Source of the DNA: Aegilops tauschii subsp. strangulata
Taxonomy: Eukaryota > Streptophyta > Magnoliopsida > Poales > Poaceae
Direction of reading: 5' to 3'
Length of the DNA: 64,000 nt
NCBI RefSeq assembly: GCF_002575655.3
Contig: NC_053039.3
Location: 243,328,622-243,392,621, forward strand
The notes under the pieces were generated by a model. It made no database searches. It was not told the DNA's origin and saw nothing but the letters and a program-made list of their open reading frames with translations. This document shows, piece by piece, positions 1 to 64,000 of the stretch. How positions within the stretch are numbered: position 1 is the first letter of the stretch; every line of letters starts with the position of its first letter. The position numbers and the translations under genes are program-made.

Positions 1-278
1 AATGGCTCCAAATAGCGCGTGGTAGCATCCACAAGATGACATAGATATTCGTAAAGCACACACGGATCTGAAAGGTTCAGACCCGTTGACTAATAACCTT
101 TCTCACAAGCATAACATGATCAAACCAGAACTCATTGAGTGCTAACCACATAGAGATGTGAACTAGATTGTTGACTCTAGTAAACTCTTTGGATGTTGGT
201 CACATGGTGATGTGACCTATGAGTGTTAATCACATGGTGATGTGGACTAGATTATTGACTCTAGTGCAAGTGGGAGAC
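1..278 (+). pseudogene. 3' end of Angela-like Copia pol (RNase H tail) and polypurine tract
   Basis: Translation around 55-110 gives a decayed version of the RNase H tail found in Angela/BARE Copia elements (HTDLKGSDPLTNNLSHKHN). The same end block occurs at 49518-49570 in the second Angela-like element here. Non-coding sequence with a repeated motif on a gtcacatggtgatgtg theme follows, then a purine-rich tract (about 268-278) directly before the LTR, as expected for the plus-strand primer. The rest of the element lies left of the window. Confidence 0.8.
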
Positions 279-2043
279 TGTTGGAAATATGCCCTAGAGG
301 CAATAATAAATTGGTTATTATTATATTTCCTTGTTCACGATAATCGTTTATTATCCATGCTGCAATTATATTGATAGGAAACTCAGATACATGTGTGGAT
401 ACATAGACAACACCATGTCCCTAGTAAGCCTCTAGTTGACTAGCTCGTTGATCAATAGATGGTTACGGTTTCCTGACCATGGACATTGGATGTCGTTGAT
501 AACGGGATCACATCATTAGGAGAATGATGTGATGGACAAGACCCAATCCTAAGCCTAGCACAAGATCGTGTAGTTCGTTTGCTCAGAGCTTTTCTAACGT
601 CAAGTATCAGTTCCTTAGACCATGAGATTGTGCAACTCCCGGATACCGTAGGAATGCTTTGGGTGTACCAAACGTCACAACGTAACTGGGTGGCTATAAA
701 GGTGCACTACAGGTATCTCCGAAAGTGTTTGTTGGGTTGGCACGAATCGAGACTGGGATTTGTCACTCCGTGTAAACGGAGAGGTATCTCTGGGCCCACT
801 CGGTAGGACATCATCATAATGTGCACAGTGTGACCAAGGAGTTGATCACGGGATGATGTGAGTTACGGAACGAGTAAAGAGACTTGCCGGTAACGAGATA
901 GAACAAGGTATCGGGATACCGAAGATCGAATCTCGGGCAAGTAACATATCGATAGACAAAGGGAATTGCATACGGGATTGATTGAATCCCCGACATCGTG
1001 GTTCATCCGATGAGATCATCGTGGAACATGTGGGAGCCAACATGGGTATCCAGATCCCGCTGTTGGTTATTGACCGGAGAATGTCTCGGTCATGTCTGCA
1101 TGGTTCCCGAACCCGTAGGGTCTACACGCTTAAGGTTCGATGACGCTAGGGTTATAGGGAAAGCATGTACGTGGTTACCGAATGTTGTTCGGAGTCCCGG
1201 ATGAGATCCCGGACGTCACGAGGAGTTCCGGAATGGTCCGGAGGTAAAGATTTATATATGGGAAGTCCTGTTTTGGTCACCAGAAAAGTTTCGGGTAATA
1301 TCGGTAATGTACCGGGACCACCGGGAGGGTCCCGGGGGTCCACCAAGTGGGGCCACCGGCCCCAGAGGGCAGCATGGGCCAAGTGTGGGAGGGGACCAGC
1401 CCCAGGTGGGCTGGTGCGCCCCCCCACCAGGGCCCAAGGCGCCTAGGGTTTGGGGAGGGGGGCGCCTCCACCTTGCTTGGGGGGCAAGTTTCCCCCTCTC
1501 CCCCCTTGGCCGCCGCCCTAGATGGGTTTTGGGGCTGCCGCACCCCTTGGGGTGGAAACCCTAGAGGGGGCGCAGCCCCCTCCCTCTCCCCTATATATAG
1601 TTGAGGCATTGGGGGCTGCAAACACATGAGTTTTCCTCTCCCTGGCGCAGCCCTTCCTCCTCCTCCTCCTCCTCTCCCGCGGTGCTTGGCGAAGCCCTGC
1701 GGGATTGCCACGCTCCTCCACCACCACCACGCCGTCGTGCTGCTGCTGGATGGAGTCTTCCCCAACCTCTCCCTCTCTCCTTGCTGGATCAAGGCGTGGG
1801 AGACGTCACCGGGCTGCACGTGTGTTGAACGCGGAGGCACCGTTCTTCGGTGCTTAGATCGGAATCAACCGCGATCTGAATCGCTACGAGTACGACTCCT
1901 TCATCCGTGTTCTTGCAACGCTTCCGCATCGCGATCTACAAGGGTATGTAGATGCACTCCCCTTCCCCTCGTTGCTAGATTACTCCATAGATTGATCTTG
2001 GTGATGCGTAGAAAATTTTGAATTTCTGCTACGTTCCCCAACA
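279..2043 (+). repeat. 3' LTR of Angela/WIS/BARE-like Copia retrotransposon
   Basis: The LTR begins TGTTGGAAATATGCCCTAG and ends ACGTTCCCCAACA, the 5'-TG...CA-3' ends of the BARE/WIS/Angela group, with length 1765 bp. It follows a polypurine tract, so it is the 3' LTR of a plus-strand element. A TATA-like ctatatatag lies near 1591-1600, followed by a GC-rich leader; the ORFs there are not protein genes. It is inserted in the gag of a minus-strand Copia element; the 5 bp after it (tcttc, 2044-2048) should be one copy of the target duplication, whose partner is outside the window. Confidence 0.92.
1591..1600 (+). promoter_or_regulatory. TATA box of the Angela-like LTR
   Basis: ctatatatag sits in the expected U3 position of the LTR, upstream of the GC-rich transcribed leader. 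Assigned by position and sequence only. Confidence 0.6.
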
Positions 2044-3071
2044 TCTTCCACACTAACCTTGGCCTTCAATGCAAGGTTGGGCTTCTTTGCTCTTTGAGAA
2101 CGTAGCACCGCATTGTCGGCGGTCTTGTCCAAGATGCTCATAGCCACAAACTCATCCAACACTTCACTTGAGAACAAGGTGTGGAAGTCCGGCCTTTGAC
2201 GAATGACGGAGGACATGGCCTTGTGGTAAGGCATCATTGCCTTGAGAAATTTGCGCTTCATGCAATTGTCATCTGTGTCCTTGCTCCCATGATCTCGGAG
2301 TGAGACCGCGAGTTTGGTTACTCTCCGATAAAGCTCACGAGGTTCTTCATCTTATTTCATTGCAAACTCATCGGCTTCATCTTGCACCACTTCATAGTTG
2401 GAGCGTTGAATGCTTGCGCTTCCCCGGTAGAGGGAGACAACACAATGCCATGCATCTTTGGCCATGGCGAAGGGCCGAAGATGAGGGAGATCTTCGGGTG
2501 GAATCGCATCTTGGATGATGAAGAGAGCATTCTCATTGAATTGATTATCCGCGGCTTCTCTAGGGGTGAAGTTGCTTCGGTCATGCGGATAGAACCCTTC
2601 TTCAATGATTCTCCAAAGATTAGTATTCACATGATTTAAATGACGCTTAAAGCGATAAACCCAAGAATCAAAGTCCTCATTTTTCACAATCTTAGGGGGA
2701 GGACCGGCCTTATTCAAATGAGTGGAAGGAATCGGTCCACCATAAACAAGTGGAGGTTCCACATGGGCAAAGATGTCGGTGCCATTTTTACCACTAGAAG
2801 AAGGAGTCTTGTCACTAGTAGCTTCCCCCTTGTCGGAGTTAGCATCCGTCACCTTGTTGGTGGGATCACCCACTTTCAACGGTGCGGTGGATAATTTAAG
2901 CCCTTCAATGAATTTATTAAACATGCTTTCAACCTCGGTCGTCATGGAGGTTTTCAATGTGTCCAAAGTCACATTGAATTCCTCACGAGAGACCGCGGTT
3001 CCCCCATCACCCATAGACGAGATCAGATTCGCACCGGAGTGCTCCTCCACACCGTCTATGGTGTCAACCAT
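2044..3071 (-). pseudogene. gag (UBN2-type) of minus-strand Copia element A
   Basis: Reading from 3071 downward gives a capsid-like protein with a low-complexity N-terminus and then a UBN2-type core (FDSWVYRFKRHL, RSNYEVVQDEADEF). The frame is broken by one in-frame TAA at 2352-2354 and otherwise stays open to the junction at 2044, where the Angela-like LTR interrupts it. Pol is not in the window. The gag begins about 40 bp inside the primer-binding site at 3108-3120, normal for a Copia element. Start is the first Met after the primer site. Confidence 0.8.
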
Positions 3072-3107
3072 ACTCTTCGGATGGCAAAGTCCTTAATAAA
3101 GAGACGA

Positions 3108-3120
3108 GGCTCTGATACCA
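3108..3120 (-). other. Primer-binding site, initiator tRNA-Met type (element A)
   Basis: The minus strand reads TGGTATCAGAGCC directly after the LTR end (CA, then AT). This is the classic plant LTR-retrotransposon primer site complementary to tRNA-iMet. It fixes the orientation of element A as minus and identifies 3123-4778 as its 5' LTR. Confidence 0.9.
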
Positions 3121-3122
3121 AT

Positions 3123-4778
3123 TGAAAGGATCAATATAGTTGACTAGAGGGGAGGGTGAATAGGCAACTAACAATTTTTAGCTTTTCTTTACCAAATTAA
3201 ACTTTGCATCAAAGTAGGTTGTCTAGATATGCAACTAGGTGAGCAACCTATATGATGCAACAACAACAAGCACACAAGCAAGGAAGGGATATAACACAAA
3301 TAAGCTTGCACAAGTAAAGGCACGAGATAACCAAGAGTGGAGCCGGTGAAGACGAGGATGTGTTACCGAAGTTCCTTCCTTTTGAGGGGAAGTACGTCTC
3401 CGTTGGAGCGGTGTGGAGGCACAATGCTCCCCAAGAAGCCACTAGGGCCACCGTATTCTCCTCGCGCCCTCACACAATGCGAGATGCCGTGATTCCACTA
3501 TTGGTGCCCTTGGAGGCGGCGACCGGACCTTTACAAACAAGGTTGGGGCAATCTCCACAACTTAATTGGAGGCTCCCAACGACACCATGAAGCTTCACCA
3601 CAATGGACTATGGCTCCGCGGTGACCTCAACCGTCTAGGGTGCTCAAACACCCAAGAGTAACAAGATCCGCATGGGATTAGTGGGGGGAATCAAATTTCT
3701 CTTGGTGGAAGTGTAGATCGGGGCCTTCTCAACCAATCCCTAGAAAATCAACAAGTTTGATTGGCTAGGGAGAGAGATCGGGCGAAAATGGAGCTTGGAG
3801 CAACAATGGAGCTTAGAGTTGGAAGAGATGGTCAACTCGGAGAAGAAGACACCCCTTATATAGTGGTGGGACAAATCCAACCGTTATCCACCAACCCAGC
3901 CTGCGCAGCGCGGTACTACCGCGCCAGGGCCGCGGTACTACCGCAAGGGCATGCGGTACTACCGCAGGGACCCGCGGTACTACCGCCCGAGCAGCACAAA
4001 CCTGGACAGCCCAAACGCACTGAAGCGGAGGGCGATAGAACCGCTGGCGCGGTACTACCGCAAGGCAGGGAAGTTCCAGATTTCGGGAAGGCATGGACAT
4101 ATAAAAATACATCCGTGGCAACTTCCGCTGAGTTGGGGTCAATGCAAAAATCCGACACGGTAGTACTGCACGTCAGGAGCGGTACTACCGCGCGGTGGCT
4201 GGGCCAGGCTAGAGCGCACGGTACTACCGCGCACAAGGCGCGGTACTACCGCGTAGGGCGCGGATGCAAAAAATTACATCCGCCCCTACTACTACAACCA
4301 CAACAGCACTTGGCCTGGGGACCACGGTACTACAGCTCCAGAGGAGCGGTACTACCATGTGCTCCTGCGGTACTACTGCACCGGGGTTCGGTACTACTGC
4401 AAGGGCCTGCGGTACTACCGCCCCAGGGAGCGGTACTACCGCAAGGCCAAGCTCAGCAAACAATTTGCATAGACGAGAAACGACGGAGGATGCTCCAAAG
4501 AGCCAAAGGAAAGGAGGTGCAAACGGAGTAGACGTGTACGTGAAGATTCCACCCAAACCTTTCCAAAACGGACCCCCTCTTAATAGTACGGCTTTCCTAT
4601 GACTCAAATCCACCGAAAAGAAACATAGAAAGAAATGCCGTCTTCAATAGTCTTCGAGGGGCACCAAACCGTCTTGTGCCTAGTGATGAAATGTCTGAAA
4701 CACTCAAGGCACACGATTAGTCCGCAAAAGCATTGTCATCAATCACCAAAACACCTTAGGGATAAATATGCCCTTACA
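3123..4778 (-). repeat. 5' LTR of minus-strand Copia element A
   Basis: On the minus strand it begins TGTAAGGGCATATTTATCCC and ends GGATCCTTTCA (1656 bp, TG...CA), followed by a tRNA-Met primer site. A TATA-like ctatataag on the minus strand lies at about 3855-3863. It is inserted in the reverse transcriptase of Gypsy element B, whose frame stops exactly at 4779 after a conserved GGITVVPN motif; attag (4779-4783) is the candidate target duplication. It contains a dense array of near-palindromic 13-mers. Confidence 0.88.
3910..4442. repeat. Cluster of near-palindromic 13-mers (GCGGTACTACCGC)
   Basis: Nine exact copies of gcggtactaccgc and at least five one- to three-base variants occur in about 530 bp, irregularly spaced (roughly 20-100 bp). 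Each is an inverted repeat except at its central base (reverse complement gcggtagtaccgc), so the cluster reads almost the same on both strands. It lies downstream of the minus-strand TATA only if transcription runs the other way; on the LTR's own strand it is upstream of the TATA, in U3. Confidence 0.9.
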
Positions 4779-5815
4779 ATTAGGAACAACAGTAATACCT
4801 CCCTTCTTCGGGACACAATGAACAGGACTTACCCATCTACTATCAGCAATAGGATAAATTATACCTACCTCCAGAAGCTTTAGTATTTCATTTCTTACCA
4901 CTTCTTTCATCTTAGGATTTAATCGTCGTTGATGATCAACAACTGGTTTAGCATCAGGCTCCAACTTATTTTTTTGCTCACATAGAGTGGGACTAATGAC
5001 CTTAAGATCATCTAGAGTATATCCAATAGCGGCACGGTGCTTCTTCAGAGTTTTCAATAATCTCTTTTCTTCATGCTCTGAAAGGTTAGCACTAATAATA
5101 ACAGGATATATCTTCTTTTCATCAAGATAAGCATATTTCAGAGTATCGGGTAATTGTTTAAGCTCAAACATGGGATCACCCTTGGGTGGAGGAGGATCTC
5201 CAAGGATTTCAACAGGAAAATTGTGTTTCAAAACAGGCCCTTGATTAAAGAATATTTCATCTAATTCCTTCCATTCATTCATAAACATATCATTCTCATG
5301 GTCTAGCAAATATTGTTCTAAAGGATCCATAGGAGGCACAACAATAGAAGCAAGACCAATGATTTCATCCTTACTAGGCAATTCTTTATCATGGTGTTGT
5401 CTATGAAATTTAGAGAAATTAAAATCATGAGACACATCCCCAAAACCGACAGTAACAATATCTTTCTCGCAGTCTATCTTAGCATCGACAGTATTCAAGA
5501 AAGGTCTAACAAATATAATGGGACAAAATCATCTTGTGGGGAAGCAAGAACAAGAAATCAGTAGGGTATTTTATTTTCCCACACAAGACTTCAACATCTC
5601 TAACAATCCCAATTGGTGATATAGTATCTCTATTGGCAAGCTTAATAGTAACATCAATATCTTCTATCTCAGCAGGTGCAATATCATTCATAATTTCTTT
5701 ATATAAAGTAAAAGGAATTGCACTCACACTAGCACCCACATCACATAAGCCATGATAACAATGATCTCCTATTTTAATAGAAACAACAGGTGTGCCAACA
5801 ACAGGTCTATGTTTA
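4779..5815 (-). pseudogene. Protease and N-terminal reverse transcriptase of Gypsy element B
   Basis: From about 5815 downward the minus strand encodes an aspartic protease (CDVGASVSAIPFTLYKE; catalytic D in DVGAS near 5742) and, after a frameshift near 5500, a linker and the start of an Athila-lineage reverse transcriptase (GIIYPIADSRWVSPVHCVPK, then GGITVVPN). The protein stops at the LTR of element A at 4779, so the RT catalytic core, RNase H and integrase are absent from the window. Frameshift and truncation make it a pseudogene. Confidence 0.8.
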
Positions 5816-6952
5816 TCTTTAATATCAGGTTAGCAATTCTAGCACCTTCATCACAGAAATAAATAACATGCCCAACAATATTATCAACCAAGAGATCTTT
5901 AACCATAGCAATACTAGGTTCAACTTTAATTTGTTCAGGGGGTGTAGGTGTTCTAGTATAACTCTTACGAACCACAGTTGAAGCTTTAGCATGATCCTTT
6001 ATCCTAAAGGGAAAAGGTGGTTTCTCAATATAAGCAGTAGGAACAATAGGATCAACATTATAAGTAACAGTTTCTTCTTCAACTTTAATAGGTTCTACTA
6101 CTTTCACTTCAATGGGAGGATGATATTTAAACCACTTATCCTTAGGGAGATCAACATGAGTAGCAAAAGATTCACAGAAAGAAGCTACTATCTCATAGTC
6201 AAGTCCATATTTAGTGCTAAAATCACGAAAAGCATCGGTATCCATGAAAGATTTAACACAATCAAACTTAAGGTTTATACCTGACTCCTTACCTTCGTCG
6301 AGTTCCCAATCTTTAGAGTTGCATTTAATTCTTTCCAATAAATCCCATTTGAACTTAATAGTCTTCTTCATAAAAGAACCAGTACAAGAAGTATCGAGCA
6401 TGGATTGATCATTACGAGAAAGTTGAGCATAAAAATCCTGAATAATAATTTCTCTTGAGAGCTCATGATTGGGGCATGAATATAACATTGACTTAAGCCT
6501 CCCCCAAGATTGAGCGATACTTTCTGCTACACGAGGCCAAAAATTATATATATATAGTTTCGATCACAATGAACCAGATGCATAGGATAAAACTTCTGAT
6601 GAAATTCCAATTTCAATCGGTTGTAGTTACTAGATCCGATATCATCACATAGCCTATACCATGTCAATGTCTTTCCCTTCAAAGATAAAGGGAAGACCTT
6701 CTTCTTGACATCATCCTCGGGCAAAGCTGCAAGCTTAAATAATCCACAAACTTCATCCACATAGATTAGATGCATATCAGGATGTAATGTTCCGTCTCCT
6801 GCATAAGGATTAGCTAGCAGTTTCTCTATCATACCCGAAGGAATTTCATAATAAATATTTTTAGTAGGTGCATTAGGTTGAGGAGCAACTCTTTGCTCTT
6901 CCGATCGAGGTGAAGATACCCCGAACAATCCCCTCAAAGGATTATTTTTCAT
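5769..6952 (-). pseudogene. gag of Gypsy element B (Athila lineage)
   Basis: Two minus-strand reading frames (6952-6527 and 6488-5769) together make one gag polyprotein, interrupted near 6490-6530. The first carries a Retrotrans_gag-type block (VFPLSLKGKTLTWYRLC, LKLEFHQKFYP). The second continues the capsid region (NHELSREIIIQDFYAQLS) and a charged linker before the protease. The start at 6952 (MKNNPLRGLFG) lies about 80 bp downstream of the tRNA-Asp primer site at 7031-7047. Confidence 0.8.
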
Positions 6953-7030
6953 AGTGACAAGTGACAGTAAATTTCAGGACACTATATAAATGTTTCCTTA
7001 CCAAATTCCACTCACCAAAGGCGCTTCACT

Positions 7031-7047
7031 CCCCGGCAACGGCGCCA
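7031..7047 (-). other. Primer-binding site, tRNA-Asp type (element B)
   Basis: The minus strand reads TGGCGCCGTTGCCGGGG, matching the 3' end of plant tRNA-Asp, typical of Athila-lineage Gypsy elements in Triticeae. It sits 11 bp inside the LTR boundary and gives the element's minus orientation. Confidence 0.88.
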
Positions 7048-7058
7048 GAAAAGAGTCT

Positions 7059-8585
7059 TGATGACCCACAAGTACAGGGGATCTATCGTAGTTCTTTCGA
7101 TAAGTAAGAGTGTCGAACCCAACGAGGAGAAAAAGGAAACGACAAGCGGTTTTCAACAAGGTATTCTCTGCAAGCAATGAAATTATCGGTAACAAATAGT
7201 TGTGTGATAAGATAATTCGTAACGGGTAACAAGTAAAAAGTAACAAGAGTAAATAAGGTGCAGCAATGTGGCCCTAGCCTTTTTGTAGCAAAGGACAAGC
7301 CTGGACAAACTCTTATATAAAGCAAAGCGCTCCCGAGGACACATGGCAATTACTGTCAAGTTAGTTTTCAGCATGCTCATATGATTCGCGTTCATTACTT
7401 TGATAATTTGATATGTGGGTGGACCGGTGCTTGGGTGCTGCCCTTCCTTGGACAAGCCTCCCACTTATGGTTAACCCTTCTCGCAAGCATCCGCAACTAT
7501 GAAAGAAGAATTAAGATAAATCTAACCATAGCATGAAACATATGGATCCAAATCAGCCCCTTACGAAGCAACGCATAAACTAGGGTTTAAGCTTTTGTGA
7601 CTCTAGCAACCCATCATCTACTTATTACTTCCCAATGCCTTCCCCTAGGCCCAAACAATGATGAAGTGTCATGTAGTCGACGTTCACATAACACCACTAC
7701 AGGAGAGACAACATACATCTCATCAAAATATCGAACGAATACCAAATTCACATGATTACTTATAACAAGACTTCTCACATGTCCTCGGGAACAAACGTAA
7801 CTACTCTACAAAGCATATTCATGTTCATAATCATAGAAGTATTAATTATCATTAAGGATCTGAACATATGATCTTCCAACGAATAAACCAACTAGCATCA
7901 ATTACAAGGAGTAATCAACACTACTAGCAACCCACATGTACCAATCTGAGATTTTGAGACAAAGATCGGATACAATAGATGAACTAGGGTTTCAGAGGAG
8001 ATGGTGCTGGTGAAGATGTTGATGAAGATTGACCCCCTCTCAATGAGAGGATCGTTGGTGATGACGATGACTTTGATTTCCCCCTCCCGGAGGGAAGCTT
8101 CCCCGGCAGAACAGCTCCGCCGGAGCCCTAGATTGGTTCTGCCCAGGTTCTGCCTCGAGACGGCGGCGCTTCATCCCGAAAGCTTCCTCTTCATTTTTTC
8201 TAGGTAAAAACACACCATATAGCAGAGGATGGGCACCGGAGGCCTGACAGGGGGCCCACAAGGTAGGGGGCCGCCTAGGGGGTAGGGCGCGCCCCCACCC
8301 TTGTGGATGGCTGGTGTCCCCCCTCTAGTGCTTTCTTCGCCCAGTATTTTTTATATATTCCAAAATAATTCTCCGTGAAGTTTCAGGACTTTTGGAGTTG
8401 TGCAGAATAGGTCTCTAATATTTGCTCCTTTTCTAGTCCAGAATTCTAGCTGCCGGCATTCTCCCTCTTCATGTAAACCTTATAAAATAAGAGAGAAAAG
8501 GCATAACTATTGTGATATAATGTGTAATAACAGCCCATAATGCAATAAATATCAATATAAAAGCAAGATGCAAATGGGCGTATCA
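7059..8585 (-). repeat. 5' LTR of Gypsy element B (Fatima-like)
   Basis: On the minus strand it begins TGATACGCCCATTTGCATC and ends CTTGTGGGTCATCA (1527 bp). It is clearly the same family as the LTR at 49597-51098, sharing block after block. A minus-strand TATA-like tttatataag lies near 7310-7321. Sequence right of 8585 belongs to MULE1, so element B probably inserted in or beside MULE1; its other end is outside the window and the target duplication cannot be tested. The name Fatima-like is from memory of the family. Confidence 0.85.
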
Positions 8586-9470
8586 GGGCGCCCCTGTCAG
8601 GTGACGGTGGGCCGATCGGCTTGCTGCAAGCCGACAGGGTGCGGACCTCATCGCGCGGCCGACTCCTTCTCCCCTTCTCTTCCTCCTTTCTCCAGCTCGT
8701 GCGTGCTCTTCTCTGTTCTTCTTTCTCCTTTTTCTTCCACGAACATCCTCTAATTTGTACACCTATCTGAGCCGTTTTTTGCGGATTTGGCACCGTGGAT
8801 GCGTTCTAGACAGTTAGGGGAGCCAAGGGAGACCTCGATCTACTGATGGGGTAGCTCGTGGTGTTCGTGGTGAGCATTTTCTCGGAGCTTTCTTTGAGCA
8901 CAATGGTGGAGGTTGTGGCGGCGGTGTAGGTGGAGGTGGTGGTGGTGAAGCTCGGGTAGTGTGGTGGAGGTGGTGGAGGTGAAGCTCCGGCAGTGTGGCG
9001 GAGTTTCCAGCTCCGGTTCTGGTGATTCAAGGCCGCCGTTCGTCGTTCGTGTGCATACTTCAAGGGTATATTTCAACACACATCTATCTCTCGTAGTTGC
9101 TCCGGGTAGTATTTGGTACTATATGTGGTTGTCAAATATTTAGGTGTGTTAGTCTTTGTAGTTCCGTAATTTATTTAGGTGTTAAATATTTAGTTATGTC
9201 AATATTTGTAGTTCCTCCCGTAGAGTTCAAATGGTAGGTGTTATAATTTTTTAGTTGCTCCTGTAATGTTCATAATATATTTAGAGTTCAAGTTTGTAGG
9301 TGTCTGGATTTTTTTAGTTGCTCCGGTAGTGTTCCGTAATATGTTTAGAGTTCACGCTTGTAGTTGTGTGAATTTTTTTAGTTGCTCCGATAATGTTTCG
9401 TAATATATATACACGTCATGCTTCGTAATATTTGTCTATCGTTGTTGGAAAAAAAATTAGGTGAGCCGAG
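8586..9470 (+). promoter_or_regulatory. 5' non-coding region of MULE1
   Basis: Between the LTR of element B and the MULE1 transposase start. A short hairpin (cggcttgc / gcaagccg) lies near 8617-8634, CT-rich leader sequence at 8660-8740 and GGTGGTGGAGG-rich sequence at 8900-9000. A terminal inverted repeat partner was not found in the window, so the MULE1 left end may be lost or lie left of element B. No independent gene is supported here. Confidence 0.5.
9187..9410. repeat. About 64-bp tandem repeat, roughly three diverged copies
   Basis: The phrase ttagttgctcc(t/g/a)gtaatgttc recurs at 9251, 9314 and 9378, followed each time by a similar taatat(a/g)tttagagttca...tgtag block, giving a 63-64-bp period just upstream of the MULE1 coding start. 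Copies are diverged and T-rich. Confidence 0.75.
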
Positions 9471-9662
9471 ATGTCTGATATAGTGAAGTTCGTATTTTAC
9501 TACAGTCCTGGTATTGTCCAAACAACTGAGATGGGAGCTGATCTGAGTGAATTTGATGACATAGAGGTGCCACTGACCGCCCCTCAAACATGGTCTGTCT
9601 GTCAGTTGAAAGAATGGTTGACAGCAAGTTTAGGTCTTGATACTAAAACACACACCGTCGGT
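9471..9662 (+). pseudogene. MULE1 mudrA-type transposase, N-terminal piece
   Basis: Starts MSDIVKFVFYYSPGIVQ, matching the N-terminal segment of MuDR/mudrA-like transposases in grasses. It ends at the Gypsy insertion; the last codons and the 5-bp duplication tcggt (9658-9662) recur at 15750-15754, where the same reading frame resumes without loss of a base. The fragment itself carries no stop. Confidence 0.8.
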
Positions 9663-11047
9663 TGATACGTCTCCCACGTATCTACTTTTCCAAACACTTT
9701 TGCCCTTGTTTTGGACTCTAACTTGCATGATTTGAATGGAACTAATCCAGACTGACGTTGTTTTCAGCTGAACTGCCATGGTGTTATTTTTGTGCAGAAA
9801 TAAAAGTTCTCGGAATGACCTGAAAATCCATGGAGACACGTTTTGGAATTAATGAAAAATATCGGCGAAAGAATCAGCATCAGGGGCCCCACACCCTGTC
9901 CACGAGGGTGCAGGGAGCGCCCCTGCCTCGTGGGCCCCCTGGGACTCCACCGACCTCAACCCCAACTCCATATATTCACGTTCGGGGAGAGAAAAATCGG
10001 AGAGAAGGATTCATCGCGTTTTACGATACGGAGCCGCCGCCAAGCCCCAATCTTCTCGGGAGGGCTGATCTGGAGTCCGTTCGGGGCTCCGGAGAGGGGA
10101 ATCCGTCGCCATCGTCATCATCAACCATCCTCCATCACCAATTTCATGATGCTCACCGCCGTGCGTGAGTAATCCCATCGTAGGCTTGCTGGACGGTGAT
10201 GGGTTGGATGAGATTTACCATGTAATCGAGTTAGTTTTGTTAGGGTTTGATCCCTAGTATCCATTATGTTCTAAGATTGATGTTGCTATGACTTTGCTAT
10301 GCTTAATGCTTGTCACTAGGGCCCGAGTGCCATGATATCAGATCTGAACCTATTATGTTTTCATGAATATATGTGAGTTCTTGATCCTATCTTGCAAGTC
10401 AATAGTCACCTACTATGTGTTATGATCCGGCAACCCCGAAGTGACAATAATCGGGACCACTCCCGGTGATGACCGTAGTTTGAGGAGTTCATGTATTCAC
10501 TAAGTGTTAATGCTTTGGTCCGGTACTCTATTAAAAGGAGGCCTTAATATCCCTTAGTTTCCAATAGGACCCCGCTGCCACGGGAGGGTAGGACAAAAGA
10601 TGTCATGCAAGTTCTTTTCCATAAGCACGTATGACTATATTCGGAATATATGCCTACATTACATTGATGAACTGGAGCTAGTTCGGTGTCACCCTATGTT
10701 ATAACTGTTGCATGAGGAATCGCATCCGGCATAGTTATCCATCATTGATCCATTTCCTACAAGCTTTTCACATATTGATCTTTGCTTAGTTACTTTTCCG
10801 TTGCCACTGTTACGATTGCTACAAAAATTGCTACTGTCACTTTTGCCACCGTTACCGTTACTTCCATACTACTTTGCTACTAAATACTTTGCTGCAGATA
10901 TTAAGTCTTTCAGGTGTGGTTGAATTGACAACTCAACTGCTAATACTTGAGAATATTCTTTGGCTCCCCTTGTGTCGAATCAGTAAATTTGGGTTGAATA
11001 CTCTACCCTCGAAAACTGTTGTGATCCCCTATACTTGTGGGTTATCA
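9663..11047 (+). repeat. 5' LTR of Gypsy element inserted in MULE1
   Basis: Begins TGATACGTCTCCCACGTATC and ends CTTGTGGGTTATCA (1385 bp), followed by a tRNA-Asp primer site at about 11059. A TATA-like atatattc is near 9970. The pair with the 3' LTR fragment at 14928-15749 and the 5-bp duplication tcggt on both sides define one insertion of 6087 bp in the MULE1 transposase gene. Athila lineage (Sabrina/WHAM-type by recollection). Confidence 0.9.
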
Positions 11048-11058
11048 AGACTATTTTC

Positions 11059-11076
11059 TGGCGCCGTTGCAGGGGA
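11059..11076 (+). other. Primer-binding site, tRNA-Asp type
   Basis: TGGCGCCGTTGCAGGGGA, one base different from the primer site of element B, placed about 12 bp after the LTR. Confidence 0.85.
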
Positions 11077-11116
11077 GCATAGCTCTATTCTTTGAGTCAC
11101 TTGGAATTTATATCTG

Positions 11117-13391
11117 TTGAACACTATGAGGAACTTGAAAGATGAAAGAACCAAGATTTTTCCCTCAACTATGAGGGGGGGTAAGGAACTGCCATCTAGC
11201 TCTGCACTTGATTCACCTTCTGTTATGAGTAAATTTGTGACACCTACACCTGTTATTGATTCTGATATGTCGCATGTTATTGATGATGCCACTTCTGCTA
11301 TGCATGATGCTTATGATGAAACTACTTCTATGCTTGATAATACTGTGTCATTAGGTGAATTTCTTGATGAACAACTTGCTAGGGTTAGAGAGAATGAAAT
11401 TATTGAAACAGATAATATTGATGAAAGTGATGATGAAGATTCTCCCCCTAGATATGAATTGCCTGATGTGCCTGAGGGTTATGTTATGGATGAAGAAACT
11501 GCTAGAGTCCTTTTTGCTTGCAAAGATAGATATGATCTTAAGAAACTGTTAGCTAAGCTAAAAGAAAAACCTTTGAATGCTAGAATAAAATATGACCCTG
11601 CTTTTGCTACTTTACCTATCTGTATTTCTGATAAGGATTATGATTTCTCTGTCGATCCTGAGTTAATTACTTTGGTTGAATCTGATCCTTTTTATGGCTA
11701 TGAATCTGAAACTGTTGTGGCACATCTTACTAAATAGAATGATATAGCCACCCTATTCACTCATGAGGAAAAAATCGTTACTACTATATCCTTAAGTTAT
11801 TTCCGTTCTCACTAAAGGGTGATGCTAAAACATGGTTTAATTCTCTTGCTCCTGGTTGTGCGCGTAGTCCCCAGGATATGATTTATTATTTCTCTGCTAA
11901 ATATTTCCCCGCTCATAAGAAACAAGCTGCCTTGAGGGAAATATATAATTTTGTGCAAATTGAAGAAGAGAGTCTCCCACAAGCTTGGGGGAGGCTTCTC
12001 TGATTACTTAATGCTTTGCCTGATCATCCTCTCAAGAGAAATGAAATACTTGATATCTTTTATAATGGACTAACCGATGCTTCGAGAGACCACCTGGATA
12101 GTTGTGCTGGTTGTGTTTTCAGGGAAAGAACTGTTGAGCAAGCTGAATTGCTATTGAATAATATATTGAGTAATGATAATGATTGGACACTTCCTGAACC
12201 AACTCCTAAGCCAACTCCAAAGAAAAGGGGTATTCTATTTCTCAGTCCTGAAGATATGCAAGAGGCAAAGAAATCTATGAAAGAAAAGGGTATTAAAGCT
12301 GAAGATGTTAAGAATTTACCGCCTATTGAAGAAATGCATGGTCTTAATAACCGGACACATGTAGTAAAGGTAAGTTCTCTCTATAGATTTGATGAAGGTG
12401 ATATTCCTCGTTATAAGTTTGCTAGCCAATGCTTGGATGAGTTTGATAATTTTATTGTTAAACAAGAAAACTTCAATGCTTATGTTGGTAGACAATTGAA
12501 ACGTAATGCTTATATGGTTGAACACTTGAGTGATTATATGTCTAGAGTTAAAGGTGACCTTAAACTTATTAGTAAACATGCTTCTATGGTTACCACTCAG
12601 GTAGAACAAGTGCTTAGAGCTCAAGATGATTTACTCAATGAATTAAATAATAAGAAAAATGATAATGTTATTAGGTTATGACTAGAGGGGGTAGAATGAC
12701 TTAGGAACCTTTGTATCCTGAGGGCCACCCTAAGAGAGTTGAGCAAGATTCTCAGAGAATTAATGTTGATACACCTAGTCCTTCTAAGAAGAAGAAAAAG
12801 AAAAATGATAGGACTTTGCATGCTTCTAGTGAACCTGTTGTTGACACACCTGAGAATCCAAATGATATTTCTATTTCTGATGTTGAAACACAATCTGGTA
12901 ATGAACATGAACCTAGTGATAATGTTAATGATGATGTTCATGTTGATGCTCAACCTAGCAATAACAATGATGTAGAGATTGAACCTGCAGTTGATCTTGA
13001 TAACCCACAATCAAAGAATCAACGTTATGATAAGAGAGACTTCGTTGCTAGGAAGCACGATAAAGAAAGAGAACCATGGGTTCAGAAACCCATGCCTTTT
13101 CCTCCTAAACCATCCAAGAAAAAGGATGATGAGGATTTTGAGCGCTTTGCTAAAATGATTAGACCTATCTTTTTGCGTATGTGTATGACTGATATGCTTA
13201 AAATGAATCCTTATGCTAAGTATATGAAAGATATTGTTACAAATAAAAGAAAAATACCGGAAGCTGAAATTTCCACCATGCTTGTCAATTACACTTTTAA
13301 AGGTGGAATGCCTAAGAAACTAGGAGATCCAGGAGTACCAACTATACCATGCCCCATTAAAAGAAACTATGTTAAAAACTGCTTTATGTGA
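11117..13391 (+). pseudogene. gag polyprotein of Gypsy element (Athila lineage)
   Basis: Three main open stretches (11117-11737, 12016-12681, 12711-13391) form one gag interrupted by stops and shifts. The N-terminal part is acidic (DESDDEDSPPRYELPDVPEG). The Retrotrans_gag core is at 11800-12170 (FSLKGDAKTWFNSLAPG, PLKRNEILDIFYNGLTDASR). A coiled, Asn/Lys-rich region and a long linker with a KKKKKK stretch lead to the protease. Breaks include stops at 11735-11737, near 11813 and near 12000. The protein would be a structural capsid precursor; as it stands it is not translatable in one piece. Confidence 0.85.
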
Positions 13392-13849
13392 TCTTGGAGC
13401 CAGTGTCAGTGTTATGCCTCTCTCTTTATATCGTAGACTTGATTTGAATAAGTTGACACCTACTGAAATATCTTTGCAAATGGCTGATAAATCAACTGCT
13501 ATACCTGTCGGTATTTGTGAGGATGTGCCTGTTGTGGTTGCAAACGATACTATTTTAACGGACTTTGTTATTCTTGATATTCCCGAGGACGATAGTATGT
13601 CTATTATCCTTGTTGAGTACTGCAGGAGCTGTTATTGATTGCAACAAAGGCAATGTCACTTTTCATGTTAATGGTAATGAGCATACGGTACACTTTCCGA
13701 GGAAACAACCTCAAGTCCACAGTATCAATTCTATTGGAAAATTTTCAATGATTACTATTGGAGGTTTTGAATTCCCTCTTCCTACTGTCAAGAAGAAATA
13801 TGATATTCTTATTGTTGGGGACATGCATATCCCCGTTGAGGTAACCTAG
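13369..13849 (+). pseudogene. Aspartic protease domain of Gypsy element
   Basis: Contains CDLGASVSVMPLSLYRRLDL, the variant D-L-G-A-S active-site motif of Athila-lineage proteases, then the flap region (MADKSTAIPVGICEDVPVVV) and, after a frameshift near 13620, the C-terminal conserved block ending VGDMHIPVEV. No reverse transcriptase or integrase follows, so the copy is non-autonomous. Confidence 0.85.
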
Positions 13850-13984
13850 TGTTATTCAAAAATTCTCCGGTTTCATGCGATTCGGAAAGAGTTTGTTAAC
13901 AAGACTTGATAAACCTTGTTAGTGGATTCCTTTTGATGAGCACGAGATGGATGAAGTTAGAAAGCACAACTCTCTGTACCCTCC

Positions 13985-14560
13985 TTTTACTTTCTGTTAT
14001 TTAGATTAAATAAAGAAAAAATAGTATTTTTTATCTGATTTCTGAATTATCCTTGCAATAAAAATACCCCAAAAATAAAAGTTCTCCAAATGTCCTGAAA
14101 ATGAAATATGATTTTTTGTAGAATATGTAAGAATTTCTGGCACTGAGAACACACCAGGGGGGCCACCATTTGGCCACGAGGGCATAGGGCGCGCCCACCC
14201 CCCTAGGGCGCGCCCCCTGCCTCGTGGGCCCCACGTGGACCCCCTCCACTTATTCCAGCACCCACTCACTTCGTCTTCCTCCAGAAAAAATCCTCCCATA
14301 GCTCAAACCCGTGTTCTAGCTCATCTTGCTGCCATTTTCGATCTCTTTGCTCAAATCTCCATTCACAAAACTGTTTGGGGAGATTATTCTTCGGTATGTG
14401 ACTCCTCCAATGGTCCAATTAGTTTTTGTTCTAGTGCTTTATTTATTGCAATTTTTTGCTGCTTAGAGGACCCTGTTCTTGAGCTTGCATGCCAACTTTA
14501 TATGGTCCAAAGTAGCTTTAATGCATGATATAGCCTCTAGGCACTTGTGGGAGTAGTTGC
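13985..14560 (+). other. Internal region resembling LTR promoter sequence
   Basis: Shares short blocks with the 5' LTR of the same element: ataaaagttctc...cctgaaaat at 14077-14105 versus 9799-9827, and cctcgtgggcccc at about 14218 versus about 9926, then a transcribed-leader-like stretch. It lies between the protease and a second ORF, where pol is missing. Confidence 0.5.
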
Positions 14561-14634
14561 TATCAATCTTGTTGAGTTTGGTTCACTTTTATTTTGAGTC
14601 ACTAAAATTTCAGAAATTTTTCAGAGAAAGAAAA

Positions 14635-14940
14635 ATGCATAGGAAAATGTACCAAGGTGGTTCCTCAAGGAAGCAAGGACCAAGGCTCGCGATACGTGAG
14701 ACGGACGATGAACCACTGAGGCAGAGGAGTTTATGGTCTAGGCAGGCATCAAGGATGAATTTGACGTATGTTCGTAATGCAGATCTTGAGGACTTCATGT
14801 CAGATAAGTGCCTACAGCACCGCTACCTAACTGATTCCTTTGTGAGGAGGCTTAAATCTACAGCCTCGCACAATTCTCACACTGTTTTATTTGATCTTTA
14901 TGATAAATCATATACCATGGACTTAGAAGATTTACCATGT
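14635..14940 (+). pseudogene. Truncated second ORF of Athila-lineage element
   Basis: Encodes about 100 residues (starts MHRKMYQGGSSRKQGPRL; contains RNADLEDFMSDKC and VLFDLYDKSYTMDLEDL), recognised as the N-terminus of an uncharacterised ORF carried by Triticeae Athila-type elements outside gag-pol. The frame runs directly into LTR sequence at about 14928-14933, where agattt is shared by both partners, so the 3' part of this ORF and the first about 548 bp of the 3' LTR were deleted together. Confidence 0.65.
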
Positions 14941-15749
14941 AATTGAGTTAGTTTTGTTAGGGTTTGATCCCTAGTATCCATTATGTTCTAAGATTGATGT
15001 TGCTATGACTTTGCTATGCTTAATGCTTGTCACTAGGGCCCGAGTGCCATGATTTCAGATCTGAACCTATTATGTTTTCATGAATATATGTGAGTTCTTG
15101 ATCCTATCTTGCAAGTCAATAGTCACCTACTATGTGTTATGATCCGGCAACCCCGAAGTGACAATAATCGGGACCACTCCCGGTGATGACCGTAGTTTGA
15201 GGAGTTCATGTATTCACTAAGTGTTAATGCTTTGGTCTGGTACTCTATTAAAAGGAGGCCTTAATATCCCTTAGTTTCCAATAGGACCCCGCTGCCACGG
15301 GAGGGTAGGACAAAAGATGTCATGCAAGTTCTTTTCCATAAGCACGCATGACTATATTTGGAATACATGCCTACATTACATTGATGAACTGGAGCTAGTT
15401 CTGTGTCACCCTATGTTATAACTGTTGCATGCATAATTATCCATCATTGATCCATTGCCTACGAGCTTTTCACATATTGATCTTTGCTTAGTTACTTTTC
15501 CGTTGCCACTGTTACGATTGCTACAAAAACTGCTATTGTTACTTTTGCCACCGTTACCGTTACTTCCATACTACTTTGCTACTAAATACTTTGCTGCAGA
15601 TATTAAGTATTTCAGGTGTGGTTGAATTGACAACTCAACTGCTAATACTTGAGAATATTCTTTGGCTCCCCTTGTGTCGAATCAATAAATTTGGGTTGAA
15701 TACTCTACCCTCAAAAACTGTTGCGATCCCCTATACTTGTGGGTTATCA
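14928..15749 (+). repeat. 3' LTR (5'-truncated) of the Gypsy element in MULE1
   Basis: Collinear with positions 10211-11047 of the 5' LTR, ending CTTGTGGGTTATCA. The first about 548 bp are missing. A further small gap occurs where the 5' LTR has gaggaatcgcatccggca. The base pairs after it (15750-15754, tcggt) duplicate 9658-9662. Confidence 0.9.
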
Positions 15750-15754
15750 TCGGT

Positions 15755-18411
15755 GTTCATGCATTGTGGACACGGTCAAGTTCAATCGTTTATTTTCATC
15801 TGAGGCCAATAGAGCGAGACTCTGAGTGGGTGCGGTTGTTACAAGGTTGTGAACGCAGGGGATGCAATCCTGTTCCGTTAGTGCTTCCCGTCGTGAAGGC
15901 GGTGAGTGCATATGAAGGTGCGGGTGGCTATGATCCAGGCCAGAGGAGTGAAGGGATGCAGTTATCTATGTCAAATGCTGGACATGATGGTTATGAACCA
16001 GGGCAGAGCAGTCAGGTAGAAGGAGGAAATGTCGGTGGTTACGCACCAGGGCAGAGCAGTCATGTAGAAGGAGGAAATGCCGGTGGTTACGAACCAGGGC
16101 AGAGAAGGTAGGCAAAAGGAGGAAATGCCGATGGTGATTACAGTCGCGAGGTGGACGCTGACGAGGTAGATGGGCACATGCAGAATGTGATGGAAGAAGA
16201 CACCGATTTTGAGAAGGGTCATGCCGATGATTCTGGGGAGTCGGATGAAGAAGATGTGGAGGAGGTCCTGAATCCTGCATCATGGAATCATGACTTCTCA
16301 TCTGCGATGATCGTGAACGATGGACATGATTCTACCTGGCAATATCACCAGAACAATATTGCGACGGGTGCTATGTATCCCAACAAGGAAGCTCTGAAGG
16401 ATGCAATAATTAAATGGGCAATGTCCATGCAAAGGGTTTTCACAGCTCAGGTGTCAAGTCAGAAATACCTGACAATGTTATGCAAGAACGCAGATTGTCC
16501 GACTAGGGTGCACGGCTATCTCCCTAAGTATGGCACAAGTTGGGTGATCAGTGACTTAGTTAATCACACTTGTCTTATTCCATGCATCCCTCAAGATCAT
16601 GCCGACCTTTCATCGACGCTTATTGCTCGGTTGTTTTACAATGAGATGGTGGAGGGCAAAGCTATGGAAGTGAAGGCAATCCAGACAAAAGTCTTCGCCG
16701 GGTTCAAGTACAGAATTACTTATGGCAAGGCCTGGAGGGCTAAGCATACGACGCTTGAGAGGAGATTTGGTTCTTAATTTGATGCATATGACTGTTGTCC
16801 AGCTCCTCCACACACTGCAGCAGCGGGATCTAGACACCTATATCGATATCCAAGACCTCTTCATGCCAGAGTTCCCAACTGTGAGGGTGTTGCATCGTCT
16901 CTTCTTCTCTTTCGGTGTATGCATCGAAGCTTTTAGGCATTGCTGACCGGTGATATGTGTAGATGGTACTTTTCTCACAAGCAAGTACAAGGGTCAGATC
17001 CTAATAGCCATAGGTCAAGACAGACAAAATCAAGTTGTCCCACTCGCATTTGCTTTTGTGGAGAGTGAGAACATTGAAAGTTGGACATGGTTCTTCAGGC
17101 GGTTGAAAAATATCAGTTGTGAAGGAGAAGCCCAATGTGTGCATCCTTCATGATAGGCATGCAGGTATACTCAGTGCGATAAGGACAGACAAACCCAGGC
17201 CCTGAGGAACAAACTCCATGGCAGGACTTGCAGAGTCATTGGTGCATGCGCCATCTGGGGGCTAATTTCTTCTCGCAGTTCGGAAATAAGAACCTAATGA
17301 ATCTATTCAAAAAACTCTGCGAGCAGAACCAGTTATGGAAGTATAATTTGATACGTGACAGACTTAATGTGTGCACGCAGAGACACGTTGGGGACAGAAA
17401 AACTGCAGTGAGGGCACATGTTGAAGCAGTAGCTGCACAGTTGGCAACAGGAACAGCGGCCGTGGAGGAGGAGCCTGTTGGGCTATGTGACTTGCCAGGC
17501 TTTGACCCACCTAGTACTAGGAGAAGGCTCGTGAGGTTGAGTAAAACCTTCCAGCAGTGGATAGAGCATGAGCCTCTGGAGAGGTGGTCTTTGCTACATG
17601 ACACACATGGAGCAAGGTACGGTGTCATGACAACCAACCTCGCGAAAACATACAACTTTGTCCTCAGAGGAAACCAGGCATTGCCACTTACAGCCATCAT
17701 TGAGGGTATTTTCTATGGCACCGCGAAGTATTTCAGAGATAGACGTCAGAAAGCAGAGCAACATATCTTGAACAACCCGAATACAAGTTACTATGAAAGA
17801 GTAACGAAGTACATGGACAACAAGATGCAAAAATCTAGGTCACACACTATAGTCGCCAACGGTAATCAAGAAAGAAGGTTTGAGGTCCGCTTATCCAACA
17901 ACAAATTCGGATGTGCAAATGAGTTGAGGACGCATGAGGTGAAAATTGGAAATGAAGCCTGGCCGACGTGTGAGTGCACATGCAACAAACCGAAATTGTT
18001 TCACCTACCTTGCTCACATGTACTTGCTTCCTGCGGGTAGCTTGGAATGGACGCAAATCGTTTGTGTCTCCATTTTTTCTTAAAGAGTCTGTCCTCAATA
18101 CCTGGACAGGTGAGCTGATGGGTTTTCGATCAATGGGTAACTTCAACAACGTCAACCCCGCTGAAAGGCGTTACATTCCAAATCCAAAGCATATGCGTAC
18201 AAGTAGCGGCAGACGGCAGTGTCAGCACATCCGGAAGGATATGGATGAATCTGAAGCGGGAGGTCCGCCTAGACAATGCATTCTATGCAATGAATTTGGC
18301 CATAGGGACACTAATTGTCCCACTTTCGTCACTGCTAATGGTGCTGGGCGTGGACGAGGCAACCGGGGACGAAGAGGAGGTAGAGGAGTAAGAGTGAGAG
18401 AAAGAAGCTAA
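15755..18411 (+). pseudogene. MULE1 mudrA-type transposase, main part
   Basis: Continues the frame left at 9662. It contains a 48-bp in-frame repeat (GGYEPGQSSQVEGGN type, three copies, about 15985-16105), the MuDR DNA-binding-like region (NKEALKDAIIKWAM, NADCPTRVHGYL), the DDE catalytic domain (VICVDGTFLTSKYKGQIL at about 16947-17000; CILHDRHAGIL at about 17140), a SWIM zinc finger (CECTCNKPKLFHLPCSHVLA, about 17970-18030) and a CCHC knuckle (CILCNEFGHRDTNC, about 18280-18320). Stops at 16109-16111, about 16775, about 16942 and about 18038, plus frameshifts near 16800 and 18055, make it inactive. It would have catalysed cut-and-paste transposition in the nucleus. Confidence 0.9.
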
Positions 18412-18437
18412 GCTAGTAGTACTATGTTCTAATTTTT

Positions 18438-18625
18438 TATTAAGTGTGGCACCATGTTCTGAATTTGTATTAAGTGTGGCACCATGTTCTGAATTTGTAT
18501 TAAGTGTGGCACTATGTTCTGAATTTGTATTAAGTGTGGCAACTATGTTTGAAATTTGTATTAAATGTGACACTATGTTCTACATTTGTATTAAGTGTGG
18601 CAACTATGTTTGAAATTGGTATGTG
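18438..18625. repeat. 30-bp tandem repeat, about six copies
   Basis: Unit tattaagtgtggcaccatgt plus tctgaatttg repeats with an exact 30-bp period (starts at 18438, 18468, 18498, 18528 and on), the later copies diverging. It lies just after the MULE1 transposase stop, in its 3' region. Confidence 0.9.
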
Positions 18626-18629
18626 CAGG

Positions 18630-18790
18630 AATGGCGGGAATGTGGTAGCTGAATGGGGACATTGATAGGGGTCATCGTGCTTCGTTATGGTATGAGCGCA
18701 AGCTTGAGCCTCTGGTCACTCGCACTCCTAAGAAGAACTGGATGATACACCTAGGATGGGTTCAGCGGTACGTGTTTTATTAAGTGCTAG
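18630..18790 (+). pseudogene. Fragment resembling a plant mobile domain N-terminus
   Basis: Frame around 18637-18772 reads LNGDIDRGHRASLWYER followed by a Trp/His-rich stretch, similar to the start of plant-mobile-domain (aminotransferase-like) proteins often linked to MuDR-type transposons. A stop precedes it and no continuation is seen. Recognition is by motif only and weak. Confidence 0.4.
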
Positions 18791-18889
18791 TGGTGCCGGC
18801 CATCTAGCCTATACATCAAATGTCCATCCTTTAAAAGAATAGAATAAACCTAAGTGAAATGTCCGACATGTAGCCGCGCTTTGAGCCAT

Positions 18890-19545
18890 TGATCGATATC
18901 AATTCAAGCATATATGTAGATAAAGTGCCTGATGTTCAACATGTTTTTTTTAATTCTTTGGTCCCAAATTCAACCATACTCCTCGAAACTTTGAAAGTGG
19001 CGTTTATCTCAAGGTTTCTCTCCTGGAACTTGACTTCTTCATCGACACATGTTCTCTCAAGTGGGTTGCCCCTTGAGTTTTATCCAACAATGTATCAATC
19101 TGAAGGGCTTGCCCTCTGTCTTGTAGTACATCACGGCAACGCATCCGGGCTATACAATGACATGATCTTCAAATTGCAACGTTGAGTGAATCAATGAATT
19201 GACCAACAAGAAGCAAAAATTTATGATCTCCATGATTGGTGCACCCATTGACATCATTCTTTCAACTTGTGCAATCGCAGTGCAATACTTCATGACGATG
19301 TTTAAAATGGTGTATCAGCGATGGAGTAGTGACTTTCCATTGCGATCATGGATCGCATCCAAATTGTAGGGTGTGTATTAGTTGTGCTAATGAAACCAAG
19401 AATGCACATGCCCCAAAATACCATGCACTTTTGTTTCATGCCCACAAACCCCGCACTTGTGGCCAACTACGCGTTGCACAATAACGCATCCTCCCTCATA
19501 AAGTACCTTGCCATCGTGCTTACTTCATGTTAAACAAAAAGAAAG
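18890..19545 (-). pseudogene. Degenerate Myb/SANT-like ORF of PIF/Harbinger type
   Basis: The minus strand gives scattered but ordered blocks: EDALLCNA*LATS near 19490, then MKQKCMVFWGMCILGF, a VKYCTAIAQVERM block near 19290, and PFRLIHCWIKLKGQP near 19090. This is the order found in the Myb/trihelix-like companion protein of PIF/Harbinger transposons. It is full of stops, and terminal inverted repeats were not located. Confidence 0.55.
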
Positions 19546-20320
19546 TCAAAATAATCGCAACGACATTTGGCGGAACACTTGCTAGACATGGCGTCCGCCA
19601 TGGACGGCGTCGAAATAGAGCGGACGATACCTTGGCTGCGAGGGCAAGTATAAGGCGCCTGGGTGGAGCAGCGGTGGTCCGGCAAGAAGTGGGCAACGGC
19701 CGGAGTGGAGTAGAGGCGGCATTGATCTTGGCAGGTGTGGATACAGAGAAAAGGGGGGTGGATGGGAGAAAAGGGCTCCGGGAGGAAGGTTTTGTGTGGG
19801 CCGGATGTGTCAGAGTCCGACGTGGCGGTTGCACGGACACGCCCAAAGATTCCTCGGCGAAATTCGGGATGTGTCAGAGTCCAATGTGGCGGTTGCACGG
19901 ACTCCCCCAAAGATTCCTCGGCGGCGAAATTCGAACGTGCAGACTAGTCCATGGCCGTTTGATGCAAGCCATTAGATGACATAAAGTGTTCAGACCGACC
20001 ATGCAGTCCAGATGTTTTTCTTTTTCTTTTGAGAACTGCCGTTGTTTTAATGATCGGGATATGCCCGGATGGAGGTCTGGCCTTCGCGGGTGGAGAGGCG
20101 AAAGGATGAGCAACGGCTGTGATGACGTGCAAATGACGGCTGTCGAGGAGGCTGATAGCACCTTTAAAGATTTTGCACGCAGAATCATTCACCTGATAGC
20201 ACCTTTAGAGATTCTGTACGCAGAATCACTCACACTATTGCACAATATACTGGTTCCAGAAACTAAAGCCGCGAGCTAACACGCAGCCTACAGCCCTACA
20301 GTGACTCCCTACACCACTGG
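19546..20320. other. Gene-poor stretch with short tandem duplications
   Basis: No gene is supported. Two local duplications are visible: a 64-bp unit (ggatgtgtcagagtcc...) at 19803-19866 repeated at 19867-19933, and a 41-bp unit (ctgatagcacctttaaagat...) at 20152-20192 repeated at 20193-20233. The second lies just downstream of the stop codon of the minus-strand host gene and may fall in its 3' UTR. Confidence 0.6.
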
Positions 20321-23300
20321 TCATTCTTCGTCCGAGCTCTCGTACGCCAGGCCAAGCAAGCTTCCAGTCACATTTTGTGGCCTAGACTCCGTTGCTTCAG
20401 CTGGCTTTGGTTCATTCTGACATGAAGACATTTTGCTGACAGAAACTTCCTGGTTCAGCTTAGGTCCGTCGTTCTCTGCCGCTTGCGGAGAGCTGCAAAC
20501 CTTGGGTCGCTTCGGTTTGATCCCAACAATGTTCTTCAAGAGATCCCGTTGCCTGCCAATTAGGTATGCCCCAATGTTACGACAGGGCGCGGTGGATGGA
20601 AACCTAATGTTTGCTGCGCACAGCTTAGTAGCATACCTTATGTCGCTTTTTGGCCTGGCGTCGACACAAAGAGCGGCGGGTAGAGCAGGTGCAGAATCAG
20701 CTAAAGTCGCTGCTTTGTAAGGGGAGGGTTAAAGAAATCAAACAGACTATAGCTACACAAATCTAAATGAGAAACTACCCCTGGCTAGGCATGTTCCTCT
20801 GTTCTGCTATTCCAACTAATGGAAACAAATCACATAATAAAGATGTGGAAAATTGCACGACAAGTTAAATGAGAAATCACCCCTGGCAAAGCATGTCTCT
20901 ACTGTGCTATTCCACATGATGAATAATAGATCAAGTAGTAAATATGTGTACTATCGCAAATTGGCATACCAGGAGCTAGAGGAGCGCTTGGATCGTGTTG
21001 ACCAAATATTATTGGGTTTTTATCAGTTTTGCCATCGGTTGTATAACGCTACTCAGTTTTGCCATTAAACATTTTCACTACTCAAAAATGCCACTGTTCT
21101 GTTATATCAAGCTCAAAAAGACCATTTTTCACTGTTACCGTTTGGTCAATACACGTTGACTAAAGTTAGATGACGAAATTACCCCTATCCCATTTGTAAG
21201 GGCCGCATGAGAAAAAGAGAAAAAAAATTGAGAGGCTGGGGTTTGAACCCAAGACCACTGTTCTGTTATATCAAGCTCAAAAAGACCATTTTTCACTGTT
21301 ACCGTTTGGTCAATACACGTTGACTAAAGTTAGATGACGAAATTACCCCTATCCCATTTGTAAGGGCCGCATGAGAAAAAGAGAAAAAAAATTGAGAGGC
21401 TGGGGTTTGAACCCAAGACCACGGGCTACACAAGCCCGCGAGCTAACCAACTGAACCATGGTAACGATTTGTTTTGTGAGGAGATACAGTCCTTATATAC
21501 AGATGTCTTAACCTAACTAAACAAAATCTTATCTAATCCTTGACCCGATCTGTTCGTGGCAGTTTCCCTTTCCCCAGCCGGAACCAATATCCCCGGTCAT
21601 CGCCGCCGCCTGCCAAACTCCTCACCTGGCACCGCCGGTCGCCGGGCTGCCCGCCCAGCTCCGGCGCGCCCCCACTCGCCACAGCTGCGGCGCCTCCCGC
21701 CAAGTGCCGCCACGCATCGCAGCTTCGGCTCTTCCTCCCGCCCGGCACCGCCACCGGAGGCAGGCAGCTCCGGCGCTTCTCCCGGCTGACTCCGCAGCTC
21801 CTCCCAAGTCTTGAAGTGCAATTGTTCCACGGCGATGGCGACGAACAGCAGGACCGAATCGGAGGCTTGCATCGGCCACAGGACGCCCCAACATGACATA
21901 GGCTCTGAAATTCCTGCATTGTGAGTATACTAATTCTCAGTGTGCGTGTGTGGTTGAATATAACTTGTAGAGGTCGAAATTTGTACATAGAATTTGTAGT
22001 AGCTGACTTTGCCTTACTGATAATCGCGTGCAATTTGGTACTTGTGTTCCTGATGGTCAGGATGGATGCGGATACTGCTTGTATGCTGACAGTTAGGATG
22101 GAAACAAGCCGTGAGAATAGCGATGGTCTCAAGCGATATGTTGGCGGCTTTGATTTTCATCTATTTGTAGAACCTAGTATCACACACAAAACATTGCTGC
22201 ACAAACTGTGTGATACCTATCCATGGGGGTGGCGTGATTACGTTGAGTTGAAGTACTATGACAGGGAGCAGAATAAATGGGTTGCTGTTGTATGTGATGA
22301 TGATGCAGCTTTGATGTTTGGAAAACATCAAGATTCAAAGAAAATATCTATGCAAATTGAGGTTCTTCAAAAATCCCAAACTCCTAGCACACCTAGCCAT
22401 AATCCACCTACACAACCTTGTTACAGTGAGAGTCAACATACAGGGAGTCAGGCAGTTGATGTTGATACAGTCAACATACAGGGAGTCAGGCAGTCTAATA
22501 GTGTTGACGATGCTAATAGAGACATAACCGATGATGCTATACCTGATGATGCTATTCTCTCGGATAATGATGATGAGCGGCAGTATCCAGACTTAGTCAA
22601 GAAGTCTACCAAAGAAGATGATTCGGCAGATATGGAAGAGGAAGATAATCCTCCAGCATATGAATCCACTGACACTGAAGAGGAAGAAGAGAATAGAGAC
22701 ATGGGTTTAGTTGATGAAGAGGAAGAGGAGGAGGAGGACAGACCTGTTGTAGTATATAACAAGGAGAATCCATTATTTGCAGAAGGCTCGGTATTCCCCT
22801 CTTTGTTGGACTGCAAGAATGCACTTTCTACTTTTGCAATTAAACGTGAATTTGACTATACAGTCGAAAAGAGTGATTCTAAGAGGCTGAGAGCAAGTTG
22901 TGCATATAAGAGGTGTAAGTGGAGAATTCATGGCTCTTATATGAGGAATAGCAGAATATTTCAGGTATAACTTGCTAACATCTAATTGATTTGTTTATTG
23001 TACCCTTTATTTTGTGGAACTGGTAACTATACAAATGTGGCAAGTTTAACATACTAGCAACCTACTAACTGATTTTGTTGTTTCCTACAGATCAAGGTGT
23101 GTCCTTTCTCTCATACATGCCCAACTAAGCTGAGAAGTGAGAAGTTCAAGCCGGCAAAGAGCAGGTGGGTTGCTGATGTTGTGCTGGAGTGGGTGAGAAA
23201 GAACCCAGATATTGGCCCTACTGCTCTTCAAGAGAAGATCCATGAGAAGTACCACTTCACGGTGCCATACATGCGTGTATCTCGTGGTAAGGACAAAAGA

Positions 23301-26300
23301 GATGATGGTAATTAGACACAGTGATGTTGAGGCAGAAATTACTGCAGTGGACAAAGAGAATAGGGAATGGAGATTACCCTGTTGACATCGCAAAGGAAAC
23401 ATGTAGCTGTAGGCAATGGCAGGTCAAGGGTTTGCCATGTATCCATGCCATGTACTTTATTACTTCACTACGAGGTCCAGTATCAGAAATTGAACCATAT
23501 GTACATGAGTTCTACTCCGTTGCAAAATTTAAGGCTGCGTATGCGGACAACATACCTGCAATGGTAGGCAAGCAACAATGGGACATTGTTGACCCTGGCT
23601 TCAAACTACATGCTCCAGTGTTGAGGAGGCCAAAAGGCCGACCAAGGAAGACTAGAATTAGATCTAGTGCTGAAGGTGCTGGCGTGGGCGCTAGGAAAAG
23701 GAAGTGCAAGCGATGCGGAGGCTTCGGGCGCATTGCCAGATTGTGCACAAATCCAGTTGACCCAGCATTTGGAGAAGATGAGGCTGACCTCCAAGCTAGG
23801 GAAGCCCCTTTTGTGGCAGGAGAAGGCGACCCTGAACTATCAATGGTTGCAAGTTCTGCTAGGTAACATCAAAAGAACATGTGCTTTTCTATATGTATTT
23901 TCAACATCTATTTTCATTCTTTTTTGCAACATGACTAACTTCTGTACAGCTCAAAGAAAAGTGTAGTCACTGTTCCCCTCTAAATTCCGTTTTGTCTTAA
24001 AAGTCGAGCGAGACGCCCATGGTCGAGGCGGAATCCATGGCTCTCGCGACCCCGCGGCCGCGGCCGGCGGCGCCGCGTTGATCTCCCTCCTCCGGCCGTC
24101 ATTTCAGCCGCCGAGACCAGATCCGGGCTGCTCTCCGCGTCCTCTCCCAGCTGCACTCCCTCTCCCCTTCATGCTCTTGAGGTGCTGCTCATGGCCCTCG
24201 CGTCTGCGTCGTCATCTCCGACTCCGTCGGAAGCCTCAGCTGCTGCCGCCGCGCTGGCCGCGGCTGCTCTTGCCTCCCGCATGGCCGCCCCGGCAGCTGG
24301 AGGTCGTCTGTCCCGTGCTGGACTCCCGCCAAGGCCAGATGTGGCAGCACCTCCGATGGCGCAGTCGGGCAAGCGCTCCCTGCCTCGCCCCGGGCCTCCT
24401 CCGAGCGGCGTCGCCGCGTTTTCCGCCCTGGACGCGGCGCGTGATGCTCCAGATCATGCTCCTGTCCTGGTGGTTGGAGGGCTTGGACCCCCTGCCTCCG
24501 CTGACTCTGCTCCTGGCAGCACCACGCTGTCAGCCCCGACTTCTACTGTGTGCACGTCGTCCCCAACTCTTGCATGCGCTGCTACGGTGTCCTCGACTCC
24601 TGTGGAAGCCCCGCCGCCACCCCCGGCTGCTGTTGCTGAAGCGCCGTCCACGACTCCAGCTGGCAACACCGCATCGTCCACGACTCCTGCTGGCACCACC
24701 GGACCGTCCCTGACTCCTGTAGAAGTGGCGCCATCCTCAACGCCTGTCGGCGCTGAGCCGGGTCTGAACAAGGCGCGATATGTCTCGTGGAGCTCCCTTA
24801 CCGACAATGAAGATGAAGAGGATGACGATGTGCTGGCCCCGCCGACGCTGCCGCCGGCTACCAAATCCTCAGTTCCGGCAGCTCAGCCGGGCATGGCGTG
24901 CGATGCGGATTCATGCGGTGGTTGGCAAAAGGTGATGCCGCGACGCAACGTGCAATGCCCTGTATCACTAGGCCCTGCACTGGCTCCCCGTCCTATCCCC
25001 GCTTGGCTTCATGGTAGATGTTGCAGATGCCTCTATCCTGGACACCGTGCAGCGGAGTGTCGAGATCCTTTTAGGTGTTCTCGATGCCTTGAGAATGGTC
25101 ATCGAGCGCGTGGGTGCCGCAATGCCTGGCGTCCCCTCAGCTTTTTGGGAAGCCCTACTTTGTCAGCATTGCCCCGCCTCCCTGTCGGACACCAACAAGC
25201 TTCAGTTCCTTGCAAGGTCCGGAAAGAAGCCACGCCCCTCTCGAAGACGTTTGGTCGCGATTCTTGGGCATCGATCGTTCCTGCTCCTGCTAGCTCTGTG
25301 GCCTCGGCGGATATCCCAGTGCGGCCTGCCTTGGAGAGGCAGGCCGAGTTGTTGTGCTCTGAGCTCCTTGATATGGCTTCCTTCCGGTTTGAGGAGACGG
25401 TCCAACCTCTGCGTGATGTCGTTGACTCCATGCAAGGTTGGATGTTGCGGATGGAGAGCTTCATGGAGCGAGTTGAGGCTGCACTAGGAGGGCTCTCCCT
25501 GGCGCCGCCTGTGTTGCAGAGTGCTCATGTGTTGCGCCCTTTGATTGTGCCTGATGGCAGCTTCGAGGTCGAGAGGGGAGACGAGCTTCATGGTTGTTTC
25601 TCCCCTCGTGCTAGAGCCAGCTCGCCACCGTCGGCCTATGAGGGTCTAGGCAATGATGTGGTTGTGACTCCGGTGCTGCAGATCATGCCTGAGCTTCGGG
25701 AGCTGTGTGGAGGCTCGGTTCTGCCTCTGTCCGTCGAACAACCGAAGGTAGACCCTCCTGAGATCTCAATTGTGGCTTTATCGCCAACGTCACCCCTGGA
25801 TTCTAGCCAGATACTTGATGCTGAGGAGTGTGGTGATTTGGATGTTTCAATATCTCCATCTCCTAAGTCCATTGGGTGTCAGGCGTCAACCAGTTTACCT
25901 CTTGGTGTCATGGAGCATGGAGTTCTAGATGTTGCTGATGTTCCCTCGTTTGCGACCATGGAGCAGGTGATGCCTGTGAGTGACATGACCATTGAGCCAA
26001 GTGTGTTGGCACCTACTCCAAATCCAGATGCTCTCTTCGCGAAGGAACTTTGTGACTTGCTCGCCAGTGTGGAGGTTGCTAGACCTGGTTTGGGCAGGTC
26101 GATTGCTTGCCTCTTGACGGGGACACCAATAAGGGGCAAACAAAAGAAGGTGGGCAAAGGAAAGAGTGGCGCCATGGGCAAGGCGTCTCTCGCTGCTTGA
26201 TGGATGACCTTCGATCTCTCGGCTTGTCCGCTTTGATTGGGTTGTCGTTGAGGGTTGGGAGGTGCCTGATGTCTTGTGTCGAGCTGTTCTTGTCGGGGGT

Positions 26301-28757
26301 CTCTTGGCGTAGTAGCAATATCGGGGTTTGTGGACGTTGTGTATTCGGAGAGTCTGGGAGGGGCCGCATGTGCTGTTGTGGGGTTTCTTGCCATGTGAGG
26401 AGTTAGTCCATGCTCCATTTGTATTGGTTTTCGCCCGGTTTTCCGTAAATAACTGGGCAATTCTCTTCTTCTTAATTAGTCGATGAGGCAAAACTTTTGC
26501 CTCTGTTTCGAAAAAAAATTGTGAAGAACACTAGGAAAAGGAAGCACATGCAAAATGAAGTTTGTACCACAACCGATGGACCTGCAAGTGGATTTGTTTC
26601 GTCTCCCATGCATATTCGAATTGCAAATGCGGAACCACCAGACAGTCCTGCTAAAAACACAAGAAGCAAAAAGAAGCTACATATGTGAAGTTTGTGTGAT
26701 CGTGACCTTTTGCTTGTGAACCTGGACATGTTTCCTTTCAACCTTATGCATGTTTGAGAATTTGGACCTTTATATTTCGACCAACAAGTGGATGTTATTG
26801 AACCTTATTTATGTTTGTGAACCTGATTTGTGTGTGCTGAAAAAACAACCTTATTTATGTCTGTGAACCACTTTGTGTTTGTGTCGTTTTCAGAAAAATG
26901 GGCAGCAACCATGCTGAAATTTTCATAGAAATATAGAATACCATGTGATCATGCTGTCATATGTGTTGTTTCTGTCGATTAGTGTGTGACCATCAAAAAA
27001 TTTGGGCGTGGCGGTCTGCCTCATTTGTTTATGTCTACTAGTACCAAACAGTTTCTTCTAGCCGGCCAGCCGCTCGTGCGGATCTGTTGTCCATACTAAC
27101 TTTCAAACCGAAGTTCAACTATCTAGCAACAGGAAAATATATGAGGCGTTGCTGTGTTGGAATATTATTCCATATAACATATAATGGATATATCTCCTTC
27201 TGCATCATAACATCTCCTTAGATCAGTTGGTTTGCTCGCTTCTTACTGGAGGTTGTGGTCTTGGGTTCGAAACCCCAAGACGACAATTTTTATTCTATTT
27301 TCATGCACCCCTTACAAATGGTCCCACAAGTCAACACAGAGAGACGGGGGGTTCATAAACGGGACAGGGGTATTTTTGTCATCTACCTCCAGTCAACGTG
27401 TATTGACCAGACGGTAACGGTGAAAAATGGCATTTCTGAGTTTGTGTCTAACGGAACAGTGGCATTTTTTATTAGTGAAAACATTTAGTGGCAAAACTGA
27501 GTAGCGTTAGACAGCCGATGGCAAAACTGATAAAAACCCAATATTATTTTATAAAATGCAAGCTACGCTGTTTCATTAAATATAAAGAGAGGATATCTTA
27601 AAAGCAGCAAATGCCCGCTTCTCTGTACGGCGAAGACGACGCTCTGCATCTTCCTCGGCCTCCATTTGCTCTTTGAGGTAAAGCAAATCATCACTGTCCA
27701 ATGCTGAAAAACATAAAAGTAATACAAAAAAAATGGTTAACAAGCAACCGGCATGGAGCCCTCCTTGAAGAAGCATGAAATACCTCCTCGTCCATGAAGG
27801 TAGCCTCCCCTCTCACCGGCAACATCCTGCATCTGTTGGCATCAACCGCCCAGTACAGAGCCAAAATTTCTGTGAGGGCATGTTATCAGAACATTGCGTG
27901 TAAAACTCAACTGGTAGCAGTAGTAAGGGAATCGAGCTTGCAAGGAATGTTGTGACATCTCACAGCCCCAGCTACCAAGTAATATAAATGTTATTCTACC
28001 AACAAACCAATGATCTCAGCAGAGTATACACGCAACCTCAACCTAAGGCAGCCCGTTAAATATTTCTGACCACATTGGATGATCTATCACAGTGTAGAGA
28101 AAATTATGAAATTCAGTCTACATTATTTTTTTTACTTATTCTGATAACATCAAATGTACTACTCTATATCAGCAGCACCAAGCCATATATAATGCATATT
28201 CTAGCACAGCAACATGTAAGAAGAAAATCACCACTCCAGCACATTCAACGCTATGCCAGATTGACACCACATAAGTGCAAAACTTAGCAAATCCATTCAT
28301 TCAGACATCAAAAGTATTATTTTGGCCAAATTTAACCTCTTCTTTGTTGAATTTTAAATTATATTTTAGCAGCTAATGAAATTGTCTCTTACAAAAATAG
28401 GATAAATGGCAGAAAAGTAAGACTTGATATAATAACATCTTATATGCAGATATTTAAAATAATGTGTTTAGACATACATCAAATGCAGTAGCAGTACTAA
28501 ACTAACAATACAATCCAGATAACCTTTGCAACCATGCGCTGAAAGGTGACGTCCTCATCATCGATCTTGTCCTTCCCCTTCCCTGACTTCCTATCTGCAC
28601 ATCCACAGCACAAATCCCAAATGTCATCAAAATGATCCCAATTTAAATGCCTAACAGACAAGGAAGGGTAAGAACTTGTTGGCTACAGGAGAGTGATGAA
28701 TCAAGAACCTTTAGGATCGCTGAGATTGGTATACTCACGGACCTCACGTCCAGACAT
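20321..28757 (-). CDS. Conserved plant protein of unknown function (six exons, AT-AC intron 4)
   Basis: Coding exons on the minus strand: 28709-28757, 28524-28594, 27784-27832, 27597-27703, 20637-20716 and 20321-20552. They total 588 nt (195 aa plus stop), with junction phases 1, 0, 1, 0 and 2 agreeing throughout. It starts MSGREVREYTNLSDPK, has a charged helical middle (LYLKEQMEAEEDAERRL, RTEKRAFAAFKKAA), a basic IVGIKPKRPKV motif, and ends SLLGLAYESSDEE. I recognise the pattern as conserved in grasses but cannot name the protein. No signal peptide or membrane segment; the composition suggests a soluble, partly disordered, possibly nuclear protein. Introns 1, 2, 3 and 5 are GT-AG; intron 4 is AT-AC and holds a 6.5-kb MULE. 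No stop or frameshift was found in the exons, so the gene may still be expressed. The exon 3 acceptor at 27832 is the least certain join. Confidence 0.82.
20553..20636 (-). other. Intron 5 of the host gene, 84 nt, open in frame
   Basis: Minus strand: donor AG/GTATGC, acceptor TTGGCAG/GC with a ctaat branch-like motif. It has 84 nt (28 codons) and no stop in the reading frame, so retention would add 28 residues rather than truncate. I chose splicing because removal rejoins a K-S-D-I-R/Q-R-D-L-L stretch that reads as one conserved block. Confidence 0.65.
20766..20922. repeat. Imperfect duplication inside intron 4
   Basis: aaatgagaaactacccctgg...gctattcca at 20766-20822 recurs as aaatgagaaatcacccctgg...gctattcca at 20867-20922, about 101 bp apart. 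It lies between exon 5 and the MULE. Confidence 0.7.
21005..21013. repeat. 9-bp target site duplication, left (aatattatt)
   Basis: aatattatt directly precedes the MULE terminus gggtttttatcag and recurs exactly at 27540-27548 after the other terminus. Nine base pairs is the standard Mutator-superfamily duplication. Confidence 0.95.
21014..21456 (+). repeat. Left TIR of MULE2, with a 164-bp perfect tandem duplication
   Basis: Aligns inversely to about 27218-27539. The segment 21091-21254 is repeated directly and, as far as I can read, without a mismatch from 21255 on, with ccac at the join. The right TIR has a single copy, so the duplication arose in this TIR after the element formed. The inner end carries a tRNA-like segment. 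Confidence 0.9.
21400..21456 (-). other. tRNA-like segment at the inner end of the left TIR
   Basis: On the minus strand: a D-arm-like ttcagttggttagctcg, a perfect 5-bp anticodon stem (CGGGC/GCCCG) with loop TTGTGTA (anticodon position GTG, His-like), a 5-nt variable loop, and a T-arm with loop TTCAAAC inside a B-box-like GGGTTCAAACCCC. The acceptor stem does not pair and the D stem is poor, so this is not a functional tRNA gene. Confidence 0.6.
22053..23310 (+). pseudogene. MULE2 mudrA-type transposase, N-terminal part (two exons)
   Basis: Exon 22053-22964, intron 22965-23090 (GTATAAC...CCTACAG), exon from 23091. Contains the mudrA N-terminal ubiquitin-like/MuDR region (KRYVGGFDFHLFVEPSITHK), an acidic stretch (about 22560-22740), and the zinc-ribbon-like DNA-binding block (KRLRASCAYKRCKWRIHGSY, then CPFSHTC after the intron). 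The upstream start is uncertain; an acceptor-like tcag precedes the Met at 22062. The frame collapses after YMRVSRGKDK near 23300, where the DDE domain should follow. Confidence 0.85.
23320..23866 (+). pseudogene. MULE2 transposase, SWIM and CCHC zinc-finger part
   Basis: Contains the SWIM finger (CSCRQWQVKGLPCIHAMYF, about 23402-23460), the block following it (EPYVHEFYSVAKFKAAYADN), a basic linker and a CX2CX4 knuckle-like CKRCGGFGRIARLC near 23706. A gtaacatc donor at 23864 and a ctgtacag acceptor at 23949 suggest a further intron to a short final exon, now split by a LINE. The segment joins directly to the N-terminal part without the roughly 300 residues carrying the D-D-E triad. Confidence 0.85.
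23960..26519 (+). mobile_element. LINE inserted in MULE2 (ORF1 only)
   Basis: The 3' end has the plant LINE signature ...gaggcaaaacttttgcctctgtttcg followed by eight A residues at 26511-26518. The 5' boundary is approximate: GC-rich leader begins near 24000. It splits the last MULE2 transposase exon (ctcaaagaaaagtgta at 23951 and resumption at about 26520). I could not identify a clean target duplication. No endonuclease or reverse transcriptase lies between ORF1 and the 3' UTR. Confidence 0.8.
24182..26200 (+). CDS. LINE ORF1 protein, gag-like with two zinc knuckles
   Basis: An uninterrupted 672-codon frame. The N-terminal third is Ala/Pro/Thr-rich with repeated TPAGTT-like units, followed by an acidic patch (TDNEDEEDDDV). 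Two CX2CX4HX4C knuckles sit at about residues 280-312 (CRCLYPGHRAAEC and CSRCLENGHRARGC), the RNA-binding signature of plant LINE ORF1. A predicted helical segment (RQAELLCSELLDMASFRF) and a long acidic C-terminal region with a basic tail (KQKKVGKGKSG) follow. ORF1 would coat LINE RNA. The start could equally be the second Met at codon 4. Remarkably intact for a dead LINE. Confidence 0.75.
   Translation: MLLMALASASSSPTPSEASAAAAALAAAALASRMAAPAAGGRLSRAGLPPRPDVAAPPMAQSGKRSLPRPGPPPSGVAAFSALDAARDAPDHAPVLVVGGLGPPASADSAPGSTTLSAPTSTVCTSSPTLACAATVSSTPVEAPPPPPAAVAEAPSTTPAGNTASSTTPAGTTGPSLTPVEVAPSSTPVGAEPGLNKARYVSWSSLTDNEDEEDDDVLAPPTLPPATKSSVPAAQPGMACDADSCGGWQKVMPRRNVQCPVSLGPALAPRPIPAWLHGRCCRCLYPGHRAAECRDPFRCSRCLENGHRARGCRNAWRPLSFLGSPTLSALPRLPVGHQQASVPCKVRKEATPLSKTFGRDSWASIVPAPASSVASADIPVRPALERQAELLCSELLDMASFRFEETVQPLRDVVDSMQGWMLRMESFMERVEAALGGLSLAPPVLQSAHVLRPLIVPDGSFEVERGDELHGCFSPRARASSPPSAYEGLGNDVVVTPVLQIMPELRELCGGSVLPLSVEQPKVDPPEISIVALSPTSPLDSSQILDAEECGDLDVSISPSPKSIGCQASTSLPLGVMEHGVLDVADVPSFATMEQVMPVSDMTIEPSVLAPTPNPDALFAKELCDLLASVEVARPGLGRSIACLLTGTPIRGKQKKVGKGKSGAMGKASLAA
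26520..26688 (+). pseudogene. C-terminal exon piece of MULE2 transposase
   Basis: Reads VKNTRKRKHMQNEV...SPAKNTRSKKKLHM then stop; Lys/Arg-rich tails with this type of ending are usual at mudrA C-termini. It resumes immediately after the LINE poly-A. The following 26689-27217 is AT-rich 3' sequence without a gene. Confidence 0.6.
27218..27539 (+). repeat. Right TIR of MULE2, with tRNA-like inner end
   Basis: Inverse match of the left TIR, ending ctgataaaaaccc. The inner end (about 27222-27290) reads cagttggtttgctcg...ggtcttgggttcgaaacccc, with a B-box-like GGTTCGAAACC and T-arm TTGGG/CCCAA, facing the tRNA-like segment of the left TIR. The 9-bp duplication follows at 27540-27548. Confidence 0.9.
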
Positions 28758-28973
28758 GTCGAAAGCTCAGCTGGGCCCTATTTAGATCCAGATCCAACAT
28801 CAGATACACTTTCGCCAATGCTTTTCTTACCAAATCAATAAGCCAGTAAAAAGCATAAATGAAAACTACTAGCTTAGTAATCGTATTGGTACAAAAATTA
28901 TACTGCCCTTTAAAGACAAATGGTGTACCTCACCAGGGTGACCAACAGCTAAAATACTAACCCTAGCCCTAGA
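28758..28973 (-). promoter_or_regulatory. 5' UTR/promoter-proximal region of the host gene
   Basis: Sequence upstream (minus strand) of the ATG at 28757. No clear TATA box was identified. It is cut at 28974 by a MITE, so any further promoter lies beyond that element. Confidence 0.4.
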
Positions 28974-29111
28974 GGCCTTGTTCGGTTTGGCAGGGTTTGA
29001 AGAGGTTTGAAAGAGATTGAAGGGGATTAAATCCCTTGCAAGTCAAAATCCTTCTCAAACCTCCCCAATCCCCTTCAATCCCTGTGGCAAGAGGATTAAC
29101 CGAACATGGCC
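28974..29111. mobile_element. Hairpin MITE (138 bp) upstream of the host gene
   Basis: Begins ggccttgttcggttt and ends aaccgaacatggcc, with further inverted pairing inside (aggggattaaatccctt; aaacctccccaatcccctt versus the left arm). aga flanks both sides (28971-28973, 29112-29114), a possible 3-bp target duplication. The ggccttgttcggtt terminus is a common grass MITE end. Confidence 0.75.
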
Positions 29112-29459
29112 AGATAGTATCTTAGTGCAAAAAAGTGCTAAATTAAAATAATTTTGTAGTGGCACGTCAAATAAGAGCAATGTTCGGGTGTTTTTGTGCC
29201 AATATAAATTGTAAAAGCATAAATGTATCATCTGTAAACATACTCTTGCATACGTACATACACCAAAAAAATCTATGCATATGTGAACGTATTAATGAAA
29301 TGTGCAAAACAACAAGAGCAGTAGTCTTCTCATGGCTGCCAAAATGTGCTAGACCATGTGGACTACTAGAAACAAATTTACTATTGAAAAGGTGTTCCCT
29401 AACTCGGCGGCTAATGTTATTTTCAAATTATCCATGTTTTTGCAGTAGTGGAAATATCT
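29112..29459. other. AT-rich intergenic stretch
   Basis: No gene, repeat or element end that I can support; only short unconvincing reading frames. Confidence 0.5.
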
Positions 29460-29766
29460 GATTAAGGAGGATGACAAGGCGGCATTGGAGGCCCTCATCT
29501 ACCATGTGCGTGCAACTGCTATCTTTCTCTCTGGAAGGGATCGGGCCAGGGTATCATGGCTGATGTTGCTTCCTTTTAAAGTGTCTTCCCCAGTTAGATT
29601 GTCCTTTTGGGTTATTCTTAGGCATGCGTGCCTTGTTGCCGGTTGTGGCCGTCCTCTTTTGCCCGTAGGTTGATACTGTTGGTGTATGGTTAGATTGGTT
29701 GTGACTCTCGTTCCATGATGGCTTTATTAATTTAAAGTCCGGTCTCGACCTTTTCTCTAAAAAAAG
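29460..29766 (+). mobile_element. 5'-truncated LINE 3' end
   Basis: The 3' terminus reads ggctttattaatttaaagtc then cgaccttttctctaaaaaaa, the usual end of a Triticeae LINE 3' UTR with short poly-A at about 29759-29765. The left boundary near 29460 is approximate, no coding sequence remains, and no target duplication was established. Confidence 0.65.
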
Positions 29767-29779
29767 ACCTCTTCGGAGT

Positions 29780-30890
29780 TCGGAACACATGTTTCTTTCG
29801 GCATAATAACTTTATTCATAGAATAATGGCCAGATCGTTTACATAATGATGAAGAATAAAGTCAGGGATGTTTGTCTCCCACACTTCAGACTTGCTAATA
29901 CTAATGCAATGATTAGCTAATGCATCCACCACGAGATAATAGCATGTATCGTCCTCATACTTGGTGGCTATGTCCAAAACAGTCCTCATACCTTGGAAGT
30001 GTTTCAATATGATCCTCGTACTTAAAAATACGTTGTGTATATGGTCCTCAAACTTGGAAGGGCAGTCCTGAGCTTCATCGCCATGTACGCATCGTGTATA
30101 GCGCAACCTGCCAGCTGAGTCAAGTCTCTCTCCATCCTTGTGGTCGTGCTCTATCCGGTGGTCCTCAAACTTGTTGGCTAGCTTGCTCGTGCTCTATCCG
30201 GTGGTCGCAGGTTTGAAACCTCCATGCTATAGTAACATTTTTATTTCTTTTCAGCCACCCACTGACAAGTGGGCCCCGCTCAGACGGAGAGAGAGTTGTT
30301 CTTGCTATACACGATATGTACATGGCGATGAAGCTCGGGACTGCTCTCCCAAGTTTGAGGATTGTATACACAACATATTTTCAAGTATGAGGATCGTACT
30401 GAAGCACTTCCAGAGTATGAGGACCGTTTTGGACCTAGCCAGCAAATATAAGGATGATAGATGCAATTATCTCCATCCACCACCATATTAGCTTCTCTAC
30501 TACAATGATCAAAAGTGATACTAGCAAACTCCAATGTCAAAAGGGAACATTCAACTATTATAGGCACATCCGTTCCCATATGTGTGTTTGGATCAAAGAT
30601 GGCCTCCAGTCCGTTGATACTATTAGACTCGATTGCCAGCTTCGCGCATCCCAGGTTTGCTGCTAAGTTTAGCCCACACAAGATAGCTGCCACAATATTG
30701 TTGATTCTACACTGGCCACATGGGGTATCAAATGAGTTATTGCACGCAGGAACTTGCCACGATCATCACGCTTAATAACACCGCTAGCACCTGTGAAGTT
30801 ATCTGCATAAAATGATGCATCAACATTTATTTTTAGAACTCCCGTTTCTGGCTTTTTCCATACGTGACCCCTCTTGCATGTAGGCTGGTT
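29780..30890 (-). pseudogene. LINE RNase H domain (minus strand), split by a MULE-like MITE
   Basis: From about 30865 down: KPETGVLKINVDASFYADN, GVIKRDDRGKFLRAITHLIP, then after a frameshift near 30690 GLNLAANLGCAKLAIESNS, and FDHCSREANMVVD. The domain resumes beyond the insertion with ALANHCISISKSEVWETN and IPDFILHHYVNDLAIIL. This is the plant LINE RVT_3/RNase H fold with its first catalytic D (NVDAS) and the E of IESNS visible. 5' parts of this LINE are missing. Confidence 0.8.
29933..30473. mobile_element. MULE-like MITE (541 bp) with 10-bp target duplication
   Basis: Termini gagataatagcatgtatc and, inverted, gagataattgcatctatc; the inverted repeats extend about 170 bp with many shared blocks (cttcatcgccatgtac, gtccaaaac). 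catccaccac occurs exactly at 29923-29932 and 30474-30483. It has no coding capacity. The centre contains a B-box-like gcaggtttgaaacctcc and a direct repeat gtgctctatccggtggtc at 30147 and 30189. Confidence 0.85.
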
Positions 30891-31039
30891 TAGAATGTTA
30901 GCTCAAAAGAAAATTGTGGCTAGTACCCGGATCGACATTGCAGGAGTACATGTTTATGAAACCAAGGAACATAAAGAAACAGAGGAATGGACAAGAAAGT
31001 GGGTGCAAAATATAGAATTGAAAAAAATAGAGGAAAGAT

Positions 31040-33746
31040 CCTTGTATAGCACGGGATCCATTATAAAAATTGTATGTTTGCTATGTTTAGAGAATAGGAG
31101 AAGGGAGACCTAGATTTATTTAGATTGAACTTATCCTTACTCACCCTTGTTTCCAAGGAGTCTGATGCAGTTCAAATGGAGAAGTTTAGGCCTTTGGCTA
31201 TGATTAATTGTAGTTTTAAAATTTTCTCTAAATGCACTACTAGTAGTTTTGATGCTATTTCCAATGATCTCATTGCTCCAAACCAAACTGCCTTTATAAA
31301 AGCCAGATTTATTGTTGAAAGCATGGTAGCTGCTCATGGAATTATTCACTTTGTAGCAACTAAAAATTTGTCTGGTTTTATGTTTAAACTTGATTATGAC
31401 TCTATGAGAAACCTTATGATATGATTAACATGGAGTTTTTGTTCGATATGCCTGTGTGGATGAATACAATTGAATCCCTTTTGGATAATGCAGGATAAAT
31501 GACATCAACGGACACACCCGCCGGTTATGGCCGTTACCCCTGGCGGGATCGAAACTGGCCCCATAGATCAATACTAGTCTTTCCTGCGCATTTTGTCCTC
31601 ACTCGTGTGCACCCGGGACCAACTTCCCGGTCGGTCACCCATCCTAGAATTACTCCAAGCCAAGCACGCTTAACTTAGGAGTTCTTTTCGAATGGGCTCC
31701 CAGAAAAGAAGGAATTCCTTATTGATATGAGTAGTCTATCATTCCTATTAAGCCAGGCTATCACATAAGGCCTCTAATAACAATCTTATTGAAGGCCTTT
31801 TTCCATCATCTAATCCTGTTGTTGTCAGTATGCAATATGCAGATGACCTCCTTTTTCTAGATCATAGTTTACAGCATGCTAAAAACCTTAAATGGCTTCT
31901 GTCTTTCTTTGAGAAAATATCAGGCACGAGGATTAATTTCCACAAATGTGAGTTAGTTCCTATTAATATTGAGAGAGATAGTGCTTAGGTTTTTGCTTAG
32001 TCTCTGGGTTGTAAACTTAGCTCCTTTCCTATCAAATATCTTGGAGCTCCACTTCATCACTGTAAGCTTAGGAAGGAGGACCTCCAACCAGTCATTCATA
32101 AGATAATCAAAAAAGGGGCTAGATGGAGGGTTAGACTCCTTTCTTTTGGCAAAAGGCTGATTTTAGTTCAAACTTGTATAGCTGATATCCCCTCCTACCT
32201 TATGGGGATTATTAAGTTTCCTAAATGGGCTATTACCCTGATTAATTCCCAATTAGCCCTTTTTTCTGGGATGATTATGAGGGCCACCATAAGTATCATC
32301 TAGCCTCTTGGGGGTCTTTGGCTCTTAAGAAAGAATATGGCGGCCTGAGGATCACTAATATTGCTGATTTTAATCTTTGCTTGCTTGCCTCTCTTGGGTT
32401 AAGAGATATCATCTAGATACTCGGAAAATTTGGAGACAAATTAATGCCAAATATATAACCCATAACCCTAACATTTTTGCTTGCTTTGTTGTTGGTGCCT
32501 CCCCTCTTTTGGAAGGGAGTTTTGTGGGCTACCAATGCCTCTAAGTTTGGCTATTTCTGGAAAACTTGGAATGGCAAGATGGTTATATTTTAGGAAGATC
32601 ACTGGTGTGGATCCCCCAACCTAGCCACTCAGTATTGGGGGATTTACTCTATTGCTATTGACCATAAAGTCTTAGTCAGTAAGGTCTGAGATGGAGTTAA
32701 TCTTAAGATCAAATTTAGGAGATGTTTCTCCCTAGATATACCTCAGTCCTGGAATGACCTCTTTAATGACACTTAATACCTTAAATTTGATGATACCTCT
32801 GATTCCCTTGTTTGGAATTATGATCCTAAAGGGATTTATATTGTTAAATCATTTTATAAGATTGTCAATTTTAGGGGTTTTCCTCAATGGTAATTGCCTT
32901 GTTGTTTAGAAGGTGAAGATCCCCCCTAGGGTTCAGATCTTTCTCTAGTTGCTTGCTAATAACAAACTGCTTACTAGAGATAATTTGCACAAAAGTCAAA
33001 ATGTTCCTGATTTGACTTGTCCTTTTGTTTTGAACTTGAGACTAGGCAAGTGGGCATCATTTGTTTTTTGATTGTGTTGTTTCTAATGAACCGCAGAGAG
33101 TTGTTGTTGAGCTGGCTACTAGTATTGGCATTACTAATATAATGTATTTACTTCAATTTCAGAATAATAACTCTAATACTGCTACTAAAATAGTTCTGAC
33201 AACAATCCTTTGGGCTCTCTAGAAAATTAGAAATGACATGTGTTTCAACCATGTGCTCTGGTCTGGTGTGCAGGTGATTTTGAGGAAAACCGCCGACATG
33301 CTTTCCTTATGGGAGGTGCTATGCTCAGAACCCGTCAAGGAAAAACTGAGGGTAATGCTTACAAGACTGGAGAAAATTGTGCAAGAACCCCCCCCCCTTC
33401 TACTGTGGCTGGATCCAGGTTAGAGCTAGTGTGCTGCTCCCTCTCCCTAGGAGGTGGAATGATGCATGTATGATGTCGTGGATGCGCCTTCATCTTCGGC
33501 CTTCTTTTGTCGCTAGATGCCTACGTGTGCTGCTACTTTGATGTCGAGAGGCTGGGGTGTGTTATGTTGTCTTTATCTTTGGTGTAAACCTTAGTTCTAC
33601 TTAGAATTTTTTTTTCTTCTGCCGAGGCAACATGTTTGCTGCCTCTGCAGCCTTGCACTATTCTTTTTAGTTTCTCCCTTGTATCATACTACGTGGTTTT
33701 GCTGTTATGCAATGGGACCTGGGCTGGAGCCCTTTTCCTCTAAAAA
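31040..33746 (+). mobile_element. 5'-truncated LINE inserted in the foldback MITE
   Basis: atagaggaaagat at 31027-31039 is duplicated at 33747-33759, right after the LINE tail cctctaaaaaa, giving a 13-bp target duplication. Reverse transcriptase blocks: FRPLAMINCSFKIFSK and APNQTAFIKARFI (31180-31310), then SMQYADDLLFLDHS with the YADD site (31830-31865), NFHKCELVPINIE, IKYLGAPLHHCKLR, a zinc-finger-RVT region (IPPRVQIF, about 32920), and the 3' end region (33230-33600). Many stops are present. Confidence 0.85.
31500..31765 (-). mobile_element. Solo LTR of Cassandra (5S rRNA-bearing TRIM)
   Basis: Minus strand begins TGTGATAGCCTGGCTTAATA and ends CGTTGATGTCA (266 bp). The core (about 31605-31702) is clearly 5S-rRNA-like: AGAACTCCTAAGTTAAGCG, TGCTTGG, and GGATGGGTGACC followed by GGGAAGT, which preserves the 5S internal promoter region. 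This is the defining feature of Cassandra LTRs. It lies in the LINE where the conserved RQGDPLSP-type RT block should be; no 5-bp flanking duplication is seen. Confidence 0.88.
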
Positions 33747-34015
33747 ATAGAGGAAAGATATATGAGGTAGTGTTCAGGACAAAGGTAGAAAGCATGCATG
33801 GAAACATCCAGAGTTCTACGGGTATGGACAAACGTAGAGGCCCATTAGGCCATACCTGTAGAACTCTGAATGTTTTCATGTATGCTTTCTACCTTTGTTC
33901 CGAACACCACCTCATACATCTTTCCTCTATTTTTCCAACCCTATGTTTTGCATCCAATTTCCCGTCCCGTTCCTCTTTTTCTCTATGTTCCTTGGTTTTT
34001 GTAGACATGTGCTCC

Positions 34016-34396
34016 AAACAGGCCTAGAGTATTTTATTTGGCTAGACATTGTTCATACTACCTGTGTCATGCACCAAGAAGATCAGAGATAATATGCACC
34101 ATATTTTTGAATTTCTTTTGGTCATGCAACAACAATATCAGGCATGTTTGGTCATACAACAACAACAACATGCATTAGATCACTCTCATGTTTCAGCCTT
34201 GGAAAAATTCAGCAACAACAAGATAACTTGATTGTAACTTGTAGTATACATGTTCACAAAATACATCATATGGTCACTGGTATATCTTGGGAATAAGATC
34301 AAATGTTTGGGTCATACACACCAACAAGATCAACCATAATATAGAACCTCTCTTCAGACTACTTGGGTAAACTAGACTACGCCCAACTAAAAACTA
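34016..34396. other. Intergenic stretch without recognised genes
   Basis: Contains a caacaa-rich segment (34128-34220). No gene or element boundary is supported. Confidence 0.4.
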
Positions 34397-34461
34397 CTCC
34401 CTCTGTCCCATAATAAGACGCTTTTTGACACAAAGCGTCCTACATTATGTGACGGAGGGAG
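34397..34461. mobile_element. Stowaway MITE (65 bp)
   Basis: Termini ctccctctgtccc and gacggagggag are inverted repeats and TA flanks both sides (34395-34396, 34462-34463), the Tc1/mariner Stowaway signature. The internal arms agcgtc/gacgct also pair. Confidence 0.92.
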
Positions 34462-34996
34462 TAGCTAAATAAAGGTACTAATCTGGAGCAAGCTAGGATA
34501 TTTTACTTGATCAATACAACAAGAAACAGCCTCCACCCAAGCTCTATGTTTGTAAACATAAGGAGTTGGATCAGAACTTCTAAACAGGGAATTTGAAACT
34601 ATCCAACGGAGAAGGAGAGCACAAAAAACTTGAACTGGGTGTCGGTTGTCCGCCGGAGTGACCCCCATTGCTCGCCAACAAAGCGACCGAGGGCTACAAT
34701 CCTCGGAGAGCGGCGGGGAAGCGGGGAGAGTGACAAGGCAGCTGCACGTCCCTCGCATGCACTCTCCTCCTTCTCAGTAGCGCTGGTTCGTCTCATCCAA
34801 CACTATGGGCATCGCCTGATTGTCTGGCGCCGACATCGCCATGACCATCGTCGCCGCGTCCTCCTTCAGACCCGGCGGGTTCAGAGCGCAAGACCTGTAC
34901 GCGGGGCAACGCGCTCTCTGAACTGAATCCCCTCTCCCATGCCTCCAACATCGCCCAATAGATAAACCCGACCGACAACGCTGCTTCTCCGATCAT

Positions 34997-35164
34997 TCAG
35001 ATCCTCTCCTCCTTCGTGGCCGCCATAGCAATCCCCACAGATTCCTCATAGAGCATCTCCAAGTTCGAAAAGCGGCTACAGATCTCACGAAGCCTGGTCG
35101 GCTTCTCTGCATCGTCATCTGCCACCTGCGGCAGCATCTCCGCCGACGTTGCTGTGATTTCCAT
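34997..35164 (-). CDS. Small hypothetical protein, 55 aa
   Basis: ATG at 35164, preceded on the minus strand by aaccccaaaccctagcgacg, a typical cereal 5' leader. Sequence begins MEITATSAEMLPQVADDDAE and contains RLREICSRFSNLEMLYEE. It is acidic, probably helical, with no signal peptide. An in-frame TGA ends it after KEERI; a following reading frame without similarity may be intron or 3' UTR. I do not recognise the family; it could be exon 1 of a larger gene, a decayed copy, or a captured gene fragment. Confidence 0.4.
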   Translation of the reverse strand: MEITATSAEMLPQVADDDAEKPTRLREICSRFSNLEMLYEESVGIAMAATKEERI

Positions 35165-35699
35165 CGTCGCTAGGGTTTGGGGTTTGTTCAAGCTTGAGAG
35201 GAAGACAATGGGGATTTGGGGGAAACATTTTGACCTTTTCATGGCCATACAGACGAGGATTGGCACACGGCGGGATTAATGAGATTTTGAGGGACCATTT
35301 TGAAAGAAAAAAAACTGGACACGTGGCAGCTGCAGAGAGGCCTACGCAGGACCGTATGTATTACGTATTGCTGTATTTTTTAGGACTGTACTGAAGCATT
35401 TTTTTAAGCCCCGAGGCTGTTGTGTTACGCGCTGATGTACCAATATGAAATTTACTCCTACTATATGCTACAAATGCAGTAATGTATCCCCAGACTGTCC
35501 TTGCTAGATCGATCACTCTTCCAACGAAAAAGAGTAAATTACAGGGGAAATCATCTGCTTCCAATGCTTCTGTCTTCTCGGATCGGATAGTACTACGCAT
35601 GGCGCAAAACACATGAGCAGCCCGTCGGATTGGCTGGGTTGGCTTGATTGGACTGCCTGGTGCACACGACGGAGTCTGCCACGCCACGCCACGCATGTG

Positions 35700-35788
35700 T
35701 CACCGAGCGTGCGCGGCGAGGGCTGTGGCGGCCGGCGACGGCACGGGCCAGTCGCGGCACACGGGGCAGGTGGCGCTCACGCGCAGCC
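35700..35788 (-). pseudogene. 3' end of ATL-type RING-H2 gene (second half of RING)
   Basis: Minus strand from 35788: (W)LRVSATCPVCRDWPVPS... to TGA at 35700-35702. It supplies the last two zinc ligands (CPVC) of a RING-H2 finger and a short C-terminal tail. The first half lies at 38161-38608, separated by the gag-only LTR element. The join lacks only a few nucleotides, probably the Asp-Arg codons before the Trp. Confidence 0.8.
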
Positions 35789-36054
35789 GAGCTGCTGTAC
35801 ACTGCGGCACAATGGACGGCACGGCAGCGCAAGCAGGGTGGTGGCGGCTTCAACGACCACGACGACGACGGCACGGCGAGCATGGCATCTGGTGGTGGCA
35901 GGAAGAGGCGAGGCCGCTGCTACAACTGCGGGCAGCGCGGCCATTTCAAGCGGAACTGCACAAGGCCGAGGAAGGCGGCGGCAGAGCGGGCTCTTCTGGC
36001 GGACGTCGGCGTCGAGGACGCCGGCCTCCTCTAGACCGTGGCTTAGGGGGTGAC
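35789..36054 (+). repeat. Extra partial internal copy of the TR-GAG element
   Basis: Near-identical to 37305-37570 (zinc-knuckle end of gag, stop, polypurine tract), with about six substitutions noted. It starts abruptly inside gag (gagctgctgtacact) next to ATL sequence, without its LTR, so a left LTR and the 5' internal part have been deleted. Confidence 0.88.
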
Positions 36055-36647
36055 TGTTAGCAAATAAGCCACGACGGGGCACTTGTCTGACCATAGTCTG
36101 GGTTGTGTCTGACTAGTGTATGGCTTGGCCATGGTCTGGGCATAGTCCGACTGGTGTCTAGGGTTAGTCTGACTTGTGTCTAGGCTTAGTCCAGCTAGTG
36201 TACGGGTGCGTGCGTGTGCGGTGAGCGTGCTGGACGCGAGTCCGTGGCCGCGCCCAGTCTATGGCAAGTGTGCGTGCGTGCGTGAGTCTGTTGGCGAGAG
36301 TAGCGGGAGGTTGCGTGGCGATCGGGTGCAGCCGGCTGCGTAGGACGCGTTTGTGCGCGTCGTGGGCGCGCCGGGCTTGCGGATCATGGGCGTGGGAGAG
36401 TGGAGCGCGGCGTCGTGCGTGCGCGCACGCGTATAAGTCTCCCTCCTGTGTACTGGTTCAGCTGTGGATTGAGTTCGTGCTCAAGAGAAAATACGCCGTT
36501 CGTGCGGCGGTGGTGTTCGTGCACCGACAAAAACTGTGTCTCTTCTTCCTCCTTCCTCCTCGTTTCTTCTTTGGTGCGTGCCAAGGAGAGAAGTCCAGAA
36601 GGAGAGGTAGACGAGAGGGCTAGCTAGGGAAAGGAGCCACACCAACA
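36055..36647 (+). repeat. LTR (first copy) of TR-GAG Copia-like element
   Basis: Begins TGTTAGCAAATAAGCCACG, ends GAGCCACACCAACA (593 bp), followed by attggcatcagagc, a tRNA-Met-type primer site. Near-identical to 37571-38160. Confidence 0.9.
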
Positions 36648-36675
36648 ATTGGCATCAGAGCTTCGGTTCGAGAGG

Positions 36676-37549
36676 TCGCCGGCGGCCATGGCGCTTGTTC
36701 CGCACGGCGGTGGTGGTGGCAGTTTCTCGCTGCCGGTCCCGCCATTGACGACGACGAACTACATCTCCTGGGCGATCAAGGTAGAGGCGCTCCTTGATGC
36801 CCAGGGGCTGTGGTGTGCGGTGGCTCCGGCGGATGGCACGACGGTGGACGCCGGCAAGAGCAAGACGGCGAGGGCATTGCTGCTCGGAGCGCTGTCGGAG
36901 GAGGTGCTGCTGCCGGTGTCGATGACGACCACCGCGAAGGAGGTATGGGACTCCCTCAAGGTGCGCTTCGCCGGTGCCGATCGGGTGCGGGCGGCCCGGC
37001 TCGCGTCGCTCCGCGGCGAGTTTGATCGGCTGCGGATGGCGGACGGCGAGGACTTGGACAGCTTCGCTGGGAAGCTCGGCGCCATGACGGCACGATACGC
37101 AGGCCTGGGGAGGTGCTCGACGACGCCGCACTTGTGAAGAAGCTGCTGGACTCGGTCCCTGACCGCTTGTACCCCATCGTCGCCGGAATAGAGCAATTCT
37201 GCGACGTGGATGACATGGCGTTCGAGGAGGCCTTGGGGCGGCTCAAGACGTTCGACGAACGAACCCGGCGTCGCGGGCAGGACGGCGGCAGGCGCGACGG
37301 CGAGGAGCTGCTGTACACTACGGCACAATGGGCGGCACGGCAGCGCAAGCAGGGTGGTGGCGGCTTCAACGACCACGACGACGACGGCACGGCGAGCATG
37401 GCATCTGGTGGTGGCGGGAAGAGGCGAGGCCACTGCTACAACTGCGGGCAGCGCGGCCATTTCAAGCGGGACTGCACAAGGCCGAGGAAGGCGGCGGCAG
37501 AGCGGGCTCTTCTGGCGGACGTCGGCGTCGAGGACGCCGGCCTCCTCTA
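36676..37549 (+). pseudogene. gag of TR-GAG element (UBN2 fold, CCHC knuckle)
   Basis: Internal region of only 923 bp encodes gag and nothing else. N-terminal LTTTNYISWAIKVEALLDAQ and AKEVWDSLKVRFAGADRVRA are Copia gag (DUF4219/UBN2) signatures; VKKLLDSVPDRLYPIVAGIE follows; the CX2CX4HX4C knuckle is CYNCGQRGHFKRDC (about 37434-37475). One frameshift near 37100 separates the two halves. No protease, integrase or reverse transcriptase is present, so it depended on an autonomous partner. Confidence 0.88.
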
Positions 37550-37570
37550 GGCCGTGGCTTAGGGGGTGAC

Positions 37571-38160
37571 TGTTAGCAAATAAGCCACGGCGGGGCACTT
37601 GTCTCATAGTCTGGGTTGTGTCCGACTAGTGTATGGCTTGGCCATGGTCTGGGCATAGTCCGACTGGTGTCTAGGGTTAGTCTGACTTGTGTCTAGGCTT
37701 AGTCCAGCTAGTGTAAGGGTGCGTGCGTGTGCGGTGAGCGTGCTGGACGCGAGTCCGTGGCCGCGCCCAGTCCATGGCAAGTGTGCGTGCGTGCGTGAGT
37801 CTGTTGGCGAGAGTAGCGGGAGGATGCGTGGCGATCGGATGCAGCCGGCTACGTAGGACGCGTTTGTGCACGTCGTGGGCGCGCCGGGCTTGCGGATCGT
37901 GGGCGTGGGAGAGTGGAGCGCGGCGTTGTGCGTGCACGCACGCGTATAAGTCTCCCTCCTGTGTACTGGTTCAGCTGTGGATTGAGTTCGTGCTCAAGAG
38001 AAAATACGCCGTTCGTGCGGCGGTGACGTTCGTGCACTGACAAAAACTGTGTCTCTTCCTCCTCCTTCCTCCTCGTTTCTTCTTTGGTGCGTGCCAAGGA
38101 GAGAAGTCCAGAAGGAGAGGTAGACGATAGGGCTAGCTAGGGCAAGGAGCCACACCAACA
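37571..38160 (+). repeat. LTR (second copy) of TR-GAG element
   Basis: Same ends as 36055-36647, length 590 bp, ending exactly where the RING-H2 coding sequence resumes (38161). High similarity between the two LTRs indicates a young insertion. Confidence 0.9.
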
Positions 38161-38608
38161 CGGCGCACCCCGCGTGGAAGCAGTGCGCGCACCGGGACCC
38201 GCGCCGGAGCGCCGCAACGCCATCGAACTCCCCGAGGCAGATGGCGCACGGCCCGTCTGCCACCGTCGCGCCCGATTTGCCGTCACGCGAGCCAGCGCGC
38301 AGGAAGAACTTGGGGTAGAGCACGTCGATGGTGGGGCCGTCGAGGCCCGCCTGCACTACGACGGCGGCGGACTGGTGATGGCGGGTGCCGGCGTCGACCA
38401 GTCGATGAAGCGACCCGGCGGCGCGGGCCTTGGCGCGTAAGCAGATGTAGGAGGCGAGCATGACGGTGGAGACGAGCACGAGGACGCCGACGGCGATGGC
38501 GACGCCGTAGCCGAGCTGGCCCTGCGCGCTGCCCGCCGCTCCGGTCACCGGCGCGTGCGCGGGCGTTGCCGCGGTGGGGACGGAGGCGCGCAGCATGTGT
38601 GCGCGCAT
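38161..38608 (-). pseudogene. ATL-type RING-H2 E3 ubiquitin ligase, 5' part
   Basis: ATG at 38608 (or 38596). Residues about 30-55 form a membrane span (LGYGVAIAVGVLVLVSTVML), then a basic stretch, the ATL GLD motif (GLDGPTIDVLYPKF) and the RING-H2 start (CAICLGEF ... RCAHCFHAGC) with ligands C, C, C, H, H, C. The frame stops at the TR-GAG LTR between the sixth and seventh ligands. ATL proteins are membrane-anchored ubiquitin ligases in defence and hormone responses; this copy cannot form a RING. The gene is a single exon, as usual for ATLs. Confidence 0.85.
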
Positions 38609-39067
38609 TTTGGTGCAGTGGCGAAGATTTGAGCTGGGAGTGGGTATAGCAGAGAATGGAGGAGAGTGTGCTCGCGCGCGTCGGGAAGAAGCTCCCGGTC
38701 GCTCATGGCGGGGTTCGAGATACGAGAGGAGGAGACACGGCTGGCTTTGCGTAGATCGCTGTGTACACAGTACACGCATGCCAGACTTGATTTGAGCGCC
38801 GTGAACCACGTGGTGTGGTTTTAGAACCCTATGCGTACAATACGTCGCCATTGCCGACTTGCTCGATCGAACTCCCGCCCTTGCCGAATCACACAGGAAG
38901 CTGGGATGACGATGGGCCGGTGCCGCGTAGCGTGCGGCGGGCTGCTCTGTTCCAGGCTTGGGTTAAAGGTTTCCTTCATCGGGAAAGTTGAACGTACGTC
39001 TGACGCTCAATTTAGCCACAAGATGAGATTTGGCGAGTTGCCGAAGTTCGGTATGAAAGCGACTTTA
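38609..39067. promoter_or_regulatory. Upstream region of the ATL gene
   Basis: GC-rich leader then ordinary intergenic sequence. No specific promoter element is claimed. Confidence 0.35.
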
Positions 39068-39887
39068 GAGCATTTACAACCACATATAACGACTTTGAGT
39101 TGCCAAATGAACGCGGATGCGGCCGAACGCGTTCACGGATAGCGGTTGGCCTCCACCTCCATCTCCGACTGGATGGAGTCGAGGATGGCCTGCTGCTCTA
39201 TTGCCTCCTCCGCTTGGGCCATCTCGAACTCTGCCAGCGCGTTGGCCAAGGCGAAGCCCACAACCGGATCAGCCTAGCCTTCTGCCTCTTCCACCTCCTT
39301 CAGCTTTGTGTCCTCCATGATCACGTCCTGGTGCTGCTCCTCCTCCTCCTTCTCCTCGGACTTCGGCGAATCCGCAGGCAGGCCGGCTGCGATCCGAGGT
39401 TCGCGCCTGGCCCGGATCTCCTCCAGCAATTGCAACCGCTACTCTAGAGTGAGCACGGTGTAGGTGGTGATCCTCTGAGCGAGCCATGGCTAGCGTCTGA
39501 CGGTGATCGGATTAGAAGGATGCGACGTGGAGGGGAGGAAAAGTGTAGAAATGGGGACGGGCTAGGGTTGGGCTGCCACTGCCCGGCTTAAATGGCCGGA
39601 CTTGGTCCCTCGGGTTGTGTGTGGGGTGGCATCGCACCGCAACAAGCATGCGTCCTCACCAACAATTGGAGCAGACGCCTGCCCGGTCAATAGGTTCCCG
39701 TGTGCTTTCGCCCGGGCGTCCCCATATCCGCCCCACATATGGGCTGGATATGGGGGTTGCCGGTCAGCCCGAGCGTTTGGGTCGGGTTTGCCCAATCCGT
39801 TTGGGTGACAAAATCTTGATCGGGTAGTGACCGGGCAGGCCACCCGGGCGTTTGCAACGGATATGGGACGTCCAGATGTAGATGCTC
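39068..39887 (-). mobile_element. Non-autonomous PIF/Harbinger-like element
   Basis: Termini are inverted: ttagagcatttacaac at the left and ...gtagatgctctaa at the right, with TA/TAA at both borders. The minus strand carries a decayed acidic ORF (EEKEEEEQHQDVIMEDTKL, ADPVVGFALANALAEFEMAQ, QAILDSIQSEMEVEANRYP, about 39480-39140) recognised from similar wheat elements; two stops interrupt it. No transposase is present. Superfamily assignment is from terminus style. Confidence 0.55.
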
Positions 39888-40099
39888 TAACTCCTTCGTG
39901 TTCGCTCGCGGGAGCCAGCGATCCCCACACGCAGAGCGCTTCGTCCCAGATAGTCAACCACTTTTGTCGGGAGGGCCTGCCTGGAGAAGGACCCACCAGA
40001 TGAGTCGTGGGAGATGTGCACAATTGACTCTCTTCCTTTTTTTCTGCTTACTCCCTCACTTAATCACACACACTCCTCCCTGATTTTCTCGAGATAGTA
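39888..40099. other. Short intergenic stretch
   Basis: No gene or repeat supported. Confidence 0.4.
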
Positions 40100-41700
40100 T
40101 TTTGCCCCACTTTATAAATATAAAGCCACCATCACATCTATACAAGAGGTTCAGATACAGTAGAGTAAAATAGACGTTAGGACATCAGCACAAACACGCC
40201 TGCATAAAACAAACATGATGAAATACCACCAAGTGGTTGTAGTCTGGGGGGGGGGGGGAGGCTACTATGAGGCAAGTCGGCGCGCAGTAGAAGTCATAGC
40301 ATCCATCATAAGGCCCAAGTGATTACGATCTCCTTGTCTAGATTGCGGGTGTCGGTGCTACAAAAATACAAGAAACTTGAAGATTAAATCAGAGGGCCGC
40401 TTAAGAAAGACCCGCTCAATCACATCTTATTTTGCGTTGTCCACAAAGTTCATGATAACGCCGCAAACACCAGTCAGAAGAGGCGTTTTCTCCTTCCACA
40501 AAGTCCACATAACTCTTGCCACCATGCAGGAGAAGAGGATGTTGGTCCCCGACTCCGGGGCACCACAAAGAGGGCACAACCCATTCCCGAGGCTGTGTTT
40601 CTTAATCACCTCTATCCAGATGGGAGGCGATCCTGCAGAACTGTCGAATAAAAAAATTGATCTTTAAGGGTCGGGGCACTTTCTAGTGTGGCGAGGCCCA
40701 AGCAATAACCGGCCGTCAACAGAGGGCATGATATGTCGAGCTGACAAAGAAGACACTCGAAGGGTCAGACGACAAGAGACAGTGTCCAGATAATCCGCAA
40801 GCACCGGAAGGAGGGCAACCCACAAACTAGCCCACTCTATGGTGTCGGCCTGCCCAACTGACCGTCAGAATAAGATGTTCCAATGACCATTGCGGGAAGC
40901 CGTGGAGACCAACACCGTCGGATCCGAACAGATGGCAAACAAGTTTGAAAACCCCGTACATAACAGGGCTCCCTCTACCCACAGGTCAGGCCGAAAAAGG
41001 GTTCACCCTCCATTGCCAATGGAGGACAGCCCAGGCGGATCTCCTACTTGATCGACTGGATTGATCTCCAAAACTACGATCCCTCCATACAAGAATATGC
41101 AAGTAGTGACTAAGCCCTCGAATGATCAACCATAACCCCTTCCCCTCGGATGATCCCATACCCAGCGCAGCATAAGGGCCACGTTCATGTGTCGTGACGC
41201 CAAGATGCCTATCCCTCCAAGATCCTTTGGCATGCATATGTCATCCCACTTTCCATATGGTATTTTTGTTGGCCATCCATCGCCTGCTAGAAGAAACGGG
41301 TGAGATCTTTATCAAACGAGCTATACACCCCTGGGAAGGATATACAACCACATCATATACATGGGGAGACTAGAGAGGTTGGAGTCAATCAAGATGGTCT
41401 TACTTCCTTTGGATGTAAAACGACCTCACCAAGGTTCCGCCCTAGACGCGCCGCAAAAGCGGGTTGAACTCGCTCAAGGGAACCAACGAGTCAGAAAACG
41501 GCATCCCCAAATACGCAATGGGGAAAGTGGACAACGTGCAATTCAGTTTGTCTGCTATCCACAGCTGGTCGGCCTCAGACTACCCTAAGACCACAACCTC
41601 GCTCATTTTGAAGTTGATTTTAAGACCAAACATGGCCTCAATATAGAGGAGGGGGAACTTGAGATAGATGATATCAAGATCCAAGATTGATATGCTCTTG
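40100..41700 (-). pseudogene. Degenerate LINE, minus strand (RT end and zinc-finger-RVT)
   Basis: Minus-strand blocks in order: AMFGLKINFKMSEVVVLG, DKLNCTLSTFPIAYLGMPFS, SPHVYDVVVYPSQGCIARL (41640-41300), then LCPLCGAPESGTNILFSC (40580-40530), the zinc-finger domain of LINE reverse transcriptases. The 3' end is probably near 40100 (tttataaatataaagc). Many stops and shifts. A run of 14 G (about 40247-40260) lies in the 3' part. Confidence 0.75.
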
Positions 41701-42704
41701 AAAAGTCATCAATCCACGCAAACTGTCATTCATGCTTTGCTTAATATTACATGCATCTATTTCTAATATTTTCAACTTCTCGCGGTGCATGTGGAAAGTA
41801 AAAAATGATTTTATTTTTGCTAGGAAGAAGCTTTCTCTCCTCAGGTTCGTGATGTTGTTGCGGCTATCGTAGTTGCAGTACTGTTCAATGGGCTTGACCA
41901 ATTAATGGTGATTCCACTATCCATTCTCAACACACAGAGGATTTAATGGAGATGGAAAGGAATAAACTCCCTGCTCAAGGGGAATAGCTCAACTCATATC
42001 TTACAATTGCATGAGCAAAAAAAATCACGAATGAAGGTTTTTGAAAAACAAAAATCCTTGGATTTGCTGGCTCAATAGGCGCTAGGAATTGGTGTTTCAA
42101 TTCATTACTCTGATGACGCAAGTTTCAGCAGAATTAAGATTCAGGCAGCAGCTCATCCACTCTCACCCCCTTGCAAGCTCAAGCTTCAACCCTGTGTTTT
42201 GGTGCCAAGGTTGTCGCCATATCTAACTTAACTAGGTAACTTATCTCATGGACAATGTTTCTTTGGCTAGAGAAATTGTAAGCAGGAATGTCAATTCGAT
42301 GTTGTTCGCTGGGAGATGAGATCAAATCTTGCTAATTTTTTAGTATCTCAAACCATAATGATCACTCCATATTTCATATCCCTCATTCTCTTAGTGATGA
42401 TGCGCACAATTGTGCTCACGAGGCTCTCAACTACTCTACATTTGTATTTTTTTATTTGTTCCGACTCATAGTACTCTCACCGGCCTTATGGTGATAATCA
42501 TGCTTTGTAGAACGCCAATTTTGATGGATATTTTGTCCGTGTTGTTGTTGCTAATGCAAATCTTAATCTCCTTTCCTTAAGATCCCAATTCCCATTTGCT
42601 CCGAAGCCACTGCTACTTCTTTTCTCTTTATACAGGCTTTCAATGGTTCAATGTGCCTCTGCAATTTGAAGGGATGTCAGAAGGGTGATTTTCCAGGGTC
42701 ATAA
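41701..42704. other. AT-rich stretch, possible LINE remnants
   Basis: Short blocks such as VRRVIFQGHNEG near 42677-42712 and SLSDDAHNCAHEALN near 42390 resemble plant LINE RNase H ends on the plus strand, but similarity is weak and no continuous gene exists. Confidence 0.35.
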
Positions 42705-44423
42705 TGAAGGAAATCTGCCCTAGAGGCAATAATAAGTTGTTATTTATATTTACTTATATCATGATAAATGTTTATTATTCATAGTAGAATTGTATTAACC
42801 GGAAACTTAGTACATGTGTGAATACATAGACAAACAGAGTGTCCCTAGTATGCCTCTACTAGACTAGCTCGTTAATCAAAGATGGTTAAGTTTCCTAACC
42901 ATAGACATGTGTTGTCATTTGATGAATGGGATCACATCATTAGAGAATGATGTGATGGACAAGACCCATCCGTTAGCTTAGCACTATGACCGTTTAGTTT
43001 ATTGCTATTGATTTCTTCATGACTTATACATGTTCCTATGACTATGAGATTATGCAACTCCCGAATACCGGAGGAACACTTAGTGTGCTATCAAACGTCA
43101 CAACGTAAATGGGTGATTATAAAGATGCTCTACATGTGTCTCCGATGGTGTTTGTTGAGTTGGCATAGATCGAGATTAGGATTTTTCACTCCGAGTATCG
43201 GAGAGGTATCTCTGGGCCCTCTCTGTAATGCTCATCACTATAAGCCTTGCAAGCAATGTGACTAATGAGTTAGTTGCGGGATGATGCATTAAGGAACGAG
43301 TAAAGAGACTTTCTGGTAACGAGATTGAACTAGGTATGGTGATACCGACGATCGAATCTCGGGCAAGTAACATACCGATGACAAAGGGAACAACGTATGT
43401 TGTTATGCGGTTTGACCGATAAAGATCTTCGTAGAGTATGTAGGAGCCAATATGAGCATCCTGGTTCCGCTATTGGTTATTGACCGGAGATGTGTCTCGG
43501 TCATGTCTACATAGTTCTCGAACCCGTAGGGTCCACACGCTTAACGTTCAATGACGATTTGTATTATGAGTTATGTGATTTGATGTACCGAAGTTTGTTC
43601 GGAGTCCCGGATGAGATTACGGACATGACGAGGAGTCTCGAAATGGTTGAGACATAAAGATTCATATATTGGAAGGTTACATTCGGACACCGAAATGGTT
43701 CGGGTCGTTTCGGAGTACCGTGGGTTACCGGAACCCCCCCCCCCCCGGGGAAGTTATTGGGCCTCATGGGCCTAGTGGTGGAAGAGAGGAGGCAGGCCAG
43801 GGAGTGGCGCGCGCCCCCCTAGCCCAAACCGAATTGGACTAGGTTGGGGGGGGGGGCGCCCCCCTTTCCTTCTCTTCTCCTCCTCCTTCCCCCCTTCTCC
43901 TTGTGGGAATAGGAAAGGGGGGAATCCTACTTGGAGTAGGACTCCCCCCCTTGGGCGCGCCACACCTTGGCCGATCTCCTCCTCCCTCCCCCCTTATATA
44001 CGTGGGAGGGGGGCACCCCAAAGGCACACCAAAGTTTCTCTTAGCCATGTGCGGTACCCCCCCTCCGCAGTTACACACCTCGTTCATATCGCCGTAGTGC
44101 TTAGGCGAAGCCCTACGCCGGTAACTTTATCATCACCGTCACCACGCCGTCGTGCTGATGAAACTCTCCCTCGGCCTCAACTGGATCAAGAGTTCGAGGG
44201 ACGTCACCGAGCTGAACGTGTGCTGATCGCAGAGGTGCCATGCGTTCGATACTTTGATCGGTTGGATCGTGAAGACGTTTGACTACATCAACCGCGTTAC
44301 TAAACGCTTCTGCTTTCGGTCTACGAGGGTATGTGGACACACTCTCCCTGCTCGTTGCTATGCTTCTCCTACATAGATCTTGCAGGATCATAGGAAAATT
44401 TTGAAATACTACGTTCCCCAACA
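42705..44423 (+). repeat. 5' LTR of second Angela-like Copia element
   Basis: Begins TGAAGGAAATCTGCCCTAG, ends ACGTTCCCCAACA (1719 bp). A TATA-like cttatata lies at about 43993-44000. The 5 bp before it (cataa) should duplicate beyond the 3' LTR, outside the window. Confidence 0.92.
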
Positions 44424-44424
44424 G

Positions 44425-44441
44425 TGGCATCCGAGCCAGGT
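44425..44441 (+). other. Primer-binding site, tRNA-iMet type (Angela-like)
   Basis: tggcatccgagccaggt directly after the LTR, a diverged form of the BARE/Angela primer site. Confidence 0.8.
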
Positions 44442-45659
44442 CTATGCGTAGATGTTAAATGCACGAGTAGAACACAAAGAGTTGTGGGCGATAATAGTCA
44501 TACTGCTTACCAGCATGTCATACTTTGATTCGGCGGTATTGTTGGATGAAGCGGCCCAGACCTACATTACATGACCGCGTTCATGAGACCGGTTTTACCG
44601 CCGTGCTTCGCACACAGGTGGCTAGTGGGTGTCTGTTTCTCCAACTTTAGTTGAATCTAGTTTGACTACGCCCGGTCCTTGTTGAAGGTTAAAACAACAC
44701 ACTTGACAAAAAATCATTGTGGTTTTTGATGCGTAGGTAAGAACGGTTCTTACTAGAAGCCCGTAGCAGCCACGTAAAACTTGCAACTACAAAGTAGAGG
44801 ACGTCTAACTTGTTTTTGCAGGGCTTGCTGTGATGTGATATGGTCAAGACGTGATGATATATAAATTGTTGTATGAGATGATCATGTTTTGTAACAGTTA
44901 TCGGCAACTGGCAGGAGCCATATGGTTGTCGCTTTATTGTATGAAATGCAATCGCCATGTAATTGCTTTACTTTATCACTAAGCGGTAGTGATATTCATA
45001 GAAGCAATAGTTGGCGAGACGACAACGATGCTTCGATGGTGATCAAGGTGTCAAGCCGGTGACGATGGTGATCATGACGGTGCTTTGGAGATGGAGATCA
45101 AAGGCACAAGATGATGATGGCCATATCATATCACTTATATTGATTGTATGTGATGTTTATCCTTTATGCATCTTATTTTTCTTATTACGGCGGTAGCATT
45201 ATAAGATGATCTCTCACTAAAATTTCAAGGTACAAGTGTTCTCCCTGAGTATGCACCGTTGCTACAGTTCGTCGGGCTAAGACACCACGTGATGATCGGG
45301 TGTGATAAGCTCTACGTTCACATACAACGGGTGCAAGCCAGTTTTGCACACGCAGAATACTCGGGTTAAACTTGACGAGCCTAGCATATGCAGATATGGC
45401 CTCGGAAGACTGAGACTGAAAGGTCGAGCGCGAATCATATAGTAGATATGATCAACATAGTGATGTTCACCATTGAAAACTACTCCATCTCACGTGATGA
45501 TCGGACATGGTTTAGTTGATATGGATCACGTGATCACTTAGATGATAAGAGGGATGTCTATATAAGTGGGAGTTCTTAAGTAATATGATTAATTGAACTT
45601 TAATTTATCATGAACTTAGTACCTGATACTATTTTGCATGTCTATGTTGTTGTACGTAA
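44442..45659 (+). other. Untranslated leader of the Angela-like element
   Basis: About 1.2 kb between primer site and gag, without a protein gene, as in BARE/Angela elements, which have a long leader with packaging function. Confidence 0.7.
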
Positions 45660-46480
45660 ATGGCCCGTGCTACTGTTCCGTTGAATTTTAATGCGTCCTA
45701 GAGAAAGCTAAGTTGAAAGATGATGGTAGCAACTACACGGACTGAGTCCGTAACTTGAGGATTATCCTCATTGCTGCACAGAAGAATTACATCCTGGAAG
45801 CACTGCTAGGTGCAAGACCCGCTGCAGGAGCAACGCCGGACGTTATGAACACCTGGCAGAGAAAAGCTGATGACTACTTGATAAGTTCAGTGTGCCATGC
45901 TTTACGGCTTGGAACCGGGACTTCAACGACGTTTTGAACGTCATGGAGCATATGAGATGTTCCATGAGTTGAAGTTAATATTTCAAGCAAATGCCCGGAT
46001 TGAGAGATATGAAGTCTCCAATAAGTTCTACAGCTGCAAACTGGAGGAGAATAATTCTGTCACTGAACATATACTCAAAATGTCTGGGTACCATAATCAC
46101 TTGACTCAACTGGGAGTTAATCTTCCGGTTGATAGTGTCATTGACAGAGTTGTTCAATCACTGCCACCAAGCTACAAAAGCTTCATGATGAACTATAATA
46201 TGCAAGGGATGGATAAGACAATTCGTGAGCTCTTCGCAATGCTGAAGGCTGCGGAGGTAGAAATCAAGAAGGATCATCAAGTGTTGATGGTTAACAAGAC
46301 CACTAGTTTCAAGAAAAAGGGTAAAGGGAACTTCAAGAAGAACGGCAAGCAAGTTGCTGCTCAAGTGAAGAAGCCCAAGTCTGGACCTAAGCTTGAGACT
46401 GAGTGCTTCTACTGCAAAGGGACTGGTCACTGGAAGCGGAACTACCCCAAGTATTTGGCGGATAAGAAGGATGGCAAAGT
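45660..46480 (+). pseudogene. gag of Angela-like Copia element
   Basis: ATG at 45660, but a TAG occurs 13 codons on (ttttaatgcgtcctag) and another stop follows near 45744. From about 45897 the frame is open: HELKLIFQANARIERYEVSN and HLTQLGVNLPVDSVIDRVVQ are the gag capsid. The zinc knuckle reads CFYCKGTGHWKRNY, so the last Cys of CX2CX4HX4C is Tyr. Confidence 0.88.
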
Positions 46481-47174
46481 GAAAGGTATATTTGATATAC
46501 ATGTTATTGAAGTGTACCTTACTAATGCTCGTAGTAGCGCCTGGGTATTTAATACTAGTTCTGTTGCTCATATTTGCAACTCGAAACAGGGGCTACAGAT
46601 TAAGCGAAGGTTGGCTAAGGACGAGGTGACGATGCGCGTGGGAAATGGTTCCAAAGTCGATGTGATCGCCGTCGGCACGCAACCTCTACATCTACGTTCG
46701 GGATTAGTTTTAGACCTGAATAATTGTTATTTGGTGCCAGCGTTAAGCATGAACATTATATCTGGATCTTGTTTGATGCGAGACGGTTATTCATTTAAAT
46801 CAAAGAATAATGGTTGTTCTATTTATATGAGTAATATCTTTTATGGTTATGCACCCTTGATGAGTGGTCTATTTTTGTTGAATCTCGATAGTAGTGATAC
46901 ACATATTCATAGTATTGAAGCCAAAAGATATAAGTTTAATAATGATAGTGCAACTTATTTGTGGCACTACCATTTAGGTCATATTGGTGTAAAGCTCATG
47001 AAGAAACTCCATACTGATGGGATTTTGGAATCACTTGATTATGAATCACTTGATGCTTGCGAACCATGCCTTATGGGTAAGATGACTAAGACTCCATTCT
47101 CCGGAACAATGGAGCGAGCAACCGACTTATTGGAAATAATACATACTGATGTATGCGATCCGATGAAGTGTTGA
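46481..47174 (+). pseudogene. Protease and GAG-pre-integrase of Angela-like element
   Basis: The aspartic protease site that should read DTGS is FNTSSVAHICN here, so the catalytic Asp is Asn. The pre-integrase domain follows (TYLWHYHLGHIGVKLMKKLH, DACEPCLMGKMTKTPF), then the start of the integrase (LLEIIHTDVCDP, first D of DDE), before a stop at 47172-47174. Confidence 0.88.
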
Positions 47175-47597
47175 GGCTCGCGGCGGGTATCATTATTTTC
47201 TGACCTTCACAGATAATTTGAGCAGATATGGGTATATCTACTTGATGAAACATAAATCTGAAACATTTGAAAGGTTCAAATAATTTCAGAGTGAAGTGGA
47301 AAATCACCGTAATAATAAAATAAAGTTTCTACGATCTGATCATGGAGGAGAATATTTGAGTTACGAGTTTGGTCTTCATTTGAAACAATGCGGAATAGTT
47401 TCGCAACTCACGCCACCTAGAACACCACAGCATAATGGTGTGTCCGAACATCGTAACCATACTTTATTAGATATGGTGCAATCTATGATGTCTCTTACCG
47501 ATTTACCACTATTTTTTTGGGGTTATGCATTAGAGACAGCTACATTCACGTGAAATAGGGCACCGTCTAAATCCGTTGAGACGACACTGTATGAACT
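47175..47597 (+). pseudogene. Integrase core of Angela-like element
   Basis: Continues with FTDNLSRYGYIYLMKHKSET, a stop at 47279-47281, then KIKFLRSDHGGEYLSYEF (second D) and TPQHNGVSEHRNHTLLDM (third acidic residue E). A TGA near 47552 ends this segment. The integrase would insert cDNA into chromosomes; stops inactivate it. Confidence 0.88.
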
Positions 47598-48869
47598 ATG
47601 CATTTGCGGTTTCTTAAAGTTTGGGGCTGCGATGCTTATGTGAAAAAGCTTCAACCTGATAAGCTCGAACCCAAATCGGAGAAATGTGTCTTCATAGGAT
47701 ACCCAAAAGAAACTATTGGGTACACCTTCTATCACAGATCCGAAGGAAAGACATTCGTTGCTAAGAATGGATTCTTTCTAGAGAAGGAGTTTCTCTCGAA
47801 AGAAGTGAGTGGGAGGAAAGTAGAACTTGATGAGGTAACTGTACCTGCTCCCTTATTGGAAAGTAGTTCATCACAGAAATCTGTTTCTATGACTCCTACA
47901 CCAATTAGTGAGGAAGGTAATGATGATGATCATATAACTTTAGATCAAGTTACTACCGAACCTCGTAGGTCAACCAGAGTAAGATCCGCACCAGAGTGGT
48001 ACGGTAATCCTATTCTGGAGGTCATGTTACTTGACCAAGGCGAACCTACGAACTATGATGAAGCGATGGTGAGCCCAGAATCCGCAAAATGGCTTGAGGC
48101 CATGAAATCTGAGATGGGATCCATGTATGAGAACAAAGTGTGGACTTTGGTTGACTTGCTCGATGATCGGCAAGCCATAGAGAATAAATGGATCTTCAAG
48201 AAGAAGACTGACGCTGATGGTAATGTTACTGTCTACAAAGCTCGACTTGTTGCAAAAGGTTTTCCACAAGTTCAAGGAGTTGAGTATGATGAGACCTTCT
48301 CACCCGTAGCGATGCTTAAGTCTATCCGAATCATGTTAGAAATTGCTACATTTTATGATTATGAAATTTGGCAAATGGATGTCAAAAATGCATTCCTTAA
48401 TGGATATCTTAAAGAAGAGTTGTATATGATGCAACCAGAAGGTTTTGTCGATCCAAAAGGTGCTAACAAAGTGTGCAAGCTCCACCGATCCATTTATGGA
48501 CTGGTGCAAGCCTCTCGGAGTTGGAATATACGCTTTGATAGTGTGATCAAAGCATATGATTTTATACAGACTTTTGGAGAAGCCTGTATTTACAAGAAAG
48601 TGAGTGGGAGCTTTGTAGCATTTCTGATATTATATGTGGATGACATATTGTTGATCGGAAATGATACTGAATTTCTGAATAGCATAAAAGGATACTTGAA
48701 TAAGAATTTTCCAATGAAATACCTCGGTGAAGCTGCTTATATATTGGGCATCAAGATCTATAGAGATAGATCAAGACGCTTAATTGGACTTTCACAGAGC
48801 ACATACCTTGATAAAGTTTTGAAGAAGTTCAAAATGGATCAAGTAAAGAAAGGGTTCTTGCATGTGTAA
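47598..48869 (+). pseudogene. Reverse transcriptase of Angela-like element
   Basis: A long open frame of 423 codons. Contains the integrase C-terminal region (RSEGKTFVAKNGFFLEKEF), WIFKKKTDADGNVTVYKARL, the RT core (YDETFSPVAMLKSIRIML, MDVKNAFLNGYLKEELYMMQ) and the catalytic YVDDILLIGND. It ends at TAA 48867-48869 after KKGFLHV, just before RNase H. Apart from its separation from neighbours, the domain looks complete. Confidence 0.9.
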
Positions 48870-49596
48870 CAAGGTGTGAAGTTGAGTCAGACTCAATGCC
48901 CGACCACTGCAGAAGATGGAGAGAAAATGAAAGTCATTCCCTATGCTTCAGCCATAGGTTCTATCATGTATGCAATGCTGTGTACCAGACCTGATGTGTG
49001 CCTTGCCATTAGTTTAGCAGGGAGGTACCAAAGTAATCCAGGAGTGTATCACTGGACAGTGGTCAAGAACATCCTGAAATACCTGAAAAGGACTAAGGAT
49101 ATGTTTCTCATTTATGGAGGTGACAAAGAGCTCGTCGTAAATGGTTACGTCGATGCAAGCTTTGACACTTATCCGGATGACTCTAAGTCACAAACCGGAT
49201 ACATATTTATATTGAATGGTGGAGCTGTCAGTTGGTGCAGTTCTAAACGGAGCGTCGTGGCGGGATCTACGTGTGAAGTGGAGTACATAGCTGCTTCGGA
49301 AGCAGCAAATGAAGGAGTCTGGATGAAGGAGTTCATATCCGATCTAGGTGTCATACCTAGTGCATCGGGTCCAATGGAAATCTTTTGTGACAATACTGGT
49401 GCAATTGCCTTGGCAAAGGAATCCATATTTCACAAGAGAACCAAGCACATCAAGAGACGATTCAATTCCATCCACGATCAAGTCAAGGAGGGAGACATAG
49501 AGATTTGCAAGATACATACAGATCTGAATGTTGCAGACCTGTTGACTAACCCTCTCTCACGAGCAAAACATGATCAGCACCAAGACTCCATGGGTG
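48870..49596 (+). pseudogene. RNase H end of Angela-like pol, cut by Gypsy LTR
   Basis: IPYA-type block (VIPYASAIGSIMYAMLCTRP), then the RNase H domain: YVDASFDTYPDDSKSQTGYI (first D), SVVAGSTCEVEYIAASEA (E), EIFCDNTGAIALAKE (D), ending HTDLNVADLLTNPLSRAKHD. It runs into the Gypsy LTR at 49597; gggtg (49592-49596) is that LTR's flanking pentamer. The Angela polypurine tract and 3' LTR are outside the window. Confidence 0.88.
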
Positions 49597-51098
49597 TGAT
49601 GACCCACAAGTATAGGGGATCTATCGTAGTCCTTTCGATAAGTAAGAGTGTCGAACCCAATGAGGAGCAGAAGGAAATGATAAGCAGTTTTCAGTAAGGT
49701 ATTCTCTGCAAGCACTGAAATTATCGGTAACAGATAGTTTTGTGATAAGGTAATTTGTAACGGGTAACAAGTAATGAAAGTAAATAAGGTGCAGCAAGGT
49801 GGCACAATCCTTTTTGTAGCAAAGGACAAGCCTGGACAAACTCTTATATAGAGAAAAGCGCTCTCAAGGACACATGGGAATTATCGTCAAGCTAGTTTTC
49901 ATCACGCTCATATGATTCGCGTTCGTTACTTTGATAATTCGGTATGTGGGTGGAGCGGTGCTTGGGTGCTGCCCTTCCTTGGACAAGCATCCCACTTATG
50001 ATTAACCCCTATTGCAAGCATCCGCAACTACAAAAGAAGTATTAAGGTAAACCTAACCACAGCATGAAACATATGGATCCAAATCAGCCCCTTACGAAGC
50101 AACACATAAACTAGGGTTTAAGCTTCTATCACTCTAGCAACCCATCATCTACTTACTACTTCCGAATGCCTTCCTCTAGGCCCAAATAATGGTGAAGTGT
50201 CATGTAGTCGACGTTCACATAACACCACTAGAGGAAACACAACATACATCTCATCAAAATATCGAACGAATGCCAAATTCACATGACTACTTATAGCAAG
50301 ACTTCTCCCATGTCCTCAGGGACAAACGTAACCACTCACAAATCATATTCATGTTCATAATCAGAGGGGTATTAATATGCATAAAGGATCTGAACATATG
50401 ATCTTCCACCAAATAAACCAACTAGCATCAACTACAAGGAGTAATCAACACTACTAGCAACCCACAGGTACCAATCTGAGGCTTTGGGACAAAGATTGGA
50501 TACAAGAGATGAACTAGGGTTTTAGAGGAGATGGTGCTGGTGAAGATGTTGATGGAGATTAACCCCCTCCCGATGAGAGGATCGTTGGTGATGACGATGG
50601 CGATGATTTCCCCCTCCCGGAGGGAAGGTCCCCGGCAGAACAGCTCTGCCGGAGCCCTAGATTGGTTCCTCCAAGGTTCCGCCTCGTGGCGGCGGAGTTT
50701 CTTCCCGAAAGCTTGCTTATGATTTTTTCTTGGACGAAAGACTTCATATAGCAGAAGATGGGCACCGGAGGCCTGCCAGGGGGCCCACGAGGCAAGGGGG
50801 CGCCCCCCCCCCCCACCTTCATGGCCAGGGTGTGGGCCCCCTCTGGTACTTTCTTTTGCCAGTATTTTTTATTAATTCCAAAAATAACTTCCGTGAAGTT
50901 TCAGGATTTTTGGAGCTGTGCAGAATAGGTCTCTAATATTTGCTCCTTTTCCAGCCTAGAATTCCAGCTGCCGGCATTCTCCCTCTTCATGTAAACCTTG
51001 AAGAGAGAAAAGGCATAAGTATTGTGACATAACATGTAATAACAACCCATAATGCAATAAATATCGATATAAAAGCATGATGCAAAATGGACGTATCA
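49597..51098 (-). repeat. 3' LTR of Gypsy element C (same family as element B)
   Basis: Minus strand begins TGATACGTCCATTTTGCATC and ends ACTTGTGGGTCATCA (1502 bp). The polypurine tract AAGCTTGGGGGAGT lies directly before it on the minus strand (51099-51112), so it is the 3' LTR. TATA-like sequence lies near 49838. Inserted in the 3' end of the Angela-like internal region. Confidence 0.9.
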
Positions 51099-51590
51099 AC
51101 TCCCCCAAGCTTAGACCTCGCTTGTCCTCAAGCGGAAGCCGATAACTATAAATATGTCCACATGTTTAGAGATAGAGGAGTAGATAAAATAAAATACGGA
51201 CATGAGGGCATCATGATCATTCTTGTAACAGCAACATATATGGATATCGTCATATGATCTCTTATGCTCAAGTAATAATCTATTCACAATGTCAAGTGTG
51301 AATCAGAAACTTCATTGAGAACTAACAAACTATGCTCTCGGTCATTGAAGCAATTGCAATTTATCATAACATCGGAAAGAGTCAATATAAGAGCTTTTCA
51401 GCAAGTCCACATACTCAACTATCATTTAGTCTTTCACAATTGCTAACACTCACGCAATACTTATGTGTATGGAGTTTTAATTGGACACAGAGAAAGATAG
51501 GGGCTTATAGTGTTGCCTCCCAACCTTTTACCTCAAGGGTCATGTCAACAATAATAGTTCATGCTAACTTACATCCAATTGGATATATAT
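51099..51590 (-). other. 3' internal non-coding region of Gypsy element C
   Basis: Polypurine tract at 51099-51112 (minus), then about 480 bp of typical 3' untranslated sequence of this family. Interrupted at 51591 by element D; the pentamer before the insertion is tatat. Confidence 0.8.
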
Positions 51591-54500
51591 TGTGACGCCC
51601 CCGATTTGACCGTACACTAATCATGCACGCAAATGTGTACGATCAAGATCAGGGACTCACGGGAAGATATCACAACACAACTCTACAACATAAATAAGTC
51701 ATACAAGCATCAGAATACAAGCCAGGGGCCTCGAGGGCTCGAATACAAGTGCTCGATCATAGTCGAGTCAGCGGAAGCAACAATATCTGAGTACAGACAT
51801 AAGTTAAACAAGTTTGCCTTAAGAAGGCTAGCACAAAAGTAGCAACCATCGAAAAGGAAAGGCCTCCTGCCTGGGACCTCCTAACTACTCCTCGAAGCCG
51901 AACTCCACGTAGAATCATCCTCAGGGTCTCTAGCTCCTGGACTCCAGCATCTGGTTGCGGCAACCAGGTAGAAAGGAAAGGGGGAAAAGAGGAAGGAAAG
52001 CAACCGTGAGTACTCATCCAAAGTACTCGCAAGCAAGGAGCTACACTACATATGCATGGGTATATGTGTAAAGGGGCATATCAGTGGACTGAACTGCAGA
52101 ATGCCAGAATAAGAGGGGGATAGCTAGTCCTGTCGAAGACTACGCTTCTGGCCATCTCCATCCTGCAGCATGTAGAAGAGAGTAGATTGAAGTCCTCCAA
52201 GTAGCGTCGCATAGCATAATCCTACCCGGCGATCCCCTCGTCGTCACCCTGTTAGAGAGCGATCACCGGGTTATATCTGGCACTTGGAAGGGTGTGTTTT
52301 ATTAAGTATCCAGTTCTAGTTGTCATAAGGTCAAGGTACAACTCTGGGTCGTCCTTTTACTGAGGGACACGGCTATTCGAATAGATAAACTTCCCTGCAG
52401 GGGTGCACCACATAACCCAACACGCTCGATCCCATTTGGCCGGACACACTTTTCTGGGTCATGCCCGGCCTCGGAAGATCAACACGTCGCAGCCCCACCT
52501 AGGCTCAACAGAGAGGTCAACACGCCGGTCTAAATCCTATGCGCGCAGGGGTCTGGGCCCATCGCCCATTGCACACCTGCACGTTGCGTGCGCGGCCGGA
52601 AGCAGACCTAGCCTAGTAGGCGTTCCAGTCCAATCCGGCGCGCGCCGCTCCGTCGTTGACGTCAAGAAGAGCTTCGAATGATACCACGACGTCGGGATAC
52701 CCATAACTACTCCCGCGTAGATGGTTAGTGCGTATAGACCAAATGGCCAGACTCAGATCAAATACCCAGAACTCGTTAAGCGTGTTATTTATCCGCGAAC
52801 GCCGACCAGGGCCAGGCCCACCTCTCTCCTGGGTGGTCTCAACCTGCTCTGTCGCTCCGCCACAAAGTAACAGTCGGGGGCCGTCAGGAACCCAGGCCCA
52901 CCTCTACCGGGGTGGAGCCACCTGTCCTTTCAGCCCCCTCATCAGAATCACTTGCGGGTACTCCTCGAGCCGACCCGACTTTAGTCACCACATGTGTCAT
53001 GTATATAATGTATATAGTATATACCCATGATCACCTCCCGAAGTGATCACGGCCCAGTAGTATAACATGGCAGACGGACAAGAGTGTAGGGCCACTGATG
53101 GAACACTAGCATCCTATACTAGGCAGTAGGATAGCAGGTAAGGGTAACAACAGTAGAAGCAAGGGCAGGCTATGCATCAGTATAGGATTAACGGAAAGCA
53201 GTAACATGCTACACTACTCTAATGCAAGCAGTATAGAGAAGAATAGGCGATATCTGGTGATCAAGGGGGGGGGGGCTTGCCTGGTTGCTCTGGCAAGAAG
53301 GAAGGGTCGTCATCACCGTAGTCGAACTGGGGGTCGCCGGCAGTCTCGGGGTCTACCGGAGAGAAGAGGTGGAAGAAACAGTAAATACATAGCAAGCAAG
53401 TGCATAACAAGACATAACATGGCAAAGCGTAGCGATAGGAGTGTTCTAACGCAGTGCTACACGATACTGGCGAAGGGGGATAATATCCGGAAAGTTTTCC
53501 CGGAGTTAGGCATTTTTGGACAGATGAAACGGAGGGGGAATGTTGCGAGTTCGATAGGTTAGGGAGGTGTGGCGGACGAACGGGCTGCGTATCCGGATTC
53601 GTCTCGTCGTTCTGAGCAACTTTCATGTAGAAAACATTTTCATCCGAGTTACGGTTTAAAAGATATGAATTTTCAAAGATTATTTGAATTTCTGGAATTT
53701 ATTTATTAAATTAAATTCGAATTATCCAAAATAGTAATGGTGACGTCAGCATGTCGTATGTGTGACATCAGCAGTCAACTGTGCGCTGACCATGTCACCC
53801 TGACATGTGGGGCCCACATGTCAGCCTCTGTAGCTAATTAACTGGGTTAATTTAAACTACAAAAAACTTAATTAGATTGTGGGCCCTACTAGTCAGTGTC
53901 TGATTAGGGATTGGTTTAACTAACTAATTTAACTAATTGATTAATTAGTATTTTTATTTATTTATTTTAAAAGGTTTTATTGGTGGGCCCCGCATGTCAG
54001 CTGCTGGGATTGGCCCAGTCAGCATCGACCGAAGTCAACGGGTCAAAGGTGGGGCCTAGGGGCCCGCTGGTCAGTGACCCTGGGGGTGGGCCCCAGGCAC
54101 CACGTCGGACGCCGGCGGGAGGGCACTCCGGCGAGCCCGTACACGGCGGCGAGCCTCGGCCGTGGCCGGAATTCGGCCACACGGGTCCGTTTCACGCGCG
54201 CTTGGTCGCGTTCGAACGGCCAAGACGATCCGCGCCGGATGGTGGTAGTGGTTCGTCCGGATATGGCCGGAAACGGCATCGACGTTGAGCTTAGCGGCGG
54301 CGGGAGTTCGGGGTTGCACGAGCACGGCGATGGGAGGCACGGGAAGGCCAGATGTGGGGCTCTACGGGGCCCTGGGAGTGCCAGGAGCACGCGGGGACCA
54401 TCGGTGCGGGCGGAGGAGCTCGGGGTGCGCGAGCCCGGCAGCTATGGCGGACGGCGGCGATCGGTACTAGCAGGGAAGCTAGCAGGAGAGGAACCGGAGC

Positions 54501-55482
54501 CCAGGGAGAGAGGGGGGGTAGCGGAGCTCACAGGGGAGCCGTAGGGAGTGGCAGCGGGCTCGGGGGAGGCTTGGAGCGGCCGGGACGGCGACGACGTTGG
54601 GGAGGGAGTCCGGCGAGGCGGTGTTCCGGGCGGTGAGGGCGCGGGGAAGACGACGTTGGGTAGCGCCGGGCGGCGAGGCGTGGTCATTGGGGCGCAGGGG
54701 GGAGGCGTTCGACGAGCGGCGTGGTGGCCCGGCGACGGCGGGGGCCAGCGGCGTTGGGGGCGATGACGGTGAGCGCCGGCGACGAGGTTGGGGCGCCGTG
54801 CCCGAACCAGTTCGGGCAGAGGGGGGCGAGGAGCGAGGGGCGTGGGGATCGGCCTCCTCCCGATCCTGATCGGGGGGGGAGAGGCGACGAGGGGGGGAAA
54901 GGGGATAGGGCTAGGGTTCGGGCCGGTGAGTGGATAAGGGAGTGGGGGCGCGGGGTGGGCCGGCCCATTCGGGCGGCCTGGTGGCCAGCTGGGCCGAGGC
55001 CCAGCGAGGGGGGGGGGTCTTTCTTCTACTTTTTTTCTTTCCTATTTTCTCTTATTTATTTTCTGTTTAGTAGTTTTCTATTTTGTTTTCTATCTATCTT
55101 AGTTTTATAAATTAGGAAAATAGTTTCTAAATTAGTGTTATGGTTTAACCCACTGCCACAAAAAGTTTCACTCCTAACTAAAATAGTTTGATATTTTATA
55201 AATGATAAAAGGCATTTAATTAATTAACTTGGCACTGTTTTATTTATTTTAGGACATTCAAACATTTTTAAGGATGTTGGTTTCTCCACCATTATTATCT
55301 AGGTATTATTTGTCACACCTGGAATATTTTAGTTTTAATGTTTGAAAAGTTTTATTTTCTTGCTTGATTTTGGAATTTGAATTGGAATCGGTTTCGAACT
55401 AACGCGAGATTAGGAACAGTAACCAAGGTGACGTGGCGACATTAACGGGGGATTACTGTAGCCTAATTATCCGGGCGTCACA
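51591..55482 (-). repeat. 3' LTR of LARD-like element D (3.9 kb)
   Basis: Minus strand begins TGTGACGCCCGGATAATTAG and ends CAAATCGGGGGCGTCACA (3892 bp). A purine-rich ggaggagaat precedes it on the minus strand (55483-55492). Its right-hand partner starts at 59651. The GC-rich part (53990-55020) contains long reading frames on both strands that look like leader sequence, not genes. A G11 run lies near 53266-53276. Confidence 0.88.
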
Positions 55483-58400
55483 ATTCTCCTCCACTACAAG
55501 AAATCTCGTCCCGAGATTTAGGAGCGGTTATAAAGGGGAAGGGATCTGGTTACGAAATTCTAACGTGTCTTCTCGGTCTTGGTTACTCTTCTCGAAGAGG
55601 TCAATCCATTAAGCTGATGTCTTCATTCCTATGCTCCAGTCATCATGATGAAGTCGGCATCCTTTATTCGGGAACTTCATCGTACTTACGAAAGAATAAA
55701 GGGTGGACATCCAGGGAGAACCGACCTCTGCAAGGTCGACTATCTGGTCGATAACATCGAGGAAGGTGGCGGGAGTAACTCTCGAATTGAAACTTAAGAA
55801 AATATCGAGAGCAAAGTAAGGAGGTATCATGGGATGTTTCGAGCGGGCAGGCAATCATTCTATGCTTGAAACAAAGTGCGAAAAGGATTCGGGGCAATGG
55901 GAATAAGTATTGCGTCTGATACCAGAAATAGGTCACTGGGCAGGTGGCCCGTGAATTTCATATGAAGTCAAATGCGAGGAATAACTTTTTCAACCTGGGT
56001 GTACAAGAGAGTCAGGTTTCGATCCTGTGGAACTGTGGGTTATGGGCCCACCATACGGAATAAAGGTAGAAAAAGCGGTGACATCTTGCACGGTCATGAT
56101 AGCAAGGCATGTCAGAGGGTAGCCTGTTGGTTATACGTCAACAACATCATCGGTACCAAGGGCGAGGGGCGAAGAGAACCATTTTCCTGCTCGTTGAAAC
56201 GAGGCGGACCAATAGGCAAAGTTCTCGTCCATCGGTGGTTACCGGAATGTCACCAACCATAGTAACAGGGTCTTACTGACAGAGTTGTACACCGAGGTGT
56301 TTGCACAAGCAGGGAATTAATACTGCTTAGATCATAATGATCACCAGAAACGTTAAACCAACCAATGGAAAGGAAAATATGATTATCAGATTAAACAGAA
56401 CAATGGAAAGGAAAATGTGTTTAAACACATATTTCAGGGGGTATATCCTTCCCAAGGACAATGGTTAGAAGAGAACCATTTAGGTTAGGGAAGAGGAAGT
56501 TCATGACATTACCCAAAGAACGGTGTTTGAATAATTGATAACGAAAATTTAGCATTGTGCTTCAAATGTTTTTATTGAAGATCGGAGTACCTTAGACATG
56601 CTTCAAGATAGCATTGACATGGTCATCAGGTGAAGATCAGACTTTGAAATCACAAAGGATCCATCAGGAATAGTTTGTAGAATAAGTCTTACAATTTCCT
56701 CATGGAAGAATGGATAACCTTGCTGAAAAGGAATCTATAACAATAGGGCCAACCGGCCAGGTGTGCTAGGCACGACATCACCTTACCCGGTCACATAAGA
56801 CCAATGTTATAACTCTTGGAAATATGTTCCAACCATCATATCTGACCGAGATTCAGATCTGATTGGTGTCAGGATAACTCAGACTCAGGATGCCTGAGAA
56901 GAAAGGTGCAACACAAATTGTTGAGATGACATTGTAAGATTCTCGAGAATTGAACTATGGAAGCGAGTTCCGAAGAGTTCATCATTAAATCAAGGAGAGG
57001 GTGAGGGGTGGCTGATGGACTCAGCGACAATTCCTCCAGATTTCCAAAAGATGGATTTCCACAAGTATGTCAACAAGGAGATAACATTTGTCAATTTAAA
57101 TGGTATAATGATGTATGCTCGAGGAAAACATACACAATTAAACATTGGTTGAAAGGTGCACCCGAAATATGGGCTGGGTTGCACGACCAACATCGGAATG
57201 GTGGTTCAATAATCAATAGTCTAAGAATGAACGTCCGACCATTAACTTCAAAGGAATAGGGTTGCTAGAAGGGCAGAATCCAAACAGCACCGCCCACTTG
57301 TTGGTACCCTGGTTGGAATCAACACGAGGACCCCAGAAAGAATGGTGATGGTGAGAAGTATCACCATACCAAGAATTCTGAAGAGGTGGTGAAATTCTCA
57401 CAACATAGATGACATAAGAGATGTTAATGTTCCAAGGTAAAGAAGAACAATTGCTGGATAGCAAGGAACTCAAGGTATAACACCAAACACGAACAAGCTT
57501 GTGTTGGTGGGAAGGCAATAAAGTGGTCTATGATAACACAGATCATCGAGGGCAAGGATGGTATTTCTCATCATGAACTCAATTGATATCCTGGAAGAGC
57601 TCATAAGGTTGATGATGATCACGACACATATGCCGACAGGTTTCATGAAGATGTAATCGAACAGCGCCTGCGCAAGCAGAAGGACTGATGCAGCAAAAGA
57701 TTATTGGAACTACGGATACAACACCAACTAGGAATCAAGCTTGCCGTTCGAGGTGAAACAATAAGACAAGGGAGATCGACATAAGCTTAGCTCATCGTTG
57801 AAAGTTGTGTTCCGGGAAGGACCGGGTAGCGTAGTTAAAAAGTTTGCACGATAATGATATAGCCGATAAGCCTAGGAATGACTTGAAGGATTATTAAACT
57901 CGTAAGCAACAAGAATTACTTAGAGTTATTGAATCGGAGTGCGGAATTGATTCACTTATCGGTGTTCTCGAGTGACTAATAACTCAGAGCCCGTGGAAAA
58001 TTGGAATCAGTGAGAATGTAGCACTTGATGAAGAACTCATAAGAAGTTATGCAGTTCCATGATAATCTCGAGATACCAGGGGGTAATACTCGACGACAGA
58101 TCAAGGTAGAGGTTGGACTAGGGTATTGCTCTGCAGAAGACAAGTGCTCAAACTTGCACGAGAAACGGAATCAAGGAGAAACATGGTCGGAACCACGTCC
58201 ACGGATACCAGATGAACTTATAACAAGGGGATAATTATTTTTAAGAGAAGCTTCCATGATAAGGTATACATCGTGTCCATGGGCATGAACACAGGGTTCA
58301 AGGTCGACTCCCACTTGTTCAACGCATAACCTTTCATTCACCTCTCGTATTTCAAAAATGACATTAGTTGTTGAAAGTTTTTACCTGGTGCAATACCAGA

Positions 58401-59634
58401 TAAGTATGACCCGTGTAATCTTTCGGGTTCACACGGATTAGGGAAGGCGTAGGTTCAACCCATCACGGCATCTTAGGAACATATACCACAAACTTCGAAG
58501 TAAATATTACAAGCTCGAAAGAAGAGCATTGTTCAAAAACAGATGATACAATTTACCAAAGGCATTATATACCCATGGAAAGGCTCACAAGGTTATTCAA
58601 TATGAAGGACACTGTCGGATAAAATCCAACAAAGGAACCGATGGTCCACAAGGGATCTGATATGAGCATCGGTACTCAACCAGAGGAAGAAGAATGCAAG
58701 GAGATGTGATTATAGAAACAACTGACTAACTCAAAGTTCAAATGCAAAAGAATTATGATCTCCAAATCAGGGGGTCAGAAGCAACGCTCTGATCAAGGAT
58801 GGATAAGTTGAGTAGGCTTAGGGGTGCAATCGATGGCAATTTGATAGGTCGAGATCCAGCTCACGTTTAAAATGACGTCTGAGCCGGAAGAATGAATTCT
58901 AGGATATGATTGAGGATTGCGAGCATTCGCAACAAATTGAATCAACGGACTCAAAATGATAATGACAAGAGATGCAAATAAGATTACGAGACTTATGGGA
59001 TTAACCATAATGCAAGCAAACAAGAATTTCAAGAGCAATAGGCTCCTGAGGATTTTCGGAAGATCGAATAGTATTTTGAAGACTATTGTGGAATACTTGA
59101 ATCAATTGGGGATGAGCGGATACTCGGTAAGTGCGAGAATTATCCGTAGGGGTATTCAGGTGACAAAGAACAGCAAGGCAGTAAGCTCAAAGGATTCTCG
59201 GAAAAACAGAGAGAATTTCGGGGTATCTTGTAATAACAAGATCAACTGGGAAACATTGTATGAGTGGCGAGTATACGTGGTTATCCATAGGAGTTTATCG
59301 ATGAAAGGAAATTGCAAAAGCGATAAACACAAGTTCTCGGGTTATCAGCGGAGAGTATCTTCAGGGTCTTCACGGGCAGCAGACGATCATCAGTAATAAG
59401 GGGCTCTCCGGGTGAAAGTGATAACGAGATCCTAATGTTAGATTTAGCAAAATTCACTTAACCCAAATAGAAGAGAGATCAGAGTCCCAGAGTATAGACA
59501 AGGAGTAAAAGATCCTAATGCCACCCAATGGCGACGTGGGCCCGTAAGCCACACAGCCATGTTAGTAAAAGTTTTTCAGTGACTAGACTCGACTTCGGCC
59601 AAGGAGTTGGAAAGGGGGATTCCTATAGGCAGAT
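55483..59634 (-). other. Internal domain of element D, apparently non-coding
   Basis: About 4.15 kb between the polypurine tract and primer site with only short frames on both strands; none shows gag, protease, RT, RNase H or integrase motifs. Long LTRs around a conserved-size, non-coding internal domain fit the LARD class (barley Sukkula is the reference). Scattered decayed pol below visual detection cannot be excluded. Confidence 0.65.
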
Positions 59635-59647
59635 AGCTCTGATACCA
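59635..59647 (-). other. Primer-binding site of element D, tRNA-iMet type
   Basis: Minus strand TGGTATCAGAGCT, a few bases inside the LTR starting at 59651 (plus coordinates), fixing minus orientation and making the right LTR the 5' LTR. Confidence 0.85.
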
Positions 59648-59650
59648 ACT

Positions 59651-62600
59651 TGTGACGCCCCCGATTTGACCGTACACTAATCATGCACGCAAATGTGTAC
59701 GATCAAGATCAGGGACTCACGGGAAGATATCACAACACAACTCTACAACATAAATAAGTCATACAAGCATCATAATACAAGCCAGGGGCCTCGAGGGCTC
59801 GAATACAAGTGCTCGATCATAGTCGAGTCAGCGGAAGCAACAATATCTGAGTACAGACATAAGTTAAACAAGTTTGCCTTAAGAAGGCTAGCACAAAAGT
59901 AGCAACCATCGAAAAGGCAAGGCCTCCTGCCTGGGACCTCCTAACTACTCCTCGAAGCCGAACTCCACGTAGAATCATCCTCGGGGTCTCTAGCTCCTGG
60001 ACTCCAGCATCTGGTTGCGGCAACCAGGTAGAAAGGTGTGACGCCCCGAGACCGACGCTCCGATTGCCTTCCTTGTTTGGCGAGTCAACTGTGTTTTATT
60101 TTTGTGTTGCATTCATCATCGCATCATTTGCATTGCATCGGCACTTCGTTGCCGCCATGTTTTAAAACATGCATCCGATCGTAGTTGTCGCGTTCCCCCC
60201 TTGCTTCCGCTGACCCTTCCGAGACCAACCTCGCTCTTCGTTTTCCCTCTTGCTTAAACCGGAGTCCCTCTTTGCACAGTGCTTCGCCCCCTCGCGCGCG
60301 TCCGAAATTTGTCTCGAACCCGAACCGGACTTTCGTTACCGTTGGGTCCGGATCATCCCCTAACATCTACAAAACATCACCGTTTTCTTTGTTGGACGCC
60401 CATAGCCTATTTTTCTCGACCGTTGATTTCGATCGGAGGGACTAGCCCCTAACCTAATTGCCTGCTATTTATACTCGAGGTCCAACCCTAAAAGTTAGGA
60501 GGCTTGTCCCATCCCCATTCGGCCGCCGCCACTCCCAAAATCCCCCTCGGGATCCATCCCCAACCTACCAGCCTCCTCCTTCCCGATCCATCCAACCACC
60601 ACAGCCCACGCAGACCTCCCCGTTCCCCTCGTCGCGAGCCAGGGAGAGGAGCTCCCTGCCGCCTCCCACCTCCTCGTCCCCGTGCCCACAGCCGCGGAGC
60701 TGTAGCCGTCACGCCAAGGCCGGCGCCCCTCTGCTCAGCTCGCCTCGGACCAGTCACGCCAAGGCCGGCGCCCCTCTGCTCAGCTCGCCTCGGACCAGCA
60801 GCAGGTCTGGACGACCTCAAGCAGGCACGGCCACCCGAGAGGCCTAGCCCCGAGGAGACCCCATGTCGCCTTCGTCCTTGCCATCTCCGGCCAGATCCGG
60901 AGGTTCGCCGCCCCTCTCCGTCCCCGCAGTCCCGCGTTGCCGCCGCCTTGCTCCGTCCTCGCCGGGTCTCTCGCGCGCCCGAGCTCCACCTTGCGTGTCC
61001 GCCTCCTCGTCCTCATGGCCGAAGCAACCGAACAGGAGGCCGAGCGCCCAAGCCCAGCAGCCGTGCGCCTCCTCCCTCGACCAGCCGGAGCTTCTTCGTC
61101 AGCCTCGTCGCCGTCACGTGCCCCCTCCTCCCATCCTTCTCCTGCTCGTCTTCCCCTCTGTCTCTCATCCCTCTCGTTTTCTCTCTGACCAGGAGAGCTA
61201 GCTGCCGCCAACATCGCCGGAGATGGACCCCCGACGCCCAGATCCGCTCGCCTTCACTGCCTCGGCGCCGTCCCTGTCGCCGTCGTCTTCATCGGTTCCT
61301 GACGAGGACGGCACCCCTCCAGTTCGTCTCGAGCGCCAGTCTTTGCCCGATCTGGTCCCCGTTGACCGCGAGCATTGGCTGGGTCACAGCTGCGCAGGCC
61401 CAGCTCCCTTCGCCCGCGAGCCCAGCTCCACGCGTCCCTGCAGGCCCAATGTGAGCCACCGCCCAGTCCCTGGCCCAGCAGTGTGCTAACTCAGCCCATG
61501 TTGTGTTTTTTCCACTGGACGAATTTGACTATTTATCCAGGGAATTACTGTTTTACAGAAAACCCCTTGCACTTCATGCATTTAATAACTCCACAACCGT
61601 GCATCGGTTTAAAACAAACTAAATATGTAAAATGCTTAGAATTTTGTGTAGTTTAATAATATGCCACTTTCAACCATGTTAAAATTGTTTAAAATGTTGT
61701 TTGATTAAATTTGCTCGAATAATATATTAAAATGTTTTTTTCATAACTAAATAACCGTAACTCGGATTTTAATAAATTATATATGTAAATGGGGTAGAAA
61801 AATGCCTAGTTTAACCTGGTGCACTTCATTTTTATGTTTAAAAATATTAAAATTGCGTTTATGGCAGAACAGTGCCGAATCTAAATTATGGACATGAGGA
61901 TTTTCCGGAAATTGTTGTTTGACATTCCGGCCTCATTTAAATTGCCTTAAATGTGTAGTTTACTTATGTCTCACCTATTGCCATGGTTAATAACATTTAA
62001 TATTGTTGGGTCCATAAACGGGAGCGAACTAAATAACTAAATGTGGTGTTTCGTCAATATGCAACTCGTTGCATATGGAGCTCCACTTAATTTGTAGTGT
62101 TGTTTGTTGCACTTTGCCATGCCATGCCTCTTTAAACCGGACATGCATCATACTTGTTTGTGCATCATGCCATGTTTATGTGGTGGTTGTTTACTATGTT
62201 GTTTGTTTCTTTCCGGGTTGCTTCTCTCGTTAGCTTCGGTTTCGTTCCGGAGTTGTGAGGATTCCTTCGTCTACGTCCGTTTGTCTTCTTCATGGACTCG
62301 TTCTTCTTCCTTGCGGGATCTCAGGCAAGATGACCGTACCCTCGAAATCACTTCTATCTTTGCTTGCTAGCTGTTCGCTCTATTGCTATGCAGCGCTACC
62401 TACCACTTGCTATTTCTTGCCTCCCATATTGCCATGAACCTCTAACCTTTGTCACCCTTCCTAGCAAACCGTTGTTTGGCGATGTTACCGCTTTTGCTCA
62501 GCCCCTCTTATAGCGTTGCTAGATGCAGGTGAAGTTGAAGATTGCTCCATGTTGGATTATGTTTATGTTGGGATATCACAATATCTCTTATATTATTAAT

Positions 62601-64000
62601 GCATCTATATATTTGGTAAAGGGTGGAAGGCTCGGCCTTATGCCTGGTGTTTTGTTCCACTCTTGCCGCCCTAGTTTCTGTCTTACCGGTGTTATGTTCC
62701 TTGATTTTGCGTTCCTTACGCGGTTGGGTGATTTATGGGACCCCCTTGACAGTTCGCTTTGAATAAAACTCCTCCAGCAAGGCCCAACCTTGGTTTTACC
62801 ATTTGCTACCACCTATCCCCTTTTCCCTTGGGTTCTGCAGACTCAAGGGTCATCTTTATTTTAGACCCCCCCGGGCCAGTGCTCCTTCAAGTGTTGGTCC
62901 GAACTGAGTAGACTGCGGGGCCACCTCGGGGAAACTCGAGGTCTGGTTTTACTCGTAGGATGTCTCATCCGGTGTGCCCTGAGAACGAGATATGTGCAGC
63001 TCCTATCGGGATTTGTCGGCACATTCGGGCGGCTTTGCTGGTTTTGTTTTACCATTGTCGAAATGTCTTGTAACTGGGATTCCGAGACTGATCGGGTCTT
63101 CCTGGGAGAAGGAATATCCTTCGTTGACCGTGAGAGCTTATAATGGGCTAAGTTGGGACACCCCTACAGGGTATAAACTTTCGAGAGCCGTGCCCGCGGT
63201 TATGTGGCAGATGGGAATTTGTTAATATCCGGTTGTAGAGAACTTGACACTTGACCTTAATTAAAACGCATCAACCGCGTGTGTAGCCGTGATGGTCTCT
63301 TCTCGGCGGAGTCCGGGAAGTGAACACGGTTTCTGGGTTATGTTTTGACGTAAGTAGGTGTTCAGGATCACTTCTTGATCATTGCTAGTTCACGACCGTT
63401 CCGTTGCTTCTCTTCTCGCTCTTATATGCGTATGTTAGACACCATATATGCCACCATCCTTTCCTATAAGCTTAAATAGTCTTGATCTCGCGGGTGTGAG
63501 ATTGCTGAGTCCTCGTGACTCACAGATACTTTCAAAACAGTTGCAGGTGCCGATGAGACTAGTGCAGATGACGCAACCGAGCTCAAGTGGGAGCTCGATG
63601 AAGATCTTGTCCGTTGTGTTGTTTCTTTTCATATTGATCAGTAGTGGAGCCCAGTTGGGACGATCAGGGATCTGGCAGTTGGGTTGTCTTCTTTTCTTTT
63701 GGTTCCGTAGTCGGACCTATGTGTGTATCTCTGAATGATGTATGTTTTATTTATGTATTGTGTGAAGTGGCGATTGTAAGCCAACTCTTTATCCCATTCT
63801 TGTTCATTACATGGGATTGTGTGAAGATGACCCTTCTTGCGACAAAACCACAATGCGGTTATGCCTCTAAGTCGTGCCTCGACACGTGGGAGATATAGCC
63901 GCATCGTGGGTGTTACAAAAGGAAAGGGGGAAAAGAGGAAGGAAAGCAACCGTGAGTACTCATCCAAAGTACTCGCAAGCAAGGAGCTACACTACATATG
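59651..64000 (-). repeat. 5' LTR of element D (partial, interrupted by a solo LTR)
   Basis: Collinear with 51591 onward: 59651-60036 and 63918-64000 differ from the first LTR at only three positions that I can count in about 464 bp. Interrupted by the solo LTR at 60037-63917 and by the window end. Confidence 0.9.
60037..63917 (+). mobile_element. Solo LTR (3.9 kb), Gypsy-like family
   Basis: Begins TGTGACGCCCCGAGACCGAC, ends CGTGGGTGTTACA (3881 bp), flanked by aaagg on both sides (60032-60036, 63918-63922). No internal region or second LTR, so it is a solo LTR left by LTR-LTR recombination. A TATA-like tatttatac near 60468-60476 precedes a GC-rich leader (60500-61500) in which long frames on both strands are not convincing genes; a 44-bp tandem duplication (gtcacgccaaggccggcgcc) sits at 60708 and 60752. 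Confidence 0.88.

Follow-up and report, generated by a model that had tools for sequence, protein, structure and literature searches.

The locus described here raises the question of whether an AT-AC intron of apparent U12 type may still be removed from the transcript of its host gene after a Mutator-like element has come to fill 95% of its length. It lies in a window of 64,000 nucleotides from Aegilops tauschii subsp. strangulata, to which all positions given below refer (Table 1).

Recomputing the joins of the host gene bore out the original prediction of six minus-strand exons coding in phase for a 195-residue protein: spliced in silico, they gave an open frame of 588 nt, corresponding to 195 aa and a stop codon. 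Introns 1, 2, 3 and 5 are of the GT-AG type and measure 114, 691, 80 and 84 bp, respectively. Homology search with the host protein returned 748 proteins at E<=1e-3, the best 120 of which underlie all homologue statistics; these counts refer to database clusters and not to independent events, and several come from a Triticeae paralogue group. The closest among the best 120 was P0001 from Aegilops tauschii, identical in 189 of 195 residues, with the six differing residues located at positions 38-40 and 93-95, both sets at exon junctions. Homologues from bread wheat and wild emmer (P0002, P0003) showed 95-97% identity, and the best 120 of 748 spanned monocots and eudicots, as far as Amborella and Nymphaea. 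Judging by these relatives, the host appears to be a conserved flowering-plant gene, of which wheat has homologues as well as the paralogue group. As expected for a plant gene, no DNA of its relatives was found in bacterial and archaeal genome contigs.

It should be added that the wheat homologue P0003 is publicly annotated with the name of the FAM192A/Fyv6 N-terminal domain, and that host residues 57-92 match this family weakly (E 0.16). The Pfam model PF10187 scored 12.6 bits on the host protein, under the cut-off of 20.2; 4 of 25 aligned members of PF10187 matched it at E<=10 (best 0.16), and a search of solved structures gave no match at E<=10. Furthermore, the FVSE motif attributed to Fyv6 in PMC11651659 was not seen in the host protein. 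An identity with the FAM192A/Fyv6 splicing factor was rejected on these grounds.

Table 1. Positions in the window of the host gene, its intron 4 and the sequences inserted therein.
Feature	Positions	Strand	Basis or remark
Host coding exon 1	28709..28757	-	joins in phase; covered by homologues
Host coding exon 2	28524..28594	-	joins in phase
Host coding exon 3	27784..27832	-	joins in phase
Host coding exon 4	27597..27703	-	joins in phase; last letters ...GCTTTTAAG
Host coding exon 5	20637..20716	-	joins in phase
Host coding exon 6, including stop	20321..20552	-	joins in phase
Intron 4, AT-AC, phase 0, 6880 bp	20717..27596	-	sequence
Intron 4 donor ATATCCTCT	27588..27596	-	sequence
Intron 4 branch motif TTCTTTAAC	20728..20736	-	sequence; second A 12 nt from intron end
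Intron 4 acceptor AC	20717..20718	-	sequence
GT in exon 4 (GTACAG), candidate GT-AG donor	27627..27628	-	sequence
AG in exon 5 (GCAG), candidate GT-AG acceptor	20710..20711	-	sequence
Mutator-like element, 6526 bp, predicted non-autonomous	21014..27539	+	terminal repeats, 9-bp duplication, MuDR and SWIM domains
Target-site duplication AATATTATT, left	21005..21013	+	exact 9-bp copy
Target-site duplication AATATTATT, right	27540..27548	+	exact 9-bp copy
Left terminal repeat, ~441 bp	21014..21454	+	contains 164-bp duplication
Perfect 164-bp tandem duplication, 2.0 copies	21091..21422	+	within left terminal repeat
Right terminal repeat, ~317 bp	27223..27539	-	matches left repeat
ORF with PB1 and MuDR (DBD_Tnp_Mut), first part of transposase gene	21909..22970	+	Pfam
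Second transposase piece, ends at core deletion	23073..23315	+	compared with P0139
Transposase piece with SWIM zinc finger	23312..23866	+	Pfam
PAKNTRSKK, resembles MULE transposase C-termini	26647..26673	+	E 0.3-0.9; rests on position
Apparent nested insert, LINE-ORF1-like, GC 59%	23976..26519 (approximate limits)	+	~2.5 kb
669-aa ORF with CCHC-like motifs	24191..26200	+	ATG as used in P0121; 17 homologues
Hairpin GAGGCAAAACTTTTGCCTC and eight A	26485..26518	+	3' end of nested insert

Intron 4 differs from the other four in both its ends, starting with ATATCCTCT and finishing with TTCTTTAACCCTCCCCTTAC. The donor consensus of AT-AC U12-type introns is ATATCCTTT, to which the donor found at this coding junction is close. 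The branch motif departs from the consensus TTCCTTRAY by a single C-to-T change, and its distance from the 3' end falls inside the optimum of 11-13 nt that a review gives for U12-type introns (PMC3584512); donors with ATATCC are exemplified in PMC7367187. As far as protein models tell, the place and the type of the intron are also conserved in orthologues. The original prediction that intron 4 is an AT-AC intron with a U12-type sequence and untouched splice signals is supported: donor, branch motif and AC acceptor are all present, the branch-to-acceptor spacing is intact and the host reading frame is open. Intron 4 would be an old AT-AC intron of the U12 type, and its removal would presumably depend on U12, bearing in mind that some minor introns classed by sequence were reported as unresponsive to minor-spliceosome inhibition (PMC10228655).

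Motif counts taken alone were rejected as proof of a U12 intron, being too weak: the window contains ATATCCTY 7 times where 4.9 would be expected, and 7 is reached in 22 of 100 shuffles, and three same-strand pairs of donor and branch-plus-AC motifs are spaced by <=10 kb. The per-position rates of the two motifs are about 5e-5 and 2e-5, from which our own arithmetic gives roughly 1e-9 for finding both at two fixed places by chance, an estimate that remains very small if the junction is allowed to slide by a few bases. Chance is unlikely because both motifs sit on a coding junction that is fixed independently by the homologues.

This exon 4/5 junction is crossed cleanly by 105 of the 120 best homologues out of 748. 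Models from maize (P0033) and flax (P0080 and P0081, both of a single genus) have ISF directly after AFAAFK, which is the consensus donor ATATCCTTT in translation and hence supports the U12 reading. As a control, all five junctions were scored for indels within a span of eight surrounding residues, in the same best 120 of 748. They were found in 13 of 120 homologues at the AT-AC junction, and in 0/117, 1/117, 0/120 and 0/120 at the four GT-AG junctions, the first two of which are not covered by three of the proteins. Beside these 13, substitutions at the AT-AC junction were seen in two more proteins, P0001 and P0030, the control itself being one of indels. As P0001 has odd residues at junction 2 too, not every oddity stems from the AT-AC ends. 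These errors are most simply read as annotation programs stumbling repeatedly on one non-GT-AG intron, which would be old in flowering plants. The protein data thereby strengthen the U12 reading beyond the evidence on which it was first proposed. Separately, the paralogue proteins P0025-P0028 read FKQAAV, FKAAV or FKYQAAV at the 27597/20716 junction, variants such as would result from a choice between 3' ends that lie three bases from each other close to a TAC|CAG.

Since other sites are used here in some public models, it might be argued that intron 4 is an ordinary GT-AG intron which had been misread. All GTs of exon 4 are, however, situated at least 32 nt before the exon end, and a stop codon 18 nt into the intron precedes any intronic GT; consequently no GT-AG pair yields the conserved protein. 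Together with the maize and flax models reading the donor as ISF, this led us to reject such a misreading, to which we allow almost no chance.

Some of the same public models bear on a second alternative, namely a twintron-like junction at which the major spliceosome would join a bracketing GT and AG with the in-frame loss of 13 codons, an outcome that the long insert may favour. Exon 4 does contain such a GT at 27628, and exon 5 an AG ahead of 20709, and the proteins of barley (P0008, LLRPTLADS) and Eleusine (P0099, LLRPILADS) fit a join of this kind, yet these are known here as protein models and may be predictions forced to GT-AG. Nested U2/U12 sites are already known, as described for the prospero twintron in PMC3564746, with which the present junction shares GT-AG sites surrounding AT-AC sites; the difference is that the GT-AG pair of the host gene is a candidate and may be an annotation artefact. 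Moreover, such a join would remove 13 codons (TEKRAFAAFKKAA) that belong to the best conserved part of the coding sequence, and it is the AT-AC junction that the 105 homologues mentioned above use. We consider this twintron-like arrangement quite unlikely, and regard as more improbable still its extension to a dual-class junction of grasses, in which lengthening and GC enrichment of the minor intron by the Mutator-like element in this lineage would shift the output between the 195-aa and a 182-aa protein and thus act as a dial between spliceosomes.

Turning to the inserted DNA, the proposed Mutator-like insertion with a 9-bp duplication was recovered, exact copies of the target site flanking the element on both sides. 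The element starts 57 nt inside intron 4, and 277 nt separate its other end from the branch motif. The claimed enlargement from 345 to 6880 bp holds as well, because removal of the element and of one 9-bp repeat leaves 6880-6526-9 = 345 bp. Outside the element, intron 4 contains a 31-bp repeat (20764-20794 and 20866-20896, 87% alike, 102 bp apart), and an old tandem duplication may be present even in the 345-bp baseline. Inverted terminal repeats are present, matching each other with gaps, although the "about 400 bp" first given for them is an approximate figure, the right one being ~317 bp and the left one ~441 bp long. Apart from the long terminal inverted repeats and the duplicated target site, the assignment is carried by a MuDR-type transposase, with Pfam matches to MuDR (PF03108, E 1.8e-15) and SWIM (E 1e-6). 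Its gene is on the plus strand and hence antisense to the host.

In comparison with P0139, about 299 residues are missing between the MuDR and SWIM parts of the transposase and the frame is changed, with the catalytic region gone, which makes the element a predicted non-autonomous deletion derivative. The first part of the transposase is identical in 302 of 305 residues to P0138, whose cluster contains 22 sequences, so near-identical copies exist elsewhere; within the window, no further copies were found (blastn, E 1e-3, with the self-match control working). Long terminal repeats, the 9-bp duplication and the PB1, MuDR and SWIM domains are shared with the grass MULEs, among which P0138 and P0139 are the nearest protein relatives, whereas the lack of ~299 transposase residues, the apparent nested insert and the duplicated left repeat distinguish the element of intron 4. 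The perfect 164-bp tandem duplication in that repeat is either very recent or an assembly artefact. Stretches resembling tRNA (GGTTAGCTC... and GGGTTCAAACCCC) were noticed by eye in both terminal repeats, at 21390-21480 and 27225-27290; neither ARAGORN (bacterial code) nor Rfam at gathering score reported any tRNA gene or RNA family in the window, these stretches included, and they are possibly internal Pol III promoter-like boxes.

The description of the insertion as a 6.5-kb MULE needs correction, as it looks to be a composite of a core-deleted MULE, an apparent ~2.5-kb nested insert and the duplicated left repeat. The PAKNTRSKK peptide, similar to MULE C-termini, stands on the far side of a GC-rich stretch of ~2.5 kb, which seems to be an ORF1-like insert with a poly(A) end that interrupts the element. 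The 3' end of this insert shows a hairpin (26485-26503) followed by eight A (26511-26518), the poly(A) tail being a feature of LINE-derived inserts. A search with its 669-aa ORF, in which scoring was confined to the 7991 candidates with most words in common, yielded 17 homologues at E<=1e-3, with all named sources being grasses and the best one showing 90% identity over 71%. No Pfam domains were detected in the 738-aa frame of the insert, visual inspection of the forward frames in the 330 bp that follow the ORF stop revealed no reverse transcriptase (ORF2), and no target-site duplication was found, as nothing exceeded a 7-mer or, when a single mismatch was allowed, an 8-mer. LINE-ORF1-like is used as a putative name for the insert. 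The homologues P0126, P0130 and P0132 lie on public contigs of 2.1-2.3 kb, and the insert perhaps belongs to a non-autonomous, ORF1-only family. The intron was lengthened in at least two and probably three steps.

According to the explanation that we favour and hold to be very probable, the Mutator-like insertion is tolerated in an old AT-AC U12-type intron, which is still removed to give the 195-aa protein. The element would have entered AT-rich intron sequence, creating the 9-bp duplication; it lacks some 299 transposase residues and would have been enlarged by the ORF1-only, poly(A)-ended insert and by the 164-bp duplication of its left repeat. U11 and U12 would most likely still recognise the intron, because its donor, branch site and branch-to-acceptor spacing have remained untouched; the whole 6880 nt, antisense transposase gene included, would then be removed to restore the ancestral protein. 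On this view, the insertion allele would be spliced correctly and the insertion would be neutral.

The opposite outcome would be an allele crippled by the insertion, with transcripts that stop in the element or keep the intron, while homoeologues or the paralogue supply the protein. Readthrough into a retained intron 4 would add ISSLYI and then a stop, the insert is partly GC-rich and antisense, and the wheat homologues and paralogue group could provide such a supply. Against this, the splice signals are intact and the host frame is fully open, and P0001 is identical outside the two junctions, so that no decay is visible; we hold a crippled allele to be unlikely. The tolerated insertion remains our preferred reading.

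Does the length of the intron itself speak against tolerance? The premise that minor introns are usually short is true of Arabidopsis, where the 246 U12 introns of U12DB measure 68-3731 bp and six exceed 1 kb (PMC5932401), a range that intron 4 surpasses altogether. It does not apply generally: a survey of more than 3000 genomes of eukaryotes reported a strong correlation between the median lengths of minor and of major introns (rho 0.903), with a median minor intron of 4019 bp in the black soldier fly (PMC10639083), and in 24 genomes mean U12 intron length followed genome size with r 0.87 (PMC7367187). In a genome as large as this one, introns of great length are to be expected, and that of intron 4 is then no surprise. 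Nor did the accompanying premise of slow splicing fare well, since in the CBP20 minigenes described in PMC5932401 three longer introns, when compared with the 134-nt one of Arabidopsis, were spliced better by factors of 1.28, 7.17 and 34.65, and a 153-nt moss intron was spliced very poorly. In mouse and human, shorter minor introns were reported to be retained more and longer ones to be alternatively spliced more (PMC6717393). Taken together, these papers do not bear out the conflict that had been supposed between intron length and minor splicing.

Intron 4 of CBP20 is also the nearest parallel, with AT-AC ends, a U12 branch motif, a conserved place across plants and a large length range (76-2733 nt) as given in PMC5932401; the host intron differs from it in being 6880 bp long, 95% of it one transposon, and in belonging to another gene. 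The same source names AT richness as a factor in plant U12 splicing, and the AT content of intron 4 is 63% without the insert and 51% with it. Among open-licence papers in PMC, as judged by titles and the beginnings of abstracts, no transposon insertion in a minor intron was recognised.

Other repeats in the window include Copia-type gag and reverse transcriptase domains at 45885-48869 and direct repeats at 7059-8481 and 49597-50999 (81-92% alike, 42.5 kb apart), which may represent either an old pair of LTRs or else solo LTRs, two in number. Two further pairs of 300-bp direct repeats, each 99% identical, are such as young LTR elements would give (10211-10510/14928-15227, 4.7 kb apart; 51590-51889/59650-59949, 8.1 kb apart).

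Large plant genomes commonly carry transposons in their introns. As long minor introns are already known, the present case is probably no great surprise but a useful natural experiment. The 345-bp and 6880-bp forms make a natural pair of states, in which a minor intron is set against added length and against transposon sequence that is antisense and in part GC-rich; the homoeologues would be likely to serve as internal controls. Furthermore, the database gene-model errors at the AT-AC junction suggest a cheap route to AT-AC introns through protein databases.
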